A stretch of 45,884 bases of DNA from a virus. Of this stretch, positions 1 through 45,884 are shown piece by piece. How positions within the stretch are numbered: the first letter of the stretch is position 1; every line of letters starts with the position of its first letter. Made by a program: the position numbers and the translations under genes. The stretch is taken from the IMG/VR virus record IMGVR_UViG_3300030380_001336, positions 1-45,884 of that record; one strand, 5' to 3'. The notes below the pieces were generated by a model. It was not told the origin of the DNA. It made no database searches and was given only the letters and a program-made list of their open reading frames with translations.

Positions 1-71
1 GTGTTCCTGTAACATCATTGTTAAGAACAATAATATTATCGCCAACTGTTAATGTATTTGACTCTATTGTC
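1..71. repeat. Terminal direct repeat, left copy
   Basis: These 71 bases are identical to 45813-45883; the next base differs (G at 72, A at 45884). The repeat lies inside a fibre gene, and joining the two copies keeps the reading frame open. It is either the overlap of a circular assembly or real terminal redundancy; the sequence alone cannot separate these. Confidence 0.95.
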
Positions 72-304
72 GTTGTAGAGCCTTGAACTGTTAATGTTCC
101 AGTAACTGTTAGATTTCCATTGAATGTATCATTAGTATCTGACCTAAGAAATGCACCAGCACCACCAACAACTTCAACAGAACTTCCGTCTGCTTGTCCA
201 ACAAATAGCTTACTTGAATTTTGCGAATAAGCTAACTCACCAAAATTTAGACTACTCGGTGTTCCTGTACTATTAGACCTTTTTATCTGTAATGTATTAG
301 CCAT
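1..304 (-). CDS. Fibre/appendage protein, N-terminal part (continues at right end)
   Basis: Starts at ATG 304 and runs off the left edge; it resumes at 45813 in the right-end copy of the repeat. Circularised it is about 415 aa. The first 45 residues (MANTLQIKRSNSTGTPSS...GELAYSQNSSKLFVG) are the module that opens many marine phage fibre proteins, resembling the N-terminal domain of major tropism determinants. A repetitive beta-rich Gly/Ser/Thr/Asn region follows (GNLTVTGTLTVQGSTTIES). A short paralogue of the same N-terminal module lies just downstream at 44669-44869. Probable virion appendage or receptor-binding structure; the exact position on the particle is not known. Confidence 0.8.
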   Translation of the reverse strand, partial: MANTLQIKRSNSTGTPSSLNFGELAYSQNSSKLFVGQADGSSVEVVGGAGAFLRSDTNDTFNGNLTVTGTLTVQGSTTTIESNTLTVGDNIIVLNNDVTGT

Positions 305-305
305 A

Positions 306-572
306 TTACCTCACTATTGTAGCTTTACTTGTCTTTATTTCAAAATTGACCTTCTGGCTTTTATTTAGGTCTAGCACTTGCTTTTCCTCTAAAACTGTTC
401 CAACTCTTGGTAGAACAACATTGATAAGATAAACAACCTCATAAACATATTCTTTTGCTTCATCCCTCTTATCAAATCTATAATCTTTTATTAACTGATT
501 AAGGATTATTTTTCTATCAAAATTTCCATCAACTAATAAATTTTCTTCATTCCTTTCTACTACACTCCTCAA
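306..572 (-). CDS. Small hypothetical protein in capsid/fibre junction
   Basis: About 88 aa if it starts at TTG 572, which overlaps the preceding TGA stop (569-571) as TTGA, with GGTGG upstream. The frame is open back to an ATG at 623, but that start lies deep in the preceding gene and has no ribosome site. The protein is charged and mostly helical (QLIKDYRFDKRDEAKEYVYEVV), unlike the Thr/Ser-rich neighbours. No family recognised. It sits directly before the large fibre gene, so a structural or assembly role is possible. Confidence 0.6.
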   Translation of the reverse strand: MRSVVERNEENLLVDGNFDRKIILNQLIKDYRFDKRDEAKEYVYEVVYLINVVLPRVGTVLEEKQVLDLNKSQKVNFEIKTSKATIVR

Positions 573-805
573 AATGTTCCACCAGTTATAGTTAATCCAA
601 CTGGAACAACTGTCGTTTCCCATTTATCTGTAGAACTATTGTAAGCTACTATCGAGCCATTAGTAGAAACAGTTCCTGTAGCTATACTTTTACCAGCAAT
701 TGCAGAAGGACCTTCTGGACCTTGCACTCCAGCTAATGTAACAGTTGCACCAGTATTCGTTGCTGTAACTGTGGTTTTTTGTTCTGTTACTGTTACTGTT
801 GTCAA
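569..805 (-). CDS. Small collagen-like/fibre-associated protein
   Basis: 78 aa, TTG start at 805 overlapping the upstream stop as TTGA, with AGAGG as ribosome site 6 nt upstream. It opens with a Thr/Val-rich strand (TTVTVTEQKTTVTATNTG), then a short collagen-like stretch (GVQGPEGPSA at about 28-37). It ends ITGGTF, resembling the DGGTF end of the big fibre encoded at 44869-45884/1-304. Likely a virion surface or fibre-adaptor component; no exact family assigned. Confidence 0.65.
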   Translation of the reverse strand: MTTVTVTEQKTTVTATNTGATVTLAGVQGPEGPSAIAGKSIATGTVSTNGSIVAYNSSTDKWETTVVPVGLTITGGTF

Positions 806-1155
806 TTTGTTACCTCTGGACTAACTTCAAAACTACCTTGTAAAACTCTATCTACACTACCACTAGCACCTACTGTTTCAATATCATATACACCTTCTGA
901 TACTGTTAAACCAGATGTTACAGAAGCTGGTATGGATAGAACAATTGTACCAGTTGTTCCACCAAATGTTAATCGTGAATTTGTATTATTTGCTTCTATT
1001 AAAGCAGTAGTATCTGTGAATTTTCTTTTAAATTTTGACCTTACTGCTGAAAATCCATTAAAGTTGACAGCACTTCCTGTGCTATCTTTAACAGTAAAAG
1101 TAAGGTTTAAATCTGCACCTTGCTCAATATGAATATGATAAATTCCAGCAGTCAT
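802..1155 (-). CDS. Putative virion structural protein (capsid/fibre region)
   Basis: 117 aa; its ATG directly abuts the upstream TAA. The sequence is beta-rich: it begins MTAGIYHIHIEQGADLNL, continues with a strand-turn pattern (FTVKDSTGSAVNF), and has alternating hydrophobics and many Thr/Ser/Gly. The opening resembles small fibre-associated or baseplate-upper proteins of other phages in which an FTVKDSTG-like segment follows HIEQGADF. It is translationally coupled on both sides. Precise role unknown. Confidence 0.65.
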   Translation of the reverse strand: MTAGIYHIHIEQGADLNLTFTVKDSTGSAVNFNGFSAVRSKFKRKFTDTTALIEANNTNSRLTFGGTTGTIVLSIPASVTSGLTVSEGVYDIETVGASGSVDRVLQGSFEVSPEVTN

Positions 1156-1455
1156 TTATTTTTTCTGGGTCTTCCCCTTTTTTTCTGGTGATTTTCCACC
1201 TTCCCATGCTTCATTGTAGTCTGGGGTTTTTTTGTCATCTGCTTTAAGAGTTCCATCGGTGTTTCTGGCTCGTTTGACTTCTGTGGCTTCCACCACTTTT
1301 GTTTCAACAGCCCATCCAGCATCAATGAAAGTTTTTGCGATTGTTTTCCCAAATTCTGTTGAAGTATCGATAATTTCTCCAACAGCATAAGTTTTAGTTT
1401 TTGCACCAGTTGCATCGGTTGCTCCTTTAGCACTCATTATCATTTTTACTGTCAT
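1156..1455 (-). CDS. Hypothetical structural-region protein
   Basis: About 99 aa from ATG 1455, chosen because GGGAG lies 5 nt upstream; an in-frame TTG at 1467 falls inside the ribosome site. The N-terminal half is compact (MTVKMIMSAKGATDATGAKTK...YAVGEIID...AKTFIDAGWAVE), a pattern often seen in small phage head or neck proteins. The C-terminal 35 residues are Lys-rich and low-complexity (ending KKGKTQKK), probably disordered and possibly contacting nucleic acid. No confident family. Confidence 0.65.
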   Translation of the reverse strand: MTVKMIMSAKGATDATGAKTKTYAVGEIIDTSTEFGKTIAKTFIDAGWAVETKVVEATEVKRARNTDGTLKADDKKTPDYNEAWEGGKSPEKKGKTQKK

Positions 1456-1473
1456 AATATCTCCCAAATTGAA

Positions 1474-1522
1474 TTAGAGGAAGGATTAGCTCCGAGGGGT
1501 TCTCTTTGTATCCCTCCTCTAA
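1474..1522 (-). other. Strong intergenic stem-loop downstream of capsid genes
   Basis: Positions 1474-1486 (TTAGAGGAAGGAT) pair with 1510-1522 (ATCCCTCCTCTAA) at 12 of 13 positions, leaving a 23-nt loop. It fills the 74-bp gap between 1530-1994 and the gene starting at 1455. In minus-strand RNA the stem is followed by UUCAAUUUG, so there is no clean U-tract. A leaky terminator, RNase barrier or mRNA-stabilising hairpin are all possible. Confidence 0.65.
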
Positions 1523-1529
1523 ACTTTAT

Positions 1530-1994
1530 TTAACTAGCATGAGCCGTAAAAGCATTATCAGCAGAATGTCTAGCATGACCTTTCATTACAAAAGCACCGA
1601 TAGGTGTACCATTAGAATGGCTTCCAGTTTTAGCTAGAACTACACGAATGTATCTCTTGCCACCTCTGTAACCTACTCTAAAAATATCACCAGCAGTATC
1701 TGGATTACCACCAGCAGTACCATCTAGTTTTAACCAGATACCACTACCAGAAATTGTTCCATCGACTATATCGGCTTGAGCAACATCAGTAAAAGTCGAA
1801 TTATCATCAGAATGCTCTAATGAAATTTCAAAATGCACAGATGAAGAAAGTGTATCACCCTCTGCACCAACATCTACAAATACTGTAGCACTTTCATAAC
1901 CTTGAAGGTCAACACCAGTACCATTTTCTGCACTTGTCTTTACAGCATTCTTAATTGAAACTGCTGTAGCAACTGAATTTGACATATCTTTCAT
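1530..1994 (-). CDS. Putative capsid decoration/stabilisation protein
   Basis: 154 aa from ATG 1994 with AGGAG 7 nt upstream. It lies immediately after the major capsid gene in transcription order. The pattern (VDLQGYESATVFVDVG, then LEHSDDNSTFTDVAQADIV, then YRGGKRYIRVVLAKTG and a C-terminal GHARHSA) matches a family often found just downstream of HK97-type capsid genes in alphaproteobacterial phages. There the ...SDDGSSFTDV...GSKRYVRAV... layout is conserved. A capsid-surface role is inferred from position and composition. Confidence 0.7.
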   Translation of the reverse strand: MKDMSNSVATAVSIKNAVKTSAENGTGVDLQGYESATVFVDVGAEGDTLSSSVHFEISLEHSDDNSTFTDVAQADIVDGTISGSGIWLKLDGTAGGNPDTAGDIFRVGYRGGKRYIRVVLAKTGSHSNGTPIGAFVMKGHARHSADNAFTAHAS

Positions 1995-2006
1995 AGTCTA
2001 TCTCCT

Positions 2007-3224
2007 TTAAGCACTAATGGTTTGGGTTGCAATAGCTTCAGCAAGTATTACTTGACCACCAACTCTACGTCTAGCGACATATCTGACATTACCAGATGTT
2101 GCTTGTGTAAATGGGTCTCTTAATACTGACAAAGCTACTCTATCAACAATCATGTAACCTCTTGAGAAGTCACCGAATGCTACAGGCTTTGCTGAACCAG
2201 CAACGTCTGGCATATCTGGCATTTCTGCATAAGGATATCCAAGAATTGTATTTGGAACACCAGCAGTAAGCATCATTCCAGCTTGGAAAACATACTGACC
2301 AGCACTGTCCTTGAGCTTTCTTATTGCTCCAAGAGTAGTTCTGTTAAATATGAATGAGCCTTGTGAACCATACTCACTCTTTAAAGAGTGAACTAATGTT
2401 AATAGTCCGTCTGCTGTTAAAGCTGTTCCAGAACCAGAGTTAGTAGTTGCAATATCAGAATTAGTTAAAATTCCTTCTGGCTTACCTACTCCTGTTCCAC
2501 TTATAAAAGCAGTACCTTCAGCTTTTGCAAATTGTGTTGCAAATTCTTCTTGCATCTCTGCTTCTACATTAAACACTGAGTCTTCCAACTGTTGCTCAGA
2601 AATATCAACAAGAGCATATAACTCATGTGTTGGGATTTCTTCTAACTGAGTTGTGTAACCAGTTGTTTCGGAACGAGTTCCTTGCTCTGCTACGAAAACT
2701 GCTGAAAATGTTGCAGTTCTTGATGGCATTTGAACAGATTTAAGAGTTGTTGACCTAACTCTTGCTATAGTTCTTAATGGTGAGACCTCAGTAACTGTCT
2801 TAATAAGCTCTCTGACATATTCTGGTGGTGCTAAAAAACCAGCAGAAGTATCGTCACTTACTGACAATGCTTTAGTTTCCATTTCGTCAAGACTTTCTTT
2901 ACCTTTTCTTAACCACTTAGTGAAAGCCTTTTCTTCTGCTTTAACTTCTGTAGTTTCGATAGATGCTGTTGGTCTTTTTACCATAGTCTCTAATCGGTCT
3001 AACTTATCGTTGACAGATTTTGCTTCATTAGCTTGAGCAGTAAGTTTTTGGTTGATATCCTCAAACTTATCTAGGTCTGCTTCAATCCTTTGAAGTTTTT
3101 CCTCGGTTACAACGTCAGTTGTTCCCTTTTTTTCAATTTCAGATAGTCTCTGGTCATTAGTAGCTTTAAACTCTTCAAAAGCCTTACCAATACCCTCAAC
3201 CACCTCTTTTACTTCATCAGACAT
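2007..3224 (-). CDS. Major capsid protein, HK97 family
   Basis: 405 aa, ATG start with AAGGAG upstream. Residues 1-85 are charged and coiled-coil-like, the scaffold-like delta domain expected to be removed on maturation; the core begins around residue 120 (SVSDDTSAGFLAPPEY). The core shows the HK97 gp5 pattern: ELIKTVTEVSPLRTIA, then FVAEQGTRSETTG, then ISEQQLEDSVFNVEAEM and ISGTGVGKPEGIL. It follows the prohead protease, the usual order. It self-assembles into the icosahedral shell. The exact cleavage site cannot be fixed by eye. Confidence 0.95.
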   Translation of the reverse strand: MSDEVKEVVEGIGKAFEEFKATNDQRLSEIEKKGTTDVVTEEKLQRIEADLDKFEDINQKLTAQANEAKSVNDKLDRLETMVKRPTASIETTEVKAEEKAFTKWLRKGKESLDEMETKALSVSDDTSAGFLAPPEYVRELIKTVTEVSPLRTIARVRSTTLKSVQMPSRTATFSAVFVAEQGTRSETTGYTTQLEEIPTHELYALVDISEQQLEDSVFNVEAEMQEEFATQFAKAEGTAFISGTGVGKPEGILTNSDIATTNSGSGTALTADGLLTLVHSLKSEYGSQGSFIFNRTTLGAIRKLKDSAGQYVFQAGMMLTAGVPNTILGYPYAEMPDMPDVAGSAKPVAFGDFSRGYMIVDRVALSVLRDPFTQATSGNVRYVARRRVGGQVILAEAIATQTISA

Positions 3225-3235
3225 AATATTTCTCC

Positions 3236-4252
3236 TTATTTCTTGATGATTTTGGTTAAGTTGCGAAGTGATGCAACAAGATTATTTTTCTGCTCATCTC
3301 CAACCTCTCGCTGGTTTAAAGCCTTTGTAAGAGCATTTGCTCCCATCTTACTTTCAGAACGGCTTAACCCCCCTTCCTCTCGAAGAAAAGTTTCCCATTC
3401 TCTTATAGTTTTGTCAGATTTCACACTTACCAAATTTGCTTTTGGGTTCATAGGAAATGTGACAGCACTAATCTCCATTAAGTCTACTTCTTTTAACTTT
3501 CTTTTTTTTCTTTTGTCATCATAAGAGTAACCTTTAGCATCTACTCTGTATCCAACAGACAAACCATCGATTGCACCCATCTTCATTAACTCAAAGACCT
3601 CACGACCTTTTTGAGTTTGCATGGCTAATCGACCTTTTACAAATAATCCATTCTCATCTTCTTTAATCATATCGAAAACACCAATAGGCTGTTTCGTGTC
3701 GTGTTGATAAAGCATCTTCACTTTACGATAACCTTTTCTTCTTAATGATTTTTGAAAAGCTCCCCTCTCTACAATGTCTCCACCTAAATCAACATTACCA
3801 AACACTGAAGCATATCCTGTAAACTCGCCTTTGTTTTCTTCATCATCACCATAAGCCTTTAACTCTGCTTCAAACTCAAGTTTACCTTCTTCACTTACTT
3901 CATCTGATTTTGGTGTTGTTAATTCATCACCAGTTAATCGTGTGTAATCAGCATGACTAGCACAAGGCATATAAATCAATTTGCCATCAGCATCATGAGT
4001 ATGTGTACCAGTACAGCCAATTTCATTTGCTCTTTCCAGTGCTTCTTCTTCTGTTGTAAAAACGTCTTTTTCGATTTCTCTTTTTAGATTTGCTCTTGCC
4101 ATAGATTGCCCTTCTTTACCTCGGTATTGTGATAAACAAACTGCAATCCTCTGATTGCGACTAGAATATTCTGTTTGTATTGTCTGGTTGCTCACACATC
4201 TAGCCATAAAATCGCTTTCCGATTCGCCACTTGTTGGCTTTGGTATGGGCAA
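3236..4252 (-). CDS. Prohead maturation protease (S78/HK97 type)
   Basis: 338 aa. The start is TTG 4252 with GGAGTAG upstream; the first residues (MPIPKPTSGESESDFMARC) match the conserved opening of such fused proteases, supporting this start. An N-terminal extension (about 1-105) carries CLSQ and a GCTGTHTH...CASH motif. The protease domain follows at about 128-290: GYASVFGNVDLGGDIVERGAF, His184 in LYQHD and Ser232 in GLSVGY are the likely catalytic residues. It cleaves the capsid protein and scaffold in the prohead. It is separated from the other head genes by the plus-strand cassette. Confidence 0.93.
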   Translation of the reverse strand: MPIPKPTSGESESDFMARCVSNQTIQTEYSSRNQRIAVCLSQYRGKEGQSMARANLKREIEKDVFTTEEEALERANEIGCTGTHTHDADGKLIYMPCASHADYTRLTGDELTTPKSDEVSEEGKLEFEAELKAYGDDEENKGEFTGYASVFGNVDLGGDIVERGAFQKSLRRKGYRKVKMLYQHDTKQPIGVFDMIKEDENGLFVKGRLAMQTQKGREVFELMKMGAIDGLSVGYRVDAKGYSYDDKRKKRKLKEVDLMEISAVTFPMNPKANLVSVKSDKTIREWETFLREEGGLSRSESKMGANALTKALNQREVGDEQKNNLVASLRNLTKIIKK

Positions 4253-4425
4253 AAAACTACTCCATCAACACTTATTTATAAAAGATATATCATAAATATA
4301 GACAATTTAAACAAAAATATCACAAAATATGCCCTATTTTATAAAAAGTACCTTTTAAGTAGTTTACTTTATGTAGTTTATTTGATATCTTGTTTACAAG
4401 TTCAAACAATTATAGAGAGAAAAAA
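4253..4425 (+). promoter_or_regulatory. Divergent intergenic region with conserved element (site A)
   Basis: This 173-bp, very AT-rich stretch lies between the prohead protease and the plus-strand cassette. It contains TACCTTTTAAGTAGTTTA (4349-4366), which fits the TACCT-N6-TAGTTTA pattern found at two other intergenic sites, and a second GTAGTTTA at 4373-4380. A small inverted repeat CTTGT-TT-ACAAG (4389-4400) follows. A possible core promoter is TTGTTT (4390) / TATAGA (4411), but it is weak. The plus-strand ATG is 60 nt after the element. Read as the cassette's promoter/operator region. Confidence 0.6.
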
Positions 4426-4812
4426 ATGACAATAAATTTTCCAAAAGAATATAAAAGCAAATTAACTTCATTACATTCTAATGCACCTTATAGCGATTAT
4501 GTAAATGCTAAAGGTTCAGATAAGTCAGCACATTTTCATTTTGAAAGAGAAACAGATGGTTCATTCTTAGGTTATGCTACAGAAAGACCAATTTGGAATG
4601 TAAAGCATACAGTTGATGGTTTTAATTATGAAGTTGTCGGTTGTGTTACAGCATTTGATGGTGATGAAGTTAGATGTACTTTTAGATTACCAGAGCAATT
4701 TAACCCTTTCGGTGAAAATGAAAATGTTCAAGAATTTACAGCTTCTGGTTCTCATCCTTTTGAAGCCTTTGAAAATTCAATAGAAAAATATGTTGCAAAG
4801 AAGGGAGAGTAA
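4426..4812 (+). CDS. Plus-strand cassette protein 1, unknown function
   Basis: 128 aa from ATG 4426, preceded by a GAGAGA-type purine-rich ribosome site. The sequence is soluble-looking and acidic overall, with short aromatic-rich segments (SAHFHFERETDG, ERPIWNVKHTVDGFNYEVVG). No transmembrane segment or known motif was recognised. It and the next gene are the only plus-strand genes in the window and are read away from the late operon. The 1-nt spacing to the next gene suggests co-translation. Probably an accessory (moron) gene; function not inferable. Confidence 0.8.
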   Translation: MTINFPKEYKSKLTSLHSNAPYSDYVNAKGSDKSAHFHFERETDGSFLGYATERPIWNVKHTVDGFNYEVVGCVTAFDGDEVRCTFRLPEQFNPFGENENVQEFTASGSHPFEAFENSIEKYVAKKGE

Positions 4813-4813
4813 T

Positions 4814-5638
4814 ATGACTACACTTTATGATGAGCAATATAATCGTGGGTTGCAAAGAGCAGAGATGGAAGCCGAAGGTGGCTTCCATTCCAAGGCTAGT
4901 CTTAAAAATGCTACCAGAAATCTTGATGATGCTTTTAGAGCTTTGCAAATGAGAGATAAGCCAACTGGTAAATTTTATGGTGAGACTATCATGTACTTTA
5001 GTCAAGTTGTGCCAGTGAAACCAGAATTAGTTGGTACAGAAATCATGCACTGTCAGAGTGTCGATATCTGGAATTTTAAACCAGAGAAACATCTTTCTGA
5101 GTATAGTAAACTTGACCAACCAAAAGCTATGAAGTTATATGAGCTTTGGCACAAATACAAAAGCATGGGCATTACAGCTAAACCTAAAGTGAAGAGAGAA
5201 ATCAAATTCACTGAACAACAAGCTACTCATTGGGGTTCTTGTCAAGTTTGTGGAAGCAGACATAAGGTTGGTAGAAAGCATGGTAGGATTGCAGTTCATG
5301 GTTATACAACAATCTATGGTGGACATGATGGTGCTTGTTTTGGCAGTAAACATGAGCCTTTAGAATTATCATGCTCAATAAGTAAGGCTTGGATTAAAGC
5401 ATTAGAAAAGGCTAAGATTGCTAACCACGAAAATTCTTTTGTGAAAGATGATAGACATGGTAATCCAACAAGATATGTTAAACTTTGGTTAAAAGAAAAT
5501 GAATATAAAAAAGAAGTTCAAAGAACTGTTACACTAGAATGGGCAGATAGATATATTGATAAACAAATTAATCAAACTCAGAATGTTGTAGATAACTGGA
5601 AGAAAAAAAATTTAATACCTATTGAAGTTTGGCAATAA
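4814..5638 (+). CDS. Plus-strand cassette protein 2 with Cys/His zinc-type motif
   Basis: 274 aa from ATG 4814, one base after the preceding TAA, with GGGAG upstream. Residues about 143-180 carry CQVCGSRHKVG...HGRIAVHGYTTI...GGHDGACFGS, a C-x2-C...HGY...C-x-G arrangement that probably binds metal. Similar HGY-containing segments occur in uncharacterised plasmid and phage proteins. The flanks are helical and charged, and the C-terminus is Lys/Asn-rich. It is expressed independently of the virion genes and ends just before a strong terminator. Host-takeover, anti-defence or DNA-binding roles are possible but unproven. Confidence 0.82.
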   Translation: MTTLYDEQYNRGLQRAEMEAEGGFHSKASLKNATRNLDDAFRALQMRDKPTGKFYGETIMYFSQVVPVKPELVGTEIMHCQSVDIWNFKPEKHLSEYSKLDQPKAMKLYELWHKYKSMGITAKPKVKREIKFTEQQATHWGSCQVCGSRHKVGRKHGRIAVHGYTTIYGGHDGACFGSKHEPLELSCSISKAWIKALEKAKIANHENSFVKDDRHGNPTRYVKLWLKENEYKKEVQRTVTLEWADRYIDKQINQTQNVVDNWKKKNLIPIEVWQ

Positions 5639-5708
5639 ATATATATGATGAACTTTAAGAAGTTAATTTTCATATTTTAAAAATTACTTTTTTCCTCCCA
5701 ATAATCCC

Positions 5709-5738
5709 AAACCCCCTATTAATTTAGGGGGTTTTTTT
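5709..5738 (+). terminator. Rho-independent terminator of the plus-strand cassette
   Basis: AACCCCCTA (5710-5718) pairs with TAGGGGGTT (5725-5733) around a TTAATT loop and is followed by a run of T to 5738. It ends the plus-strand unit 70 nt after its last stop. In the opposite direction the stem is followed by TGGGATT rather than a U-tract, so late minus-strand transcription may pass. Confidence 0.9.
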
Positions 5739-5955
5739 ATTCCCAAAAATCTTCCATGCCTTTAGGTATTTTAACTTCTTTAAGTTTTTTATTTGATATC
5801 AAAGCATTTATTATTTTATCAATAGTATCATTTGGATTCCTTAAACCAAGAAATGGAACAGCAGTGCCATAATATTCTTCATACAAATTATACCAATCTT
5901 TAGAGGTAACAGTATTTTTAAATCTTTCTTTTAATTCTTCTCTAGAAAATTTCAT
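5737..5955 (-). CDS. Small hypothetical protein after MuF gene
   Basis: 72 aa, ATG at 5955, 6 nt after the MuF-metallopeptidase stop and probably co-transcribed with it; the ribosome site is weak. Its TAA lies inside the T-tract of the cassette terminator. The sequence is charged and helical with several aromatics (SKDWYNLYEEYYG, IPKGMEDFWE); no signal peptide or membrane segment. No family recognised. Adjacency to a MuF protein with an enzymatic C-terminus raises the untested possibility that it binds that protein. Confidence 0.65.
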   Translation of the reverse strand: MKFSREELKERFKNTVTSKDWYNLYEEYYGTAVPFLGLRNPNDTIDKIINALISNKKLKEVKIPKGMEDFWE

Positions 5956-5961
5956 AAAATC

Positions 5962-7587
5962 TCATGTGTTAAATGGTTTGAATGGTTTTTCATCAAATAA
6001 TGCTTGTAAATGTGGTGGTAAATCCTCTCTTAACTTACCAGTTTTTCTTAACTTGCTTTCAACATCGTCTAATTTTTTCTCAAATTCTCTTACAGTATTT
6101 GGTATTATTTTTTTTGCAATGTCGTATGCTTTTTGATTGTTTTTTATTGAAAATAAATTTGCAAATATTTCTTTTTGTACAGAGCCATCGTTTTGTACCC
6201 AATATGAAATTTCGTGACCCCACATTTTATATTCATTTCTAAATTGCCCACCTACTAAAGCATCAACAATATCACTAACATTTCCATAATAATCATTTCT
6301 AAGTGTAGTAAACTCATCTGTCCATTCAAAACCACCCATACCTTTTTTTGGAATTTCTCTTTTAATTGCAAGAGTTTCAAACATCTCATCTAAAAATTCT
6401 TTTCTTTTTTTATTATTAAATAGTTGAAGTTTTGCAATGTCATCTTCTATAGCTTTAGTAAAGGCTTTGTTTCTTTCACTCCATGCTTCAAATTTTGATG
6501 TTCCAAACTCATAATCTATATGATGACCATATTCATGTGAAATAACACCAGACTTAACAGTTTCACCACCTCTACCATCTCTTTTACCTAACTTTGCACT
6601 CATCACTTGAGATACACTTCTATAGTATCCTCTTTTAGTTTGTTTTATTTCTTTTGGCTTATCTAGTTTATCCACTATAAATTTTTGTTGTTCTGTTAGC
6701 TGTTCATCAAATTCTTCATTATATCTCTTTCTTGTTTGTTTACTTGCTCTACTTAAAAGAAAAGCTATATCTATAACATTTGGTGATTTCTCAGTAGGTG
6801 TAACAACTCTTTCTGTAGTATCTACTACAACATCTTCTGGCTCTACATACATTACAACACAACGACAGTTGATAGTATTTACAGCACCCCCTCTGGGGTC
6901 ACCAGCATAAGCCATCTTGTATGGTATTCCATTAACAACAATCTCAAAATCCTCATCCATACCGACTTCCGTACCAGATATAGAAGAATGATGGCTTCTA
7001 GTTCTATCATCATTTGTAGCTACCCATCTTTTCTTCATAGGTATTCCAACTTCTTTTGCTACTTGATGATTGCTGTAATTACTTGCACTGTGGGTTTCTG
7101 TTCTAGCAATCAATACAGACCTAGCTTTTGTCATAGTTGGTTTATTAGCTTCTCTTATCTGTTTGCCTATATCAGCTACACCAGTGAAGTCTGACCTATC
7201 TATGACAGCAATTATTCTTTGCTGTTGTGTTCTAGTCATATTGGTAATCTTCTGACCACCAAACTCGACCATGTACTGTCGATAATATAAATCAAACTTA
7301 TCTTCTTGTTTTCTTTTAATGTAATGAAAGTTATCGCCAAAAGACTTTATTACTGCTTGATAATGGGATGATAATATCTTGGATAACTCTGCTCTGGACT
7401 TTGTAAGCTCTATTGGTCTTGAACTTTCCAGTAAATCTACTGCTTCTCTGGCAGTAAAGCTAAACCACTTCTGTATTTGTGGTGTTAATCGTCTTTCAAA
7501 TGACCTTCTTCTTTTAAGCTGTTCCTGTAAGTTCTTTCTCGCTGATAGAACTTTACCTCTTCTAACTTGTTTTGTAGCAAGTAACAT
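5962..7587 (-). CDS. MuF-like minor head protein fused to a putative zinc metallopeptidase
   Basis: 541 aa; its ATG overlaps the portal stop as TAATG. Residues about 155-247 form the Phage_Mu_F domain (ARSVLIARTETHSASN, then KRWVATNDDRTRSHH, then DPRGGAVNTINCRCVV). A C-terminal region of about 290 aa follows, with H351-E352-Y-G-H355-H and, downstream, KEIFANLFS around E473. This fits an HExxH gluzincin-type metalloprotease with a third Glu ligand, of the kind seen at the ends of MuF-type polymorphic proteins. The MuF part sits at the portal vertex. The C-terminus may act in head maturation or be ejected into the host; both are inference. Confidence 0.88.
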   Translation of the reverse strand: MLLATKQVRRGKVLSARKNLQEQLKRRRSFERRLTPQIQKWFSFTAREAVDLLESSRPIELTKSRAELSKILSSHYQAVIKSFGDNFHYIKRKQEDKFDLYYRQYMVEFGGQKITNMTRTQQQRIIAVIDRSDFTGVADIGKQIREANKPTMTKARSVLIARTETHSASNYSNHQVAKEVGIPMKKRWVATNDDRTRSHHSSISGTEVGMDEDFEIVVNGIPYKMAYAGDPRGGAVNTINCRCVVMYVEPEDVVVDTTERVVTPTEKSPNVIDIAFLLSRASKQTRKRYNEEFDEQLTEQQKFIVDKLDKPKEIKQTKRGYYRSVSQVMSAKLGKRDGRGGETVKSGVISHEYGHHIDYEFGTSKFEAWSERNKAFTKAIEDDIAKLQLFNNKKRKEFLDEMFETLAIKREIPKKGMGGFEWTDEFTTLRNDYYGNVSDIVDALVGGQFRNEYKMWGHEISYWVQNDGSVQKEIFANLFSIKNNQKAYDIAKKIIPNTVREFEKKLDDVESKLRKTGKLREDLPPHLQALFDEKPFKPFNT

Positions 7588-9668
7588 TACTTAGAAGATA
7601 ATGGATGACCTTTAGGAAATAAGTCGCTGTCATGCTTTCCACCTTGATATCGACCAGTTCTTAAAGCAAATAAGAAAGAGTTAACTCTGGCAAATGCCCA
7701 CTGGTCACTTGACCTTACTCTTGCTCTTACTGAAGATGGGTTTGTGTTGTAAGCACCTACTCCTCTATTAAAAACAGCTTCTAGCATTCTAACAGTTGCC
7801 CTCTTTGTTTTACTATCGCCATATTTTTCATTGTGCTTGTCTACTTTGTTCTGCAAACCTTTTTTAACTTTTTCTGATACTCGCTTTTCTTCTTCTACAA
7901 ATAGATATTCGTCATCTGGCATATCAAAAGACTTATCTTCTGGTTCTTTGCGACCTTCTAGCTTTTTAGTTAGTTCCAGAATGACATCTTTCATACCTTG
8001 TTCACCAAGAGTTCCGATTACACCCCATTTCATTTGTGCAACAATACCAGCAACATTAGAAAGATTAGGTTCTAAACTACCACCTTTGAACTGCTTACCA
8101 TCTTGGAAATGTCTAGCACCCCATGCTTCTCTCTCTTTTATCCAATCCAGTACACCATCTGTCATCTCGCCTTTTCTAGCCTTTGCCCAGAACTGATAGG
8201 CTTCATTACCTCTTATGTTGCCACCAGCTTTCCATATCTGCTTTCCTACACCAACTTCTTTGACATTTTTTGCAAACTCAAAATCAAACTGTGGAAAATT
8301 AGAGTTTCTTAAAGATATCTTTTTGTCATCTCCTTCTTTTGGAAAGTCTGTTTCTTTTGTTTCGTACAAATCGCTAAGATACTTTTCGTCATCTTCTGTA
8401 GTCTCTTGTTCTTGAGCAGACTCCATTGGTTCTCCTAATGGAAATAGATTTGCACTTATATAGACCTCATCACCACCTTGTACTGGCTCATATCCTAATC
8501 TATCTCTAGCTTCATTACGGCTTAATATCCCTTCTCTGACAGCCTGTACAACATTCTCATATATCTTTTTTCTTCTTTCAGCCATTGCTGGAATAGCATC
8601 AATATCATATTTTACGTTAACATTCTCGCTAAAATCAGCACCAAGCCACTCATTTAAGTCGCTCTCTACTCTTTTAAGCAATGGTATGATTGTATCTTCA
8701 TACAAAGCTAATCTGGCTTCTGACACATTGTTATATGTTTGGTTATCTGGAACACCCACTAACTGACTAGGAACACCAAATACTAAAGCTATATCTCTAG
8801 CTGTCATATTCTTCATCTGAATAAAATCCATGTCTTTAGGTGATAATCCCATTTCCTTAAAATCAAAGTCACCTTCTAACAACATTGTGCGACCAGCATT
8901 GTTAGTGCCATTAAATCTAAGCTCTAAGTCTGACATTAACTGCTGTCTTTGTCCTTCTGTAAGCTGAACTGACATCCCACTCTCATCTTTTGGTTTAAAG
9001 ATAACTGCTCCAGATGGTCTTGCACCATTGGCTAGTAGATTGTAGTTGTGTTTTGCTGACATATTGTGTTGGTCTACATCTACTGCTCCAGCAGATAAAG
9101 GTGACAATCCATAATAATCATCTTGTGGATGCCATGTTTTAAAATGTTTGACTTCAGATGCACCAGTATCTGGGTCTGCATCCCAGCTTTCTACTACCTT
9201 ACCATTTAACATATACTCATAAGCATCTGGTATTCTGGTTTTGCTTGGCTTTATTCTCATTCTGTCTGGTCTTAATATGTGAAGCTCTCTTGGCTGTCCA
9301 CTTACCATTGTTTTTAGAACATAACTGTTACCAGCTAATAAGAGATGGCTGTAAACAGCTTGAAAGAACTCAACACCAGCAAATTGTGGTGATGGTCTAT
9401 TTAACAAGTCTATTAATGGGTGATTATCTAATTCTATATCACCATCAAATACTTTAAATGGTACTGATGATGCTCCTTGAGCTATCTCATTGACACAACG
9501 AAATACAACTGCATTCTGTAAATAACCTTCTTTAGCAAAATCCTCATACTTATCTTTACTTGTGTAAGCACCAGAAACATTATTGTACATAACCACTGGC
9601 GATTGTTTTGTTTGAATTTTTTGTGGCTGTGGAACAAATACATTTTTTACTCTATCAAATATGCTCAT
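7587..9668 (-). CDS. Portal protein (HK97 type) with long C-terminal extension
   Basis: About 693 aa from ATG 9668, which overlaps the terminase stop as TAATG and has GGAGAG 7 nt upstream; an in-frame TTG at 9683 lies in that ribosome site. Residues 1-400 show the HK97 portal pattern: AVVFRCVNEIAQGASSVPFKV, HPLIDLLNRPSP, MTARDIALVFGVPSQLVG and AVREGILSRNEARDRLGYEP. An acidic linker follows at about 410-450, then about 240 aa of unrelated sequence with a conserved-looking end (AVFNRGVGAYNTNPSSVR, DQWAFARVNSFLFALRTGRY, LFPKGHPLS). The portal forms the DNA-entry dodecamer; the extension's job is unknown. Confidence 0.93.
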   Translation of the reverse strand: MSIFDRVKNVFVPQPQKIQTKQSPVVMYNNVSGAYTSKDKYEDFAKEGYLQNAVVFRCVNEIAQGASSVPFKVFDGDIELDNHPLIDLLNRPSPQFAGVEFFQAVYSHLLLAGNSYVLKTMVSGQPRELHILRPDRMRIKPSKTRIPDAYEYMLNGKVVESWDADPDTGASEVKHFKTWHPQDDYYGLSPLSAGAVDVDQHNMSAKHNYNLLANGARPSGAVIFKPKDESGMSVQLTEGQRQQLMSDLELRFNGTNNAGRTMLLEGDFDFKEMGLSPKDMDFIQMKNMTARDIALVFGVPSQLVGVPDNQTYNNVSEARLALYEDTIIPLLKRVESDLNEWLGADFSENVNVKYDIDAIPAMAERRKKIYENVVQAVREGILSRNEARDRLGYEPVQGGDEVYISANLFPLGEPMESAQEQETTEDDEKYLSDLYETKETDFPKEGDDKKISLRNSNFPQFDFEFAKNVKEVGVGKQIWKAGGNIRGNEAYQFWAKARKGEMTDGVLDWIKEREAWGARHFQDGKQFKGGSLEPNLSNVAGIVAQMKWGVIGTLGEQGMKDVILELTKKLEGRKEPEDKSFDMPDDEYLFVEEEKRVSEKVKKGLQNKVDKHNEKYGDSKTKRATVRMLEAVFNRGVGAYNTNPSSVRARVRSSDQWAFARVNSFLFALRTGRYQGGKHDSDLFPKGHPLSSK

Positions 9669-10990
9669 TAACTGACTCTCCAATATATGTTACCAGAACT
9701 TGTCATTAGTTCTGTCAATGCCCAAACTAAGGCATCTAATCTATCTGGTGAGTTGCTACCCCCAGCATAAGTACATAGCTGGTCTTCTAATGAAGCCAAA
9801 GAGCCAACATGACTTACCCTTCCTTGTTCATATAAAGCCACTATCGGTTCTGCCCTAACAAGTTTACCCCTTGATGCTTGGACTTTTTTATAAGCTATCT
9901 TATCATCTATAGTTCTTAACAGCTTTTCTACTAAATCACCACCATTATTTGTTTCTGCAACAATTCTATCTGCATTATGTAAGTAATATAAGTCTATCGC
10001 CTTTTTAAGCCACTTGTCTGGTGATGTTTTGATTGTTCCGTCTTCTAATACATAAAACCTTTTATCTATCCCTCTACCAGCTACAATGATGCCTGTCTCA
10101 TCACTATTGTCTGATGATGTTACTGCTGGGTCTAATGCAACAACAATTCTAGCCATTTCTGGTAAATCTTCTTTATGTATCCGATGATTTTCAAACATAC
10201 TATAAGACCATAAAGCACCCTCAATATCATCTAATACTTCTGCATAAAGTTCTTGTCTTCCAAGTCTAGTGCCTTCATATAGCTCTCTATATTGTTCTAA
10301 AGCTGATGGTGCAAGATTATCTTCATTTTCGTAAGTAGAACCCCTAGTGACATAAACATCCTTGTACATTCTCTTTAAAAGACCTTGTATTAGTTTAGTT
10401 GGTCTCGGTGTTGTTGTAATAATTGCTCTTGGCTTCTGTCCAAGTCTCAAACCAAACATAAGCTGGTCAAATGCATCTGCATATCTCCATGATGCTAACT
10501 CGTCTAACCAAGCTCTATGAAACTGACTACCTCTTAATCTATTAGGCTGTTCTGCACTAAAGCCTACAATTTTACTTCCATTATACAAATGAACCTCTGA
10601 TGTACTTCTATTATAAGAAGCATAATCATTATTTTTTAAACATCCTTGTGGTATTAACTCCATAATTCCACTAACACCTTCAAAACAAACTCTTCTCAAG
10701 TCTCCAGCAGTAGGTGCTATTACAGCATTAATAGTATTTTCATATTTGAGTGCATGATTTATTAAGTCTGAAGCACCAGTTCTTGTCTTACCCCAACCTC
10801 TACCAGCTAATATTAGCCAAACATTCCAATCACCTACTGGTGTTTGTTGCTTTGACCTAGAAGTTGCATAGTACTCAATGTACTTTTTGTTTGCTATTGC
10901 TTCCGTTTCTGATGATTTCGTCAATAAGCTCGAAAGTCTCTCGTACTGTTGACTTGTTACTGATGCTGGTATTTTCAGTTGTTTCTCCAA
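9668..10990 (-). CDS. terL: Terminase large subunit
   Basis: 440 aa. No ATG exists near the start; TTG 10990 with AAGG about 8 nt upstream is the best candidate, giving a 116-nt overlap with the small subunit, and TTG 10924 is an alternative. Walker A is AGRGWGKT (62-69) and Walker B RAWLDE (about 159-164). The nuclease domain begins near VALDPAV (Asp287), with later acidic motifs (VAETNNGGDLVE, DRLDALVWALTEL). It is the ATP-driven packaging motor and headful/cos nuclease that docks on the portal. The GTA-like AGRGxGKTR motif is usual for alphaproteobacterial phages. Confidence 0.95.
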   Translation of the reverse strand: MEKQLKIPASVTSQQYERLSSLLTKSSETEAIANKKYIEYYATSRSKQQTPVGDWNVWLILAGRGWGKTRTGASDLINHALKYENTINAVIAPTAGDLRRVCFEGVSGIMELIPQGCLKNNDYASYNRSTSEVHLYNGSKIVGFSAEQPNRLRGSQFHRAWLDELASWRYADAFDQLMFGLRLGQKPRAIITTTPRPTKLIQGLLKRMYKDVYVTRGSTYENEDNLAPSALEQYRELYEGTRLGRQELYAEVLDDIEGALWSYSMFENHRIHKEDLPEMARIVVALDPAVTSSDNSDETGIIVAGRGIDKRFYVLEDGTIKTSPDKWLKKAIDLYYLHNADRIVAETNNGGDLVEKLLRTIDDKIAYKKVQASRGKLVRAEPIVALYEQGRVSHVGSLASLEDQLCTYAGGSNSPDRLDALVWALTELMTSSGNIYWRVS

Positions 10991-11414
10991 GTGCTAACCT
11001 TCCTACTTTCTGGCAAGTCTGTAATGCCATACCTAATGAATACAAAGAAGATGGGTTTAACATAGGTTTTTGTTCACCTTCTTCTCTTTTCTTTTCTGAT
11101 AAATTTAAAACAGATACTATCTCATCCTGTAATCTTTTAGCTATTGAAAGATTATTATTATCGAAATCTTTATTATCTTTTATTAATTGCTTTTGTTTTG
11201 CATGGTCTATGTCTTGTTGTAGCTTTTCAGTAAACTTTACCCTTTGCTCTTTCCAGTTTTCTTTACTAGACCTTCTGAATAATGTGATAGCTGGTATTTT
11301 ATATTGCCTAGATAATTCTTCAATGCTTGGATAGTCTCTTCCATCTGGTGTTTCGACTCCTACTACATAAGCCTGTCTTATCTTTTCTATAATTTCTGCT
11401 GTTGCTTTTGCCAT
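10875..11414 (-). CDS. terS: Putative terminase small subunit
   Basis: 179 aa, ATG 11414, directly upstream of and overlapping terL. Residues about 28-60 look like a helix-turn-helix (PSIEELSRQYKIPAITLFRRSSKENW). A long charged helical region follows (KLQQDIDHAKQKQLIKDNKDF...), suitable for oligomerisation, with a C-terminal segment likely to contact the large subunit. The order terS-terL-portal is canonical. Its role would be recognition of the packaging site. The ribosome site is poor. Family assignment rests mainly on position and the helix-turn-helix. Confidence 0.78.
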   Translation of the reverse strand: MAKATAEIIEKIRQAYVVGVETPDGRDYPSIEELSRQYKIPAITLFRRSSKENWKEQRVKFTEKLQQDIDHAKQKQLIKDNKDFDNNNLSIAKRLQDEIVSVLNLSEKKREEGEQKPMLNPSSLYSLGMALQTCQKVGRLALGETTENTSISNKSTVRETFELIDEIIRNGSNSKQKVH

Positions 11415-11567
11415 ATTTCAATAATTAGTTTAAAATTTAACAATCATCAATGTTTTTTTATCACTGTTTTATCATAGATTAATCAATATTTCACTAATTC
11501 TAATAAAAAAAACCTCTTTTAAAGCCTTACAATGGGGTGCAATGATAGTCTTCTGTATGATTATACC
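11415..11567 (-). promoter_or_regulatory. Intergenic region before the late operon; candidate promoter
   Basis: 153 bp without a gene between the orphan TSCPD gene and terS. A TATAAT hexamer on the minus strand occupies 11565-11560, leaving a leader of about 140 nt to the terS ATG; no good -35 box lies 17 nt upstream. The rest is AT-rich with short TTGAT repeats. A late promoter is expected here from gene order, possibly needing an activator, but the sequence support is thin. No TACCT-N6-TAGTTTA element is present. Confidence 0.4.
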
Positions 11568-11888
11568 CTAGTTTTCCATAGATTTTGCTACTTCTAATGC
11601 CTGTCCAACTGGCGATGCAAAGCTCCCATCCTCATTTTTGCAACAGCTTTCTGATAGTTCAGATAGTTCAATACCATTCTGTAATGCGATACTAACTAGT
11701 ACACCTAAGTCATATAATAATCCATCCATATCACTTCCAGATTTACCTCTAGCTGTGTAGAACATTTCCTTTATTTTTTCCTTATCATCATAACCGACAC
11801 TGCAATAGAATTTACTTCCCATGACATTTTGAATTGAGAAAGTTTCATTAATACGTCTGTTAACTAATTTTGTTCTATTATTGCTCAT
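11568..11888 (-). CDS. TSCPD-domain protein (ribonucleotide reductase C-terminal-like)
   Basis: About 106 aa from ATG 11888 (AAGGGGG lies 11 nt upstream); the upstream extension overlaps the previous gene and is unlikely. The pattern RRINETFSIQNVMGSKFYCSVGY..., GKSGSDMDGLLYDLGVLVSIALQNGIELSEL and a final GQALEVAKSM fits the TSCPD domain found at the C-terminus of class II ribonucleotide reductases and as stand-alone proteins. No catalytic reductase subunit occurs in this window. It may modulate nucleotide metabolism or a host reductase. It is the last early gene before the late promoter region. Confidence 0.75.
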   Translation of the reverse strand: MSNNRTKLVNRRINETFSIQNVMGSKFYCSVGYDDKEKIKEMFYTARGKSGSDMDGLLYDLGVLVSIALQNGIELSELSESCCKNEDGSFASPVGQALEVAKSMEN

Positions 11889-12387
11889 TGAAAAATAAAC
11901 CCCCTTGCTGATAATGATATACATTTATATCTCTTTTAGATTTACTTTTCCATACATTTAAATGGTGTTTGCCATTTCTTTCACCTAGTTTTTTCCATCC
12001 TACAGCCGACCAGAAACTATTACTTTGCAAATCAGTAGCACAGCCACACATAAAATTAAATCTACCATAAGTAATTCCATAGTTAACTCCTTCAGTTAAT
12101 ATTTTCTTACCTCTTTCAATCATTCTAGCATCTTCCTGTATGGCTATTTGTGTAACTCTTGCCCATTTGCCAAAAGACATAAGTAAATACCCAACAAGGT
12201 CTTTATTCTCCTCTATAACCCATAACTTGTCATTACAAGTAGTAGACCACCTATTATTAGATTTCTTTTGACCAGTTATTGCACTTTCAAATGCCATTGT
12301 TGGTAAAAAACCTAAACTATTTGTCTCTTTTTTTCTTAAATGTTCAATATACTTTATATCATTTAGTTTAGCATATCTAACAAGCAT
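11878..12387 (-). CDS. GNAT-like acetyltransferase-fold protein
   Basis: About 169 aa from ATG 12387; a TTG at 12405 lies further inside the previous gene. It starts MLVRYAKLNDIKYIEHLRKKE, a typical GNAT opening, followed by LWVIEENKDLVGYLLMSF (strand 4-like), VTQIAIQEDARMIERGKKILTEG (the acetyl-CoA loop region, though the Q/RxxGxG/A signature is degenerate) and FWSAVGWKKLGER near the end. Similar phage proteins are annotated as N-acetyltransferases. The degenerate pyrophosphate loop means catalysis is uncertain. Its 10-nt overlap with the initiator gene shows operon membership. Confidence 0.65.
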   Translation of the reverse strand: MLVRYAKLNDIKYIEHLRKKETNSLGFLPTMAFESAITGQKKSNNRWSTTCNDKLWVIEENKDLVGYLLMSFGKWARVTQIAIQEDARMIERGKKILTEGVNYGITYGRFNFMCGCATDLQSNSFWSAVGWKKLGERNGKHHLNVWKSKSKRDINVYHYQQGGLFFNEQ

Positions 12388-13237
12388 TTTGAATTTTTCC
12401 TTCAATGATTAATCTTTTAACATGAGAAGAATATGCTCCATTGCTAAATCTTTCTCTTTCTTTTTCAGTATCAATATTATTCCAATATTTAACAACCCAA
12501 TCATCTATACTTTCTGCTTCACTCTTTTCTATAACTATTTCATCATTGTATCTTTTCTGATTAAGCCATGTCTTAGCTTGTGGTATAAACTTTTTATCTG
12601 CACCCACTTGAGATTTTGCAAACTGCTTTGTCTTTTCTAACAAATCACCATACTTTATTTCTTTGAGTGATTGCTGAAACTTTAAATAAGCACCATGTTT
12701 ATTATCATTTGGTCTATCTGGGTATTCTTTCCAGAACTCTTCAAACTCTTCTGAATATCCATTCTTCTTTTTCTTATTAAGAAACATTCCAGAATATATC
12801 ATCTTTCCTAACTGTTCATCCTTATCTTCTGAATTATTACTATTATTCTTTTTAAGGTTAATAATATTACTGGTTATATGGGGTGTCTGTGTGACACTAG
12901 GGGGGGTGTCACTGTGATACAGGGGGGTGTCATTCTGACACTGGGGGGTATCAGCATGATACTCTATGTTAAGTAAGTACAGATTACTGGTCTGTCTGTT
13001 GTTGTTTTCACTCTCAATAAATCTTCTTTTAATCTTTAATAAACCATTTTTTTCAAGTGAATTTATGCATCTAATAACTGTTGATTTACTTAATTCAGTT
13101 ATATTGCAAAGTGTTTTAATACTGGGGAAACATTCATTCTTGTCATTTGCAAAGTTTGCTAATGATAAAAGAACCAGTTTATTATTTCCAGAACCAGCTT
13201 TTTGTTTTGATGCCCATGCTAGTGAAGTCCAACTCAT
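12377..13237 (-). CDS. Replication initiator, lambda O-like winged helix protein
   Basis: About 286 aa from ATG 13237, which overlaps the preceding TGA as ATGA. Residues 1-110 form a winged helix typical of phage replication proteins (LAWASKQKAGSGNNKLVLLSLANFAN, FPSIKTLCNITELSKSTVIRCINSLEKNGLLKI). The middle segment (about 105-130) is a Thr/Pro repeat encoded by the iterons. The C-terminus has the EEFEEFWKEYPDR...AYLKFQQSLK...FIPQAKTWLNQKRYND pattern shared by many O/DnaD-like proteins. It should bind the internal origin and recruit the host helicase, since no phage helicase or loader is seen. Confidence 0.87.
   Translation of the reverse strand: MSWTSLAWASKQKAGSGNNKLVLLSLANFANDKNECFPSIKTLCNITELSKSTVIRCINSLEKNGLLKIKRRFIESENNNRQTSNLYLLNIEYHADTPQCQNDTPLYHSDTPPSVTQTPHITSNIINLKKNNSNNSEDKDEQLGKMIYSGMFLNKKKKNGYSEEFEEFWKEYPDRPNDNKHGAYLKFQQSLKEIKYGDLLEKTKQFAKSQVGADKKFIPQAKTWLNQKRYNDEIVIEKSEAESIDDWVVKYWNNIDTEKERERFSNGAYSSHVKRLIIEGKIQNAC
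12880..12962. other. Candidate replication origin: GC-tract iterons inside initiator gene
   Basis: Repeated units of TGAYAC, a short spacer, a G5-7 tract and TRTCA. TGAYAC occurs at 12892, 12915, 12936 and 12957, and the TRTC elements start at 12884, 12907, 12928 and 12949, so the period is 23, 21 and 21 bp, about two helical turns. One pair forms a perfect inverted repeat GTGACAC/GTGTCAC (12891-12897 and 12906-12912). An AT-rich stretch (about 12775-12880) lies on one side. Iterons plus an AT-rich unwinding region within the initiator gene copy the lambda O/ori plan. Confidence 0.8.
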
Positions 13238-13788
13238 ATCCAACCAATCTCCGTTTTTCCATTGTAACCTTTTTCCCAAATAAACCAAGCAAGGCAAAAC
13301 ATTCCCTTGCCTACGTTTTCATCTCCGTTCTTACAGAGACTTATTCTTCTTGAAAAAACCCAAACTCTTACTGGTGGTTTTTCCTCAAAAAATTTCCTTC
13401 TTTCCAACCCTTCTAAAAATGTAATCTTTAAAAGTAATGCTACCTTTTTCTCTGCTATCCAGACAGAATGTTTTGCAAACTCCAGAGCATTTTTATATGG
13501 TGGATTAGTAATTATATTATCTCTTTTTTCAAACTCCATCAAGAAATCTATTCTACTTGTTCCATATCCTCTATCCATCAAGTCCGAAGATTCTACGTTA
13601 TAACCTTCCTTGACTAGGTGTTTTGATATATGTCCTTCACCACAGCATGGCTCAAAGATATCTCCTTCAAACTTTTCTACCTTTAAAAGCGATTCTAAGG
13701 CTTCTACAGGGGTGGAATAGTAATCATCCTTCTCTCTATCCCCTTTGAGATTTATACCCATTATCTGTCTTGCTACAATAGATTTCAA
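13234..13788 (-). CDS. Adenine-specific DNA methyltransferase-like protein (NPPY)
   Basis: 184 aa, TTG 13788 overlapping the previous TGA as TTGA with GGGGG upstream. Near the N-terminus it has DYYSTPVEALESLL, then the SAM-binding loop IFEPCCGEGHISKHL (about 44-58) and the catalytic motif ITNPPYKNA (95-98 NPPY), then FLEGLERRKFF. This is the compact gamma-type N6-adenine methylase layout found in many phages. It lacks a recognisable target-recognition domain, so specificity cannot be read. It is coupled to an MT-A70-type gene, making a two-methylase pair just upstream of the initiator. Confidence 0.85.
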   Translation of the reverse strand: MKSIVARQIMGINLKGDREKDDYYSTPVEALESLLKVEKFEGDIFEPCCGEGHISKHLVKEGYNVESSDLMDRGYGTSRIDFLMEFEKRDNIITNPPYKNALEFAKHSVWIAEKKVALLLKITFLEGLERRKFFEEKPPVRVWVFSRRISLCKNGDENVGKGMFCLAWFIWEKGYNGKTEIGWI

Positions 13789-14339
13789 ATTTCATTCCCC
13801 CAATAATCCCATCCATCTGAAAACAAACCAACATTTCTAGCAAATAATTCTATTCTTGGTAAATCACCACTTGTTTTAACAATCAAATCTTTTACAATCA
13901 TTGGTTTTTTTGAATGAGCTTTTGGATTAACTTCTTGAAACATATTTCTAGTAGTTTTATTAATACATTTCATTTTTCCTTTTACACCAAAAATAATATG
14001 CTCAGTGCAACCACGAAAATAATATCCCATTCCCATTTCTGGAGTTCCATCTTTATATGTTTTAATCCAAGTAATTAAGGTTTTATAATCAAATCCCCAT
14101 GATTTACAGACCTTTAAACCTTCTTGAATAAATGGATTAGTAACCCATAAATATAAATGTGCTTTTTCTGAACAAATGTTTTTTACATCTAAGTTGCAAA
14201 TTTCATCATTTGACATGGTATCATAGCTAACTTGCCCATTACCCCAACTCTCTTTATATTGCCAAGCTGGGTCAGCATAAATAATATTATATTTTTTATT
14301 TGGAAATGGCATCATTTTAGATTTTTTTACTAATGTCAC
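13785..14339 (-). CDS. MT-A70-family adenine methyltransferase
   Basis: 184 aa, ATG 14339 overlapping the DUF1064-like stop as ATGA. It begins with the typical KYNIIYADPAWQYKE; DPAW (23-26) stands for the family's DPPW catalytic motif. Then come LYLWVTNPFIQEGL, KTLITWIKTYKDG and GYYFRGCTEHIIFGVKG, and a C-terminal RIELFARNVGLFSDGWDYWGNE. All are hallmarks of MT-A70 proteins, which in phages usually methylate N6-adenine of DNA. It may protect phage DNA from restriction or mark the genome. Confidence 0.93.
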   Translation of the reverse strand: MTLVKKSKMMPFPNKKYNIIYADPAWQYKESWGNGQVSYDTMSNDEICNLDVKNICSEKAHLYLWVTNPFIQEGLKVCKSWGFDYKTLITWIKTYKDGTPEMGMGYYFRGCTEHIIFGVKGKMKCINKTTRNMFQEVNPKAHSKKPMIVKDLIVKTSGDLPRIELFARNVGLFSDGWDYWGNEI

Positions 14340-14659
14340 ATTATTTCCTTTATGTGAATAGGTGGATTATAAGTAGCCAGTATTCTTTTTCTTAATGAAT
14401 AATCCCTAGTCTTAGTATATTTGCTTTTGACATCCTCTACTACCACATTTCCAGTTTTATCTTTATAAGTGAAATCGGCTGTATAACGACCAATCTTAGT
14501 ACCATTAACCATCAATGGATATACTGGATGCACTTCTAGCTCTGATATTTCTTTATTTTTCATCAACATCTCTAAATAAACATATCGCTCATACTCTTTT
14601 TTAGAGTCAAACTGTATGTTTTTATATGTCACCTTCTTGGCGAAGTATTTGTTGGTCAT
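14336..14659 (-). CDS. DUF1064-like PD-(D/E)XK nuclease
   Basis: 107 aa, ATG 14659. KYFAKKVTYKNIQFDSKKEYERYVYL is the usual DUF1064 opening; the core GRYTADFTYKD (Asp62) followed by VVVEDVKSK (Glu75, Lys78) supplies the D...ExK catalytic set, and YSLRKRILATYNPP is the usual end. The length is typical. These proteins are thought to be phage endonucleases or Holliday-junction resolvases of recombination and replication modules. It overlaps the helix-turn-helix gene upstream (38 nt) and the methylase downstream (4 nt). Confidence 0.87.
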   Translation of the reverse strand: MTNKYFAKKVTYKNIQFDSKKEYERYVYLEMLMKNKEISELEVHPVYPLMVNGTKIGRYTADFTYKDKTGNVVVEDVKSKYTKTRDYSLRKRILATYNPPIHIKEIM

Positions 14660-14837
14660 ATAAATCCTGTCCAGTTACTTGATTATCTGTTAATTCAAAT
14701 ATCTTTTTAGCTTCTCGCCATCTTGGCAATCGTTCACCTCTTGCCCACATAGATACATTTCTCATAGGAACATTCATTTCTTTAGCAAATGTTCCGTAAG
14801 TATATCCATTTTTTTTAATAAATTTTTTTAATTTCAT
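14622..14837 (-). CDS. Cro/XRE-like helix-turn-helix protein
   Basis: 71 aa, ATG 14837. The pattern KKFIKKNGYTYGTFAKEMNVPMRNVSMWARGERLPRWREAKKIFELTDNQVTGQDLY is a single XRE-type helix-turn-helix: AKEMNV is the first helix and VSMWARGERLP the recognition helix. There is no dimerisation or cleavage domain, so it is Cro-like rather than CI-like. It might bind the shared TACCT-N6-TAGTTTA elements and time early expression, but that is conjecture. It sits in the middle of the early operon. Confidence 0.8.
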   Translation of the reverse strand: MKLKKFIKKNGYTYGTFAKEMNVPMRNVSMWARGERLPRWREAKKIFELTDNQVTGQDLYDQQILRQEGDI

Positions 14838-14845
14838 AATTACTC

Positions 14846-15322
14846 CTATACTAATTCACTTGTGGATATATATTCTATCCAATCTTTATTAAGTTTTTCT
14901 AAATATTTATTATCTGGAATATCAGTTGTTCTTTCTCTCCATGCATCATTTATCCAGTTTACAGCATAAACACTGAAATCAGCCAATTGACTTCTATGAC
15001 TTGCAGATGAAACACCAGTGCTATTACATATTTGAATACATTCATGTTCTTTGCCTTTAAGTCTATTTGCATAGCCTGTAGTTGGATTGCCACCAAGTTT
15101 ATAAAAAGGCATTGCATGATTTAAAAATATTGCTTGGCAAATACTAAAATTTAAACTTTCATATCTACTTGCTTCAAAAGCATTAACTCCAGTTTCTTCC
15201 ATAATAAATTTAATTGCAAAGTGAAGTTTAAACATTTCAAAAAAATGTTCCTTTAAATCACCAATGTTTTTCCTATTATTCATTTTATTAAATCTATAGG
15301 CAATTTTTTCATAATTAGACAT
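14846..15322 (-). CDS. Hypothetical early protein
   Basis: About 158 aa from ATG 15322, which overlaps the SleB stop as TAATG with GGGAGAT upstream; an ATG at 15337 is inside that ribosome site. The protein is mainly helical (YRFNKMNNRKNIGDLKEHFFEMFKLHFAIKFIMEE, then FEASRYESLNFSICQAIFLNHAM). No membrane segment, metal site or family was recognised. It lies in the early region between a wall hydrolase and a Cro-like gene. Confidence 0.7.
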   Translation of the reverse strand: MSNYEKIAYRFNKMNNRKNIGDLKEHFFEMFKLHFAIKFIMEETGVNAFEASRYESLNFSICQAIFLNHAMPFYKLGGNPTTGYANRLKGKEHECIQICNSTGVSSASHRSQLADFSVYAVNWINDAWRERTTDIPDNKYLEKLNKDWIEYISTSELV

Positions 15323-15744
15323 TATTCTATCTCCCATCTATAAAATATGTGGTCATTTATTCTTACAGTTCTGGTAAACTTCTCTGACCAGCTTGGTTTT
15401 ACATAATAAGCATGATAATGTGTTGCTCCATTTGTTACATCAAAAAGATACCCTTCCATAACAGCTTCAGCTATGTCTAATGAGAAACCCCAAGACAACA
15501 TATCATCAATCTTTTCTGGTTTACCATCGCACCAAAATGTAAACTGGCATTCCCATTTTATGGGTTTAGTATTATCCCAGCTATAATAGTTACCCTGTTT
15601 TACAACATCACAAACATTATCTGGATAACGATGGTCATGTACTCGCTGTTGAATCGTCTGTGCAACTGCGATTCTGCCCACTGGTGGCTCTCCTCTAGCT
15701 TCAAAATAGATAGCAACAGCCATGCAAGTTATAGCATCAAACAT
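15322..15744 (-). CDS. SleB-type cell wall hydrolase
   Basis: 140 aa, ATG 15744. The N-terminal AVAIYFEARGEPPVGRIAVAQTIQQRV carries the catalytic Glu (E15 in YFEARGE) of the Hydrolase_2/SleB family. VCDVVKQG...QFTFWCDGKP, GATHYHAYYVKPSWS and a final INDHIFYRW complete the family pattern. The enzyme cleaves peptidoglycan glycan strands. No signal peptide is visible, so export would need a holin or leak. It is notable that it lies in the early/replication region, 11 kb away from the lysozyme in the lysis module. Confidence 0.92.
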   Translation of the reverse strand: MFDAITCMAVAIYFEARGEPPVGRIAVAQTIQQRVHDHRYPDNVCDVVKQGNYYSWDNTKPIKWECQFTFWCDGKPEKIDDMLSWGFSLDIAEAVMEGYLFDVTNGATHYHAYYVKPSWSEKFTRTVRINDHIFYRWEIE

Positions 15745-16858
15745 TTGTCTTACCTTCTCGACCTCTTAGAAAGTAATCATGCTCAATGATACCATTCTTT
15801 TTACTGCCAACTTTCATAGGTTGAATCCATATTCTATTACCATCTGGCTTTCTTCTCCAGTGTCCTCTTCTCATGTGTTCTGCTTTAGGACTACCCATAC
15901 CACTGATAATACCTTTATAAACTTTTCTGATATTGGGTTTTGGTAAATCAATCGTAACAAGTTTTAAAGTGTGCTTTGGTGCAATCACTCCGTATCTTGT
16001 ATGGGTTATTTTAGGATTTGTTTTAGCATTGTTATAAACGATATGGTCATAATTAAGTGTACCCAATATAGCGATTATAAGTCTTAAATCACCCTCCATA
16101 GCTTTTAAATCTGATTCAACTTGCTTACTCATAAGTTCATGGTCAAATCCAGTGCCAAATTGCTTGTCAGTTAAAAACATTTCCATTCCAAGACTTTGAG
16201 CAGTTTCAACTCTATTCTGAAACCAATTAAATGACATACGTTCCTTCTTTTCTGCAAGTTGCATAGCTTCTGAATAATTATTGCCCAACAAACTGCTCAC
16301 TGTTTTCTTTTGAGATAATTCTAGAAGTTTTTTATCGTGAATGCTGACATTTCTTTCCCAATCAGTATTCTGTCTAAAATCATCACCAAACTCTTCATCA
16401 TTAGAAAAGTAAAAGCCATTAGAAACACAAACTATTTTGCCATTCTCAAAGTTTTTATCAGCACCATACATTGTGTAAAAAAACTGGTCATTAATCTTTT
16501 GTATGTGATAACCCATCTTAGCAAATGTTTCACCAATTTTGCCTTCCATTGAATTGAGCCTAAAAACCTCATCCCACTCAATCCACATATTATTAAAAGG
16601 TGGTATTGCTCTTTTACCTAATTCAACTAATTTTCTAGGACTTTGTTGTGAAAGCTGATTAGCTACTTCTAATAATTTATTATCAATAAAAAATTTTTGA
16701 GCATCAACTAACTCTCTTCTAGCTTTTCTAGATGCCATCATAGCATTCTTGTTTGTGTCTCTCCTACCAGCTTTTTTATTAGTGCAGTAAGCAAAAACAC
16801 CCCTGTCTGGATTTGATAATCCAGCTAAAACTTGATTTGCAAATAATATTTCTGACAT
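15737..16858 (-). CDS. Conserved-looking phage protein, unknown function
   Basis: 373 aa, ATG 16858. The N-terminus has NKKAGRRDTNKNAMMASRKARREL; the middle is charged and helical; the C-terminus has a distinctive basic-aromatic segment (KAEHMRRGHWRRKPDGNRIW, then GIIEHDYFLRG). HxRRGHWRR...RIWV-type ends recur in uncharacterised proteins of early regions of alphaproteobacterial and marine phages, suggesting nucleic-acid contact. No nucleotide-binding or nuclease motif is evident. It ends 8 nt inside the SleB gene. Confidence 0.75.
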   Translation of the reverse strand: MSEILFANQVLAGLSNPDRGVFAYCTNKKAGRRDTNKNAMMASRKARRELVDAQKFFIDNKLLEVANQLSQQSPRKLVELGKRAIPPFNNMWIEWDEVFRLNSMEGKIGETFAKMGYHIQKINDQFFYTMYGADKNFENGKIVCVSNGFYFSNDEEFGDDFRQNTDWERNVSIHDKKLLELSQKKTVSSLLGNNYSEAMQLAEKKERMSFNWFQNRVETAQSLGMEMFLTDKQFGTGFDHELMSKQVESDLKAMEGDLRLIIAILGTLNYDHIVYNNAKTNPKITHTRYGVIAPKHTLKLVTIDLPKPNIRKVYKGIISGMGSPKAEHMRRGHWRRKPDGNRIWIQPMKVGSKKNGIIEHDYFLRGREGKTNV

Positions 16859-16859
16859 A

Positions 16860-17294
16860 TTATCCTCTCCTATTTAACTTTGTAAATTTATGAATATCTA
16901 TATGACAAGTTGGCTCGTAATCTTGCCAATCATTTCGGTCAAATCGACCACCCATTTTCGTAGTAAATTCAACATCTATATTAACAAATGCTGTTATGTC
17001 AGTAAAACCGACAACTAAAAAACATTTCTTACCAGTAACAGATGTTAAGTGCCTACCAGCTAATATTTTACCAAGTGAAATCATGTAAGTGCTGTAAGTA
17101 GAGATTGTATTATTTCTTTTTTTAATCTCAGCAAAAGCAACAACTTCATCTTTTCTAAGTAATGCATAATCTAACTTGTACTGGATAGGCAGTTTGCAAA
17201 AGGAAACATCCCAGCTATGAGATATTTCCTTAACAATGATGTCCTCATTATGAAGGTCAGTTTTAGTTTCTCGATGTCTAAGATTTTTTAACAT
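16860..17294 (-). CDS. Putative PD-(D/E)XK nuclease
   Basis: 144 aa, ATG 17294 (weak ribosome site, 17-nt overlap with the gene upstream). The N-terminus contains an acidic Glu in HNEDIIVKEISHSWDV, then YKLDYALLRKDEVVAFAEIKKRNN, where Asp in LDYAL and Glu-x-Lys in AEIKKR match the D...ExK nuclease core with strand patterns on each side. VTGKKCFLVVGFTD is a plausible following strand. The N-terminal helix-strand order also fits VRR-NUC/Holliday resolvase-like folds. Function inferred from these residues only. Confidence 0.6.
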   Translation of the reverse strand: MLKNLRHRETKTDLHNEDIIVKEISHSWDVSFCKLPIQYKLDYALLRKDEVVAFAEIKKRNNTISTYSTYMISLGKILAGRHLTSVTGKKCFLVVGFTDITAFVNIDVEFTTKMGGRFDRNDWQDYEPTCHIDIHKFTKLNRRG

Positions 17295-17478
17295 AAATAA
17301 TTCTTTTAACTTGACTAATAGTTAAATTAAAATGCTCTGCAACATCCTTAACACCAAACTTTCTATGAACTGTAGTCTTGCGATGAGTTCCACTTTTTTC
17401 AGTGTATTTAAAATTTCCCTTATTTTCATCGTAATAAGACTTTACGTTGTTAACAAATTCATCTGAAAATCTGGTCAT
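17278..17478 (-). CDS. Small helix-turn-helix protein
   Basis: About 66 aa from ATG 17478, which overlaps the previous TGA as TGATG; TTG 17481 is an alternative. A basic N-terminal half (FKYTEKSGTHRKTTVHRKFG) leads to GVKDVAEHFNLTISQVKRIIY (about 41-61), a well-formed helix-turn-helix of the sigma-70 region 4/DeoR type. It probably binds DNA as a small regulator. Target unknown. Confidence 0.7.
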   Translation of the reverse strand: MTRFSDEFVNNVKSYYDENKGNFKYTEKSGTHRKTTVHRKFGVKDVAEHFNLTISQVKRIIYVKKS

Positions 17479-17900
17479 CAAACATCTACCACTTCATAGG
17501 TTTTGCCTTTGATAGACAATATTCTGTAAACAATAATTGTCTGTCTCTTTTTACCTCTACCAATTACTTTTGGCATTGGTATTCTATTTGTTTTGGCATA
17601 ACGTATAGCCGATTTTAATTCACGAACTGATACTGTTCCAAAATTAGGCAGTGCATCACATACCTTTTTGATTTTACCAAATGTATCAAAACCTCTTCTG
17701 ACATATTGAATGACTTCGTAAGCTAATTTGCTTTTAAAGTTAGCAGTTAATTTTCTGCATTCTTTATGTACTTCAGAAAAATCTTTCACAAATTGCTTAT
17801 GTGAATTTGATACCTCAGTATTTTTATTACCAATATAATGAATGCATTCTGGATTTTTCCTATCAAGAAATGCTGGAATTGGTGGCATAATAGCTTCCAT
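17478..17900 (-). CDS. Hypothetical early protein
   Basis: 140 aa, ATG 17900 with AGGAG 6 nt upstream. N-terminus PPIPAFLDRKNPECIHYIGN; helical middle; C-terminus basic and beta-like (RIPMPKVIGRGKKRQTIIVYRILS, then GKTYEVVDV). The region KVCDALPNFGTVSVRELKSAIRYAKTNRI might be a winged-helix-like DNA-binding unit: helix, turn, recognition helix and basic wing. No family name can be given. Confidence 0.65.
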   Translation of the reverse strand: MEAIMPPIPAFLDRKNPECIHYIGNKNTEVSNSHKQFVKDFSEVHKECRKLTANFKSKLAYEVIQYVRRGFDTFGKIKKVCDALPNFGTVSVRELKSAIRYAKTNRIPMPKVIGRGKKRQTIIVYRILSIKGKTYEVVDV

Positions 17901-18033
17901 AATTATCTCCTATATGATTATTGTAACATTTATCATTTAATGCACAGAGCAGTACCATAGCCATGTACAAGCTAAACATGAGAGCCGTAAATAATACGGC
18001 TTCCACGATACCTTTTAAAATCTCTCTAAACAT
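17863..18033 (-). CDS. Small single-pass membrane protein
   Basis: About 56 aa from ATG 18033, preceded by GAGGTGG and overlapping the upstream stop by 8 nt. Residues 8-32 (GIVEAVLFTALMFSLYMAMVLL) form one hydrophobic helix, followed by a polar Asn/Tyr/Ser-rich tail whose end overlaps the next gene by 38 nt. Early phage membrane peptides of this size may alter the host envelope. Function unknown. Confidence 0.6.
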   Translation of the reverse strand: MFREILKGIVEAVLFTALMFSLYMAMVLLCALNDKCYNNHIGDNYGSYYATNSSIS

Positions 18034-18838
18034 TATAACCACCTCGCATTTTAAGACATGACATTTCAACAAGCTCTGCATTCTTCACAAAATAAACATT
18101 AGTTTGGCTAATGCTAAATGGCTTATCTTTAGGTTGATATTCTTTATGAGATTTAATCTTTGCTGTAAACTTTACAACATCACCTTCTTCACAAGCATAA
18201 CCATCACCCTTATATTTTAAGTAAAATGGTGCTGAACCAGAAAAGTTTGTGAATACATTACCATTATCATCAACAAGAGTGGTCAATGTAGAACTACCCC
18301 ATTGAGTATCAAAATGCATTTTAGATAAAATCTTTGCAGTGACTTCTATCTTGTCACCAACACTACCAACAAATTTTGATTTTAAACTTTGGATGTTGTT
18401 CATGCCTTTCTTAACAGACCATTTAAGTGACCTAATAAGTTTACACTCTGCCCAGACCATTTCTCTTTTGGTCTTTTGAGCAAGTCTAATAATCTTTTCT
18501 CTCTCTACTTCATCCCAATCAATGCCTGTTTCCGTATAGTCATTGAGCTTATCAGCTTCATGTACAATAAGGTTAACATCTCTATCAGAATATAACTCGT
18601 GAAATTTAGCTTTAGCTTTCCCCAAATCTCTGGAAAGATTTCTGCAATAATCTAATGCCCAATTTACAGAACCAACAAAGTTACCATTCTCATTTGTGTA
18701 GCCATTCCACTTTGCGTATCTGTAATAAAGACAATAGATTTTAGAACCCATGCCATTTGTAGAAATTACATAGGTAGGTTTAGTTTTATCTATATTAAGA
18801 AACTGCTTTATTGTAGCTTTTGAAGTTTTAGAAATCAT
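18026..18838 (-). CDS. Unknown protein with C-terminal OB-like region
   Basis: About 270 aa from ATG 18838 with GGTGAG upstream; the frame extends to 18907 but that part lies in the preceding gene. An N-terminal segment (KPTYVISTNGMGSKIYCLYYRYAKWNGY), a helical middle with coiled-coil character, and a C-terminal beta region about 180-255 (GDKIEVTAKILSKM, TTLVDDNGNVFTNFSG, EEGDVVKFTAKIKSHKEYQ) that looks like an OB-fold. The VKFTAKIKSHKEY strand is often seen in phage single-strand-binding-like or metabolic proteins. Nucleic-acid binding is a hypothesis. Confidence 0.65.
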   Translation of the reverse strand: MISKTSKATIKQFLNIDKTKPTYVISTNGMGSKIYCLYYRYAKWNGYTNENGNFVGSVNWALDYCRNLSRDLGKAKAKFHELYSDRDVNLIVHEADKLNDYTETGIDWDEVEREKIIRLAQKTKREMVWAECKLIRSLKWSVKKGMNNIQSLKSKFVGSVGDKIEVTAKILSKMHFDTQWGSSTLTTLVDDNGNVFTNFSGSAPFYLKYKGDGYACEEGDVVKFTAKIKSHKEYQPKDKPFSISQTNVYFVKNAELVEMSCLKMRGGYNV

Positions 18839-18839
18839 A

Positions 18840-19037
18840 TTACTCACCCCCAAAAGTAGAGTCATAATAAGTTTGAACAAAAGAAACTGCATCATTTTTT
18901 GTTTCAAAAATTGGCATATCTTCTGTCATTAATTCACCATCAGCAAAAACAAACCATAGCTTTTGAGTTCTTGAAGTAAAATCTCTTGCCACTGTATATG
19001 TTACTAATGGAAGTGTTGTTTCAATTAAATTTGTCAT
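18840..19037 (-). CDS. Small hypothetical early protein
   Basis: 65 aa from ATG 19037. An in-frame ATG at 19070 would give 76 aa, but it lacks a ribosome site and lies at or before the start point predicted from the TATAAT-type boxes next to it. The sequence LPLVTYTVARDFTSRTQKLWFVFADGEL...DMPIFETKNDAVSFVQTYY suggests a compact alpha/beta fold. It is the first gene after site B and may begin a second early transcript. Confidence 0.65.
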   Translation of the reverse strand: MTNLIETTLPLVTYTVARDFTSRTQKLWFVFADGELMTEDMPIFETKNDAVSFVQTYYDSTFGGE

Positions 19038-19070
19038 ATTATTGCTTTCTCTATTTGTTGAACTTGCCAT

Positions 19071-19170
19071 TATAATTATATATTAAAGTACACAAATCAA
19101 GCACTAAATACCTTTTTTGTAGTTTATTTTATATACATTTATTCCAATATTTACCAAACAATTGATTTTA
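19071..19170. promoter_or_regulatory. Intergenic region with conserved element (site B) and candidate promoter
   Basis: This 100-bp AT-rich gap splits the early operon. TACCTTTTTTGTAGTTTA (19109-19126, plus strand) matches site A in 16 of 18 bases. On the minus strand TATAAT-type hexamers lie at 19080-19075 and 19074-19069, with TTGATT at 19100-19095; the 14-bp spacing is short. The element faces away from the gene at 19037, so here an operator role fits better than a core promoter. Confidence 0.55.
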
Positions 19171-19491
19171 TTAGATTTTTGTACGATTGTTAGCTTGTTG
19201 AGTTCTCCATGCTTCAATGACAGCTTCTGCTCCAACCCTTAAAAACTTCTGTTTTTCATCCTCAAACACTGCGATTCGCAAGGCTTCCAAATGCTTATGA
19301 TATTTTTCATCTGCATAGGCTTCTCTTTCTTGTGCAGATACTGGTTTATCAAGATGCTCCTTCATTATAAGAGCCTTCAGAGACTTTCTATATTCATCTA
19401 GGTATATTCTAGTGGCTCTGGCATTAGCTGACGTTCCAGCATTCTCTGTAAGCCATTGAACAGCCTTATCGACCTTATCATCATCTATCAT
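19171..19491 (-). CDS. Conserved phage early protein, unknown function
   Basis: About 106 aa from ATG 19491 (MIDDDKVDKAVQWLTENAG); the frame is open to 19656 but that part overlaps the HNH gene. All-helical with the recurring phage pattern NARATRIYLDEYRKSLKALIMKEH, QEREAYADEKYHKHLEAL and a C-terminal AVIEAWRTQQANNR. Homologous-looking proteins sit beside recombination or replication genes in many phages. Its neighbours here are an HNH protein, an SSB-like protein and an annealase, so a role in recombination or replication is likely. Confidence 0.78.
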   Translation of the reverse strand: MIDDDKVDKAVQWLTENAGTSANARATRIYLDEYRKSLKALIMKEHLDKPVSAQEREAYADEKYHKHLEALRIAVFEDEKQKFLRVGAEAVIEAWRTQQANNRTKI

Positions 19492-19816
19492 AAATTGTTC
19501 CCTTATTCTCTGGTGAAATTGTCCATAAATAAACAGCCACCATTTTTCCAAACTCTTTTGGAAGTTTATAATTAGTAAAAAATTTTTCTTCATCACCAAC
19601 TTTGTCGTGCAGTTCTGCATGATGATGATAGCAAAGTGGGATTGCATTCTTGTCATTAGCTTTTATTCCCATGCCACGAATGCCATTCCAAGGCTTGAGA
19701 AGGTGGTGAGCTTGTACACCACCCCCACAATATAAGTTAAAAGCTAAACAGCACTTATGACTTGCTACAAACTGCAAATGCTTTTTTGAAACAAACCTTG
19801 GCTGTTTAGGTATCAT
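19481..19816 (-). CDS. HNH/Ref-like (DUF968-type) nuclease
   Basis: 111 aa, ATG 19816 overlapping the previous stop as TAATG. RFVSKKHLQFVASHKCC at the start, then CGGGVQAHHLLKPWNGIRGMGIKAND, NAIPLCYHHHAELHDKVGDEE. The HH (37-38), Asn/Asp of KAND, HHH (64-66) and H70 match the HNH set of Ref/DUF968 proteins, recombination-linked nucleases that act with RecA or annealases. Cys at 22-23 and 30 may add a zinc site. It lies directly after the SSB-like gene. Confidence 0.87.
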   Translation of the reverse strand: MIPKQPRFVSKKHLQFVASHKCCLAFNLYCGGGVQAHHLLKPWNGIRGMGIKANDKNAIPLCYHHHAELHDKVGDEEKFFTNYKLPKEFGKMVAVYLWTISPENKGTIYDR

Positions 19817-20250
19817 TAGAATGGTATCTCATCATCTAAATCTGAAGAAATATTACTATTTTTGGTTTCTGGCAATTTTTCCTCTGGTTGTGTTGGTGGT
19901 GTCAACTTTTCGCCCTCAAACTTTTTAAGGCTTAAATTTAATCTTTTGTTGCCATCCATAGATTTTTGATTCCATCCAGAAAGAAGTCTGTTTTCAAGTG
20001 TCTGAAAAACATTAGCAACCCCCTGTGCATCTGGGTCTGTATCTTTGGATTTTTCTTTTTTCTTCAAAGTACCCATTGCAACATAAGTTTCCAGAATTTC
20101 TTCACCTAACTTATTCTTTCTTTTTACACCGATAATTCTTTTATCTTCACCATCGACATTAAGTTTGCCAGTGTGTGAAATAGTCCATTCATCAGTGTTT
20201 TTGAATAAAACCCCTTTATTGGTTTCATCATATTTTTTGACACTTTCCAT
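19816..20250 (-). CDS. SSB-like protein with acidic DDEIPF tail
   Basis: 144 aa, ATG 20250 directly abutting the annealase stop. The C-terminus ends DLDDEIPF, the classic acidic tip by which bacterial SSB recruits partner proteins, preceded by a Pro/Gly/Asn-poor but flexible linker (TPPTQPEEKLPETKNSN). Residues 10-110 show alternating strands (NTDEWTISHTGKLNV, DKRIIGVKRKNKLGEEILETYVAMGTLKKKE, NKRLNLSLKKFEGE) compatible with an OB-fold, but not a typical SSB signature. Its position beside Sak3-like and nuclease genes supports single-strand binding during recombination and replication. Confidence 0.72.
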   Translation of the reverse strand: MESVKKYDETNKGVLFKNTDEWTISHTGKLNVDGEDKRIIGVKRKNKLGEEILETYVAMGTLKKKEKSKDTDPDAQGVANVFQTLENRLLSGWNQKSMDGNKRLNLSLKKFEGEKLTPPTQPEEKLPETKNSNISSDLDDEIPF

Positions 20251-20727
20251 TTATTTATCTCCATTTCTTTGTTGAAAAGTTCCATCATAAAGGTCAAAAC
20301 CAAGTCCAAACATTGCTATGCATTTTACTAAGCACCTCATTTTGGTATCGTTAATATCTTTTGATGATGGATTATTTATTGATTGATTTCTGAAATCCAT
20401 GACAGGAAGCCACATTTCTCTTTCAACTCCATTAATTGTCACTATACAGTGAACAGAAGCACTTGTATCGGCATAATACATTACGTCATATAATTTGCCA
20501 TCTCTTTCAAATTCTTTAAATTTAAAAGTTGCATCTGGATATTTTTCCATTAGCTTTTTCCAACAAGCACTCCACTTGTAGTAGGAAAGTTTATAATCTT
20601 CCCACTTATCACCCACCTTTCTTTTGTGAGTTTTATACTCTACTTCTTCAACTGGTGTATCTTGATTTAAGTTTGACCAGATAAATCTGTATAGATTTGA
20701 CTTTGGTATTGAAACATTTTCTTCCAT
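20251..20727 (-). CDS. Single-strand annealing protein, Sak3/DUF1071-like
   Basis: 158 aa from ATG 20727, chosen for GGAG 6-7 nt upstream; earlier in-frame ATGs lie inside the nuclease gene. The family pattern is clear: KLSYYKWSACWKKLMEKYPDATFKF, DTSASVHCIVTINGVEREMWLPVMD and the C-terminal NDTKMRCLVKCIAMFGLGFDLY. DUF1071/Sak3 proteins anneal complementary single strands in phage recombination and partner with an exonuclease, here the gene just upstream. Length fits the short members of the family. Confidence 0.88.
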   Translation of the reverse strand: MEENVSIPKSNLYRFIWSNLNQDTPVEEVEYKTHKRKVGDKWEDYKLSYYKWSACWKKLMEKYPDATFKFKEFERDGKLYDVMYYADTSASVHCIVTINGVEREMWLPVMDFRNQSINNPSSKDINDTKMRCLVKCIAMFGLGFDLYDGTFQQRNGDK

Positions 20728-20729
20728 AT

Positions 20730-21506
20730 TTATCTCCATATCTCTTTGGCTTTTAGTTTCATATTTTCTGACCACATCCATGAATCGTAGTCTGGATAGA
20801 CTAAGGATGCTAATTCTTCTTTATCATTGCTGATAGACAAGAATTTCTGAATAGCGAAACAAATCTGTTTAGTTTGCTCACTATAATACTGTAATTCTTT
20901 TTTACTATATTCAAACCCTTGAAACTTTGTTGGGGTTACATAATACAAAGAACAGTTTTTATCTTGATAAGCCATTTGATACATAGCTAACTGTCTTTTA
21001 TGCCCTTCAGAAGGCTCTGAGGGCATTCTAAGAGTGGTTTTAAGGTCTATTACATCATCATTAGTAATAAAATCTGTATAGCCTATAAATGGCACTGGTA
21101 AATCCCAGATGTTTAAAAATATCTTCTGCTGATACTGATTGAAGTTTTTACAATCTACAAATAAGTAGAGCATATTGTGAAAGTATTTAAAAAGTTTATC
21201 AGCTTCTTTCTGAACCTTTTCATCATCTAAATCAAAACCTTCTGCTACACATTCCTCATTGAATTTTTTATGTAGCACATGATGCTCTACATATTTACTG
21301 CCAGAACGTATTTCATCATCATTACTTTTTATTAGATTTAAACAATGCTCCAGAACATTACCTCTGATAGCACTTGGACTTGTTTCATCCCTCATCTTGA
21401 AAAGATATTGTGCTATCCACTTTGCTTTATCAGTTACAAATAAATTTATATTACTTGCTGATAGATGGCTTATGCCATGAACCTCAAAAGGATTATTAGA
21501 TGCCAT
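20730..21506 (-). CDS. RecB/Cas4-like PD-(D/E)XK exonuclease
   Basis: 258 aa, ATG 21506 with GGAGA upstream. Motif series: ISHLSASNINLFVTDKAKWIAQYLF at the start, SAIRGNVLEHCLN (RGxxxE), FIGYTDFITNDDVIDLKTT (Asp and DLKT, the D-x-K core) and HKRQLAMYQMAYQ (the QxxxY motif). This is the lambda-exonuclease/AddB/Cas4-like arrangement lacking the four-Cys iron-sulphur set. It would resect double-strand ends to feed the Sak3-like annealase encoded next. Confidence 0.88.
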   Translation of the reverse strand: MASNNPFEVHGISHLSASNINLFVTDKAKWIAQYLFKMRDETSPSAIRGNVLEHCLNLIKSNDDEIRSGSKYVEHHVLHKKFNEECVAEGFDLDDEKVQKEADKLFKYFHNMLYLFVDCKNFNQYQQKIFLNIWDLPVPFIGYTDFITNDDVIDLKTTLRMPSEPSEGHKRQLAMYQMAYQDKNCSLYYVTPTKFQGFEYSKKELQYYSEQTKQICFAIQKFLSISNDKEELASLVYPDYDSWMWSENMKLKAKEIWR

Positions 21507-21732
21507 AATCTTCTCCTATTTTTATACGAAGTTCTTTGATTGCTTTGGTAAACTTATCACGACACTCTTCTGGTATTTCACCTTTTACCCACATATCGTT
21601 GATTTGATATCTACCCATTGATAATCCATGCAGTGCTAATTCTACTGCATATCTCTCTGGATTATTTTTTGATAATTTTCTGTGCATTTCAGATTGATAT
21701 TTAAACGGCTTTTGAGTTTGTAATTTTATCAT
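21496..21732 (-). CDS. Small hypothetical early protein
   Basis: 78 aa, ATG 21732 overlapping the upstream stop as TAATG. Basic, helical (KYQSEMHRKLSKNNPERYAVELALHG, KFTKAIKELRIKIG). It precedes the exonuclease gene with an 11-nt overlap. No family recognised; possibly a cofactor of the recombination pair. Confidence 0.65.
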   Translation of the reverse strand: MIKLQTQKPFKYQSEMHRKLSKNNPERYAVELALHGLSMGRYQINDMWVKGEIPEECRDKFTKAIKELRIKIGEDYGI

Positions 21733-21995
21733 TATTTTCCCCTTTTGGTTAATTCACTCATAATTGGAAATTTTGTGTCGAATCTTGTAGCTTCACTACC
21801 TTGAACATCACCATCGAATATTTCATATCGCCATTCTACTGTGTTATATCTCTGACTTTTCCAGACAGAACCAACAGGCTCATTTTTATAAAAAACTACA
21901 TATTCAGATACACCAGACCAAAGAGCATGATTTCTTTGGTTTTTTGTTTCATAACCACTACTAGGTCTTTTAAATTTTATATCTTCAAGTTTCAT
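21732..21995 (-). CDS. Small hypothetical early protein
   Basis: About 87 aa from ATG 21995, chosen for the purine-rich GGGGGGAAG immediately upstream; the longer reading to 22052 overlaps the previous gene. The sequence (YVVFYKNEPVGSVWKSQRYNTVEWRYEIFDGDV) is beta-rich with many aromatics, and the start resembles small acquired-domain phage proteins. Function unknown. Confidence 0.65.
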   Translation of the reverse strand: MKLEDIKFKRPSSGYETKNQRNHALWSGVSEYVVFYKNEPVGSVWKSQRYNTVEWRYEIFDGDVQGSEATRFDTKFPIMSELTKRGK

Positions 21996-22005
21996 TACTT
22001 CCCCC

Positions 22006-22332
22006 CTAAACTGATTTAATGAATTTGTAGAGATGGTCACGAAGGCTTTCATAATGAACTTGTGACCTATGATATCTTATTAGTTGCTCTTCTGTTAGAC
22101 CACCAAGTTTGACAGTTTTATCGTTTGATGGAAATTCAAATTTGCTCCACTGCTCTATAAGATTACCAGTTGAGGGATTTCTGATGTAATGTTTTGATAA
22201 ACTTTGTGAAGAAAATCTTTTGATTAGTTTTTGTAATTGTTCCTCAAACTTTTCAAAATTAAGTTTTTCTCTAGCTTCTTCTCGCTCTTCTAAAGTTGGA
22301 AGTTTAGCACTTTCCTGTTTAATATTGTCCAT
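22006..22332 (-). CDS. First gene of the early operon, unknown
   Basis: 108 aa, ATG 22332. Highly charged and helical (TLEEREEAREKLNFEKFEEQLQKLIKRF), then a Ser/Tyr region (SLSKHYIRNPSTGNLIEQWSKFE) and LGGLTEEQLIRYHRSQVHYESLRDHLYKF. No catalytic or membrane motif. It is the first gene downstream of site C and its promoter-like sequence, so it is likely among the earliest expressed. Confidence 0.7.
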   Translation of the reverse strand: MDNIKQESAKLPTLEEREEAREKLNFEKFEEQLQKLIKRFSSQSLSKHYIRNPSTGNLIEQWSKFEFPSNDKTVKLGGLTEEQLIRYHRSQVHYESLRDHLYKFIKSV

Positions 22333-22375
22333 TTTGAACTCGCTTTCTTTATACTTTGTTATTTGTGTTTTTTAA

Positions 22376-22430
22376 CTATGCTTACTTATATAAACTATTT
22401 TTTAGGTATTTCAACTACAAAATGTAGTTT
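22376..22430 (-). promoter_or_regulatory. Early promoter/operator region with conserved element (site C)
   Basis: On the minus strand, TACCTAAAAAATAGTTTA (22408-22391) is flanked exactly by TTGAAA upstream and TATAAG downstream, giving a sigma-70-like -35/-10 pair with an 18-bp spacer that is the element itself. Immediately upstream lies a perfect 17-bp palindrome AACTACA-AAA-TGTAGTT (22413-22429). The early ATG at 22332 is 59 nt further. The combination reads as a repressible early promoter. Confidence 0.68.
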
Positions 22431-22443
22431 AATAAAAATTAAT

Positions 22444-22473
22444 AAAAAAACCCCCACCGAAGTAGGGGTTTAG
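22444..22473 (-). terminator. Rho-independent terminator with UUCG tetraloop
   Basis: On the minus strand AAACCCC-U-AC-UUCG-GU-G-GGGGUUU forms a stem capped by a C(UUCG)G tetraloop, followed by a U-run (22450-22444). It lies directly after the gene ending at 22476 and just upstream of site C, so it insulates the early promoter from transcription coming from the right. Confidence 0.92.
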
Positions 22474-22475
22474 TA

Positions 22476-22700
22476 TTACACTATTTGGAAATAGCCAAAG
22501 TTTGCAATATAATCGATGTCATCTTGGACAACTTTGATGGTTTGTTTATATCCATCAACAAATTTGCCATCAATGAATTTGCCTTGACTTTTTAATCTTT
22601 CAACTACTTTTAAAGCAGAAGTCTTATCTTTGAATACTTTATTTCCAAAGATGGTTTCAGTATATTGTTTGTCAATAACAATTACCCAACATTTTTTCAT
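22476..22700 (-). CDS. Small single-gene unit protein, unknown
   Basis: 74 aa from ATG 22700, with GGAGA just upstream; ATG 22712 overlaps that site. Compact alpha/beta sequence (KKCWVIVIDKQYTETIFGNKVFKDKTSALKVVERLKSQGKFIDG, IKVVQDDIDYIANFGYFQ). It has its own promoter-like region and terminator, so it is separately controlled. Small separately expressed phage proteins can be early host-takeover factors; here that is only suggested by layout. Confidence 0.72.
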   Translation of the reverse strand: MKKCWVIVIDKQYTETIFGNKVFKDKTSALKVVERLKSQGKFIDGKFVDGYKQTIKVVQDDIDYIANFGYFQIV

Positions 22701-22712
22701 ATCATTCTCCAT

Positions 22713-23035
22713 TTATGAACTTTGTTTTTATTTACTTTTTCAAATAGCCACTGATAAAAATTAAATAATATCAGTAATTTATTATAACATATTAAAGAAG
22801 ATAATAATATAAGTTTGTTTTTGTAATAAAATCAAAGACTTAAAATTAAAAAAACTACAAAAAATAGGTAAAATTGGCTAAATATTTACCTTTTTGGCTC
22901 GATTCGCAACACAAAAAGAACCCCCCAAAAGTAAAACTAATGGGAGGTTAAGGTACAAAGTTCATATAGAGATGGCTTATATGCAAAGCCATTGATTATC
23001 GTATATATTATTTGAATGTTTGTTGCAAATCTTTT
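22713..23035 (-). promoter_or_regulatory. Intergenic control region with element variant (site D)
   Basis: 323 bp with no convincing gene. On the minus strand a variant element TACCT-N8-TAGTTT lies at 22870-22852, and a facing TTTACCTTTTT at 22886-22896 forms an inverted repeat with it. A TATAAT hexamer is at 22786-22781, leaving a leader of about 74 nt to ATG 22700; a good -35 is not evident. CTGATA/TATCAG (22751-22756, 22769-22774) is a further inverted repeat. The right part holds the late-operon terminator. Confidence 0.5.
22913..22950 (-). terminator. Probable terminator of the late operon
   Basis: On the minus strand AACCTCCC (22949-22942) pairs with GGGGGGTT (22926-22919) with one mismatch around a 15-nt loop, followed by CUUUUUG. 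The loop is large and the U-run short, so it is moderate in strength. It lies 86 nt after the last gene of the long late unit (stop at 23036). Confidence 0.55.
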
Positions 23036-23362
23036 TTAAGAGCCGTTTTTCTTGCTCCATGCACTTGTTGCCATAAAAGTTGCTAAAATACCTAAATTTG
23101 TAACGATATATGTCGATATAAGAGCCGTACATAGCTCGATTCGACTATCTGGTATAATTGGGGATAAAGCCAGTAAAACAAGTCCTATGACACTTACAAG
23201 AGAAATCATAGCCATTATTCTTATCTGGTCATCTTTTTTGTCATTGTTTTCTAATCTTGTAAGTTTCTCTGCCATTTCTAATTCAGCATCACTTACAATT
23301 CCGTCATTATTTGCATCTAAATCATTATATTTGGATTTAGCTTGTAATTTCTTTTGTGTCAT
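23036..23362 (-). CDS. Two-TM membrane protein with EF-hand motif
   Basis: 108 aa, ATG 23362 overlapping the previous stop as ATGA. Residues 16-27, DANNDGIVSDAE, match a canonical calcium-binding EF-hand loop (D-x-N-x-D-G-x-V-x-x-x-E). Two hydrophobic helices follow at about 49-68 and 78-98. It closes the lysis/membrane gene group at the end of the late unit. A calcium-sensitive membrane protein, perhaps holin- or superinfection-related, is possible. Confidence 0.75.
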   Translation of the reverse strand: MTQKKLQAKSKYNDLDANNDGIVSDAELEMAEKLTRLENNDKKDDQIRIMAMISLVSVIGLVLLALSPIIPDSRIELCTALISTYIVTNLGILATFMATSAWSKKNGS

Positions 23363-23658
23363 TTGAAACTGTCCTTAATACTTTTAATCACATTTTTAAG
23401 TGTAAATGGTTTCTCATTTGGTCTGTATTTGCAACTTATTTCTCTAGGGCATTCACCAGCACCTATTGGAACATATTCATTCCATTGAGTATAGTTTGCA
23501 CCCACATAAACACAAACTCTAGTTTTATTTTCTAGTAGCTGTTTTGCTAATCTACAAGTTGTATGTTCTTTGTCTCTTGCAAATGTTACTATTGCCAGAA
23601 AAGAAATAATACAAAAGAATATTAAGAAATAATAAATAAAATTATATAACATAATCAT
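23359..23658 (-). CDS. Membrane-anchored small protein
   Basis: About 99 aa from ATG 23658, which overlaps the previous stop as TAATG. Residues 3-24 (MLYNFIYYFLIFFCIISFLAIVTFA) form a signal anchor; the rest is an exported Cys-containing domain (TTCRLAKQLLENKTRVCVYVGANYTQWNEYVP, GECPREISCKYRP), with four or five Cys that may form disulphides. Many marine phages carry such small periplasmic-facing proteins near lysis genes. A spanin-like role cannot be shown. Confidence 0.7.
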   Translation of the reverse strand: MIMLYNFIYYFLIFFCIISFLAIVTFARDKEHTTCRLAKQLLENKTRVCVYVGANYTQWNEYVPIGAGECPREISCKYRPNEKPFTLKNVIKSIKDSFK

Positions 23659-24140
23659 TAAGCAACACTCTTGGAAATAAGCCAAATCATCCATCCAAGA
23701 GCAGATAAACCAATCAAACTAGCGATTCCCATGATAGTATAATCTCTTATCATACGTTGTTGTGCTTCTTTAGCATAAATAGCATTTTGCCTAGCCTTTC
23801 TAATTCTCCCCTCCTCACGCAATAACTCTTCGTAAGCCTGTAAACCATAATGACCTATTAACCAGTTTTTTAATTCTTCTCTTTGTTTTTGGATTTTCTT
23901 TTTTGCTGAAAAGCTTTCCATTGCTACTTCTTGAATGCTTCCATTAAACAGCTTATCAAATGTTGATGGGTTATTAGAAGTCTTGTGTATATTATCTATA
24001 TCTGAAACTGCACCCATCCATTTTCCTAAAGTTGCTGTGCAATCTTCAAGTTCTTTTCCAGCTTGAACCATTGATACAAAAGTTTTGTAACAAGTTGTTG
24101 CTGTAGTAACAGCAGTTGTCAATGTAATTGGGTCTAACAT
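23658..24140 (-). CDS. Phage protein with C-terminal TM helix
   Basis: 160 aa, ATG 24140. The opening MLDPITLTTAVTTATTCYKTFVSMVQAGKELEDC...LGKWMGAVSDID recalls a group of marine phage proteins with GRWMGAVSDI. A long charged coiled-coil helix follows (KKKIQKQREELKNWLIGHYG...EELLREEGRIRKARQ), then a C-terminal membrane helix (GIASLIGLSALGWMIWLI). It is probably late, in or near the lysis module. Function unknown. Confidence 0.75.
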   Translation of the reverse strand: MLDPITLTTAVTTATTCYKTFVSMVQAGKELEDCTATLGKWMGAVSDIDNIHKTSNNPSTFDKLFNGSIQEVAMESFSAKKKIQKQREELKNWLIGHYGLQAYEELLREEGRIRKARQNAIYAKEAQQRMIRDYTIMGIASLIGLSALGWMIWLISKSVA

Positions 24141-24219
24141 CCTTATTCCTTATAGACCCAGATGGGCAATCTAATCGTTTGATTAACCTAAATATATGAT
24201 ATTTTAAGAAATCTTCAAT

Positions 24220-24456
24220 TTATTTCTTGGATTTCAGAGCAAAAGCTCTATCTTTCTCAACCATCAAACCAGCCAGTGTAGCTAGTCTATCTTTCTCATT
24301 CATGCCTTTATTTGTAAGAAAAACACCATTATGACTCTGACCAACAAATCCCTGTTCAGTTAAATCTTTCATAATGTAATCGTATGGTTCTCTGCCAGAA
24401 AGTACAGCTACTAATCCACCAAATCTAGTATTTTGTTTATTGCTTAGTTTTGCCAT
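24220..24456 (-). CDS. Small hypothetical protein
   Basis: 78 aa, ATG 24456, overlapping the holin gene by 20 nt. LSNKQNTRFGGLVAVLSGREPYDYIMKDLTEQGFVGQSHNGVFLTNKG looks like a small winged-helix-like or compact alpha/beta unit. Not recognised. It lies in the lysis group. Confidence 0.65.
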   Translation of the reverse strand: MAKLSNKQNTRFGGLVAVLSGREPYDYIMKDLTEQGFVGQSHNGVFLTNKGMNEKDRLATLAGLMVEKDRAFALKSKK

Positions 24457-24850
24457 TTCTTGATTTTAAAACTTGTAATCCTTGTTTACCAAACCTCATT
24501 CCAAATGCACTCCCTATTACAATATACAACATATTTGAGAACCAACTCGGACAATTTTCATCTAAAAAAATAAAACCATCTTTAACATAAGGCTGTGTCC
24601 AAGGAAGGAAACAAGCCAGTAAAATTCCAGCAAAGAGTACAGACCACAGTTCATCCTTAAGACTATCACCCATTTGTGATGTAAGCTCTTTCTCCATAAG
24701 CATTTCAGATGTTGCTTCAGTACGATAGACTTCAGCTTCAGCTTGAGCTTTGGCAACCTTTATATCTGTTTCGGCTTTTGCTTTATCAACTTTTCCCTGT
24801 AGCCATGTTCCAGCTAAATTTGCAATAGGTGAAATAAGATTTCCTAACAT
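24437..24850 (-). CDS. Holin-like protein (Holin_3TM type)
   Basis: 137 aa, ATG 24850. Residues 1-60 are amphipathic and Ala/Lys/Glu-rich (VDKAKAETDIKVAKAQAEAE). Hydrophobic helices then come at about 69-86 (LWSVLFAGILLACFLP) and 104-122 (NMLYIVIGSAFGMRFG), with a Lys-rich tail. The NLISPIANLAGTWLQGK...AEAEV...DEWWVVLLS-like plan matches the 3TM holin family used by GTA and related phages. It would form inner-membrane lesions at lysis. Confidence 0.78.
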   Translation of the reverse strand: MLGNLISPIANLAGTWLQGKVDKAKAETDIKVAKAQAEAEVYRTEATSEMLMEKELTSQMGDSLKDELWSVLFAGILLACFLPWTQPYVKDGFIFLDENCPSWFSNMLYIVIGSAFGMRFGKQGLQVLKSRNGKTKQ

Positions 24851-24988
24851 ATTTTACTCCTTTTTTTGGTGAGGGATAATTGCAGATTATATTTAGCAAT
24901 TAAAAATTATAACATAATTAAGTTTAAATTAAACAATTACCCCTCATAACTGGTGAGGAAGGCTGACACCCTCATGTAAACCCTCCTC
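24851..24988. other. 138-bp intergenic spacer with short GAGG/CCTC repeats
   Basis: No gene is seen. It contains an AT-rich half and a half with several CCTC/GAGG runs, including CCTCA-N7-TGAGG (24943-24959), which can form a small hairpin, and two further CCTC segments near 24970-24990. It may be a structured leader or weak attenuator between the small membrane protein and the holin gene; function not inferred. Confidence 0.4.
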
Positions 24989-25192
24989 TTAAAACCCCTT
25001 AATCGTTTTTGTTATCCATAAAAATAAAGCATAAACAACTAATCCATATACAGTTGCTATTCCTATATCTATAATATGTTCTCTCATGTGATAAATGAAT
25101 TGTATCCCAGCTTCAACATCACTACTACCACCTTCACTAAAATTAACTGTCTTAGTAAAGTTTTCAACATCGCTTATAGTTTGTTCCATCAT
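24989..25192 (-). CDS. Small single-TM protein of the lysis region
   Basis: 67 aa, ATG 25192 overlapping the previous TGA as ATGA. The N-terminal half is polar (MEQTISDVENFTKTVNFSEGGSSDV); residues about 40-62 (IGIATVYGLVVYALFLWI) form a membrane helix. TIKGF ends the protein. Could be a second holin, antiholin or pinholin-like protein; no direct evidence. Confidence 0.65.
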   Translation of the reverse strand: MMEQTISDVENFTKTVNFSEGGSSDVEAGIQFIYHMREHIIDIGIATVYGLVVYALFLWITKTIKGF

Positions 25193-25392
25193 AACTTCAA
25201 AACTTTTATTATTTTATTTCTAAACTTATCAACTTCTAATCTTTTAAACTTATAATTATAATTTATAATTTCTGCTTCTAACAACCCATCCTGTACCATT
25301 TTTGTTACTTTCGCTTGAGAAACCATCAAATATTCTGCTACCTCTCTTCGGTTCATATATTTTTTGTGCCTGTTCACCATTACAACAATCAT
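25189..25392 (-). CDS. Excisionase/MerR-like DNA-binding protein
   Basis: Up to 67 aa (ATG 25392); MNRREVAEYL at 25356 is another start. NRREVAEYLMVSQAKVTKMVQDGLLEAEIINYNYKFKRLEVDKF is the winged helix-turn-helix of helix_turn_helix_17/excisionase-type proteins. It overlaps the zinc-ribbon gene by 137 nt in another frame, which is unusual. No integrase is present, so it is more likely a small transcription factor than a true excisionase. Confidence 0.68.
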   Translation of the reverse strand: MIVVMVNRHKKYMNRREVAEYLMVSQAKVTKMVQDGLLEAEIINYNYKFKRLEVDKFRNKIIKVLKL

Positions 25393-25522
25393 TAATTACA
25401 CATTTACAAGCAACACATTGATAATGACCATGAACTTCAACAAACTGTAATTTTATATTACATTTTGGACAACAGCCTTGCTCTAATCTACTATCCATAT
25501 AATCGTATTGATTGTTTATCAA
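25256..25522 (-). CDS. Small zinc-ribbon protein
   Basis: 88 aa, ATG 25522. CPKCNIKLQFVEVHGHYQC, then CKCVINDCCNGEQ holds two CxxC-like pairs of a zinc ribbon within residues 18-50. The last 38 residues read over the DNA-binding gene in another frame and look unconserved (KRGSRIFDGFSSESNKNGTG). In similar phage proteins the ribbon ends at about CCNGE, so this tail may be a run-on after loss of a stop. Confidence 0.68.
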   Translation of the reverse strand: MINNQYDYMDSRLEQGCCPKCNIKLQFVEVHGHYQCVACKCVINDCCNGEQAQKIYEPKRGSRIFDGFSSESNKNGTGWVVRSRNYKL

Positions 25523-25523
25523 A

Positions 25524-25922
25524 TTAAACCTCTATGATTATTCTTCTTTTTATTTTTAGTTCATTTAAATCTTTTTCTTTTGTGCCACCATCATATCTCC
25601 AAGCATAACCTCTATCTATCATTTCTTCATTGATGCTTAAATCTTCAATAACAAATTCACCTAACATACGACCATATTTGCCATCTTTTTCTGTTTTTAC
25701 TATCAACTTTTCTTTGGTCTCATGTAAACGTCTTTCTAAAAATTCTTTTGCATCTAAACCTAATTTTTTTTCTTCTAAATCTCTTGTTCTACTTTCTGGT
25801 GTATCAATACCAGATAATCTAACTCTTTCTTTTTTTGTTAAATTAAAACCTAAATCAATAATTATATCGACAGTATCGCCATCAACTACCTTAACTATCT
25901 CTTTTACTTTGTATTCATACAT
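25524..25922 (-). CDS. Thermonuclease-like (SNase) nuclease
   Basis: 132 aa, ATG 25922. VKVVDGDTVDIIIDLGF, RVRLSGIDTPESRT and DGKYGRMLGEF supply the SNase set: Asp at 14/16 and 19, Arg35, Asp40, Glu43 and Arg85. No signal peptide is seen, so it acts in the infected cell. A calcium-dependent nuclease could degrade host DNA or damaged DNA late in infection. It lies at the end of the late operon near lysis genes. Confidence 0.92.
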   Translation of the reverse strand: MYEYKVKEIVKVVDGDTVDIIIDLGFNLTKKERVRLSGIDTPESRTRDLEEKKLGLDAKEFLERRLHETKEKLIVKTEKDGKYGRMLGEFVIEDLSINEEMIDRGYAWRYDGGTKEKDLNELKIKRRIIIEV

Positions 25923-26086
25923 AATTTTAAGTCATATCTATCTATTATTCTTTTACAACTATCGCATAAAAATGTTGTTTTTGTAACAGAAATAAAAGAT
26001 TTACTGCATCTTAGACAGTTTCTTTTAGTCTTTTCAAATTTATATTTTCTATAATCTTCTTTCGGTTTTCTGTCTTTTAATATCAT
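25904..26086 (-). CDS. Small Cys4 zinc-finger protein
   Basis: 60 aa, ATG 26086 overlapping the upstream stop. CLRCSKSFISVTKTTFLCDSC (about 24-44) is a CxxC...CxxC metal-binding module flanked by very basic sequence (KDRKPKEDYRKYKFEKTKR). This resembles small DNA-binding treble-clef or ribbon proteins in marine phages. Function unknown. Confidence 0.7.
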   Translation of the reverse strand: MILKDRKPKEDYRKYKFEKTKRNCLRCSKSFISVTKTTFLCDSCKRIIDRYDLKLCMNTK

Positions 26087-26277
26087 TACTCATTCTTTTT
26101 AGGTATTGTTTTAGGTACACAATAAGCCTTAACCCAAATTCTGCTATCCCCAGAGAGTGATTGCTCATAGTTTTGTGACCTAAGTTTTGATGCAATTCGA
26201 AGACACGAATCCAAATCACTGAAGTACAGACTTTCTTGAACTGTACCAGACAAAAATACGACCAATAACCATGTCAT
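26086..26277 (-). CDS. Small exported/membrane-anchored protein
   Basis: 63 aa, ATG 26277 overlapping the lysozyme stop as ATGA. Residues 1-13 (MTWLLVVFLSGTV) form a short hydrophobic signal-like segment; then YFSDLDSCLRIASKLRSQNYE and IWVKAYCVPK with two Cys. Small proteins with this plan often follow phage lysozymes in marine phages. It may be a spanin-like or periplasmic factor. Confidence 0.68.
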   Translation of the reverse strand: MTWLLVVFLSGTVQESLYFSDLDSCLRIASKLRSQNYEQSLSGDSRIWVKAYCVPKTIPKKNE

Positions 26278-26723
26278 TCATCTGCAACACTAGCCATCAT
26301 CTCAGATAAATGTTTGCTCCTATTTGGCAGTTGTCTTGCCCATTTTGAGTCAAGCATCTCTGAACTTGCTTTGAGCCACTCTCCATCTCTTATATAAGAT
26401 ATAGTTTTGGCAAATTTACTATATCTTGGATATCCAAGATTAAACATCATATCACAACATACAATTTTTACTGTCTCTGGCAATTTATCCCAATCATCAT
26501 AAATCTTTTTACAATCGTTAATTGCTATTTGAACGTCTTGCTCAAAAAGTTCTGTAACTCTTTCTTCAGATATTTCTTCGCCTATAGGCATATCATATTC
26601 TGGTTCACCCTCTCTGCAAAGATGTCCGATGCCACAAGTTTTTAAACCTAATATATCAGCATAAGTTTTGTAGACTACTCCCTCTGACAAAATAAGTTGG
26701 TCTTTAAGTTTTGATAAATTCAT
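26274..26723 (-). CDS. Phage lysozyme (endolysin, GH24-like)
   Basis: 149 aa, ATG 26723. SEGVVYKTYADILGLKTCGIGHL gives the T4-type catalytic Glu14, Asp23 and Thr29 arrangement; KIVCCDMMFNLGYPRYSKFAKTI and WARQLPNRSKHLSEMM are the usual second-half motifs. No signal peptide; export would need a holin, probably one of the membrane genes beside it. It cleaves the glycan backbone of peptidoglycan at lysis. Confidence 0.93.
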   Translation of the reverse strand: MNLSKLKDQLILSEGVVYKTYADILGLKTCGIGHLCREGEPEYDMPIGEEISEERVTELFEQDVQIAINDCKKIYDDWDKLPETVKIVCCDMMFNLGYPRYSKFAKTISYIRDGEWLKASSEMLDSKWARQLPNRSKHLSEMMASVADE

Positions 26724-26932
26724 TTTAATTTCTCCAATATTCGGTCAATTTTCTCTTCTAACCGATTGATTGCTTGAGTAACATCATCCCTCTTGGCATA
26801 ATCTTCTCTGGTTTTATTTAAAAGAATATCTATTCTTTTTACTTCTTGTTGTAACGCACGAAAGATAAAAACTGCTGGTGCAATTACAAGAGTTAATAAT
26901 AAATTCCAAAAAAATACTGGCTCTACTTCCAT
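26720..26932 (-). CDS. Small TM plus coiled-coil protein (holin-like)
   Basis: 70 aa, ATG 26932, directly upstream of the lysozyme with an ATGA overlap and directly after the tail-tip gene. Residues 7-27 (FFWNLLLTLVIAPAVFIF) form a membrane helix, followed by a coiled coil (ALQQEVKRIDILLNKTREDYAKRDDVTQAINRLEEKIDRILEKL). Similar proteins before lysozyme genes are considered holin- or Rz-like; exact role uncertain. Confidence 0.72.
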   Translation of the reverse strand: MEVEPVFFWNLLLTLVIAPAVFIFRALQQEVKRIDILLNKTREDYAKRDDVTQAINRLEEKIDRILEKLK

Positions 26933-29900
26933 TACACCCTTCTCACTTCTAAAATAATTATTGAACCACTTCCTTGACCAGCTTCATTTGCTCCAGCATC
27001 ATTATATGAAATACTAGAAAAATACTGCTGATTTTTATTTAATTGAATTTTATTTGCAGAAATTTTAACTTGTGAACTTCCAGCACCAGTTGCAGTTGCT
27101 GTTGCAGTTAATGCTTGTGCTGTCGAGCCTGTCATAAATCGAGTTGCTATTGAAGTTCCTTGACCACTAGATTGACAATGTGCATTAGCAACCATTAAAA
27201 CAATTGCATCTGTATTAAAAGCATCATTATTTTCAGATGTAAAGGTAGTATTTGGAATTGTTAATGGACTTTGATTAACTGCTCCTCTACCAGCATTTCC
27301 AGCAAGTACTTTTAAAATTATACCAGCATTAAGATTTGCTGGATTAAATGCACCACTAATCGAATTAATATTTCCTATTGTAAGAGTACCACCAGATATT
27401 CTATCAGCATTTAAGCTACCAGCAGTAATTGTACTAGCATCAATAGAAGCAATTTTAGCACTTGATATGATTGCATTTGCTATCTGTGCTGTATTTGTAA
27501 TTACAGCAGAAGAAGTTGTTAATTTTGCTGATGTTATAGAACCACTAGCTATATTATCGGCTACAACTGAATTAGCAGATAACTTACCAGCAATGATGGC
27601 ATTGTCAGCAACTAAATTAGCTACATTACCACTTGTTATTTGACTAATTGTTCCAAATGCTCCTAATTGTGCAACACCACCAGAAACAATGCTTGTACCA
27701 GAAGAGTTTTGTACATCCAATTGCTCACTTGTTGGTGTAGCAGTTATACCATCTGCATCATTTGGAAAAAAAGCACTGCCATTACCAGAAAAGTCAGTAG
27801 ACCTTATCCAAAACCTTTGTTGTGTTCCAACAGTAAGATTTTGTCTTGTAATTCTCATAGCTTTAGATTTTGCACCAGCTACAGAAAAATTGATTGTTGC
27901 ATCACCACCAGAGTTAGGATTTCCTGTGCCAGTTCTCATTACAAATTCTGCACCTCTAAAATCATCTGTACTTGGGTTTGTAAAAACAAGTTCAACACCA
28001 CCACCTACGGCATTTGCTGTTAATCCAGTATAAGCACTAGGTGCAGTTGTATCAGCAGTAATTGTGAGATTAGAAGATGTAGCAAAAGAACTTTCAACAT
28101 CTGCAAAGGAAACACACTTTATTCTAACCCTATAAACTCTGCCTACTATCAAACCACCAAATCTTGTTTCTGTTATTCCAGACTCAACAACTTGTGTATC
28201 TACAGTAACAAATGAACCAGATAATTGTGCTTGTAATTCAATGATTGTCTTTTTAATAAAACCACTTGTGCTTTCTGCAAAGACCACTTTAACACTTGAT
28301 AAAAATGTACCATCATTATTTAAATCCCCAACATTAGCAAAAGATGAAATTGTTGGTGTAGATACAGTTCTAAAATTAGGCAAATCTGTATCTGGTGTTG
28401 GGTCTACAATGACCATCTCTGAGTTCACATCAAAGTCGTATGCTTGTGAAGTATCTTCTCTCAACAGTAAACTAACAGCTATTCCTGTATCAGCAGAAGA
28501 TGCTATGGAAACCTCATTAACTTTAAATATCTGATTAGTAAATCCAAATCTTGAATGTGTTACTCTTACTCTATCATTTGGTAATAACCTCAAACCTTTA
28601 AGAGTTGTATTAATTTTCATTGTTAATTCATTTCTTGACTGAAATAACAATGTCTTTGCTATTCTTTGTGCTTGTGTGCCACTGATACACATATTTTGTT
28701 GGAAATCTCTAAATATTACTTCTCCATCAGAATTAGAAAATGATGTTTGTTGAAAGCTAGGAAAATCAGCACCTTGATAACCATTCTCTGGACCTATAAA
28801 TGTTCCCCTAATACCATTAAATCTATCTCTTCTTGGTATTTTAGGAACAAGAGAAATATCTCCAATTATATCATCATCATTTAAATCATTATTGGTATCT
28901 GGTGAAGTAAATGAAGCAACATCCATTCTAAATACACCACCAGAATAAGTCATACTACCACCACATGAAGTAAGAATAGATTCAATGTTGTCTTTATGTT
29001 GTGAACTAGAAAGTAAAGTACCATCACAACCAAAACCTATCTCATGTGTTCTTTCACAAGTTACTGTGCCACTTCCTATTGTATGATTTGCAGTTCTTGT
29101 TCTGTAATTTGCTGTGTTGGTTGCTAATCTAAATGCTTGTGCTTTGTAAGTCGTATTGTGAATTTTTGTTAGTCCATCTGATAAAATCACATAGTAAGTA
29201 GTGCCACTTATTTTAATCTGGTCTCCATCATGCAATGAAACTGTTGCTCCATCATGCACATAATGGTTAACAGAACCATCTGAGGTAGCTACAGCACTAA
29301 ATGTTCTATTGTCATTGTCATCTTTATGAACAACAGCACTGTCAGCAGTTGTAGCACTAGAGTTTAATTGTGTATCATCTAATTCTGCATCGGTTACAGA
29401 TAATCCAAATGTTGTATCCTTTAGATAATCTCTAAAAACATAAGCTGGATTATTGCTATATCTAACAGTTGAATCATGAGTATTGAATATTTTTTTACCT
29501 CTTACGATTGCAGAAATAATTGGAACACCATTTGGGAAAGCTGTAGAATTATAGGTTAATTTAGTACAGATTATTGCAATACCCTTGAACTTATCACTTG
29601 ATGTCAATTCTGTATTATTTATAAATGCTGTTGGTAATGTTTGAGTTGTTGTTCCTTTTAGAACTTGTAATGAAGCAAATCCATCAAAATCACTTGAAGA
29701 ATGAGCAGAGCGAAATCCAGTTGTAACATCTCCATCAAATGCTACTGGTGTATCACCAAAGTATATTCTGTCTATGCCATCTATTTGATGACCAGCTAAA
29801 GCAATAATTATGTAAATATCTTGGTTATTATTTGCACTTTCTAAAAATAATATTGTACCAGAGACTTTAGACCGACCATATATTATCCGTCTTGGACTCA

Positions 29901-30120
29901 ATGGCTGTCTTATCATTTCCTTTCTGTCTCTTAATGTCTGCTCTTGGAAACCTAATTTCGGCTTTGGTGCTAAAGCATTAATTGCTATAGAAGTAATTGT
30001 ACTTATAATAAAAGATTTTGCTAAACTAGCAAAAAATCCTGTTCCAGTAACAAATGTTGCGATTGCTGTACCAGCAGTTGCGATTGCACCTACTACTGCT
30101 GTTACTATTGCTGGTGGCAT
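26932..30120 (-). CDS. Tail tip/host-specificity protein (J-like)
   Basis: 1062 aa, ATG 30120. Residues 1-50 are hydrophobic and Ala/Gly/Thr-rich, as in J-type proteins. The main part (QPLSPRRIIYGRSKVSGTILFLE, IDRIYFGDTPVAFDG, a long hub region to about 560) is the tail-hub core. Fibronectin-like segments follow at about 575-760 (VKVVFAESTSGFIKKTIIELQAQ..., RVYRVRIKCVSFADVESSF). The C-terminal repeat region (SAKIASIDASTITAGSLNADRISGGTL, about 870-940) is the phage tip pattern. It probably plugs the tail and touches the host surface. Confidence 0.92.
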   Translation of the reverse strand: MPPAIVTAVVGAIATAGTAIATFVTGTGFFASLAKSFIISTITSIAINALAPKPKLGFQEQTLRDRKEMIRQPLSPRRIIYGRSKVSGTILFLESANNNQDIYIIIALAGHQIDGIDRIYFGDTPVAFDGDVTTGFRSAHSSSDFDGFASLQVLKGTTTQTLPTAFINNTELTSSDKFKGIAIICTKLTYNSTAFPNGVPIISAIVRGKKIFNTHDSTVRYSNNPAYVFRDYLKDTTFGLSVTDAELDDTQLNSSATTADSAVVHKDDNDNRTFSAVATSDGSVNHYVHDGATVSLHDGDQIKISGTTYYVILSDGLTKIHNTTYKAQAFRLATNTANYRTRTANHTIGSGTVTCERTHEIGFGCDGTLLSSSQHKDNIESILTSCGGSMTYSGGVFRMDVASFTSPDTNNDLNDDDIIGDISLVPKIPRRDRFNGIRGTFIGPENGYQGADFPSFQQTSFSNSDGEVIFRDFQQNMCISGTQAQRIAKTLLFQSRNELTMKINTTLKGLRLLPNDRVRVTHSRFGFTNQIFKVNEVSIASSADTGIAVSLLLREDTSQAYDFDVNSEMVIVDPTPDTDLPNFRTVSTPTISSFANVGDLNNDGTFLSSVKVVFAESTSGFIKKTIIELQAQLSGSFVTVDTQVVESGITETRFGGLIVGRVYRVRIKCVSFADVESSFATSSNLTITADTTAPSAYTGLTANAVGGGVELVFTNPSTDDFRGAEFVMRTGTGNPNSGGDATINFSVAGAKSKAMRITRQNLTVGTQQRFWIRSTDFSGNGSAFFPNDADGITATPTSEQLDVQNSSGTSIVSGGVAQLGAFGTISQITSGNVANLVADNAIIAGKLSANSVVADNIASGSITSAKLTTSSAVITNTAQIANAIISSAKIASIDASTITAGSLNADRISGGTLTIGNINSISGAFNPANLNAGIILKVLAGNAGRGAVNQSPLTIPNTTFTSENNDAFNTDAIVLMVANAHCQSSGQGTSIATRFMTGSTAQALTATATATGAGSSQVKISANKIQLNKNQQYFSSISYNDAGANEAGQGSGSIIILEVRRV

Positions 30121-30121
30121 A

Positions 30122-30577
30122 CTAAATCCTCCAAATAACTTTTATTCTGTTCAATGGACATGACAAAAGTTCACCTTTATCACCATTAACAAACACTGTA
30201 TCTAATGCACTTACAACACCAGCAACTAATTTTTTTACTTTGGGTATTTTTACTAATGTAATATCACCAAATGTTGGAACATAATTTTTAGGTTGTGGTT
30301 TTCCTAAAAAATGAGACCAAAAGTTTTTTTCTGTATCGAATTTTCTATAAACACCATCATTACCCACTGCACCTTCTAAAAGTTTATACCCTTTTTCTTC
30401 TGTGTCATATAAACCATTTACAATCTTCATAGGATTTATGCCTGTTTGTGTTTTTACACAATCAGATACAAAACACCAACAATCAGTTTTACCCCATAGA
30501 AATGGCTGTGAGCGATAATATATAAAAGTAATACCTAATCTTTCTTGCCAACCATCAATCTTTAGGCTTTTCCCCAT
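30122..30577 (-). CDS. NlpC/P60-like tail peptidase (GTA gp14-type)
   Basis: 151 aa, ATG 30577. FLWGKTDCWCFVSDCVKTQTGINPM holds the DCxxF motif with candidate catalytic Cys; VPTFGDITLVKIPK and SALDTVFVNGDKGE carry the following strands of the papain-like fold. No clear catalytic His was marked by eye (TFGDI resembles the PGDI segment preceding it). The position between DUF2163-like and J-like genes is exactly that of the GTA g14 peptidase, which locally opens peptidoglycan during DNA entry. Confidence 0.78.
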   Translation of the reverse strand: MGKSLKIDGWQERLGITFIYYRSQPFLWGKTDCWCFVSDCVKTQTGINPMKIVNGLYDTEEKGYKLLEGAVGNDGVYRKFDTEKNFWSHFLGKPQPKNYVPTFGDITLVKIPKVKKLVAGVVSALDTVFVNGDKGELLSCPLNRIKVIWRI

Positions 30578-31122
30578 ATTATTTCCTTATCTTGTAATGT
30601 GGCTACAAATCTTAAACTTGTGTCATTTGCATGACTTGTTTGTTGGTCTTCGTTTGTATATCGCCTTGATGATGATTGCTCTAACAGTATTAATCTGCTT
30701 TCTACTTTCATGGATACTGTAGATGTAGTTCCTGTCTCTGCAATCTCTACATTATCAGCTAATCCAGAAAAAATCTTAAAAGAACCAGTTACAGCATTAC
30801 TATCACCAAGAAATCCAAGATGAACTACAACAAGCATACCTTGAAACTCTTCTGTAATAAGTGAACCTAATAATGTTGAAGGAACACCAGATAAAGTAAG
30901 TGTAATACCAGTTGCTTTTACTTCTTCACTTTCCTCAACTATAGAAATGCCAAGAAATTGACCAGCACCAGAATATGTTTCACTATCAACAGTAATATCA
31001 CCATGTCCTGTCCATAATCTCAATGTACCACCAGAAGGAAATGGTAATTTTACAGCCAAAAAAGGTTTAACTAATTCATCATCTAAAAGGTTTGAAACTG
31101 CTGTACTTAATGTTCTGGTCAT
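30562..31122 (-). CDS. Baseplate hub protein, DUF2163-like (GTA gp13-type)
   Basis: 186 aa, ATG 31122. AVKLPFPSGGTLRLWTGHGDITVDSETYSGAGQFLGIS, EEVKATGITLTLSGVPSTLLGSL, then SRLILLEQSSSRRYTNEDQQTSHANDTSLRFVATLQDKEIIWG. The tail ending in SRRYTxEDQ...DTSLxFVxxLQDKEIxWG is a strong marker of this tail-tip family in marine and alphaproteobacterial phages. Overlaps of 4-16 nt to neighbours fit the GTA g12-g13-g14-g15 order. Confidence 0.83.
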   Translation of the reverse strand: MTRTLSTAVSNLLDDELVKPFLAVKLPFPSGGTLRLWTGHGDITVDSETYSGAGQFLGISIVEESEEVKATGITLTLSGVPSTLLGSLITEEFQGMLVVVHLGFLGDSNAVTGSFKIFSGLADNVEIAETGTTSTVSMKVESRLILLEQSSSRRYTNEDQQTSHANDTSLRFVATLQDKEIIWGKA

Positions 31123-31742
31123 ACAGCTTCACTACAACTAAATGTAAAACCATACAAAGATGCTTGGTCTGCATCCCACCCAGCAACTTCGGTATCTAAT
31201 CTGAATACACCTTTTGCTCCAGATATTACTACAGTTGCACCTTGATTATGTACTGCCCTAATTTGTGGCTCTATATCAACATTAACATTTGTTGATGACT
31301 TTGTTGCATCATTTACAACTATATGTAAATCGTTAGCTATAGAAATGTAATCACCAGCTTTTAAAACAACACCACTACCCTCATTGTAGCCAGTTGTAGA
31401 TAATCTTGTATCGCCAACAGCAGTTGCTGAAGCCAACGTAATACTTCCAGTACCACTCCCTTGTTTGCTACCATCTGGGTCTCCAAGTAAAAATGTTCCA
31501 GAGCGACCTCTTAACTTTGCAAAAAAAGCTGTCCAATTACCAGCATCTGCTCTTTTTACAGGAGGTAATGTCAATGTTGCTCTCCAAAAACTGTAACCAG
31601 CAAATAATTGTACTTGCTGTTTGCCAGTAAATGGACTTTCAGTAATAGCACTTCTTCTTTCTAATTCAAAACGACTTGTTTGAAAATTAGATGGTGATGT
31701 AGGTAAAGATAATGGATATGAAACAGTATAATTTAATGCCAT
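31119..31742 (-). CDS. Minor (distal) tail protein
   Basis: 207 aa, ATG 31742 overlapping the tape-measure stop. SRFELERRSAITESPFTGKQQVQLFAGYSFWRATLTLPPVKRADAGNWTAFFAKLRGRSGTFLLGDPDG is the pattern of distal-tail proteins that follow tape measures in many siphoviruses. The later part (TRLSTTGYNEGSGVVLKAGDYISI) is beta-rich. It likely forms the ring joining tail tube and baseplate. Confidence 0.82.
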   Translation of the reverse strand: MALNYTVSYPLSLPTSPSNFQTSRFELERRSAITESPFTGKQQVQLFAGYSFWRATLTLPPVKRADAGNWTAFFAKLRGRSGTFLLGDPDGSKQGSGTGSITLASATAVGDTRLSTTGYNEGSGVVLKAGDYISIANDLHIVVNDATKSSTNVNVDIEPQIRAVHNQGATVVISGAKGVFRLDTEVAGWDADQASLYGFTFSCSEAV

Positions 31743-33730
31743 TATGCCAATGCAGTAGCAAAGCTACCACCCCTTCTTTTTGCTTCTAATAATGATGAAA
31801 TCGTGTCTTGTTTAATTACTGGTAAAAGATTTATTATTTCTGCTCTTACTGTTTGAGAAACTCCAGCATCAACATTGATTGTTTGATTTACAACAGTAGA
31901 ACCACCACTTAAACCACGAGTATTCATATTATTCATTATTGTACCACCAGTACTAGGAACAAACAACTCTGCACCTCTTTCTCCAACTATTGTTGGTCTA
32001 CCTTTTTGAACACGACCACCACCAGCAAAAGCATCTATTTGTGGTGTACCACCACCACCAGTAAATAATCCAATTATATTATCAAATATATCAGCACCAG
32101 AAGCAGTTGGTGCAGAAGTACCAAATATTTGATTTTTAATCTTATTAAATACTGTTAATTGTAAAATAGTTCTCTGTAAATCTTTAAGGAACATTGACAT
32201 TGCTGACCTAATACCATCAAAGTTTTTAGTTGTGCCATCCAATAAATCAGCAGTAGCATCAGTAATTCTATCAAATGCTTGTATAGAAGTATCTCTTAAT
32301 TCATTTTCTATTGCCTTTAATCTTTTTGCTTCCTCTTCTCTTACTCTTCTACCTTCTTTTATTCTTTCTAATTTACTAACTTGTATTCCTTTTTCAAATT
32401 CATCAGCTAAAAGTTGTTTTTGTTTTAATTCAGCAATCTGTGATAATTGCCTACCATGCAAAAATGTTCTAGTTTTTGCTTCTCCTTGTATTAATTTTAT
32501 TTGAAATGGTAAAAGTTTTTTTGAAAAATGCTCTACTGCAATTGCATCTTCTTTTCTTGTAATAGTTAATTGTTTTGTGTTTGCAATTAATTTATTGTTT
32601 GCATCAATAATTGCTTCTGTTTGTGCAATTTGCTCTTCTATTGCTTTTAAAGAATTTTCTAAAGAGGTAGCATTACCTCTAAACAAATCTAATATACTTA
32701 AACTTGACTCTTTATCAAAGGCATCTCCTTTTAGAGCATCACCTAATTTTTTAAAAAAACTTAATGACTGGTCTTGTATTTTTTTATTTAATAATAATTG
32801 TTTTGTTCTTAATTTAGTTAATTCAATATTTAACTTTATGTTTTGTTCTAGTAAAAAATTACTGTCTTTTAAATCTTTATCAGAACTTCTGAATGTTTTA
32901 AATATAGATAAAAATTCTTTAATGCTTTCAACAGCATTAACAAATCCTCTAACTATTTTTGCTAATATTGGTATTAATGGTTCCATTACTAATACACCAA
33001 GCTCTTGAAGTGCTGACGATAATGCTTTTGTAGTATTAGCAAAACTATCAGATGTATTAATTGCATCATTATGTGCATCAGTTGTTCCATTAATAATAAG
33101 ATTTAATCTTGCTTGTACTTTTTCGGCATTCGTTACTTCTTTCATTGATTTTGTTATGCCCATACGATTAAGTTCTTGTTTCAATGTTGCTTCAGTAATA
33201 ACAACACCAAATCTTCTAACAGTTTCATGGTTTCCTACTATGGCACTTTGGAAAGCTCTCATAGTCTCTTCATCAGAAGCATTGTTGAATGATGCGACAT
33301 CAACTGCTAGTTTTGTTAATTGAACAGAAAGTTTTGATGCTTCATCTCTTGCAAATCCCATTGGAACAAAAGTATCTTGAACTGATGAACCCATATTCAC
33401 AAGTTGTGAGGTTGAACGACCTACAGCATCTCCAAATGTTTCTAATTCATCTCTAACAGAACCAAAATTGTTACCAAACACAACTTTTGCTTTTGAAGTT
33501 TGTTCTTGAACATCACTTGCTAAAGTAACCAAAGAACGACCAAATTGAACAGCACCAATAGCAATAACAGCACCTATAGCACCTTTAACACCAGTAGCCA
33601 TTGTCTTGAAACTTCTGTCTATACTCTTGGTTGCTTTCTGTGTCTGGTTTTGGATTTTACTTAAATCTCTTTTAAACTCAGACATATCTGAGCGAATTTT
33701 AATTAATAATTCGTCAACTGTGGTAGCCAT
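31742..33730 (-). CDS. Tape measure protein
   Basis: 662 aa, ATG 33730 overlapping the chaperone stop as TAATG. An N-terminal coiled coil (DMSEFKRDLSKIQNQTQKATKSI) leads into the TMP domain (GFARDEASKLSVQLTKLAVDVASFNNASDEE, AIVGNHETVRRFGVVITEATLKQEL), hydrophobic stretches near 45-60 and 240-280, long helical repeats and a C-terminal FAGGGRVQKGRPTIVGERGAE typical of lambda-type tape measures. By the usual rule it would set a tail of about 0.1 micrometre. Confidence 0.94.
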   Translation of the reverse strand: MATTVDELLIKIRSDMSEFKRDLSKIQNQTQKATKSIDRSFKTMATGVKGAIGAVIAIGAVQFGRSLVTLASDVQEQTSKAKVVFGNNFGSVRDELETFGDAVGRSTSQLVNMGSSVQDTFVPMGFARDEASKLSVQLTKLAVDVASFNNASDEETMRAFQSAIVGNHETVRRFGVVITEATLKQELNRMGITKSMKEVTNAEKVQARLNLIINGTTDAHNDAINTSDSFANTTKALSSALQELGVLVMEPLIPILAKIVRGFVNAVESIKEFLSIFKTFRSSDKDLKDSNFLLEQNIKLNIELTKLRTKQLLLNKKIQDQSLSFFKKLGDALKGDAFDKESSLSILDLFRGNATSLENSLKAIEEQIAQTEAIIDANNKLIANTKQLTITRKEDAIAVEHFSKKLLPFQIKLIQGEAKTRTFLHGRQLSQIAELKQKQLLADEFEKGIQVSKLERIKEGRRVREEEAKRLKAIENELRDTSIQAFDRITDATADLLDGTTKNFDGIRSAMSMFLKDLQRTILQLTVFNKIKNQIFGTSAPTASGADIFDNIIGLFTGGGGTPQIDAFAGGGRVQKGRPTIVGERGAELFVPSTGGTIMNNMNTRGLSGGSTVVNQTINVDAGVSQTVRAEIINLLPVIKQDTISSLLEAKRRGGSFATALA

Positions 33731-33900
33731 TAGTCTGGGTATAACTCCTTCAATTCTTCTAGTTCATCTTTTGTCATAGGCTTATTATCTTCTGCTCCAT
33801 GAAACTTCCTAAATCCTTCTATTGCTGAATAAAACTCAGCAAAACTACAATTCCAAAAAACATCTGGTTGCATCTGCATTGAACCCAGACCTAAACTCAT
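33730..33900 (-). CDS. Tail assembly chaperone C-terminal part (TAC_6-like), likely made by frameshift
   Basis: ATG 33900 gives a 56-aa reading, but the frame is open upstream to the slippery site and continues from the preceding gene as a 183-aa -1 fusion (33730-34280). The sequence has PWDNFMSLGLGSMQM, FWNCSFAEFYSAIEGFRK, PMTKDELEELKELYPD: the AFWAMTPxEL...PMxRxEL..L..FPD plan of the DUF2376/TAC_6 GTA-type chaperone. It assists loading of tail tube on the tape measure. Whether it is also translated alone is open. Confidence 0.8.
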   Translation of the reverse strand: MSLGLGSMQMQPDVFWNCSFAEFYSAIEGFRKFHGAEDNKPMTKDELEELKELYPD

Positions 33901-33911
33901 AAAATTATCCC

Positions 33912-33957
33912 AAGGAAGTTTCTCTAACTTGCTTCGGCTACTACTTCCTTTTTTTTT
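33912..33957 (-). other. Programmed -1 frameshift site in tail chaperone genes
   Basis: On the minus strand nine A (33957-33949) then G give the dnaX-type heptamer A AAA AAG (33954-33948) in frame with codons 109-111 of the first chaperone. A -1 slip reads GGA AGT AGT AGC and enters the second frame with no stop. AAGGAAGT (33950-33943) can pair perfectly with ACTTCCTT (33919-33912) across a 23-nt loop; it starts inside the heptamer, so it may not be the stimulatory structure. Confidence 0.85.
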
Positions 33958-34280
33958 GCATCATCACTATCTGGATTAAGTGCATTGCTTATAATATCGC
34001 TAACAATTTTAAAACAATGCATTGTGCCACTATCCCATACTAATTTTAAAACATCATTTTGAGACATATCATTACCACCACCTCTAATAACTGGTGTTAT
34101 AATAGTTCCCATCTCATTTAAGGTTAATCCACCATCAGATAATCTTTGAGCAATTTGTAGTAACCCCATATTCATTGATGTTTCTATTTTCATCATAGCA
34201 TCAAGAGTAACTTTACCTTTATATTCTTTCTCACCAAGTTTGATTGAGATTTCTCCCCTTTTGGGGTTTATATCTGTCAT
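33924..34280 (-). CDS. Tail assembly chaperone, TAC_11/GTA gp10-like
   Basis: 118 aa, ATG 34280. NPKRGEISIKLGEKEYKGKVTLDAMMKIETSMNMGLLQIAQRLSDGG..., with a helical rest and a charged end (DDAKKKEVVAEAS), matches the GTA_gp10/TAC_11 pattern (NPxRGE...lTxxAlxxIE...Gl.ql..rL). It is made as the short form and, by -1 shift near its end, as the fused long form, as in lambda gpG/gpGT. Confidence 0.85.
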   Translation of the reverse strand: MTDINPKRGEISIKLGEKEYKGKVTLDAMMKIETSMNMGLLQIAQRLSDGGLTLNEMGTIITPVIRGGGNDMSQNDVLKLVWDSGTMHCFKIVSDIISNALNPDSDDAKKKEVVAEAS

Positions 34281-34282
34281 AT

Positions 34283-34534
34283 TTATGACTCCTCTGTTGT
34301 CTCCTCTTCAATGGTTTCTTCAATTGGCTCATTTGAACCAACATGAATTGCTAAAAATTCATCTCTAGAATTTTCAACATCTGTGACTTCATATTCTTTA
34401 CCATCACAACTAATTTTATCACCAGCTTTTACTTTGGTCTTTACTGGCACATTAAATACAGTAACCTCTCCTGTATTCATCATGCCAGTTGCAGAACCAC
34501 TTTTTAGCTGGATATTAACTTCACTCCAAGCCAT
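34283..34534 (-). CDS. Small tail-region protein
   Basis: 83 aa, ATG 34534. WSEVNIQLKSGSATGMMNTGEVTVFNVPVKTKVKAGDKISCDGKEYEVTDVEN is a small beta-barrel-like unit, and the final 14 residues are very acidic (EPIEETIEEETTEES). It lies between tail-tube and chaperone genes. Possibly a tube-associated or head-tail joining factor; no family assigned. Confidence 0.68.
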   Translation of the reverse strand: MAWSEVNIQLKSGSATGMMNTGEVTVFNVPVKTKVKAGDKISCDGKEYEVTDVENSRDEFLAIHVGSNEPIEETIEEETTEES

Positions 34535-34544
34535 TATTCACTCC

Positions 34545-34949
34545 TTATGCAGATGAGAATGATATTGAGCCACTTGATTCTAATGTTATAGAATAAGTAA
34601 CTTCGCCATTATATTCGCCAGAGAACTCTAAACTGGCAATCATAAATGAACCAGCATAAGTTCCTAAATCTGGAATTATAATGTTATAGCTTTTAAATGT
34701 TGATGCATTAAATGCTGTTCTGATTGTCTGTTCAGCAGTGCTATCTGTAAATACTCCAGAACCACTTACTGAAATAGAAGATGTTCCAGCTTGTGCTAAT
34801 AACTTTCTAGTCTGTCCATCATCTTTGTTTGTGATATCAACAGCTTCATCATTTAATGTTATTGATGTAGACCTTAGACCACCAATGGTTGTCATCGTTC
34901 CACTAATATCAACTTTTAACAGTAATGCTCCACCTCTTTGTGCCACCAT
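34545..34949 (-). CDS. Major tail (tube) protein, TP901-1-like
   Basis: 134 aa, ATG 34949. GGALLLKVDISGTMTTIGGLRSTSITLNDEAVDITNKDDGQTRKLLAQAGTSSISVSGSGVF is the classic Phage_tail_2 opening; later FMIASLEFSGEYNGEVTYSITLESSG. It polymerises into the tail tube. The length and position (after tail terminator, before chaperones) are as expected for GTA-like tails. Confidence 0.92.
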   Translation of the reverse strand: MVAQRGGALLLKVDISGTMTTIGGLRSTSITLNDEAVDITNKDDGQTRKLLAQAGTSSISVSGSGVFTDSTAEQTIRTAFNASTFKSYNIIIPDLGTYAGSFMIASLEFSGEYNGEVTYSITLESSGSISFSSA

Positions 34950-34963
34950 ATTTTTACTCCTGT

Positions 34964-35377
34964 TTAATTATCAAATACTACGGCACGAAATCTTATGATG
35001 CCATGTCGAGTTATACCATCGTTTTCAAGTAAAGTTCTCGCAAACTCATGTCTGATTTGAACTAAACTTGCTCCTGTAACACTTATAGCAACATTATGTA
35101 ATAAAGTATAGATTTGAGACATAATATTTTTTATTTCTTTTCTACCTCTATACTGTGACCATACATGAATGGTTAAAGTGTGTTCATGTGCATCTACATC
35201 TTTTGCACCCATTGGAATGGCTGTTTCTTCGCCAATAACTACATAAGGATAAGCAGTTCCCTCTGGAACATCATCAAATACTTTGCTTGTAATACTTGTG
35301 CCAGAAACATCTGTCAAAGTACCACCAGTAATTGTAGTAAAAACTGATTGCTGTAATGCAAAACCATGTAATGACAT
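34964..35377 (-). CDS. Tail terminator/completion protein (DUF3168)
   Basis: 137 aa, ATG 35377. FDDVPEGTAYPYVVIGEETAIPMGAKDVDAHEHTLTIHVWSQYRGRKEIKNIMSQIYTLLHN is the DUF3168 pattern; it ends GIIRFRAVVF. Such proteins cap the tail tube and join it to the head. Position between the gp10-like gene and tube gene is canonical. Confidence 0.92.
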   Translation of the reverse strand: MSLHGFALQQSVFTTITGGTLTDVSGTSITSKVFDDVPEGTAYPYVVIGEETAIPMGAKDVDAHEHTLTIHVWSQYRGRKEIKNIMSQIYTLLHNVAISVTGASLVQIRHEFARTLLENDGITRHGIIRFRAVVFDN

Positions 35378-35793
35378 TATTTTATATTCCTAAACCTTGC
35401 CTTAATTTTATTTCTATTTTGCTCCAATGATGGTTGCATAAATGGTCTTGCACTCATTGTTGATGTTCCAAATTCTAAAAAACTAGAATACTCTGCATTG
35501 CTTTGAATCTCACCACCCATTCCATCAGAATAAATCTTTGTTCTAATATGACTTTTTAAATATCCTGTATCGGTTGCTGGATATGCACCATCAGCACTGG
35601 CTGTATGTGTTCTTCTGGGGTTGTACTTTTCATAAACTTCGCCCTGTCCACCAGCACTTATGCCTTCTATTACTGTATTTAAAACATCATAAACTGACCT
35701 ATCAACAGCTTCTTTAAATTTTCTTTGCACTTTATTTTCATACTGTTTGTATTTTGGATTTTTAGAAATTACCTTAACATTAACTTTAGTCAT
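35377..35793 (-). CDS. HK97 gp10-like head-tail/tail completion protein
   Basis: 138 aa, ATG 35793. NTVIEGISAGGQGEVYEKYNPRRTHTASADGAYPATDTGYLKSHI, EIQSNAEYSSFLEFGTSTMSARPFMQPSLEQN; the YxxxLEFGTxxMxARPFMxPA motif is diagnostic for HK97-gp10_like. It probably acts in head-tail joining or tail completion. Confidence 0.9.
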   Translation of the reverse strand: MTKVNVKVISKNPKYKQYENKVQRKFKEAVDRSVYDVLNTVIEGISAGGQGEVYEKYNPRRTHTASADGAYPATDTGYLKSHIRTKIYSDGMGGEIQSNAEYSSFLEFGTSTMSARPFMQPSLEQNRNKIKARFRNIK

Positions 35794-36131
35794 TATGTCG
35801 CTACTCCTTCAACACATTGAATATTAAGATATTTATTTCTATCGTTAACATTTAAAACTCTTTTAATGTTGAATGTTCTTGTTGTATTACTGTCTGGTCT
35901 AAATTGTATTCTATTCTTATGGCTTACGTCAGTTCTATATCTAATCTTTATTATATGAGTTATGTTTTCTTCTAACTGGTCTCCAAATAGTTTCTCTGAG
36001 CCAGTTTTTGGAATAATCTGTCCAAATGTTTGAAAACTATCGCTAAAACTAACAGCTTGTGAACCACCCCCATCAGATGTTCTGCTTTGTGTTTGAAAGA
36101 ACAATCTTCTGTTCATTTTGCCTATAGTCAT
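35793..36131 (-). CDS. Head closure/head-tail joining protein
   Basis: 112 aa, ATG 36131 overlapping the previous stop as ATGA. GKMNRRLFFQTQSRTSDGGGSQAVSFSDSFQTFGQIIPKTGSEKLFGDQLEENITHIIKIRYRTDV, with DRNKYLNIQCVEG at the end. This is the Phage_H_T_join/SPP1 gp16-like pattern of a stopper protein. It seals DNA in the head and accepts the tail. Confidence 0.9.
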   Translation of the reverse strand: MTIGKMNRRLFFQTQSRTSDGGGSQAVSFSDSFQTFGQIIPKTGSEKLFGDQLEENITHIIKIRYRTDVSHKNRIQFRPDSNTTRTFNIKRVLNVNDRNKYLNIQCVEGVAT

Positions 36132-36793
36132 CTATATCTACCACTAGCTCCAAAGTATGAATTTGAAAATTGTACAAGCCTAAATGGATTTAGTAAATTT
36201 TTTAATGATTGTGGTAATCTTGGATTTCCAGTTTCAAGCTCACCTCTATGCTCATAATTGAATGTAATATATTGCAACATAGCTAGTCGCAAGGCTTCTG
36301 GAACACTAGCACCAGTTGCACCATATCCAGCTATATATGTAACCTCAACAGCATTTCCTACCCTTAGAGCAGTTGGAAATGTCTCTCCTGTTCTTAAAAT
36401 TATCCTTGCTGGTTCTCTTACTGTATCAACATAATACTTTGATGATGCAAAGGTGCTTTCTGTATCGCTATCGTCATAATATTTAACACTAGAAACTGAA
36501 ACTACTGGTGGTCTTGGTAATTCAATATATCTTTTTCTTAAAGTTAGGTCTGGACCTGTCCTTAATCCTTCATGCAATGGTATATCATATTCGTCTATGC
36601 TATCAATACTCATCTTTAATGTTCTATTGATTAATGCTCTGCCTGTGTAGTTTTCTACAAAATTTGTAGATGCCAGAATAAGATTTTTGATAACTCTTGT
36701 ATCTACTTGTTCATCTAATCTTAAATACTCTACTGTTTCTGAAAAAGATACAGCATCATCATTTGCTTCTGTAACTACACTTATCCCAGCCAT
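36128..36793 (-). CDS. Head-tail connector (gp6/adaptor-like)
   Basis: 221 aa, ATG 36793. SFSETVEYLRLDEQVDTRVIKNLILASTNFVENYTGRALINRTLKM, then YIELPRPPVVSVSSVKYYDD, and ALRLAMLQYITFNYEHRGE. This is the phage connector (phiE125 gp8/HK97 gp6) pattern: the first helices dock onto the portal. It is the first head-completion gene after the appendage block. Confidence 0.9.
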   Translation of the reverse strand: MAGISVVTEANDDAVSFSETVEYLRLDEQVDTRVIKNLILASTNFVENYTGRALINRTLKMSIDSIDEYDIPLHEGLRTGPDLTLRKRYIELPRPPVVSVSSVKYYDDSDTESTFASSKYYVDTVREPARIILRTGETFPTALRVGNAVEVTYIAGYGATGASVPEALRLAMLQYITFNYEHRGELETGNPRLPQSLKNLLNPFRLVQFSNSYFGASGRYR

Positions 36794-37008
36794 TATTTTT
36801 TCCTTTTTGTATCTCCGATTTCAGCTACGTTAAAATTATCAGATTTTTCTAATTTTTCTAGTTTTTCTTGTAATTCTTTTATTAACATATTTGCTAATCT
36901 TAAATCTGCACCTTTTTGTATTGCATCATTCATGGCTCTATCTCTTTGTTCTACTATTTCTTGTACAATCGCTTGATGTACTTTTTGGTCTATCTTTTGA
37001 TTTTCCAT
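36793..37008 (-). CDS. Small coiled-coil protein
   Basis: 71 aa, ATG 37008, overlapping the connector start by one base. Nearly all helical and charged (QAIVQEIVEQRDRAMNDAIQKGADLRLANMLIKELQEKLEKLEKSD), with a Lys-rich end. It lies between fibre-block and connector genes. It might be an oligomerisation or scaffold-type helper; no family. Confidence 0.7.
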   Translation of the reverse strand: MENQKIDQKVHQAIVQEIVEQRDRAMNDAIQKGADLRLANMLIKELQEKLEKLEKSDNFNVAEIGDTKRKK

Positions 37009-37017
37009 TTTTACTCC

Positions 37018-37248
37018 TTACAGTTTATCCATTTCGGTTTTTATTTGTGTCCAAGTAATACCAAAGTCTTTTGGGTCATTACTTAAAATAGAAGTATCAC
37101 TTTTATCAACCCCAGTAATTTTATTAAATCTTTCTAAAAATTCTGTTTCATTTGTTGGTGTAGAACCATTAACACACCAACTATTTATATTTAAATTTTG
37201 TAATGCTTCTACAAATTTATTTTTTGTTTCTTTTGTTGGTTCTGACAT
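37018..37248 (-). CDS. Small appendage-block protein
   Basis: 76 aa, ATG 37248 overlapping the previous stop as TAATG. Helical: KNKFVEALQNLNINSWCVNGSTPTNETEFLERFNKITGVD, then FGITWTQIKTEMDKL. Marine phages often carry proteins of this size next to fibre genes. Function unknown. Confidence 0.65.
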   Translation of the reverse strand: MSEPTKETKNKFVEALQNLNINSWCVNGSTPTNETEFLERFNKITGVDKSDTSILSNDPKDFGITWTQIKTEMDKL

Positions 37249-37964
37249 TAGGCTTTTATCTCCATAACTGTTATACTATGTGTTCCTCTTCCACTAGCAG
37301 TGCCTTGTGATGGGTGGTTAATATATTGAATGGAACTATTAGCACTAGAGCCTTGTTGAATTTTATAAGTAAGTTGATTTGTTGAAGGTGAAGTATCCAC
37401 ATAACTAAAAGATATTGGTGCAGGCAAGGTATGAACACTATCACCACTAAAATACTCATCACTATTCCAAAAACCATCATCTCTTATAAAATTACTATCG
37501 CCATCATCAACTGCACCAATAACAGCACTATTACCACCACCACTTGTTTCTTCTCTATAAAGTCTAAACCCACCATTAGGATTTGAACCTTGTCCATATT
37601 GCACATAACCAGTAACAAATATCTTGTTACTTGTTGCTGTAGGAGTAATATTAACAGTTAGTCCATTGATATTAGTCCAAGCATTAGCACTAGCATTATA
37701 AAGCATTTGTAGATTTGAATGTGCGTGTTGAATTTGCAATACTGAACCACTAGGCATATTAGCTAGTGCCAATGCACCTAGTTTACTTTGTGATATTGAT
37801 GCACTTGCATTAACCTCTGTGTTTGTTACTGCTCCAGCACCTATCTTTGCATTCGTTACTGCATCATCAGCAACCTTTGCTGTAGTAATGTTGGCATCTG
37901 TAATCTTGGCTGTCGTTACAGCATTATCAGATAAACTTGCAGTTGTTATTTTAGATAGTGCCAT
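37248..37964 (-). CDS. Repeat-containing fibre/spike protein
   Basis: 238 aa, ATG 37964 overlapping the previous stop as TAATG. Residues 1-60 are a beta-repeat (DNAVTTAKITDANITTAKVADDAVTNAKIGAGAVT) shared with the proteins at 38133-39326 and 41629-42648. Residues 75-238 form a globular beta domain (NINGLTVNITPTATSNKIFVTGYVQYG, GFRLYREETSGG, HTLPAPISFSYVDTSPS, GRGTHSITVMEIKA), a C-terminal head seen in phage tail/spike proteins. Likely binds host surface or forms a trimeric knob. Confidence 0.8.
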   Translation of the reverse strand: MALSKITTASLSDNAVTTAKITDANITTAKVADDAVTNAKIGAGAVTNTEVNASASISQSKLGALALANMPSGSVLQIQHAHSNLQMLYNASANAWTNINGLTVNITPTATSNKIFVTGYVQYGQGSNPNGGFRLYREETSGGGNSAVIGAVDDGDSNFIRDDGFWNSDEYFSGDSVHTLPAPISFSYVDTSPSTNQLTYKIQQGSSANSSIQYINHPSQGTASGRGTHSITVMEIKA

Positions 37965-38149
37965 TAATCAGCTTCCTCTATTGTTAGTTCTCCAGCATCA
38001 ACTTGTCGTTTGATTTCAGCATAGTGTGTGTTGCCTTCGTCTAATGGAACAAACATTTCAACACCATCTATTGTAGCTTTAATGCACGAGTTCTTATCGT
38101 CTTGTCCTTTGCCATATTTGGCTGATGTTATATTAAGCCAGTTCTGCAC
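37964..38149 (-). CDS. Small conserved marine-phage protein
   Basis: 61 aa from GTG 38149 (17-nt overlap with the fibre gene upstream). WLNITSAKYGKG...SCIKATIDGVEMFVPLDEGNTHYAEIKRQVDAGELTIEEAD; IKATIDGVxMFVPLDxxNTHYAEIxRQV is a pattern found beside fibre genes in marine cyanophages and pelagiphages. Probably a fibre-associated adaptor; function unproven. Confidence 0.8.
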   Translation of the reverse strand: MQNWLNITSAKYGKGQDDKNSCIKATIDGVEMFVPLDEGNTHYAEIKRQVDAGELTIEEAD

Positions 38150-39326
38150 TTGCTTCTCCTCTTACATCTAATGATGCTCTACCAGCGTTACTATCATTTG
38201 CTGTTCTAATAAATTCTATACCCCAAATATTAGATGCTGTAGAAGTTACACCTCCAAGAGTATCTCCTGTTCCAGCTTCAACAGAGTTAGTAACTGTAAT
38301 AGTTGGAGTAGCTCTCATAGTTACAGGATAATTAATTGAACCAGTAAAATCATTTAAATTACCAGCTGGAGAATTTAATCTTCCCATAACATTATTTGTA
38401 CTAGCTGGTTTATAATAATACCTTTGACATCTAGCTAAATTATCTGCAAAAGGAATATATTCAAAAGGTGTAGCAACATCTCCTATTTCTACTTGCACTC
38501 CTGTCAAGTAAAACTCATTTGCAGAATTATCTAAAAAATCTACTGCGTGTCCTACTGCAACATCACCATTAGAATATCCTTCGTAACCAGTCATTGCACT
38601 ACCACTTGTAAAAGTGCTTCCAGCTCTTAACCACCATGTAAATTCTATACCCTTACCAGTATCATCTTCTACTACTGCTGATGTATTTGCTGGAAAAGTA
38701 ATTGTCTTCTTTTCAAAAGTATCAGCAGAACTAATTGTGTAAGTTTTTGTAAAATGTACTACGTCATCATCTAAAAATAAGTTTAATGCGTATGTTCCTG
38801 TTTGTTTGGAACGTACATGAAAAGATATTGTGATAGATTTTGCACTTGATGTACCAAACGATAGTCTTTGACAGTTTTGTGCTTCAATATGGTGTCTTAT
38901 ACCTACAAAATCACCAGCATCTAAAGAGCCATCAGTAGAATTACATTCAACTTTTAAACTATTTTTAAATTCATTTGGTGCTGTTGAACTTTGTGATATA
39001 TCAGAAGTTCCACCTCCATTATGTAAATAATGAAATTGGTCAACACATTTAATACCAGATGATGATTGTCCTGTAGAACTTGTACCTCTTTGTGCAACCG
39101 ACATATCACCATTTGTAATCATGTTACGATTTGAATATGCTGTAGAAGGAATAAATCCACCACTTACAGTTAAATTACCAGCTATGGTTGGATTGTTTTC
39201 TATCTTTGCTCCAGTAACTGCATCATCAGCTAATTTAGCAGTAGTTATCCCACCATCTGCAACATCTGCTGTTGCTATTGTACTATCTGCATTTAATAAA
39301 TCGCCTAGATTTCTTGTATTACCCAC
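38133..39326 (-). CDS. Tail fibre/spike protein with carbohydrate-binding-like domain
   Basis: 397 aa, GTG 39326 overlapping the previous TAG as TAGTG. N-terminal repeat DNADSTIATADVADGGITTAKLADDAVTGAKIENNP, then NRNMITNGDMSVAQRGTSSTG leads to a jelly-roll-like domain (LKVECNSTDGS, ITISFHVRSKQTGTYALNLFLDDD, EFYLTGVQVEIGDVATPFEYIPFADNLARCQRYYYK). NMLINGDM...QLExGxxATPFExRxxxxELxxCQRYY is a widespread marine fibre module. Likely receptor or glycan binding. Confidence 0.87.
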   Translation of the reverse strand: MGNTRNLGDLLNADSTIATADVADGGITTAKLADDAVTGAKIENNPTIAGNLTVSGGFIPSTAYSNRNMITNGDMSVAQRGTSSTGQSSSGIKCVDQFHYLHNGGGTSDISQSSTAPNEFKNSLKVECNSTDGSLDAGDFVGIRHHIEAQNCQRLSFGTSSAKSITISFHVRSKQTGTYALNLFLDDDVVHFTKTYTISSADTFEKKTITFPANTSAVVEDDTGKGIEFTWWLRAGSTFTSGSAMTGYEGYSNGDVAVGHAVDFLDNSANEFYLTGVQVEIGDVATPFEYIPFADNLARCQRYYYKPASTNNVMGRLNSPAGNLNDFTGSINYPVTMRATPTITVTNSVEAGTGDTLGGVTSTASNIWGIEFIRTANDSNAGRASLDVRGEASAELA

Positions 39327-41335
39327 TATGCTTTCTCCAATGCTTTAACTTTATCTTCTAATGTTTCTATTCGTTCCATTGCTTCCTGTAATGCTTTTAT
39401 AGCTTTCATATAAAGAACAGAATATTTAATAGCTTTTACTTTTTCTTTTTCGTTCACATCACCAATCTTTTTACCTTCTGGAATATCATCACCATCTTTG
39501 TAAACACTTCCAAAATCAGAATTATGTTCTACATCAGCAACAGATGGAGCAACTTCTTGTATTAAACTTGGACTTACTTTTTCTACTTCTTGTGCAACAA
39601 CACCTAGTTGAACTAAATCACCAGTATCGTATTTTTTAAAATTTCTTACTTTTAAATTTTTTAAATCATCCCACTGGCTTTTAGCATCGACTATATCTGT
39701 CTTTAATCTTTCATCAGATATATTTCCATAGGTATTTGAAGCATTAAATGTTGAGCCATTTGAAAAAACTAAAAATCTATTAAAAGAAGAAAATCTACCT
39801 ATTATAAAACTTGATGTACCATCAAAATGATTTGTTGAATGTTCTAAAATTAAACTTTGACTAGAAGAATTTGATGTTCCAAGTGCTTTTGCAGTTAGTT
39901 GAGCAACACTAGCACTATCTGAATTTTGTCCAATAATACCACCAGAATGAAATCTTCCAGTATGACTTCCAGTAAGAAAAATATCAATTATACCACCAGA
40001 TTGAGGTGCTTCTAAAAAAGGTGTGCCATTAGATTTTACACCTATTTGTATCATTTTAGAACCACCACTAGAGTTTTCTTCTAATTTAATAATAGGCTGT
40101 GAATCTAAAATATGTACTGTATCGTTTGCAGTTGGTGGTCTACCAATTCCTATATGACCAGTGCTACTATCAACTCTAAATCTTGTTACAGACCCATCGT
40201 GATTTGCAATATTTAATAAAGGATAACCAGCACCAGCACTTGATGGCTCTGCTATTGAAACACCAAAAGGAGTACCAGAAGTTGTGTTTTGAAATCTTGC
40301 TATAAAATTTGCTCCACCAGCTTTTACAACACCTAGTCCAGTTGTGTTTGATTCTGAGGTTGTACCTATAAGAACTTTATTGTTTGTACTATCAACTTTT
40401 AATGTGTTTGTATCTACTGTTAAATCACCACTAACTGTAGCAGAAGTTAATGTACCAACTGTTGTTATATTTGTCTGTGATGCTGTTTGAATTGTACCTT
40501 CTAAATTTGCAACCAATGTTCCAGTTGTCATATTCAGATTACCAGTGCTACTAGCATTTGATGTCGTTGTGCCTAATGCCCACTTGTCAGCAGACTCATC
40601 CCATATAAGTAATGCATCGTTGCCAGTAGAACCTCTTTCAACAATTATTCCAGCATCATTAGAGTTTGATGTTGCTCCATGATTTAACCCTAATAAATTA
40701 TCTTTGATTACTGTGTTTGTTGTATCGACTAATGTGGTTGTTCCAGATGCAGTTAAATTACCATTGACAGTTGCATTACCACTAAAAACAACATTGCCTG
40801 TAAATGTTCCTCCAGAACTTGCTGGTACAACATCTGCTAATTGTACTACTTTATATGCAAGAATGACTAACTCTGCATTTGTCGTTGCTCCTGTGCCTAA
40901 TATTACACTACTACCATTTGTAGCAGTAAATTCTGACTCATCTAATCTAACTCCATTGTAAAATACATCTATATCCTGTGCTGTGTATTCTAATGTCCTT
41001 GAATTGGCATCTGCTCCTGTAAATGTCTGTTGTCCATTTGTAGCTACAAATTTAAATCTTTGTACTCTTTTATATCCAGTATAAACATCAACTGAGCGAC
41101 CTAAATATCTAATAACAATGGTATCGCCATTTGGAACATTCTCTGTAAATGTTATTGAGTTGCCACTTGCAGTATAGGCTTCTGTAGGTTCTTGCACCAC
41201 ATTTCCAACAGTAACAATAATGCTATCGCTATCTGGAACAAATTGATTAAGTGTAAATGTTGCAGTTGAGCCATTTGCACTTGTAATTGTTTGGCTATCT
41301 AATGCACCAAAATTTGGACTAGAACCTATGTACAT
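39326..41335 (-). CDS. Tail fibre with C-terminal S74 chaperone domain (paralogue 1)
   Basis: 669 aa, ATG 41335 overlapping the previous stop as TAATG. N-terminus MYIGSSPNFGALDSQTITSANG... with VGNVVQEPTEAYTASGNSITFTENVPNGDTIVIRY is the fibre attachment module shared with 42648-44324. The middle is beta-repeat (VSGDLTVDTNTLKVDSTNNKV). The C-terminal 130 aa begin with SDERLKTDI (about 540) and include GVVAQEVEKVSP: the peptidase_S74 chaperone, which folds the trimer and cuts itself off. It ends in a coiled coil. Confidence 0.92.
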   Translation of the reverse strand: MYIGSSPNFGALDSQTITSANGSTATFTLNQFVPDSDSIIVTVGNVVQEPTEAYTASGNSITFTENVPNGDTIVIRYLGRSVDVYTGYKRVQRFKFVATNGQQTFTGADANSRTLEYTAQDIDVFYNGVRLDESEFTATNGSSVILGTGATTNAELVILAYKVVQLADVVPASSGGTFTGNVVFSGNATVNGNLTASGTTTLVDTTNTVIKDNLLGLNHGATSNSNDAGIIVERGSTGNDALLIWDESADKWALGTTTSNASSTGNLNMTTGTLVANLEGTIQTASQTNITTVGTLTSATVSGDLTVDTNTLKVDSTNNKVLIGTTSESNTTGLGVVKAGGANFIARFQNTTSGTPFGVSIAEPSSAGAGYPLLNIANHDGSVTRFRVDSSTGHIGIGRPPTANDTVHILDSQPIIKLEENSSGGSKMIQIGVKSNGTPFLEAPQSGGIIDIFLTGSHTGRFHSGGIIGQNSDSASVAQLTAKALGTSNSSSQSLILEHSTNHFDGTSSFIIGRFSSFNRFLVFSNGSTFNASNTYGNISDERLKTDIVDAKSQWDDLKNLKVRNFKKYDTGDLVQLGVVAQEVEKVSPSLIQEVAPSVADVEHNSDFGSVYKDGDDIPEGKKIGDVNEKEKVKAIKYSVLYMKAIKALQEAMERIETLEDKVKALEKA

Positions 41336-41619
41336 TACTCAATCTTTCCAGTATCTGGATTAAATATTTTACCTTCGTTAGTTATATTAAATGCCCAATC
41401 ATCAATTTCTTTTTTAGCCATATCATAAGCTTCTTTAGTGTAATCATCAGATGTTTTGCTATCTGATAGTTCTACATATTTATCAATAATAAGAAGTGCA
41501 TTGTGTTCATTCATTACTGCAAAACCTACTAACTTTTTTTCTACTCCACTTGGATTAGGTAAACCATCTTCTCCAACCCTCATATTTTCAAATTTATCTA
41601 TGGATATTTTTAATGCCAT
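41335..41619 (-). CDS. Small appendage-block protein
   Basis: 94 aa, ATG 41619. It begins ALKISIDKFENMRVGEDGLPNPSG and continues EKKLVGFAVMNEHNALLIIDKYVELSDSKTSDDYTKEAYDMAKKEIDDW. Acidic alpha/beta protein between fibre genes. Possibly a fibre chaperone; not identified. Confidence 0.7.
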   Translation of the reverse strand: MALKISIDKFENMRVGEDGLPNPSGVEKKLVGFAVMNEHNALLIIDKYVELSDSKTSDDYTKEAYDMAKKEIDDWAFNITNEGKIFNPDTGKIE

Positions 41620-41628
41620 AATTTGCTC

Positions 41629-42648
41629 CTAAAAATCATTACTTATTACTTGAATGGAAAATCCTCTTGTACCTAGATTTGGGTCTTTATTTATTACAAA
41701 TGCTGTATAATTGTTATTACTTTTATAAACTCCAGCACCAAGAATAGTACCACCAGTTCCTATATCAAATGCACCAGATGGGTCACTTACTTCAGCAACT
41801 TGAGAAGCATAAGACACCATAAACAAAGCACCAAATCCATAGCTTCTATTACTTACATTTATTAAACCTTGACCAACTGTAAATTGGACTGTTGAACCAT
41901 ATCCCAATGTCAAACTTGAGTGATTTCTATATCTTGCAACACCAGCATTTGCAGAGCCACCAGTTACACCATCAAGACTTATATTAAATGGAAAGGTATT
42001 ATCTGTTTGGTTATAGATACTGAAAGTTCCGTGTGCAGAAACTCCATCTCCAACTCTCCAAATCTTACCACCACTATTAGCATCATTATCTATTCTAACG
42101 TAAGAAGCATCACCAGCATTACTTTCTAATTGTAAAAACCCTCCTTTAATGTGTAGTTTATCAGAAGGAGTTGTAGTTCCTATTCCAACTCTACCATTAT
42201 CGCCATCAACTGCTAAAACAGAAGAAGCAGTACCATTCATAGCTCTACTTAAAGAAAGATATCGGCTATCACTATTTGCTCTTTGAAATCCCCATCTGCC
42301 ATTAGCACCAAATCTCATAATGTCTGTAGTAGTACCAGTTTCCATGTGTAATGGAGCAGATGGACTTGTTTCACCAATACCTACTCTATTATTACTGCTA
42401 TCAACTTTTAGTGTGGAAGTATCTACAGTTAAATCTCCACTAACTGTAGCTGAAGTTAATGTGCCAACAGAAGTTATATCTGTTTGTGTTGGATTTACTT
42501 TGGCAGTAGTAACAGCATCATCTGTTATCTTTGCTGTTGTTACTGCTCCGTCTGCAAGTTTGGCTGTTGTAATTAACCCATCAGCAATATCGGCTGTAGC
42601 TACTGCTCCATCAACTATTTGATTTGTGTTAATTTTTGATAATGCCAT
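41629..42648 (-). CDS. Repeat-containing fibre protein
   Basis: 339 aa, ATG 42648 overlapping the previous TAA. Residues 1-60: NQIVDGAVATADIADGLITTAKLADGAVTTAKITDDAVTTAK. Then TSVGTLTSATVSGDLTVDTSTLKVDSSNNRVGIGETSPSAPLHM, nearly the same as a segment of the fibre at 39326-41335. The C-terminal part is a beta domain (IFSIYNQTDNTFPFNISLDGV, GIGTTTPSDKLHI). No S74 is present. Probable fibre or spike subunit. Confidence 0.85.
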   Translation of the reverse strand: MALSKINTNQIVDGAVATADIADGLITTAKLADGAVTTAKITDDAVTTAKVNPTQTDITSVGTLTSATVSGDLTVDTSTLKVDSSNNRVGIGETSPSAPLHMETGTTTDIMRFGANGRWGFQRANSDSRYLSLSRAMNGTASSVLAVDGDNGRVGIGTTTPSDKLHIKGGFLQLESNAGDASYVRIDNDANSGGKIWRVGDGVSAHGTFSIYNQTDNTFPFNISLDGVTGGSANAGVARYRNHSSLTLGYGSTVQFTVGQGLINVSNRSYGFGALFMVSYASQVAEVSDPSGAFDIGTGGTILGAGVYKSNNNYTAFVINKDPNLGTRGFSIQVISNDF

Positions 42649-44324
42649 TATGCTTCCTCTAATGATTTTACTCTTAATGTAAGTGCTTCAGTCTTTGCAT
42701 CAGCTTCTTGTAATGCTTTAACTAACATAGGAACTAATTTACTTGCATCTACTGACCATGGGTCTGTTAGTGGGTCATCTCCACCAACAATAACTGCTCT
42801 ACAATCATAATCTTCATGTAATTCTTGGGCAACAAATCCATGGTCATGTTTTGCATCTTCACCTTCAGAAATCCATTTGAATTTTCTCGGTTTTATTTTG
42901 TTTATAGTTGCTAAACCATCTGTTAAATCTTCAATATCTGTTTTTAATCTTTCATCAGAAGATGTAACATAACTGCAAGTAGTATTACCTGTGCTTACTA
43001 TTGAACCTTTAACACCAGCACTTCCTTCTAATTGAAAACCTATTTGTGCTGAACTATGTGCAGTGCCAGTAAAATCTGCAACAAATGCTCTCGTAGAACC
43101 AGTATAATTAGAAGCATCAGCATCTACTCTGATTAAGCCAGTTGCAGAACCATCTTTTGAATTTGTCACTTGTATATTTGTATTTATATCTCCATTAACT
43201 TGCAATTCACCAGTAGAAGTGAGTTTCATTTTTTCAGTAGAGCTAGAACCACCACCAGTTTCAAAACAAAGGGACGTATTACCATTGGAATCTTCATATT
43301 TTGCTTGTATTTTTGCTGAAACACCAGAAGCAGTTCCATCACTGGTATGAAAATTTATTCTTCCACCAATAACACCAGCACCAACACCACTATCTGGGTC
43401 AAAAAAAGTTAATGTTGGTGAAGCGAAATAGGCTGTGCCACCTATTTGTAATCCAGTTGTGTTCACTGATGCTCTTATAATATTTCCAGCTTTAAAATCT
43501 ATTTGGTCATCTGTATCGGCAGTAATAGATGTATCGGCATCTGCATCTAATATTAACTCTGTGCCATTCATATCTATGGAAGCATTTTGTAAAGCTACAG
43601 TTCCAGTTGCATTTGGCAATGTTATAGTTCTATCTGCTGTTGGGTCTGTTGCAGTTAATGTTGTTTCATTTGCATCACCAGTAGCACCTTCAAAAACTAA
43701 ATCTACTCCAGTATTTAAAACTACATTTTTATTAGAAAAAAGAGTATTACCATTACCAGAAACTATCATACGACTTCCTAGTGTACCATTTTGCTTTACT
43801 TTAAGTTCTATACGACCATCTTCACTATTATCTGTAGCATCATTTATTCGTGATAATATTTGAGAATATACAACATCTTGAGAGTTATCATTTCTACCTT
43901 TAAAATCTATACTTCCTGTAACATCAGCATCAACTGGACTTGCTGAATTTCTATATAAAGTCAAAGTTGGTTCAGCACTTGCACCAGCATCTGTTGATAC
44001 AATAGTTTGATTACCAATAAAGGTATTATCTCCAATGAGCCTAGAAGCTCCTGTGTCCGTACCAGATTGTTGTGCTACTGTTCTGTATATGACATAGAAA
44101 GTTCCACTAGGTGGTGCTTCTGAAAACGTCATTGTTACCCCATCAGAGCCTATTGTATAGCTTTCTGTGGGTTGCTGTTGAACATTAGATACAAAAACTT
44201 CTAAATCTTCTGGTGATGCAACTCTTGTCTGCAATGTAAAAGCAGTTGTACTACCATTGCCAGTAAATGTTTGGCTTGTTGATTTAGTAAATGTGTTAGG
44301 TGGAGATAAACCAATATAAGTCAA
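42648..44324 (-). CDS. Tail fibre with C-terminal S74 chaperone domain (paralogue 2)
   Basis: 558 aa, TTG 44324 overlapping the previous stop as TTGA with GGAGA upstream. N-terminus MTYIGLSPPNTFTKSTSQTFTGNGSTTAFTLQ... with VSNVQQQPTESYTIGSDGVTMTFSEAPPSGTFYVIY is the same module as in paralogue 1. The middle is beta-helical. From about residue 455, SSDERLKTDIEDLTDGLATINKIKPRKFKW, then HGFVAQELHEDYDCR, is a peptidase_S74 chaperone domain ending in a coiled coil. Receptor-binding fibre candidate. Confidence 0.92.
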   Translation of the reverse strand: MTYIGLSPPNTFTKSTSQTFTGNGSTTAFTLQTRVASPEDLEVFVSNVQQQPTESYTIGSDGVTMTFSEAPPSGTFYVIYRTVAQQSGTDTGASRLIGDNTFIGNQTIVSTDAGASAEPTLTLYRNSASPVDADVTGSIDFKGRNDNSQDVVYSQILSRINDATDNSEDGRIELKVKQNGTLGSRMIVSGNGNTLFSNKNVVLNTGVDLVFEGATGDANETTLTATDPTADRTITLPNATGTVALQNASIDMNGTELILDADADTSITADTDDQIDFKAGNIIRASVNTTGLQIGGTAYFASPTLTFFDPDSGVGAGVIGGRINFHTSDGTASGVSAKIQAKYEDSNGNTSLCFETGGGSSSTEKMKLTSTGELQVNGDINTNIQVTNSKDGSATGLIRVDADASNYTGSTRAFVADFTGTAHSSAQIGFQLEGSAGVKGSIVSTGNTTCSYVTSSDERLKTDIEDLTDGLATINKIKPRKFKWISEGEDAKHDHGFVAQELHEDYDCRAVIVGGDDPLTDPWSVDASKLVPMLVKALQEADAKTEALTLRVKSLEEA

Positions 44325-44656
44325 GGTGTAATCTCCAATATAGATAGGCTTACATCAACAGCACCAGTTGCTGAAACTTTTACAATATCTGTTGTTTGTA
44401 AAACTTGTTTACCAGAACCAAAAGGTTGTATTGTGCCACCTACTGGTATTGGTGCATTTGTTATTATTTCCACATCTGCATTTGTTTCTGTATCAGATGT
44501 ATCAGAAGAAACTGTTACTGTAGCACTTATTCCAGATGTTGTTGTGTTTCCAACATAACCACCGATTATTAAGGCTGTTGTATTTGATGGAACTGTATAG
44601 ACAGTTGCAAGGGATGTAACTCCAGCTTTTGTCTTGAGTTTAAAAGTATTAGCCAT
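44321..44656 (-). CDS. Appendage-block beta protein
   Basis: 111 aa, ATG 44656. ANTFKLKTKAGVTSLATVYTVPSNTTALIIGGYVGNTTTSG..., ITNAPIPVGGTIQPFGSGKQVLQTTDIVKVSATGAVDVSLSILEI is a compact beta sandwich widely present in marine phage appendage loci. Possibly a fibre-base or decoration protein. Overlaps the S74 fibre gene by 4 nt. Confidence 0.8.
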   Translation of the reverse strand: MANTFKLKTKAGVTSLATVYTVPSNTTALIIGGYVGNTTTSGISATVTVSSDTSDTETNADVEIITNAPIPVGGTIQPFGSGKQVLQTTDIVKVSATGAVDVSLSILEITP

Positions 44657-44668
44657 GTTATCTCCCTA

Positions 44669-44869
44669 TTAGCCAAGAGCAATCGCTAAAGCAAGGGCAT
44701 TAGCTTCATTATCTGCTCCATTTAAAACCTCAACAATATTATTGCTTGAGTCTTTTATAAATAACTTTGCATCTGCTGTGTTAATAGCTATCTCTCCAGC
44801 AGATAAATCACTTGCACTTGGTGCTTGTCCAGATGATGTGTTTCTTTTATGCTGTACAGTATTTGCCAT
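44669..44869 (-). CDS. Stand-alone fibre N-terminal module (66 aa)
   Basis: 66 aa, ATG 44869 overlapping the big fibre stop as TAATG. MANTVQHKRNTSSGQAPSASDLSAGEIAINTADAKLFIKDSSNNIVEVLNG is clearly related to the first 45 residues of the fibre spanning the contig ends (MANTLQIKRSNSTGTPSS). Here it stops after a short Ala-rich tail. It is either a truncated duplicate or a small protein that shares the attachment site. Confidence 0.8.
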   Translation of the reverse strand: MANTVQHKRNTSSGQAPSASDLSAGEIAINTADAKLFIKDSSNNIVEVLNGADNEANALALAIALG

Positions 44870-45884
44870 TAGAATGTACCTCCATCAATAACAAACTTAT
44901 CTAATGTGCTTGTGCCACTAGAAAATCCAGAGAGTGTAACCCCAGATGCCATAATTTCTATTGTGCTATCTGCTAACTGTAATCTTTCGCCAGTACAATT
45001 ATCATCTATCCCAGTTGATGTAAAACCAGCACAACTCAAAGTTCCTGTGATTGTAGCATTAGAACCTACAGCTAAAGTACCAGATACATCTCCATTACCA
45101 TTAATATCAATCAGAGTTGCATTTATTTCTACTTCATCTGTGGCATTAATATCTAATGTTGTATTATTTGGTGCTGTAATATTTTGACTTGCATCACTAA
45201 ATTGTAACTGACTTGAACCATTTATTAATAATCCAGTATCAGCAACATGGGTTAATGTTACATCTTGGTCATCACCAAATTTAATAACAGCACCATCTGC
45301 TAGGAATAAATCAGAAAATTCTAAACTTGCTGTTCCTAAACTTGCACCATCAGAAGCATCTGGAACAAATGCAGTTGTTGCTGTGATTGTTGTTCCTTGT
45401 ACTGTGCTTGAGCCAGTTATAGAGCCAGTAACTGCTAAAGTACCACTTACTGTAGCATTGTCATTGATAGTTGTCTCTGAAGTTCCATGTCCTATTGATA
45501 TTGGTACACCAGATGTTGCAGTTCCTATTGTTATGCCATTAGATGTATTAGAACAATCAATGTTGAATGTGCTTGTACTGTCTAGGGATATATTAGAACC
45601 ATCTACAACTAATGTTCCATCAACATCTGTGTTATCAAGATTAGAAACTCCATCAACACTTAGATTGCCACTTGCTGTTATATTTGCAACTGTTCCTATA
45701 CTACCAGCAGATGAACCAACCTTAAACTCAAATATATCTCCATCTTCTTTCCAACCTATTAGAGCATTGTCTGAACTTCCTCTTTCAATCTCTATCCCAG
45801 CATCTTGAGATGGTGTTCCTGTAACATCATTGTTAAGAACAATAATATTATCGCCAACTGTTAATGTATTTGACTCTATTGTCA
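44869..45884 (-). CDS. Fibre/appendage protein, C-terminal part (begins at left end)
   Basis: Continuation of the gene starting at 304; the frame joins through the repeat at 45813. It ends with TAA 44869-44871 after IDGGTF. Beta-repeat structure throughout: ASGNLSVDGVSNLDNTDVDGTLVVDGSNISLDS, VSGTLAVTGSITGSS, LFLADGAVIKFGDDQDVTLTH, DINATDEVEINATLIDINGN. The LADGAVIKFGDDQDVTLTH...LxINxxxQLQFxDxxQ pattern is typical of marine phage fibres. It forms a long beta-rich rod, with no S74 domain. Confidence 0.8.
   Translation of the reverse strand, partial: TIESNTLTVGDNIIVLNNDVTGTPSQDAGIEIERGSSDNALIGWKEDGDIFEFKVGSSAGSIGTVANITASGNLSVDGVSNLDNTDVDGTLVVDGSNISLDSTSTFNIDCSNTSNGITIGTATSGVPISIGHGTSETTINDNATVSGTLAVTGSITGSSTVQGTTITATTAFVPDASDGASLGTASLEFSDLFLADGAVIKFGDDQDVTLTHVADTGLLINGSSQLQFSDASQNITAPNNTTLDINATDEVEINATLIDINGNGDVSGTLAVGSNATITGTLSCAGFTSTGIDDNCTGERLQLADSTIEIMASGVTLSGFSSGTSTLDKFVIDGGTF
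45813..45883. repeat. Terminal direct repeat, right copy
   Basis: Exact copy of 1-71; the last base of the window (A, 45884) differs from G at 72. In the gene's strand this would be the second base of a Thr codon (ACG), so the variant would change that residue. It marks the circular join or terminal redundancy of the phage genome. Confidence 0.95.

Follow-up and report, generated by a model that had tools for sequence, protein, structure and literature searches.

The repeat array found in the virus record analysed here (the window, a stretch of 45,884 bases) is very probably the replication origin of the phage, a lambda-style theta origin which would be bound by the phage's own initiator and would depend on the host helicase. 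The iterons span positions 12883-12961 and lie within a winged-helix (HTH_36) initiator gene, beside an AT-rich stretch. An origin of this kind had been placed at 12776-12962 by the original prediction, a range which contains the array and is too wide, the iterons occupying 12883-12961 and the AT-rich stretch about 12828-12878.

Iteron array and initiator gene of the window

A 25-nt unit was found four times in the window, at 12880, 12903, 12924 and 12945, with spacings of 23, 21 and 21 bp. Read along the minus strand, which is the coding one, every unit consists of a dyad TRTCA-N3-TGAYAC with a C tract after it, and one of the four dyads carries a mismatch. The predicted TGAYAC and TRTC elements, their 23/21/21 spacing and the G tracts were thus all recovered, with four units and tracts of six to seven; in place of the single perfect inverted repeat that had been predicted, two were found (12948-12961 and 12927-12940). 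The features of the region are as follows.

12377-13237, minus strand: initiator gene, 286 aa from ATG (PF13730, E = 5.9e-16; phrog_270, E = 1.2e-38)
12971-13231, minus strand: winged-helix DNA-binding domain, aa 3-89 (AlphaFold2 and HTH_36)
13049-13087, minus strand: recognition helix, aa 51-63 (helix 51-63 in the AlphaFold2 model)
13070-13072, minus strand: codon of Arg56, in the recognition helix (R56 invariant in alignment A4)
12758-12958, minus strand: linker, aa 94-160, predicted to be disordered (AlphaFold2), whose codons host the DNA elements
12948-12961, minus strand: iteron 1, TATCATGCTGATAC, perfect dyad (repeat and motif match)
12927-12940, minus strand: iteron 2, TGTCAGAATGACAC, perfect dyad (repeat and motif match)
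12906-12919, minus strand: iteron 3, TATCACAGTGACAC (repeat and motif match)
12883-12896, minus strand: iteron 4, TGTCACACAGACAC (repeat and motif match; frame from sequence)
12900-12948, minus strand: C tracts of 6-7 between the dyads (sequence; like tracts in other phages)
12872-12875, minus strand: AACC box 1, ATAACCAGT (sequence; class-wide GAACC enrichment)
12856-12859, minus strand: AACC box 2, TTAACC (sequence)
12828-12878, no strand: AT-rich stretch, presumed unwinding element, 3' of the iterons on the coding strand
12533-12751, minus strand: C-terminal helical domain, aa 163-235, presumed to be partner-binding (AlphaFold2; function inferred)

With up to one mismatch allowed, TRTCANNNTGAYAC gave 14 matches in the window against 4.5 expected, a number reached in none of 100 shuffles, and eight of the 14 correspond to both strands of the four array sites. 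The tracts, which are the densest in the window, read on the plus strand as G7 at 12900, G6 at 12922 and G6 at 12943; they are C tracts on the coding strand because the initiator gene lies on the minus strand. Iterons 1-3 share one reading frame and encode similar peptides. Iteron 4 is placed 23 bp from iteron 3, so that its frame differs from that of the other three, and in it the DNA word is kept and the peptide is not. The 80-nt core of the array is among the eight most GC-rich 80-mers of the 45,804 in the window, and the adjoining flank reaches 87.5% A+T over 40 nt (12830-12871), both in agreement with the prominent GC-rich core and the AT-rich neighbour originally described. GC skew across the window is monotonic and uninformative on the origin position, because nearly all genes lie on one strand.

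Residues 16-67 of the initiator match HTH_36 at 58.5 bits (cut-off 25; Pfam scan), and the whole protein matches the replication initiation protein profile phrog_270 (PHROG profiles, E-value as listed above); by sequence, it is a member of the HTH_36/phrog_270 phage replication initiators. In the AlphaFold2 model the pLDDT was 89-96 for aa 1-70 and lower, 55-78, for the wing (aa 71-89), fell below 50 over most of aa 94-158 and returned to 83-94 over aa 161-230. The predicted location of the array inside a winged-helix initiator gene is therefore in agreement with the HTH_36 and phrog_270 matches and with the modelled fold. A search of PDB sequences with the initiator found no relative. The location of an origin in the linker codons could be explained by the tolerance of a disordered linker for a fixed DNA sequence.

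Other products of the early region are a Sak-type annealing protein, a PD-(D/E)XK nuclease, an SSB-like protein and two methyltransferases. In the scan of early-region ORFs (some small ORFs fell outside it) no replicative helicase, primase or polymerase was recognised, in line with the reported absence of a phage helicase and polymerase, and no helicase loader of the P type was recognised among the ORFs scanned, with the same scope. The 373-aa ORF at 15737-16858 of this region had no significant match in Pfam or PHROG. Two DNA methyltransferase-like genes (phrog_799, MT-A70) lie immediately upstream of the initiator, at 13234-14339, and the first of them overlaps the initiator start by 4 nt; the gene next downstream on the coding strand (11878-12405) weakly resembles acetyltransferases.

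Occurrence of the iteron in other phages

A DNA pattern of tract, dyad and tract, blind to the protein, matched 87 viral stretches, many of which were copies of phage P1 repL, the remainder belonging to about 25 other contigs. Two further DNA patterns enlarged the set, and the TGTCA-type iteron was found in about 30 unrelated phages plus P1. Nearly all matched arrays sit just 3' of a winged-helix domain; the single-match locus L042 lies in an unrelated gene, and L064 is an ambiguous case. The reversed, non-complemented control of the 15-match pattern gave no match. A scan of bacterial genome contigs gave 14 matches, of which L098, L099, L100, L102-L104, L106 and L110 lay outside initiators and were excluded. 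Contigs with such an initiator came from Roseibium, Corynebacterium, Pseudonocardia and Escherichia, and the class therefore spans at least two phyla. In one Armatimonadetes MAG (L100, L103, L106, L110) TGTCATTCTGACACCCCC was found joined to TGTCATTCTGAGCGAAGCGAAGAATC outside initiator genes, and these repeats are probably a dispersed chromosomal repeat family.

The original prediction had proposed that relatives be compared for conservation of the DNA repeats and not just of the protein. The initiators of L122 (46% protein identity) and L060 (39%) keep the iterons with linker peptides different from that of the window, and those of L005-L007 (about 32-35% identity) keep C tracts and TGTCAC half-sites without full dyads. 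In the TGTCA set, exact dyads in codon phases 0 and 2 numbered 21 and 19 with the C tract on the coding strand, and 17 and 16 with the C tract on the other strand; phase 1, which would put TGA in frame, held no exact dyad, and 13 loci mix codon phases. Because the dyads occupy varied phases and strands, the linker peptides range from Thr/Pro-rich to Gly/Ser-rich. The suggestion that the repeat forces a Thr/Pro-rich linker consequently applies to the window, the same iteron DNA encoding Gly/Ser-rich or Val/Thr-rich linkers in other phages. Since the repeat is read in different frames and from both strands, what is conserved is the DNA rather than the protein, and the presence of the repeat in both open frames and on both strands makes it an unusually clean DNA signal overprinted on a coding gene.

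In one lineage, represented by L127 and L131, five to six copies of the iteron, mostly with 22-bp spacing, were found outside any gene. These arrays (L127:11869-11990 and the equivalent place in L131) are made of near-identical TGTCATTTTGACACCACCCCAG units, directly follow the stop codon that closes a short winged-helix gene, and adjoin about 36 nt of almost pure A/T. Judged from this arrangement, the non-coding array looks like a stand-alone origin.

Half-sites, recognition helix and GAACC boxes

A motif-blind sample of HTH_36 initiators was assembled from a back-translated peptide pattern, PF13730 genome searches and known phages (n = 146 non-redundant, window included), the peptide pattern being chosen because there was no conserved stretch for alignment-based contig searches. 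Iterated dyads were present in the 260 nt after the winged helix in 74 of the 146 genes, against 1/128 for the winged-helix codons, 0/145 further downstream, 1/142 upstream and 0.14% of shuffled sequences. About half of the sampled genes showed no dyads by the detector used; iterated dyads in the linker-coding segment of these initiators are thus common, as read from the sampled genes, and not universal. The gaps between dyads are grouped around 21-24 bp, a second set lies at 15-17 bp, and a G/C run of at least four separates adjacent dyads 18-26 bp apart in 76 of 129 cases, against 9.3 expected.

The half-sites vary by lineage, TGTCA being a minority class. Half-site similarity tracks recognition-helix similarity when the rest of the domain is controlled (partial Mantel r = 0.30, p = 0.0005); in the converse analysis the partial r is 0.22. 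Arg56 is present in 31 of 32 TGTCA-type loci and in 41 of 142 others, a difference in which relatedness is incompletely controlled. TGTCA-type loci are scattered over a poorly resolved tree of 163 tips, on which at least 21 changes are required, and the underpowered independent-pairs test of Arg56, with four usable pairs only, gave a mean of 3.1 concordant and no discordant pairs. Arg56 is a candidate residue for iteron specificity. The sole exception in the TGTCA/TATCA set is formed by L031 and L074, with TATCA-type dyads and Gln at the Arg56 position. Five loci of enterobacterial genomes (L313, L316, L311, L306 and L315) carry another class of iteron, in which dyads such as TCTGAACGTTCAGA recur at exactly 15-bp spacing without G/C tracts, and the recognition helices are of the type GAGRSTVITAI.

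The coding strand of 73 loci carries 120 copies of GAACC on the 3' side of the iterons, compared with 9.8 in shuffled sequence, and the opposite-strand control GGTT reached only the top of the shuffled range. The boxes are spaced mainly by 11-12 bp, about one helical turn, and then by 17 bp; all codon phases are used (101/40/20), and more than one phase occurs in 36 of the 55 loci with two or more boxes. When viral contigs were searched for three GAACC boxes in a row, 83 of 100 usable matches were located 3' of a same-strand winged helix, at most 700 nt away, and none near one on the opposite strand, many of the remaining matches being simple repeats. In 27 of 31 and 59 of 73 loci, A+T content is higher over roughly the first 40 nt past the iterons than in the winged-helix codons.

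The constancy of the boxes beside variable iterons suggests two different readers. We regard it as evenly balanced whether phages of the HTH_36 type share a two-part origin code, with lineage-specific iterons recognised through the recognition helix and common GAACC boxes recognised through a shared factor. Under such a code GAACC-RTCA boxes would lie 11-12 or 17 bp apart on one strand, in all frames and across many half-site classes, and they would be read by a host replication protein or by a conserved surface with which the initiator acts on the opened strand. If the code is real, the GAACC box is a previously undescribed and widespread phage origin element. In a search of open-licence papers, neither GAACC boxes nor a TGTCA iteron shared across phages had been described; the boxes are apparently new, and an earlier description is possible, since only open-licence literature was covered. 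The window has two AACC boxes only, 16 bp apart, and is a weak instance of the element.

Known origins and alternative explanations

In phage lambda, the O protein binds four dyads, which are bordered by an AT-rich flank (PMC7466680). As in the window, the four dyad iterons of lambda ori, of about 18-20 bp, lie midway along the initiator gene, past the codons of the DNA-binding domain, and AT-rich DNA follows on their 3' side; the spacing is 20/24/23 in lambda and 23/21/21 in the window. The half-site is TCCCTC in lambda and TGTCA in the window, lambda has no GAACC boxes after its iterons, and lambda O belongs to Phage_rep_O (PF04492), whereas the window protein matches HTH_36 and not PF04492. 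The lambda-like origin originally proposed is well supported by comparison as an architecture, and the protein is, by its sequence matches, not a member of the lambda O family. SfV, ST64B and AsXd-1 have related HTH_36 initiators, whose genes carry dyads with G tracts at the corresponding place, spaced 21-24 bp, and GAACC boxes after them; unlike the window, they have the half-site GTGCA/TTCAC and Asn or Ile at the Arg56 position.

The annotation of phage P1 places the lytic origin oriL within repL, and the iteron pair of repL lies directly 5' of the AT2 region, in which synonymous changes strongly lower RepL-driven replication (PMC9948254). The authors of that 2023 study noted a C/G-rich sequence preceding AT2, the role of which they left undetermined, and were unable to say where RepL binds (PMC9948254). 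As in the window, oriL has the same dyad word with C tracts (CCCCCATGTCAAAATGATACCCCCTCCCCCTGTCAGGATGACG) directly before the AT-rich element, and the recognition helix of RepL (STVVR) has the same Arg as Arg56. The comparison predicts that RepL binds the TGTCA/TGACA dyads in the C/G-rich stretch before AT2. P1 differs from the window in having two iteron units only and no AACC boxes on the AT2 side, and RepL is a divergent winged helix (phrog_2418, 8.8e-157) with HTH_36 below the cut-off; phrog_2418 was absent from the best 25 PHROG matches listed for the window protein. In P1 repL (L132) a perfect DnaA box, TTATCCACA, abuts the first C tract of the iterons on its 5' side.

By analogy with these systems, winged-helix dimers of the initiator would bind the four dyads through the recognition helix carrying Arg56, and the 21-23 bp spacing would place each dimer on roughly the same face of the DNA as the one before it, in a complex like the lambda O-some. 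Such a nucleoprotein complex would strain the AT-rich stretch with its AACC boxes, 3' of the dyads, and open it; the C-terminal domain may then help to load the host replicative helicase, leading to theta replication by host enzymes.

The array could instead be an operator, at which the initiator represses its own gene or operon while the origin lies elsewhere. Winged-helix dimers on dyads are typical repressors, the nearest folds of the window protein are other HTH regulators, and autoregulation could coexist with origin function. We consider an operator unlikely all the same, given that the array is found in mid-gene, past the winged-helix codons, and not at a promoter, in the same place in unrelated phages, that AT-rich DNA and GAACC boxes flank it on a fixed side, and that in P1 it abuts an element needed for replication (PMC9948254). 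Less probable again is that the C/G tracts are the working part, a G-quadruplex or R-loop priming replication with the dyads secondary. The G/C runs between dyads in many half-site classes would fit such a role, but the coding strand carries the C tract in 19 loci and the other strand in 16, which is ill-suited to a strand-specific structure, and some classes with 15-bp spacing lack tracts.

That three of the four window units share a frame and encode similar peptides might indicate that the repeats are kept for a Thr/Pro-rich linker of repeated peptides, the DNA repeat being a by-product. The fourth unit in another frame, the different peptides encoded by the same DNA on both strands and in two frames in other phages, the non-coding arrays of L127 and L131 and the predicted disorder of the linker all make this explanation highly improbable. 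A mobile or slipped repeat, spread among phages and selectively neutral, would account for the scatter of TGTCA-type loci over the poorly resolved tree (21 minimum changes for 163 tips); the constancy of position, spacing and dyad symmetry, the correlation with the recognition helix and the variation of half-sites between lineages leave very little room for it. The reading of the array as an origin is preferred to each of these, and the comparison offers a means of finding the origins of many uncultured phages by sequence alone.

The kind of system is already known; what is new is the iteron class extending across phages and including P1 oriL, the association between recognition helix and half-site, and the GAACC boxes. 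Staphylococcal RepA_N plasmids have iterons inside rep. Neither the Pfam scan nor the PDB sequence search gave a RepA_N match to the window protein. The RepA_N initiators are also winged-helix proteins, and 5kbj and 4pt7 are among the fold matches of the window protein, with a weak similarity (E of about 0.02-0.03).
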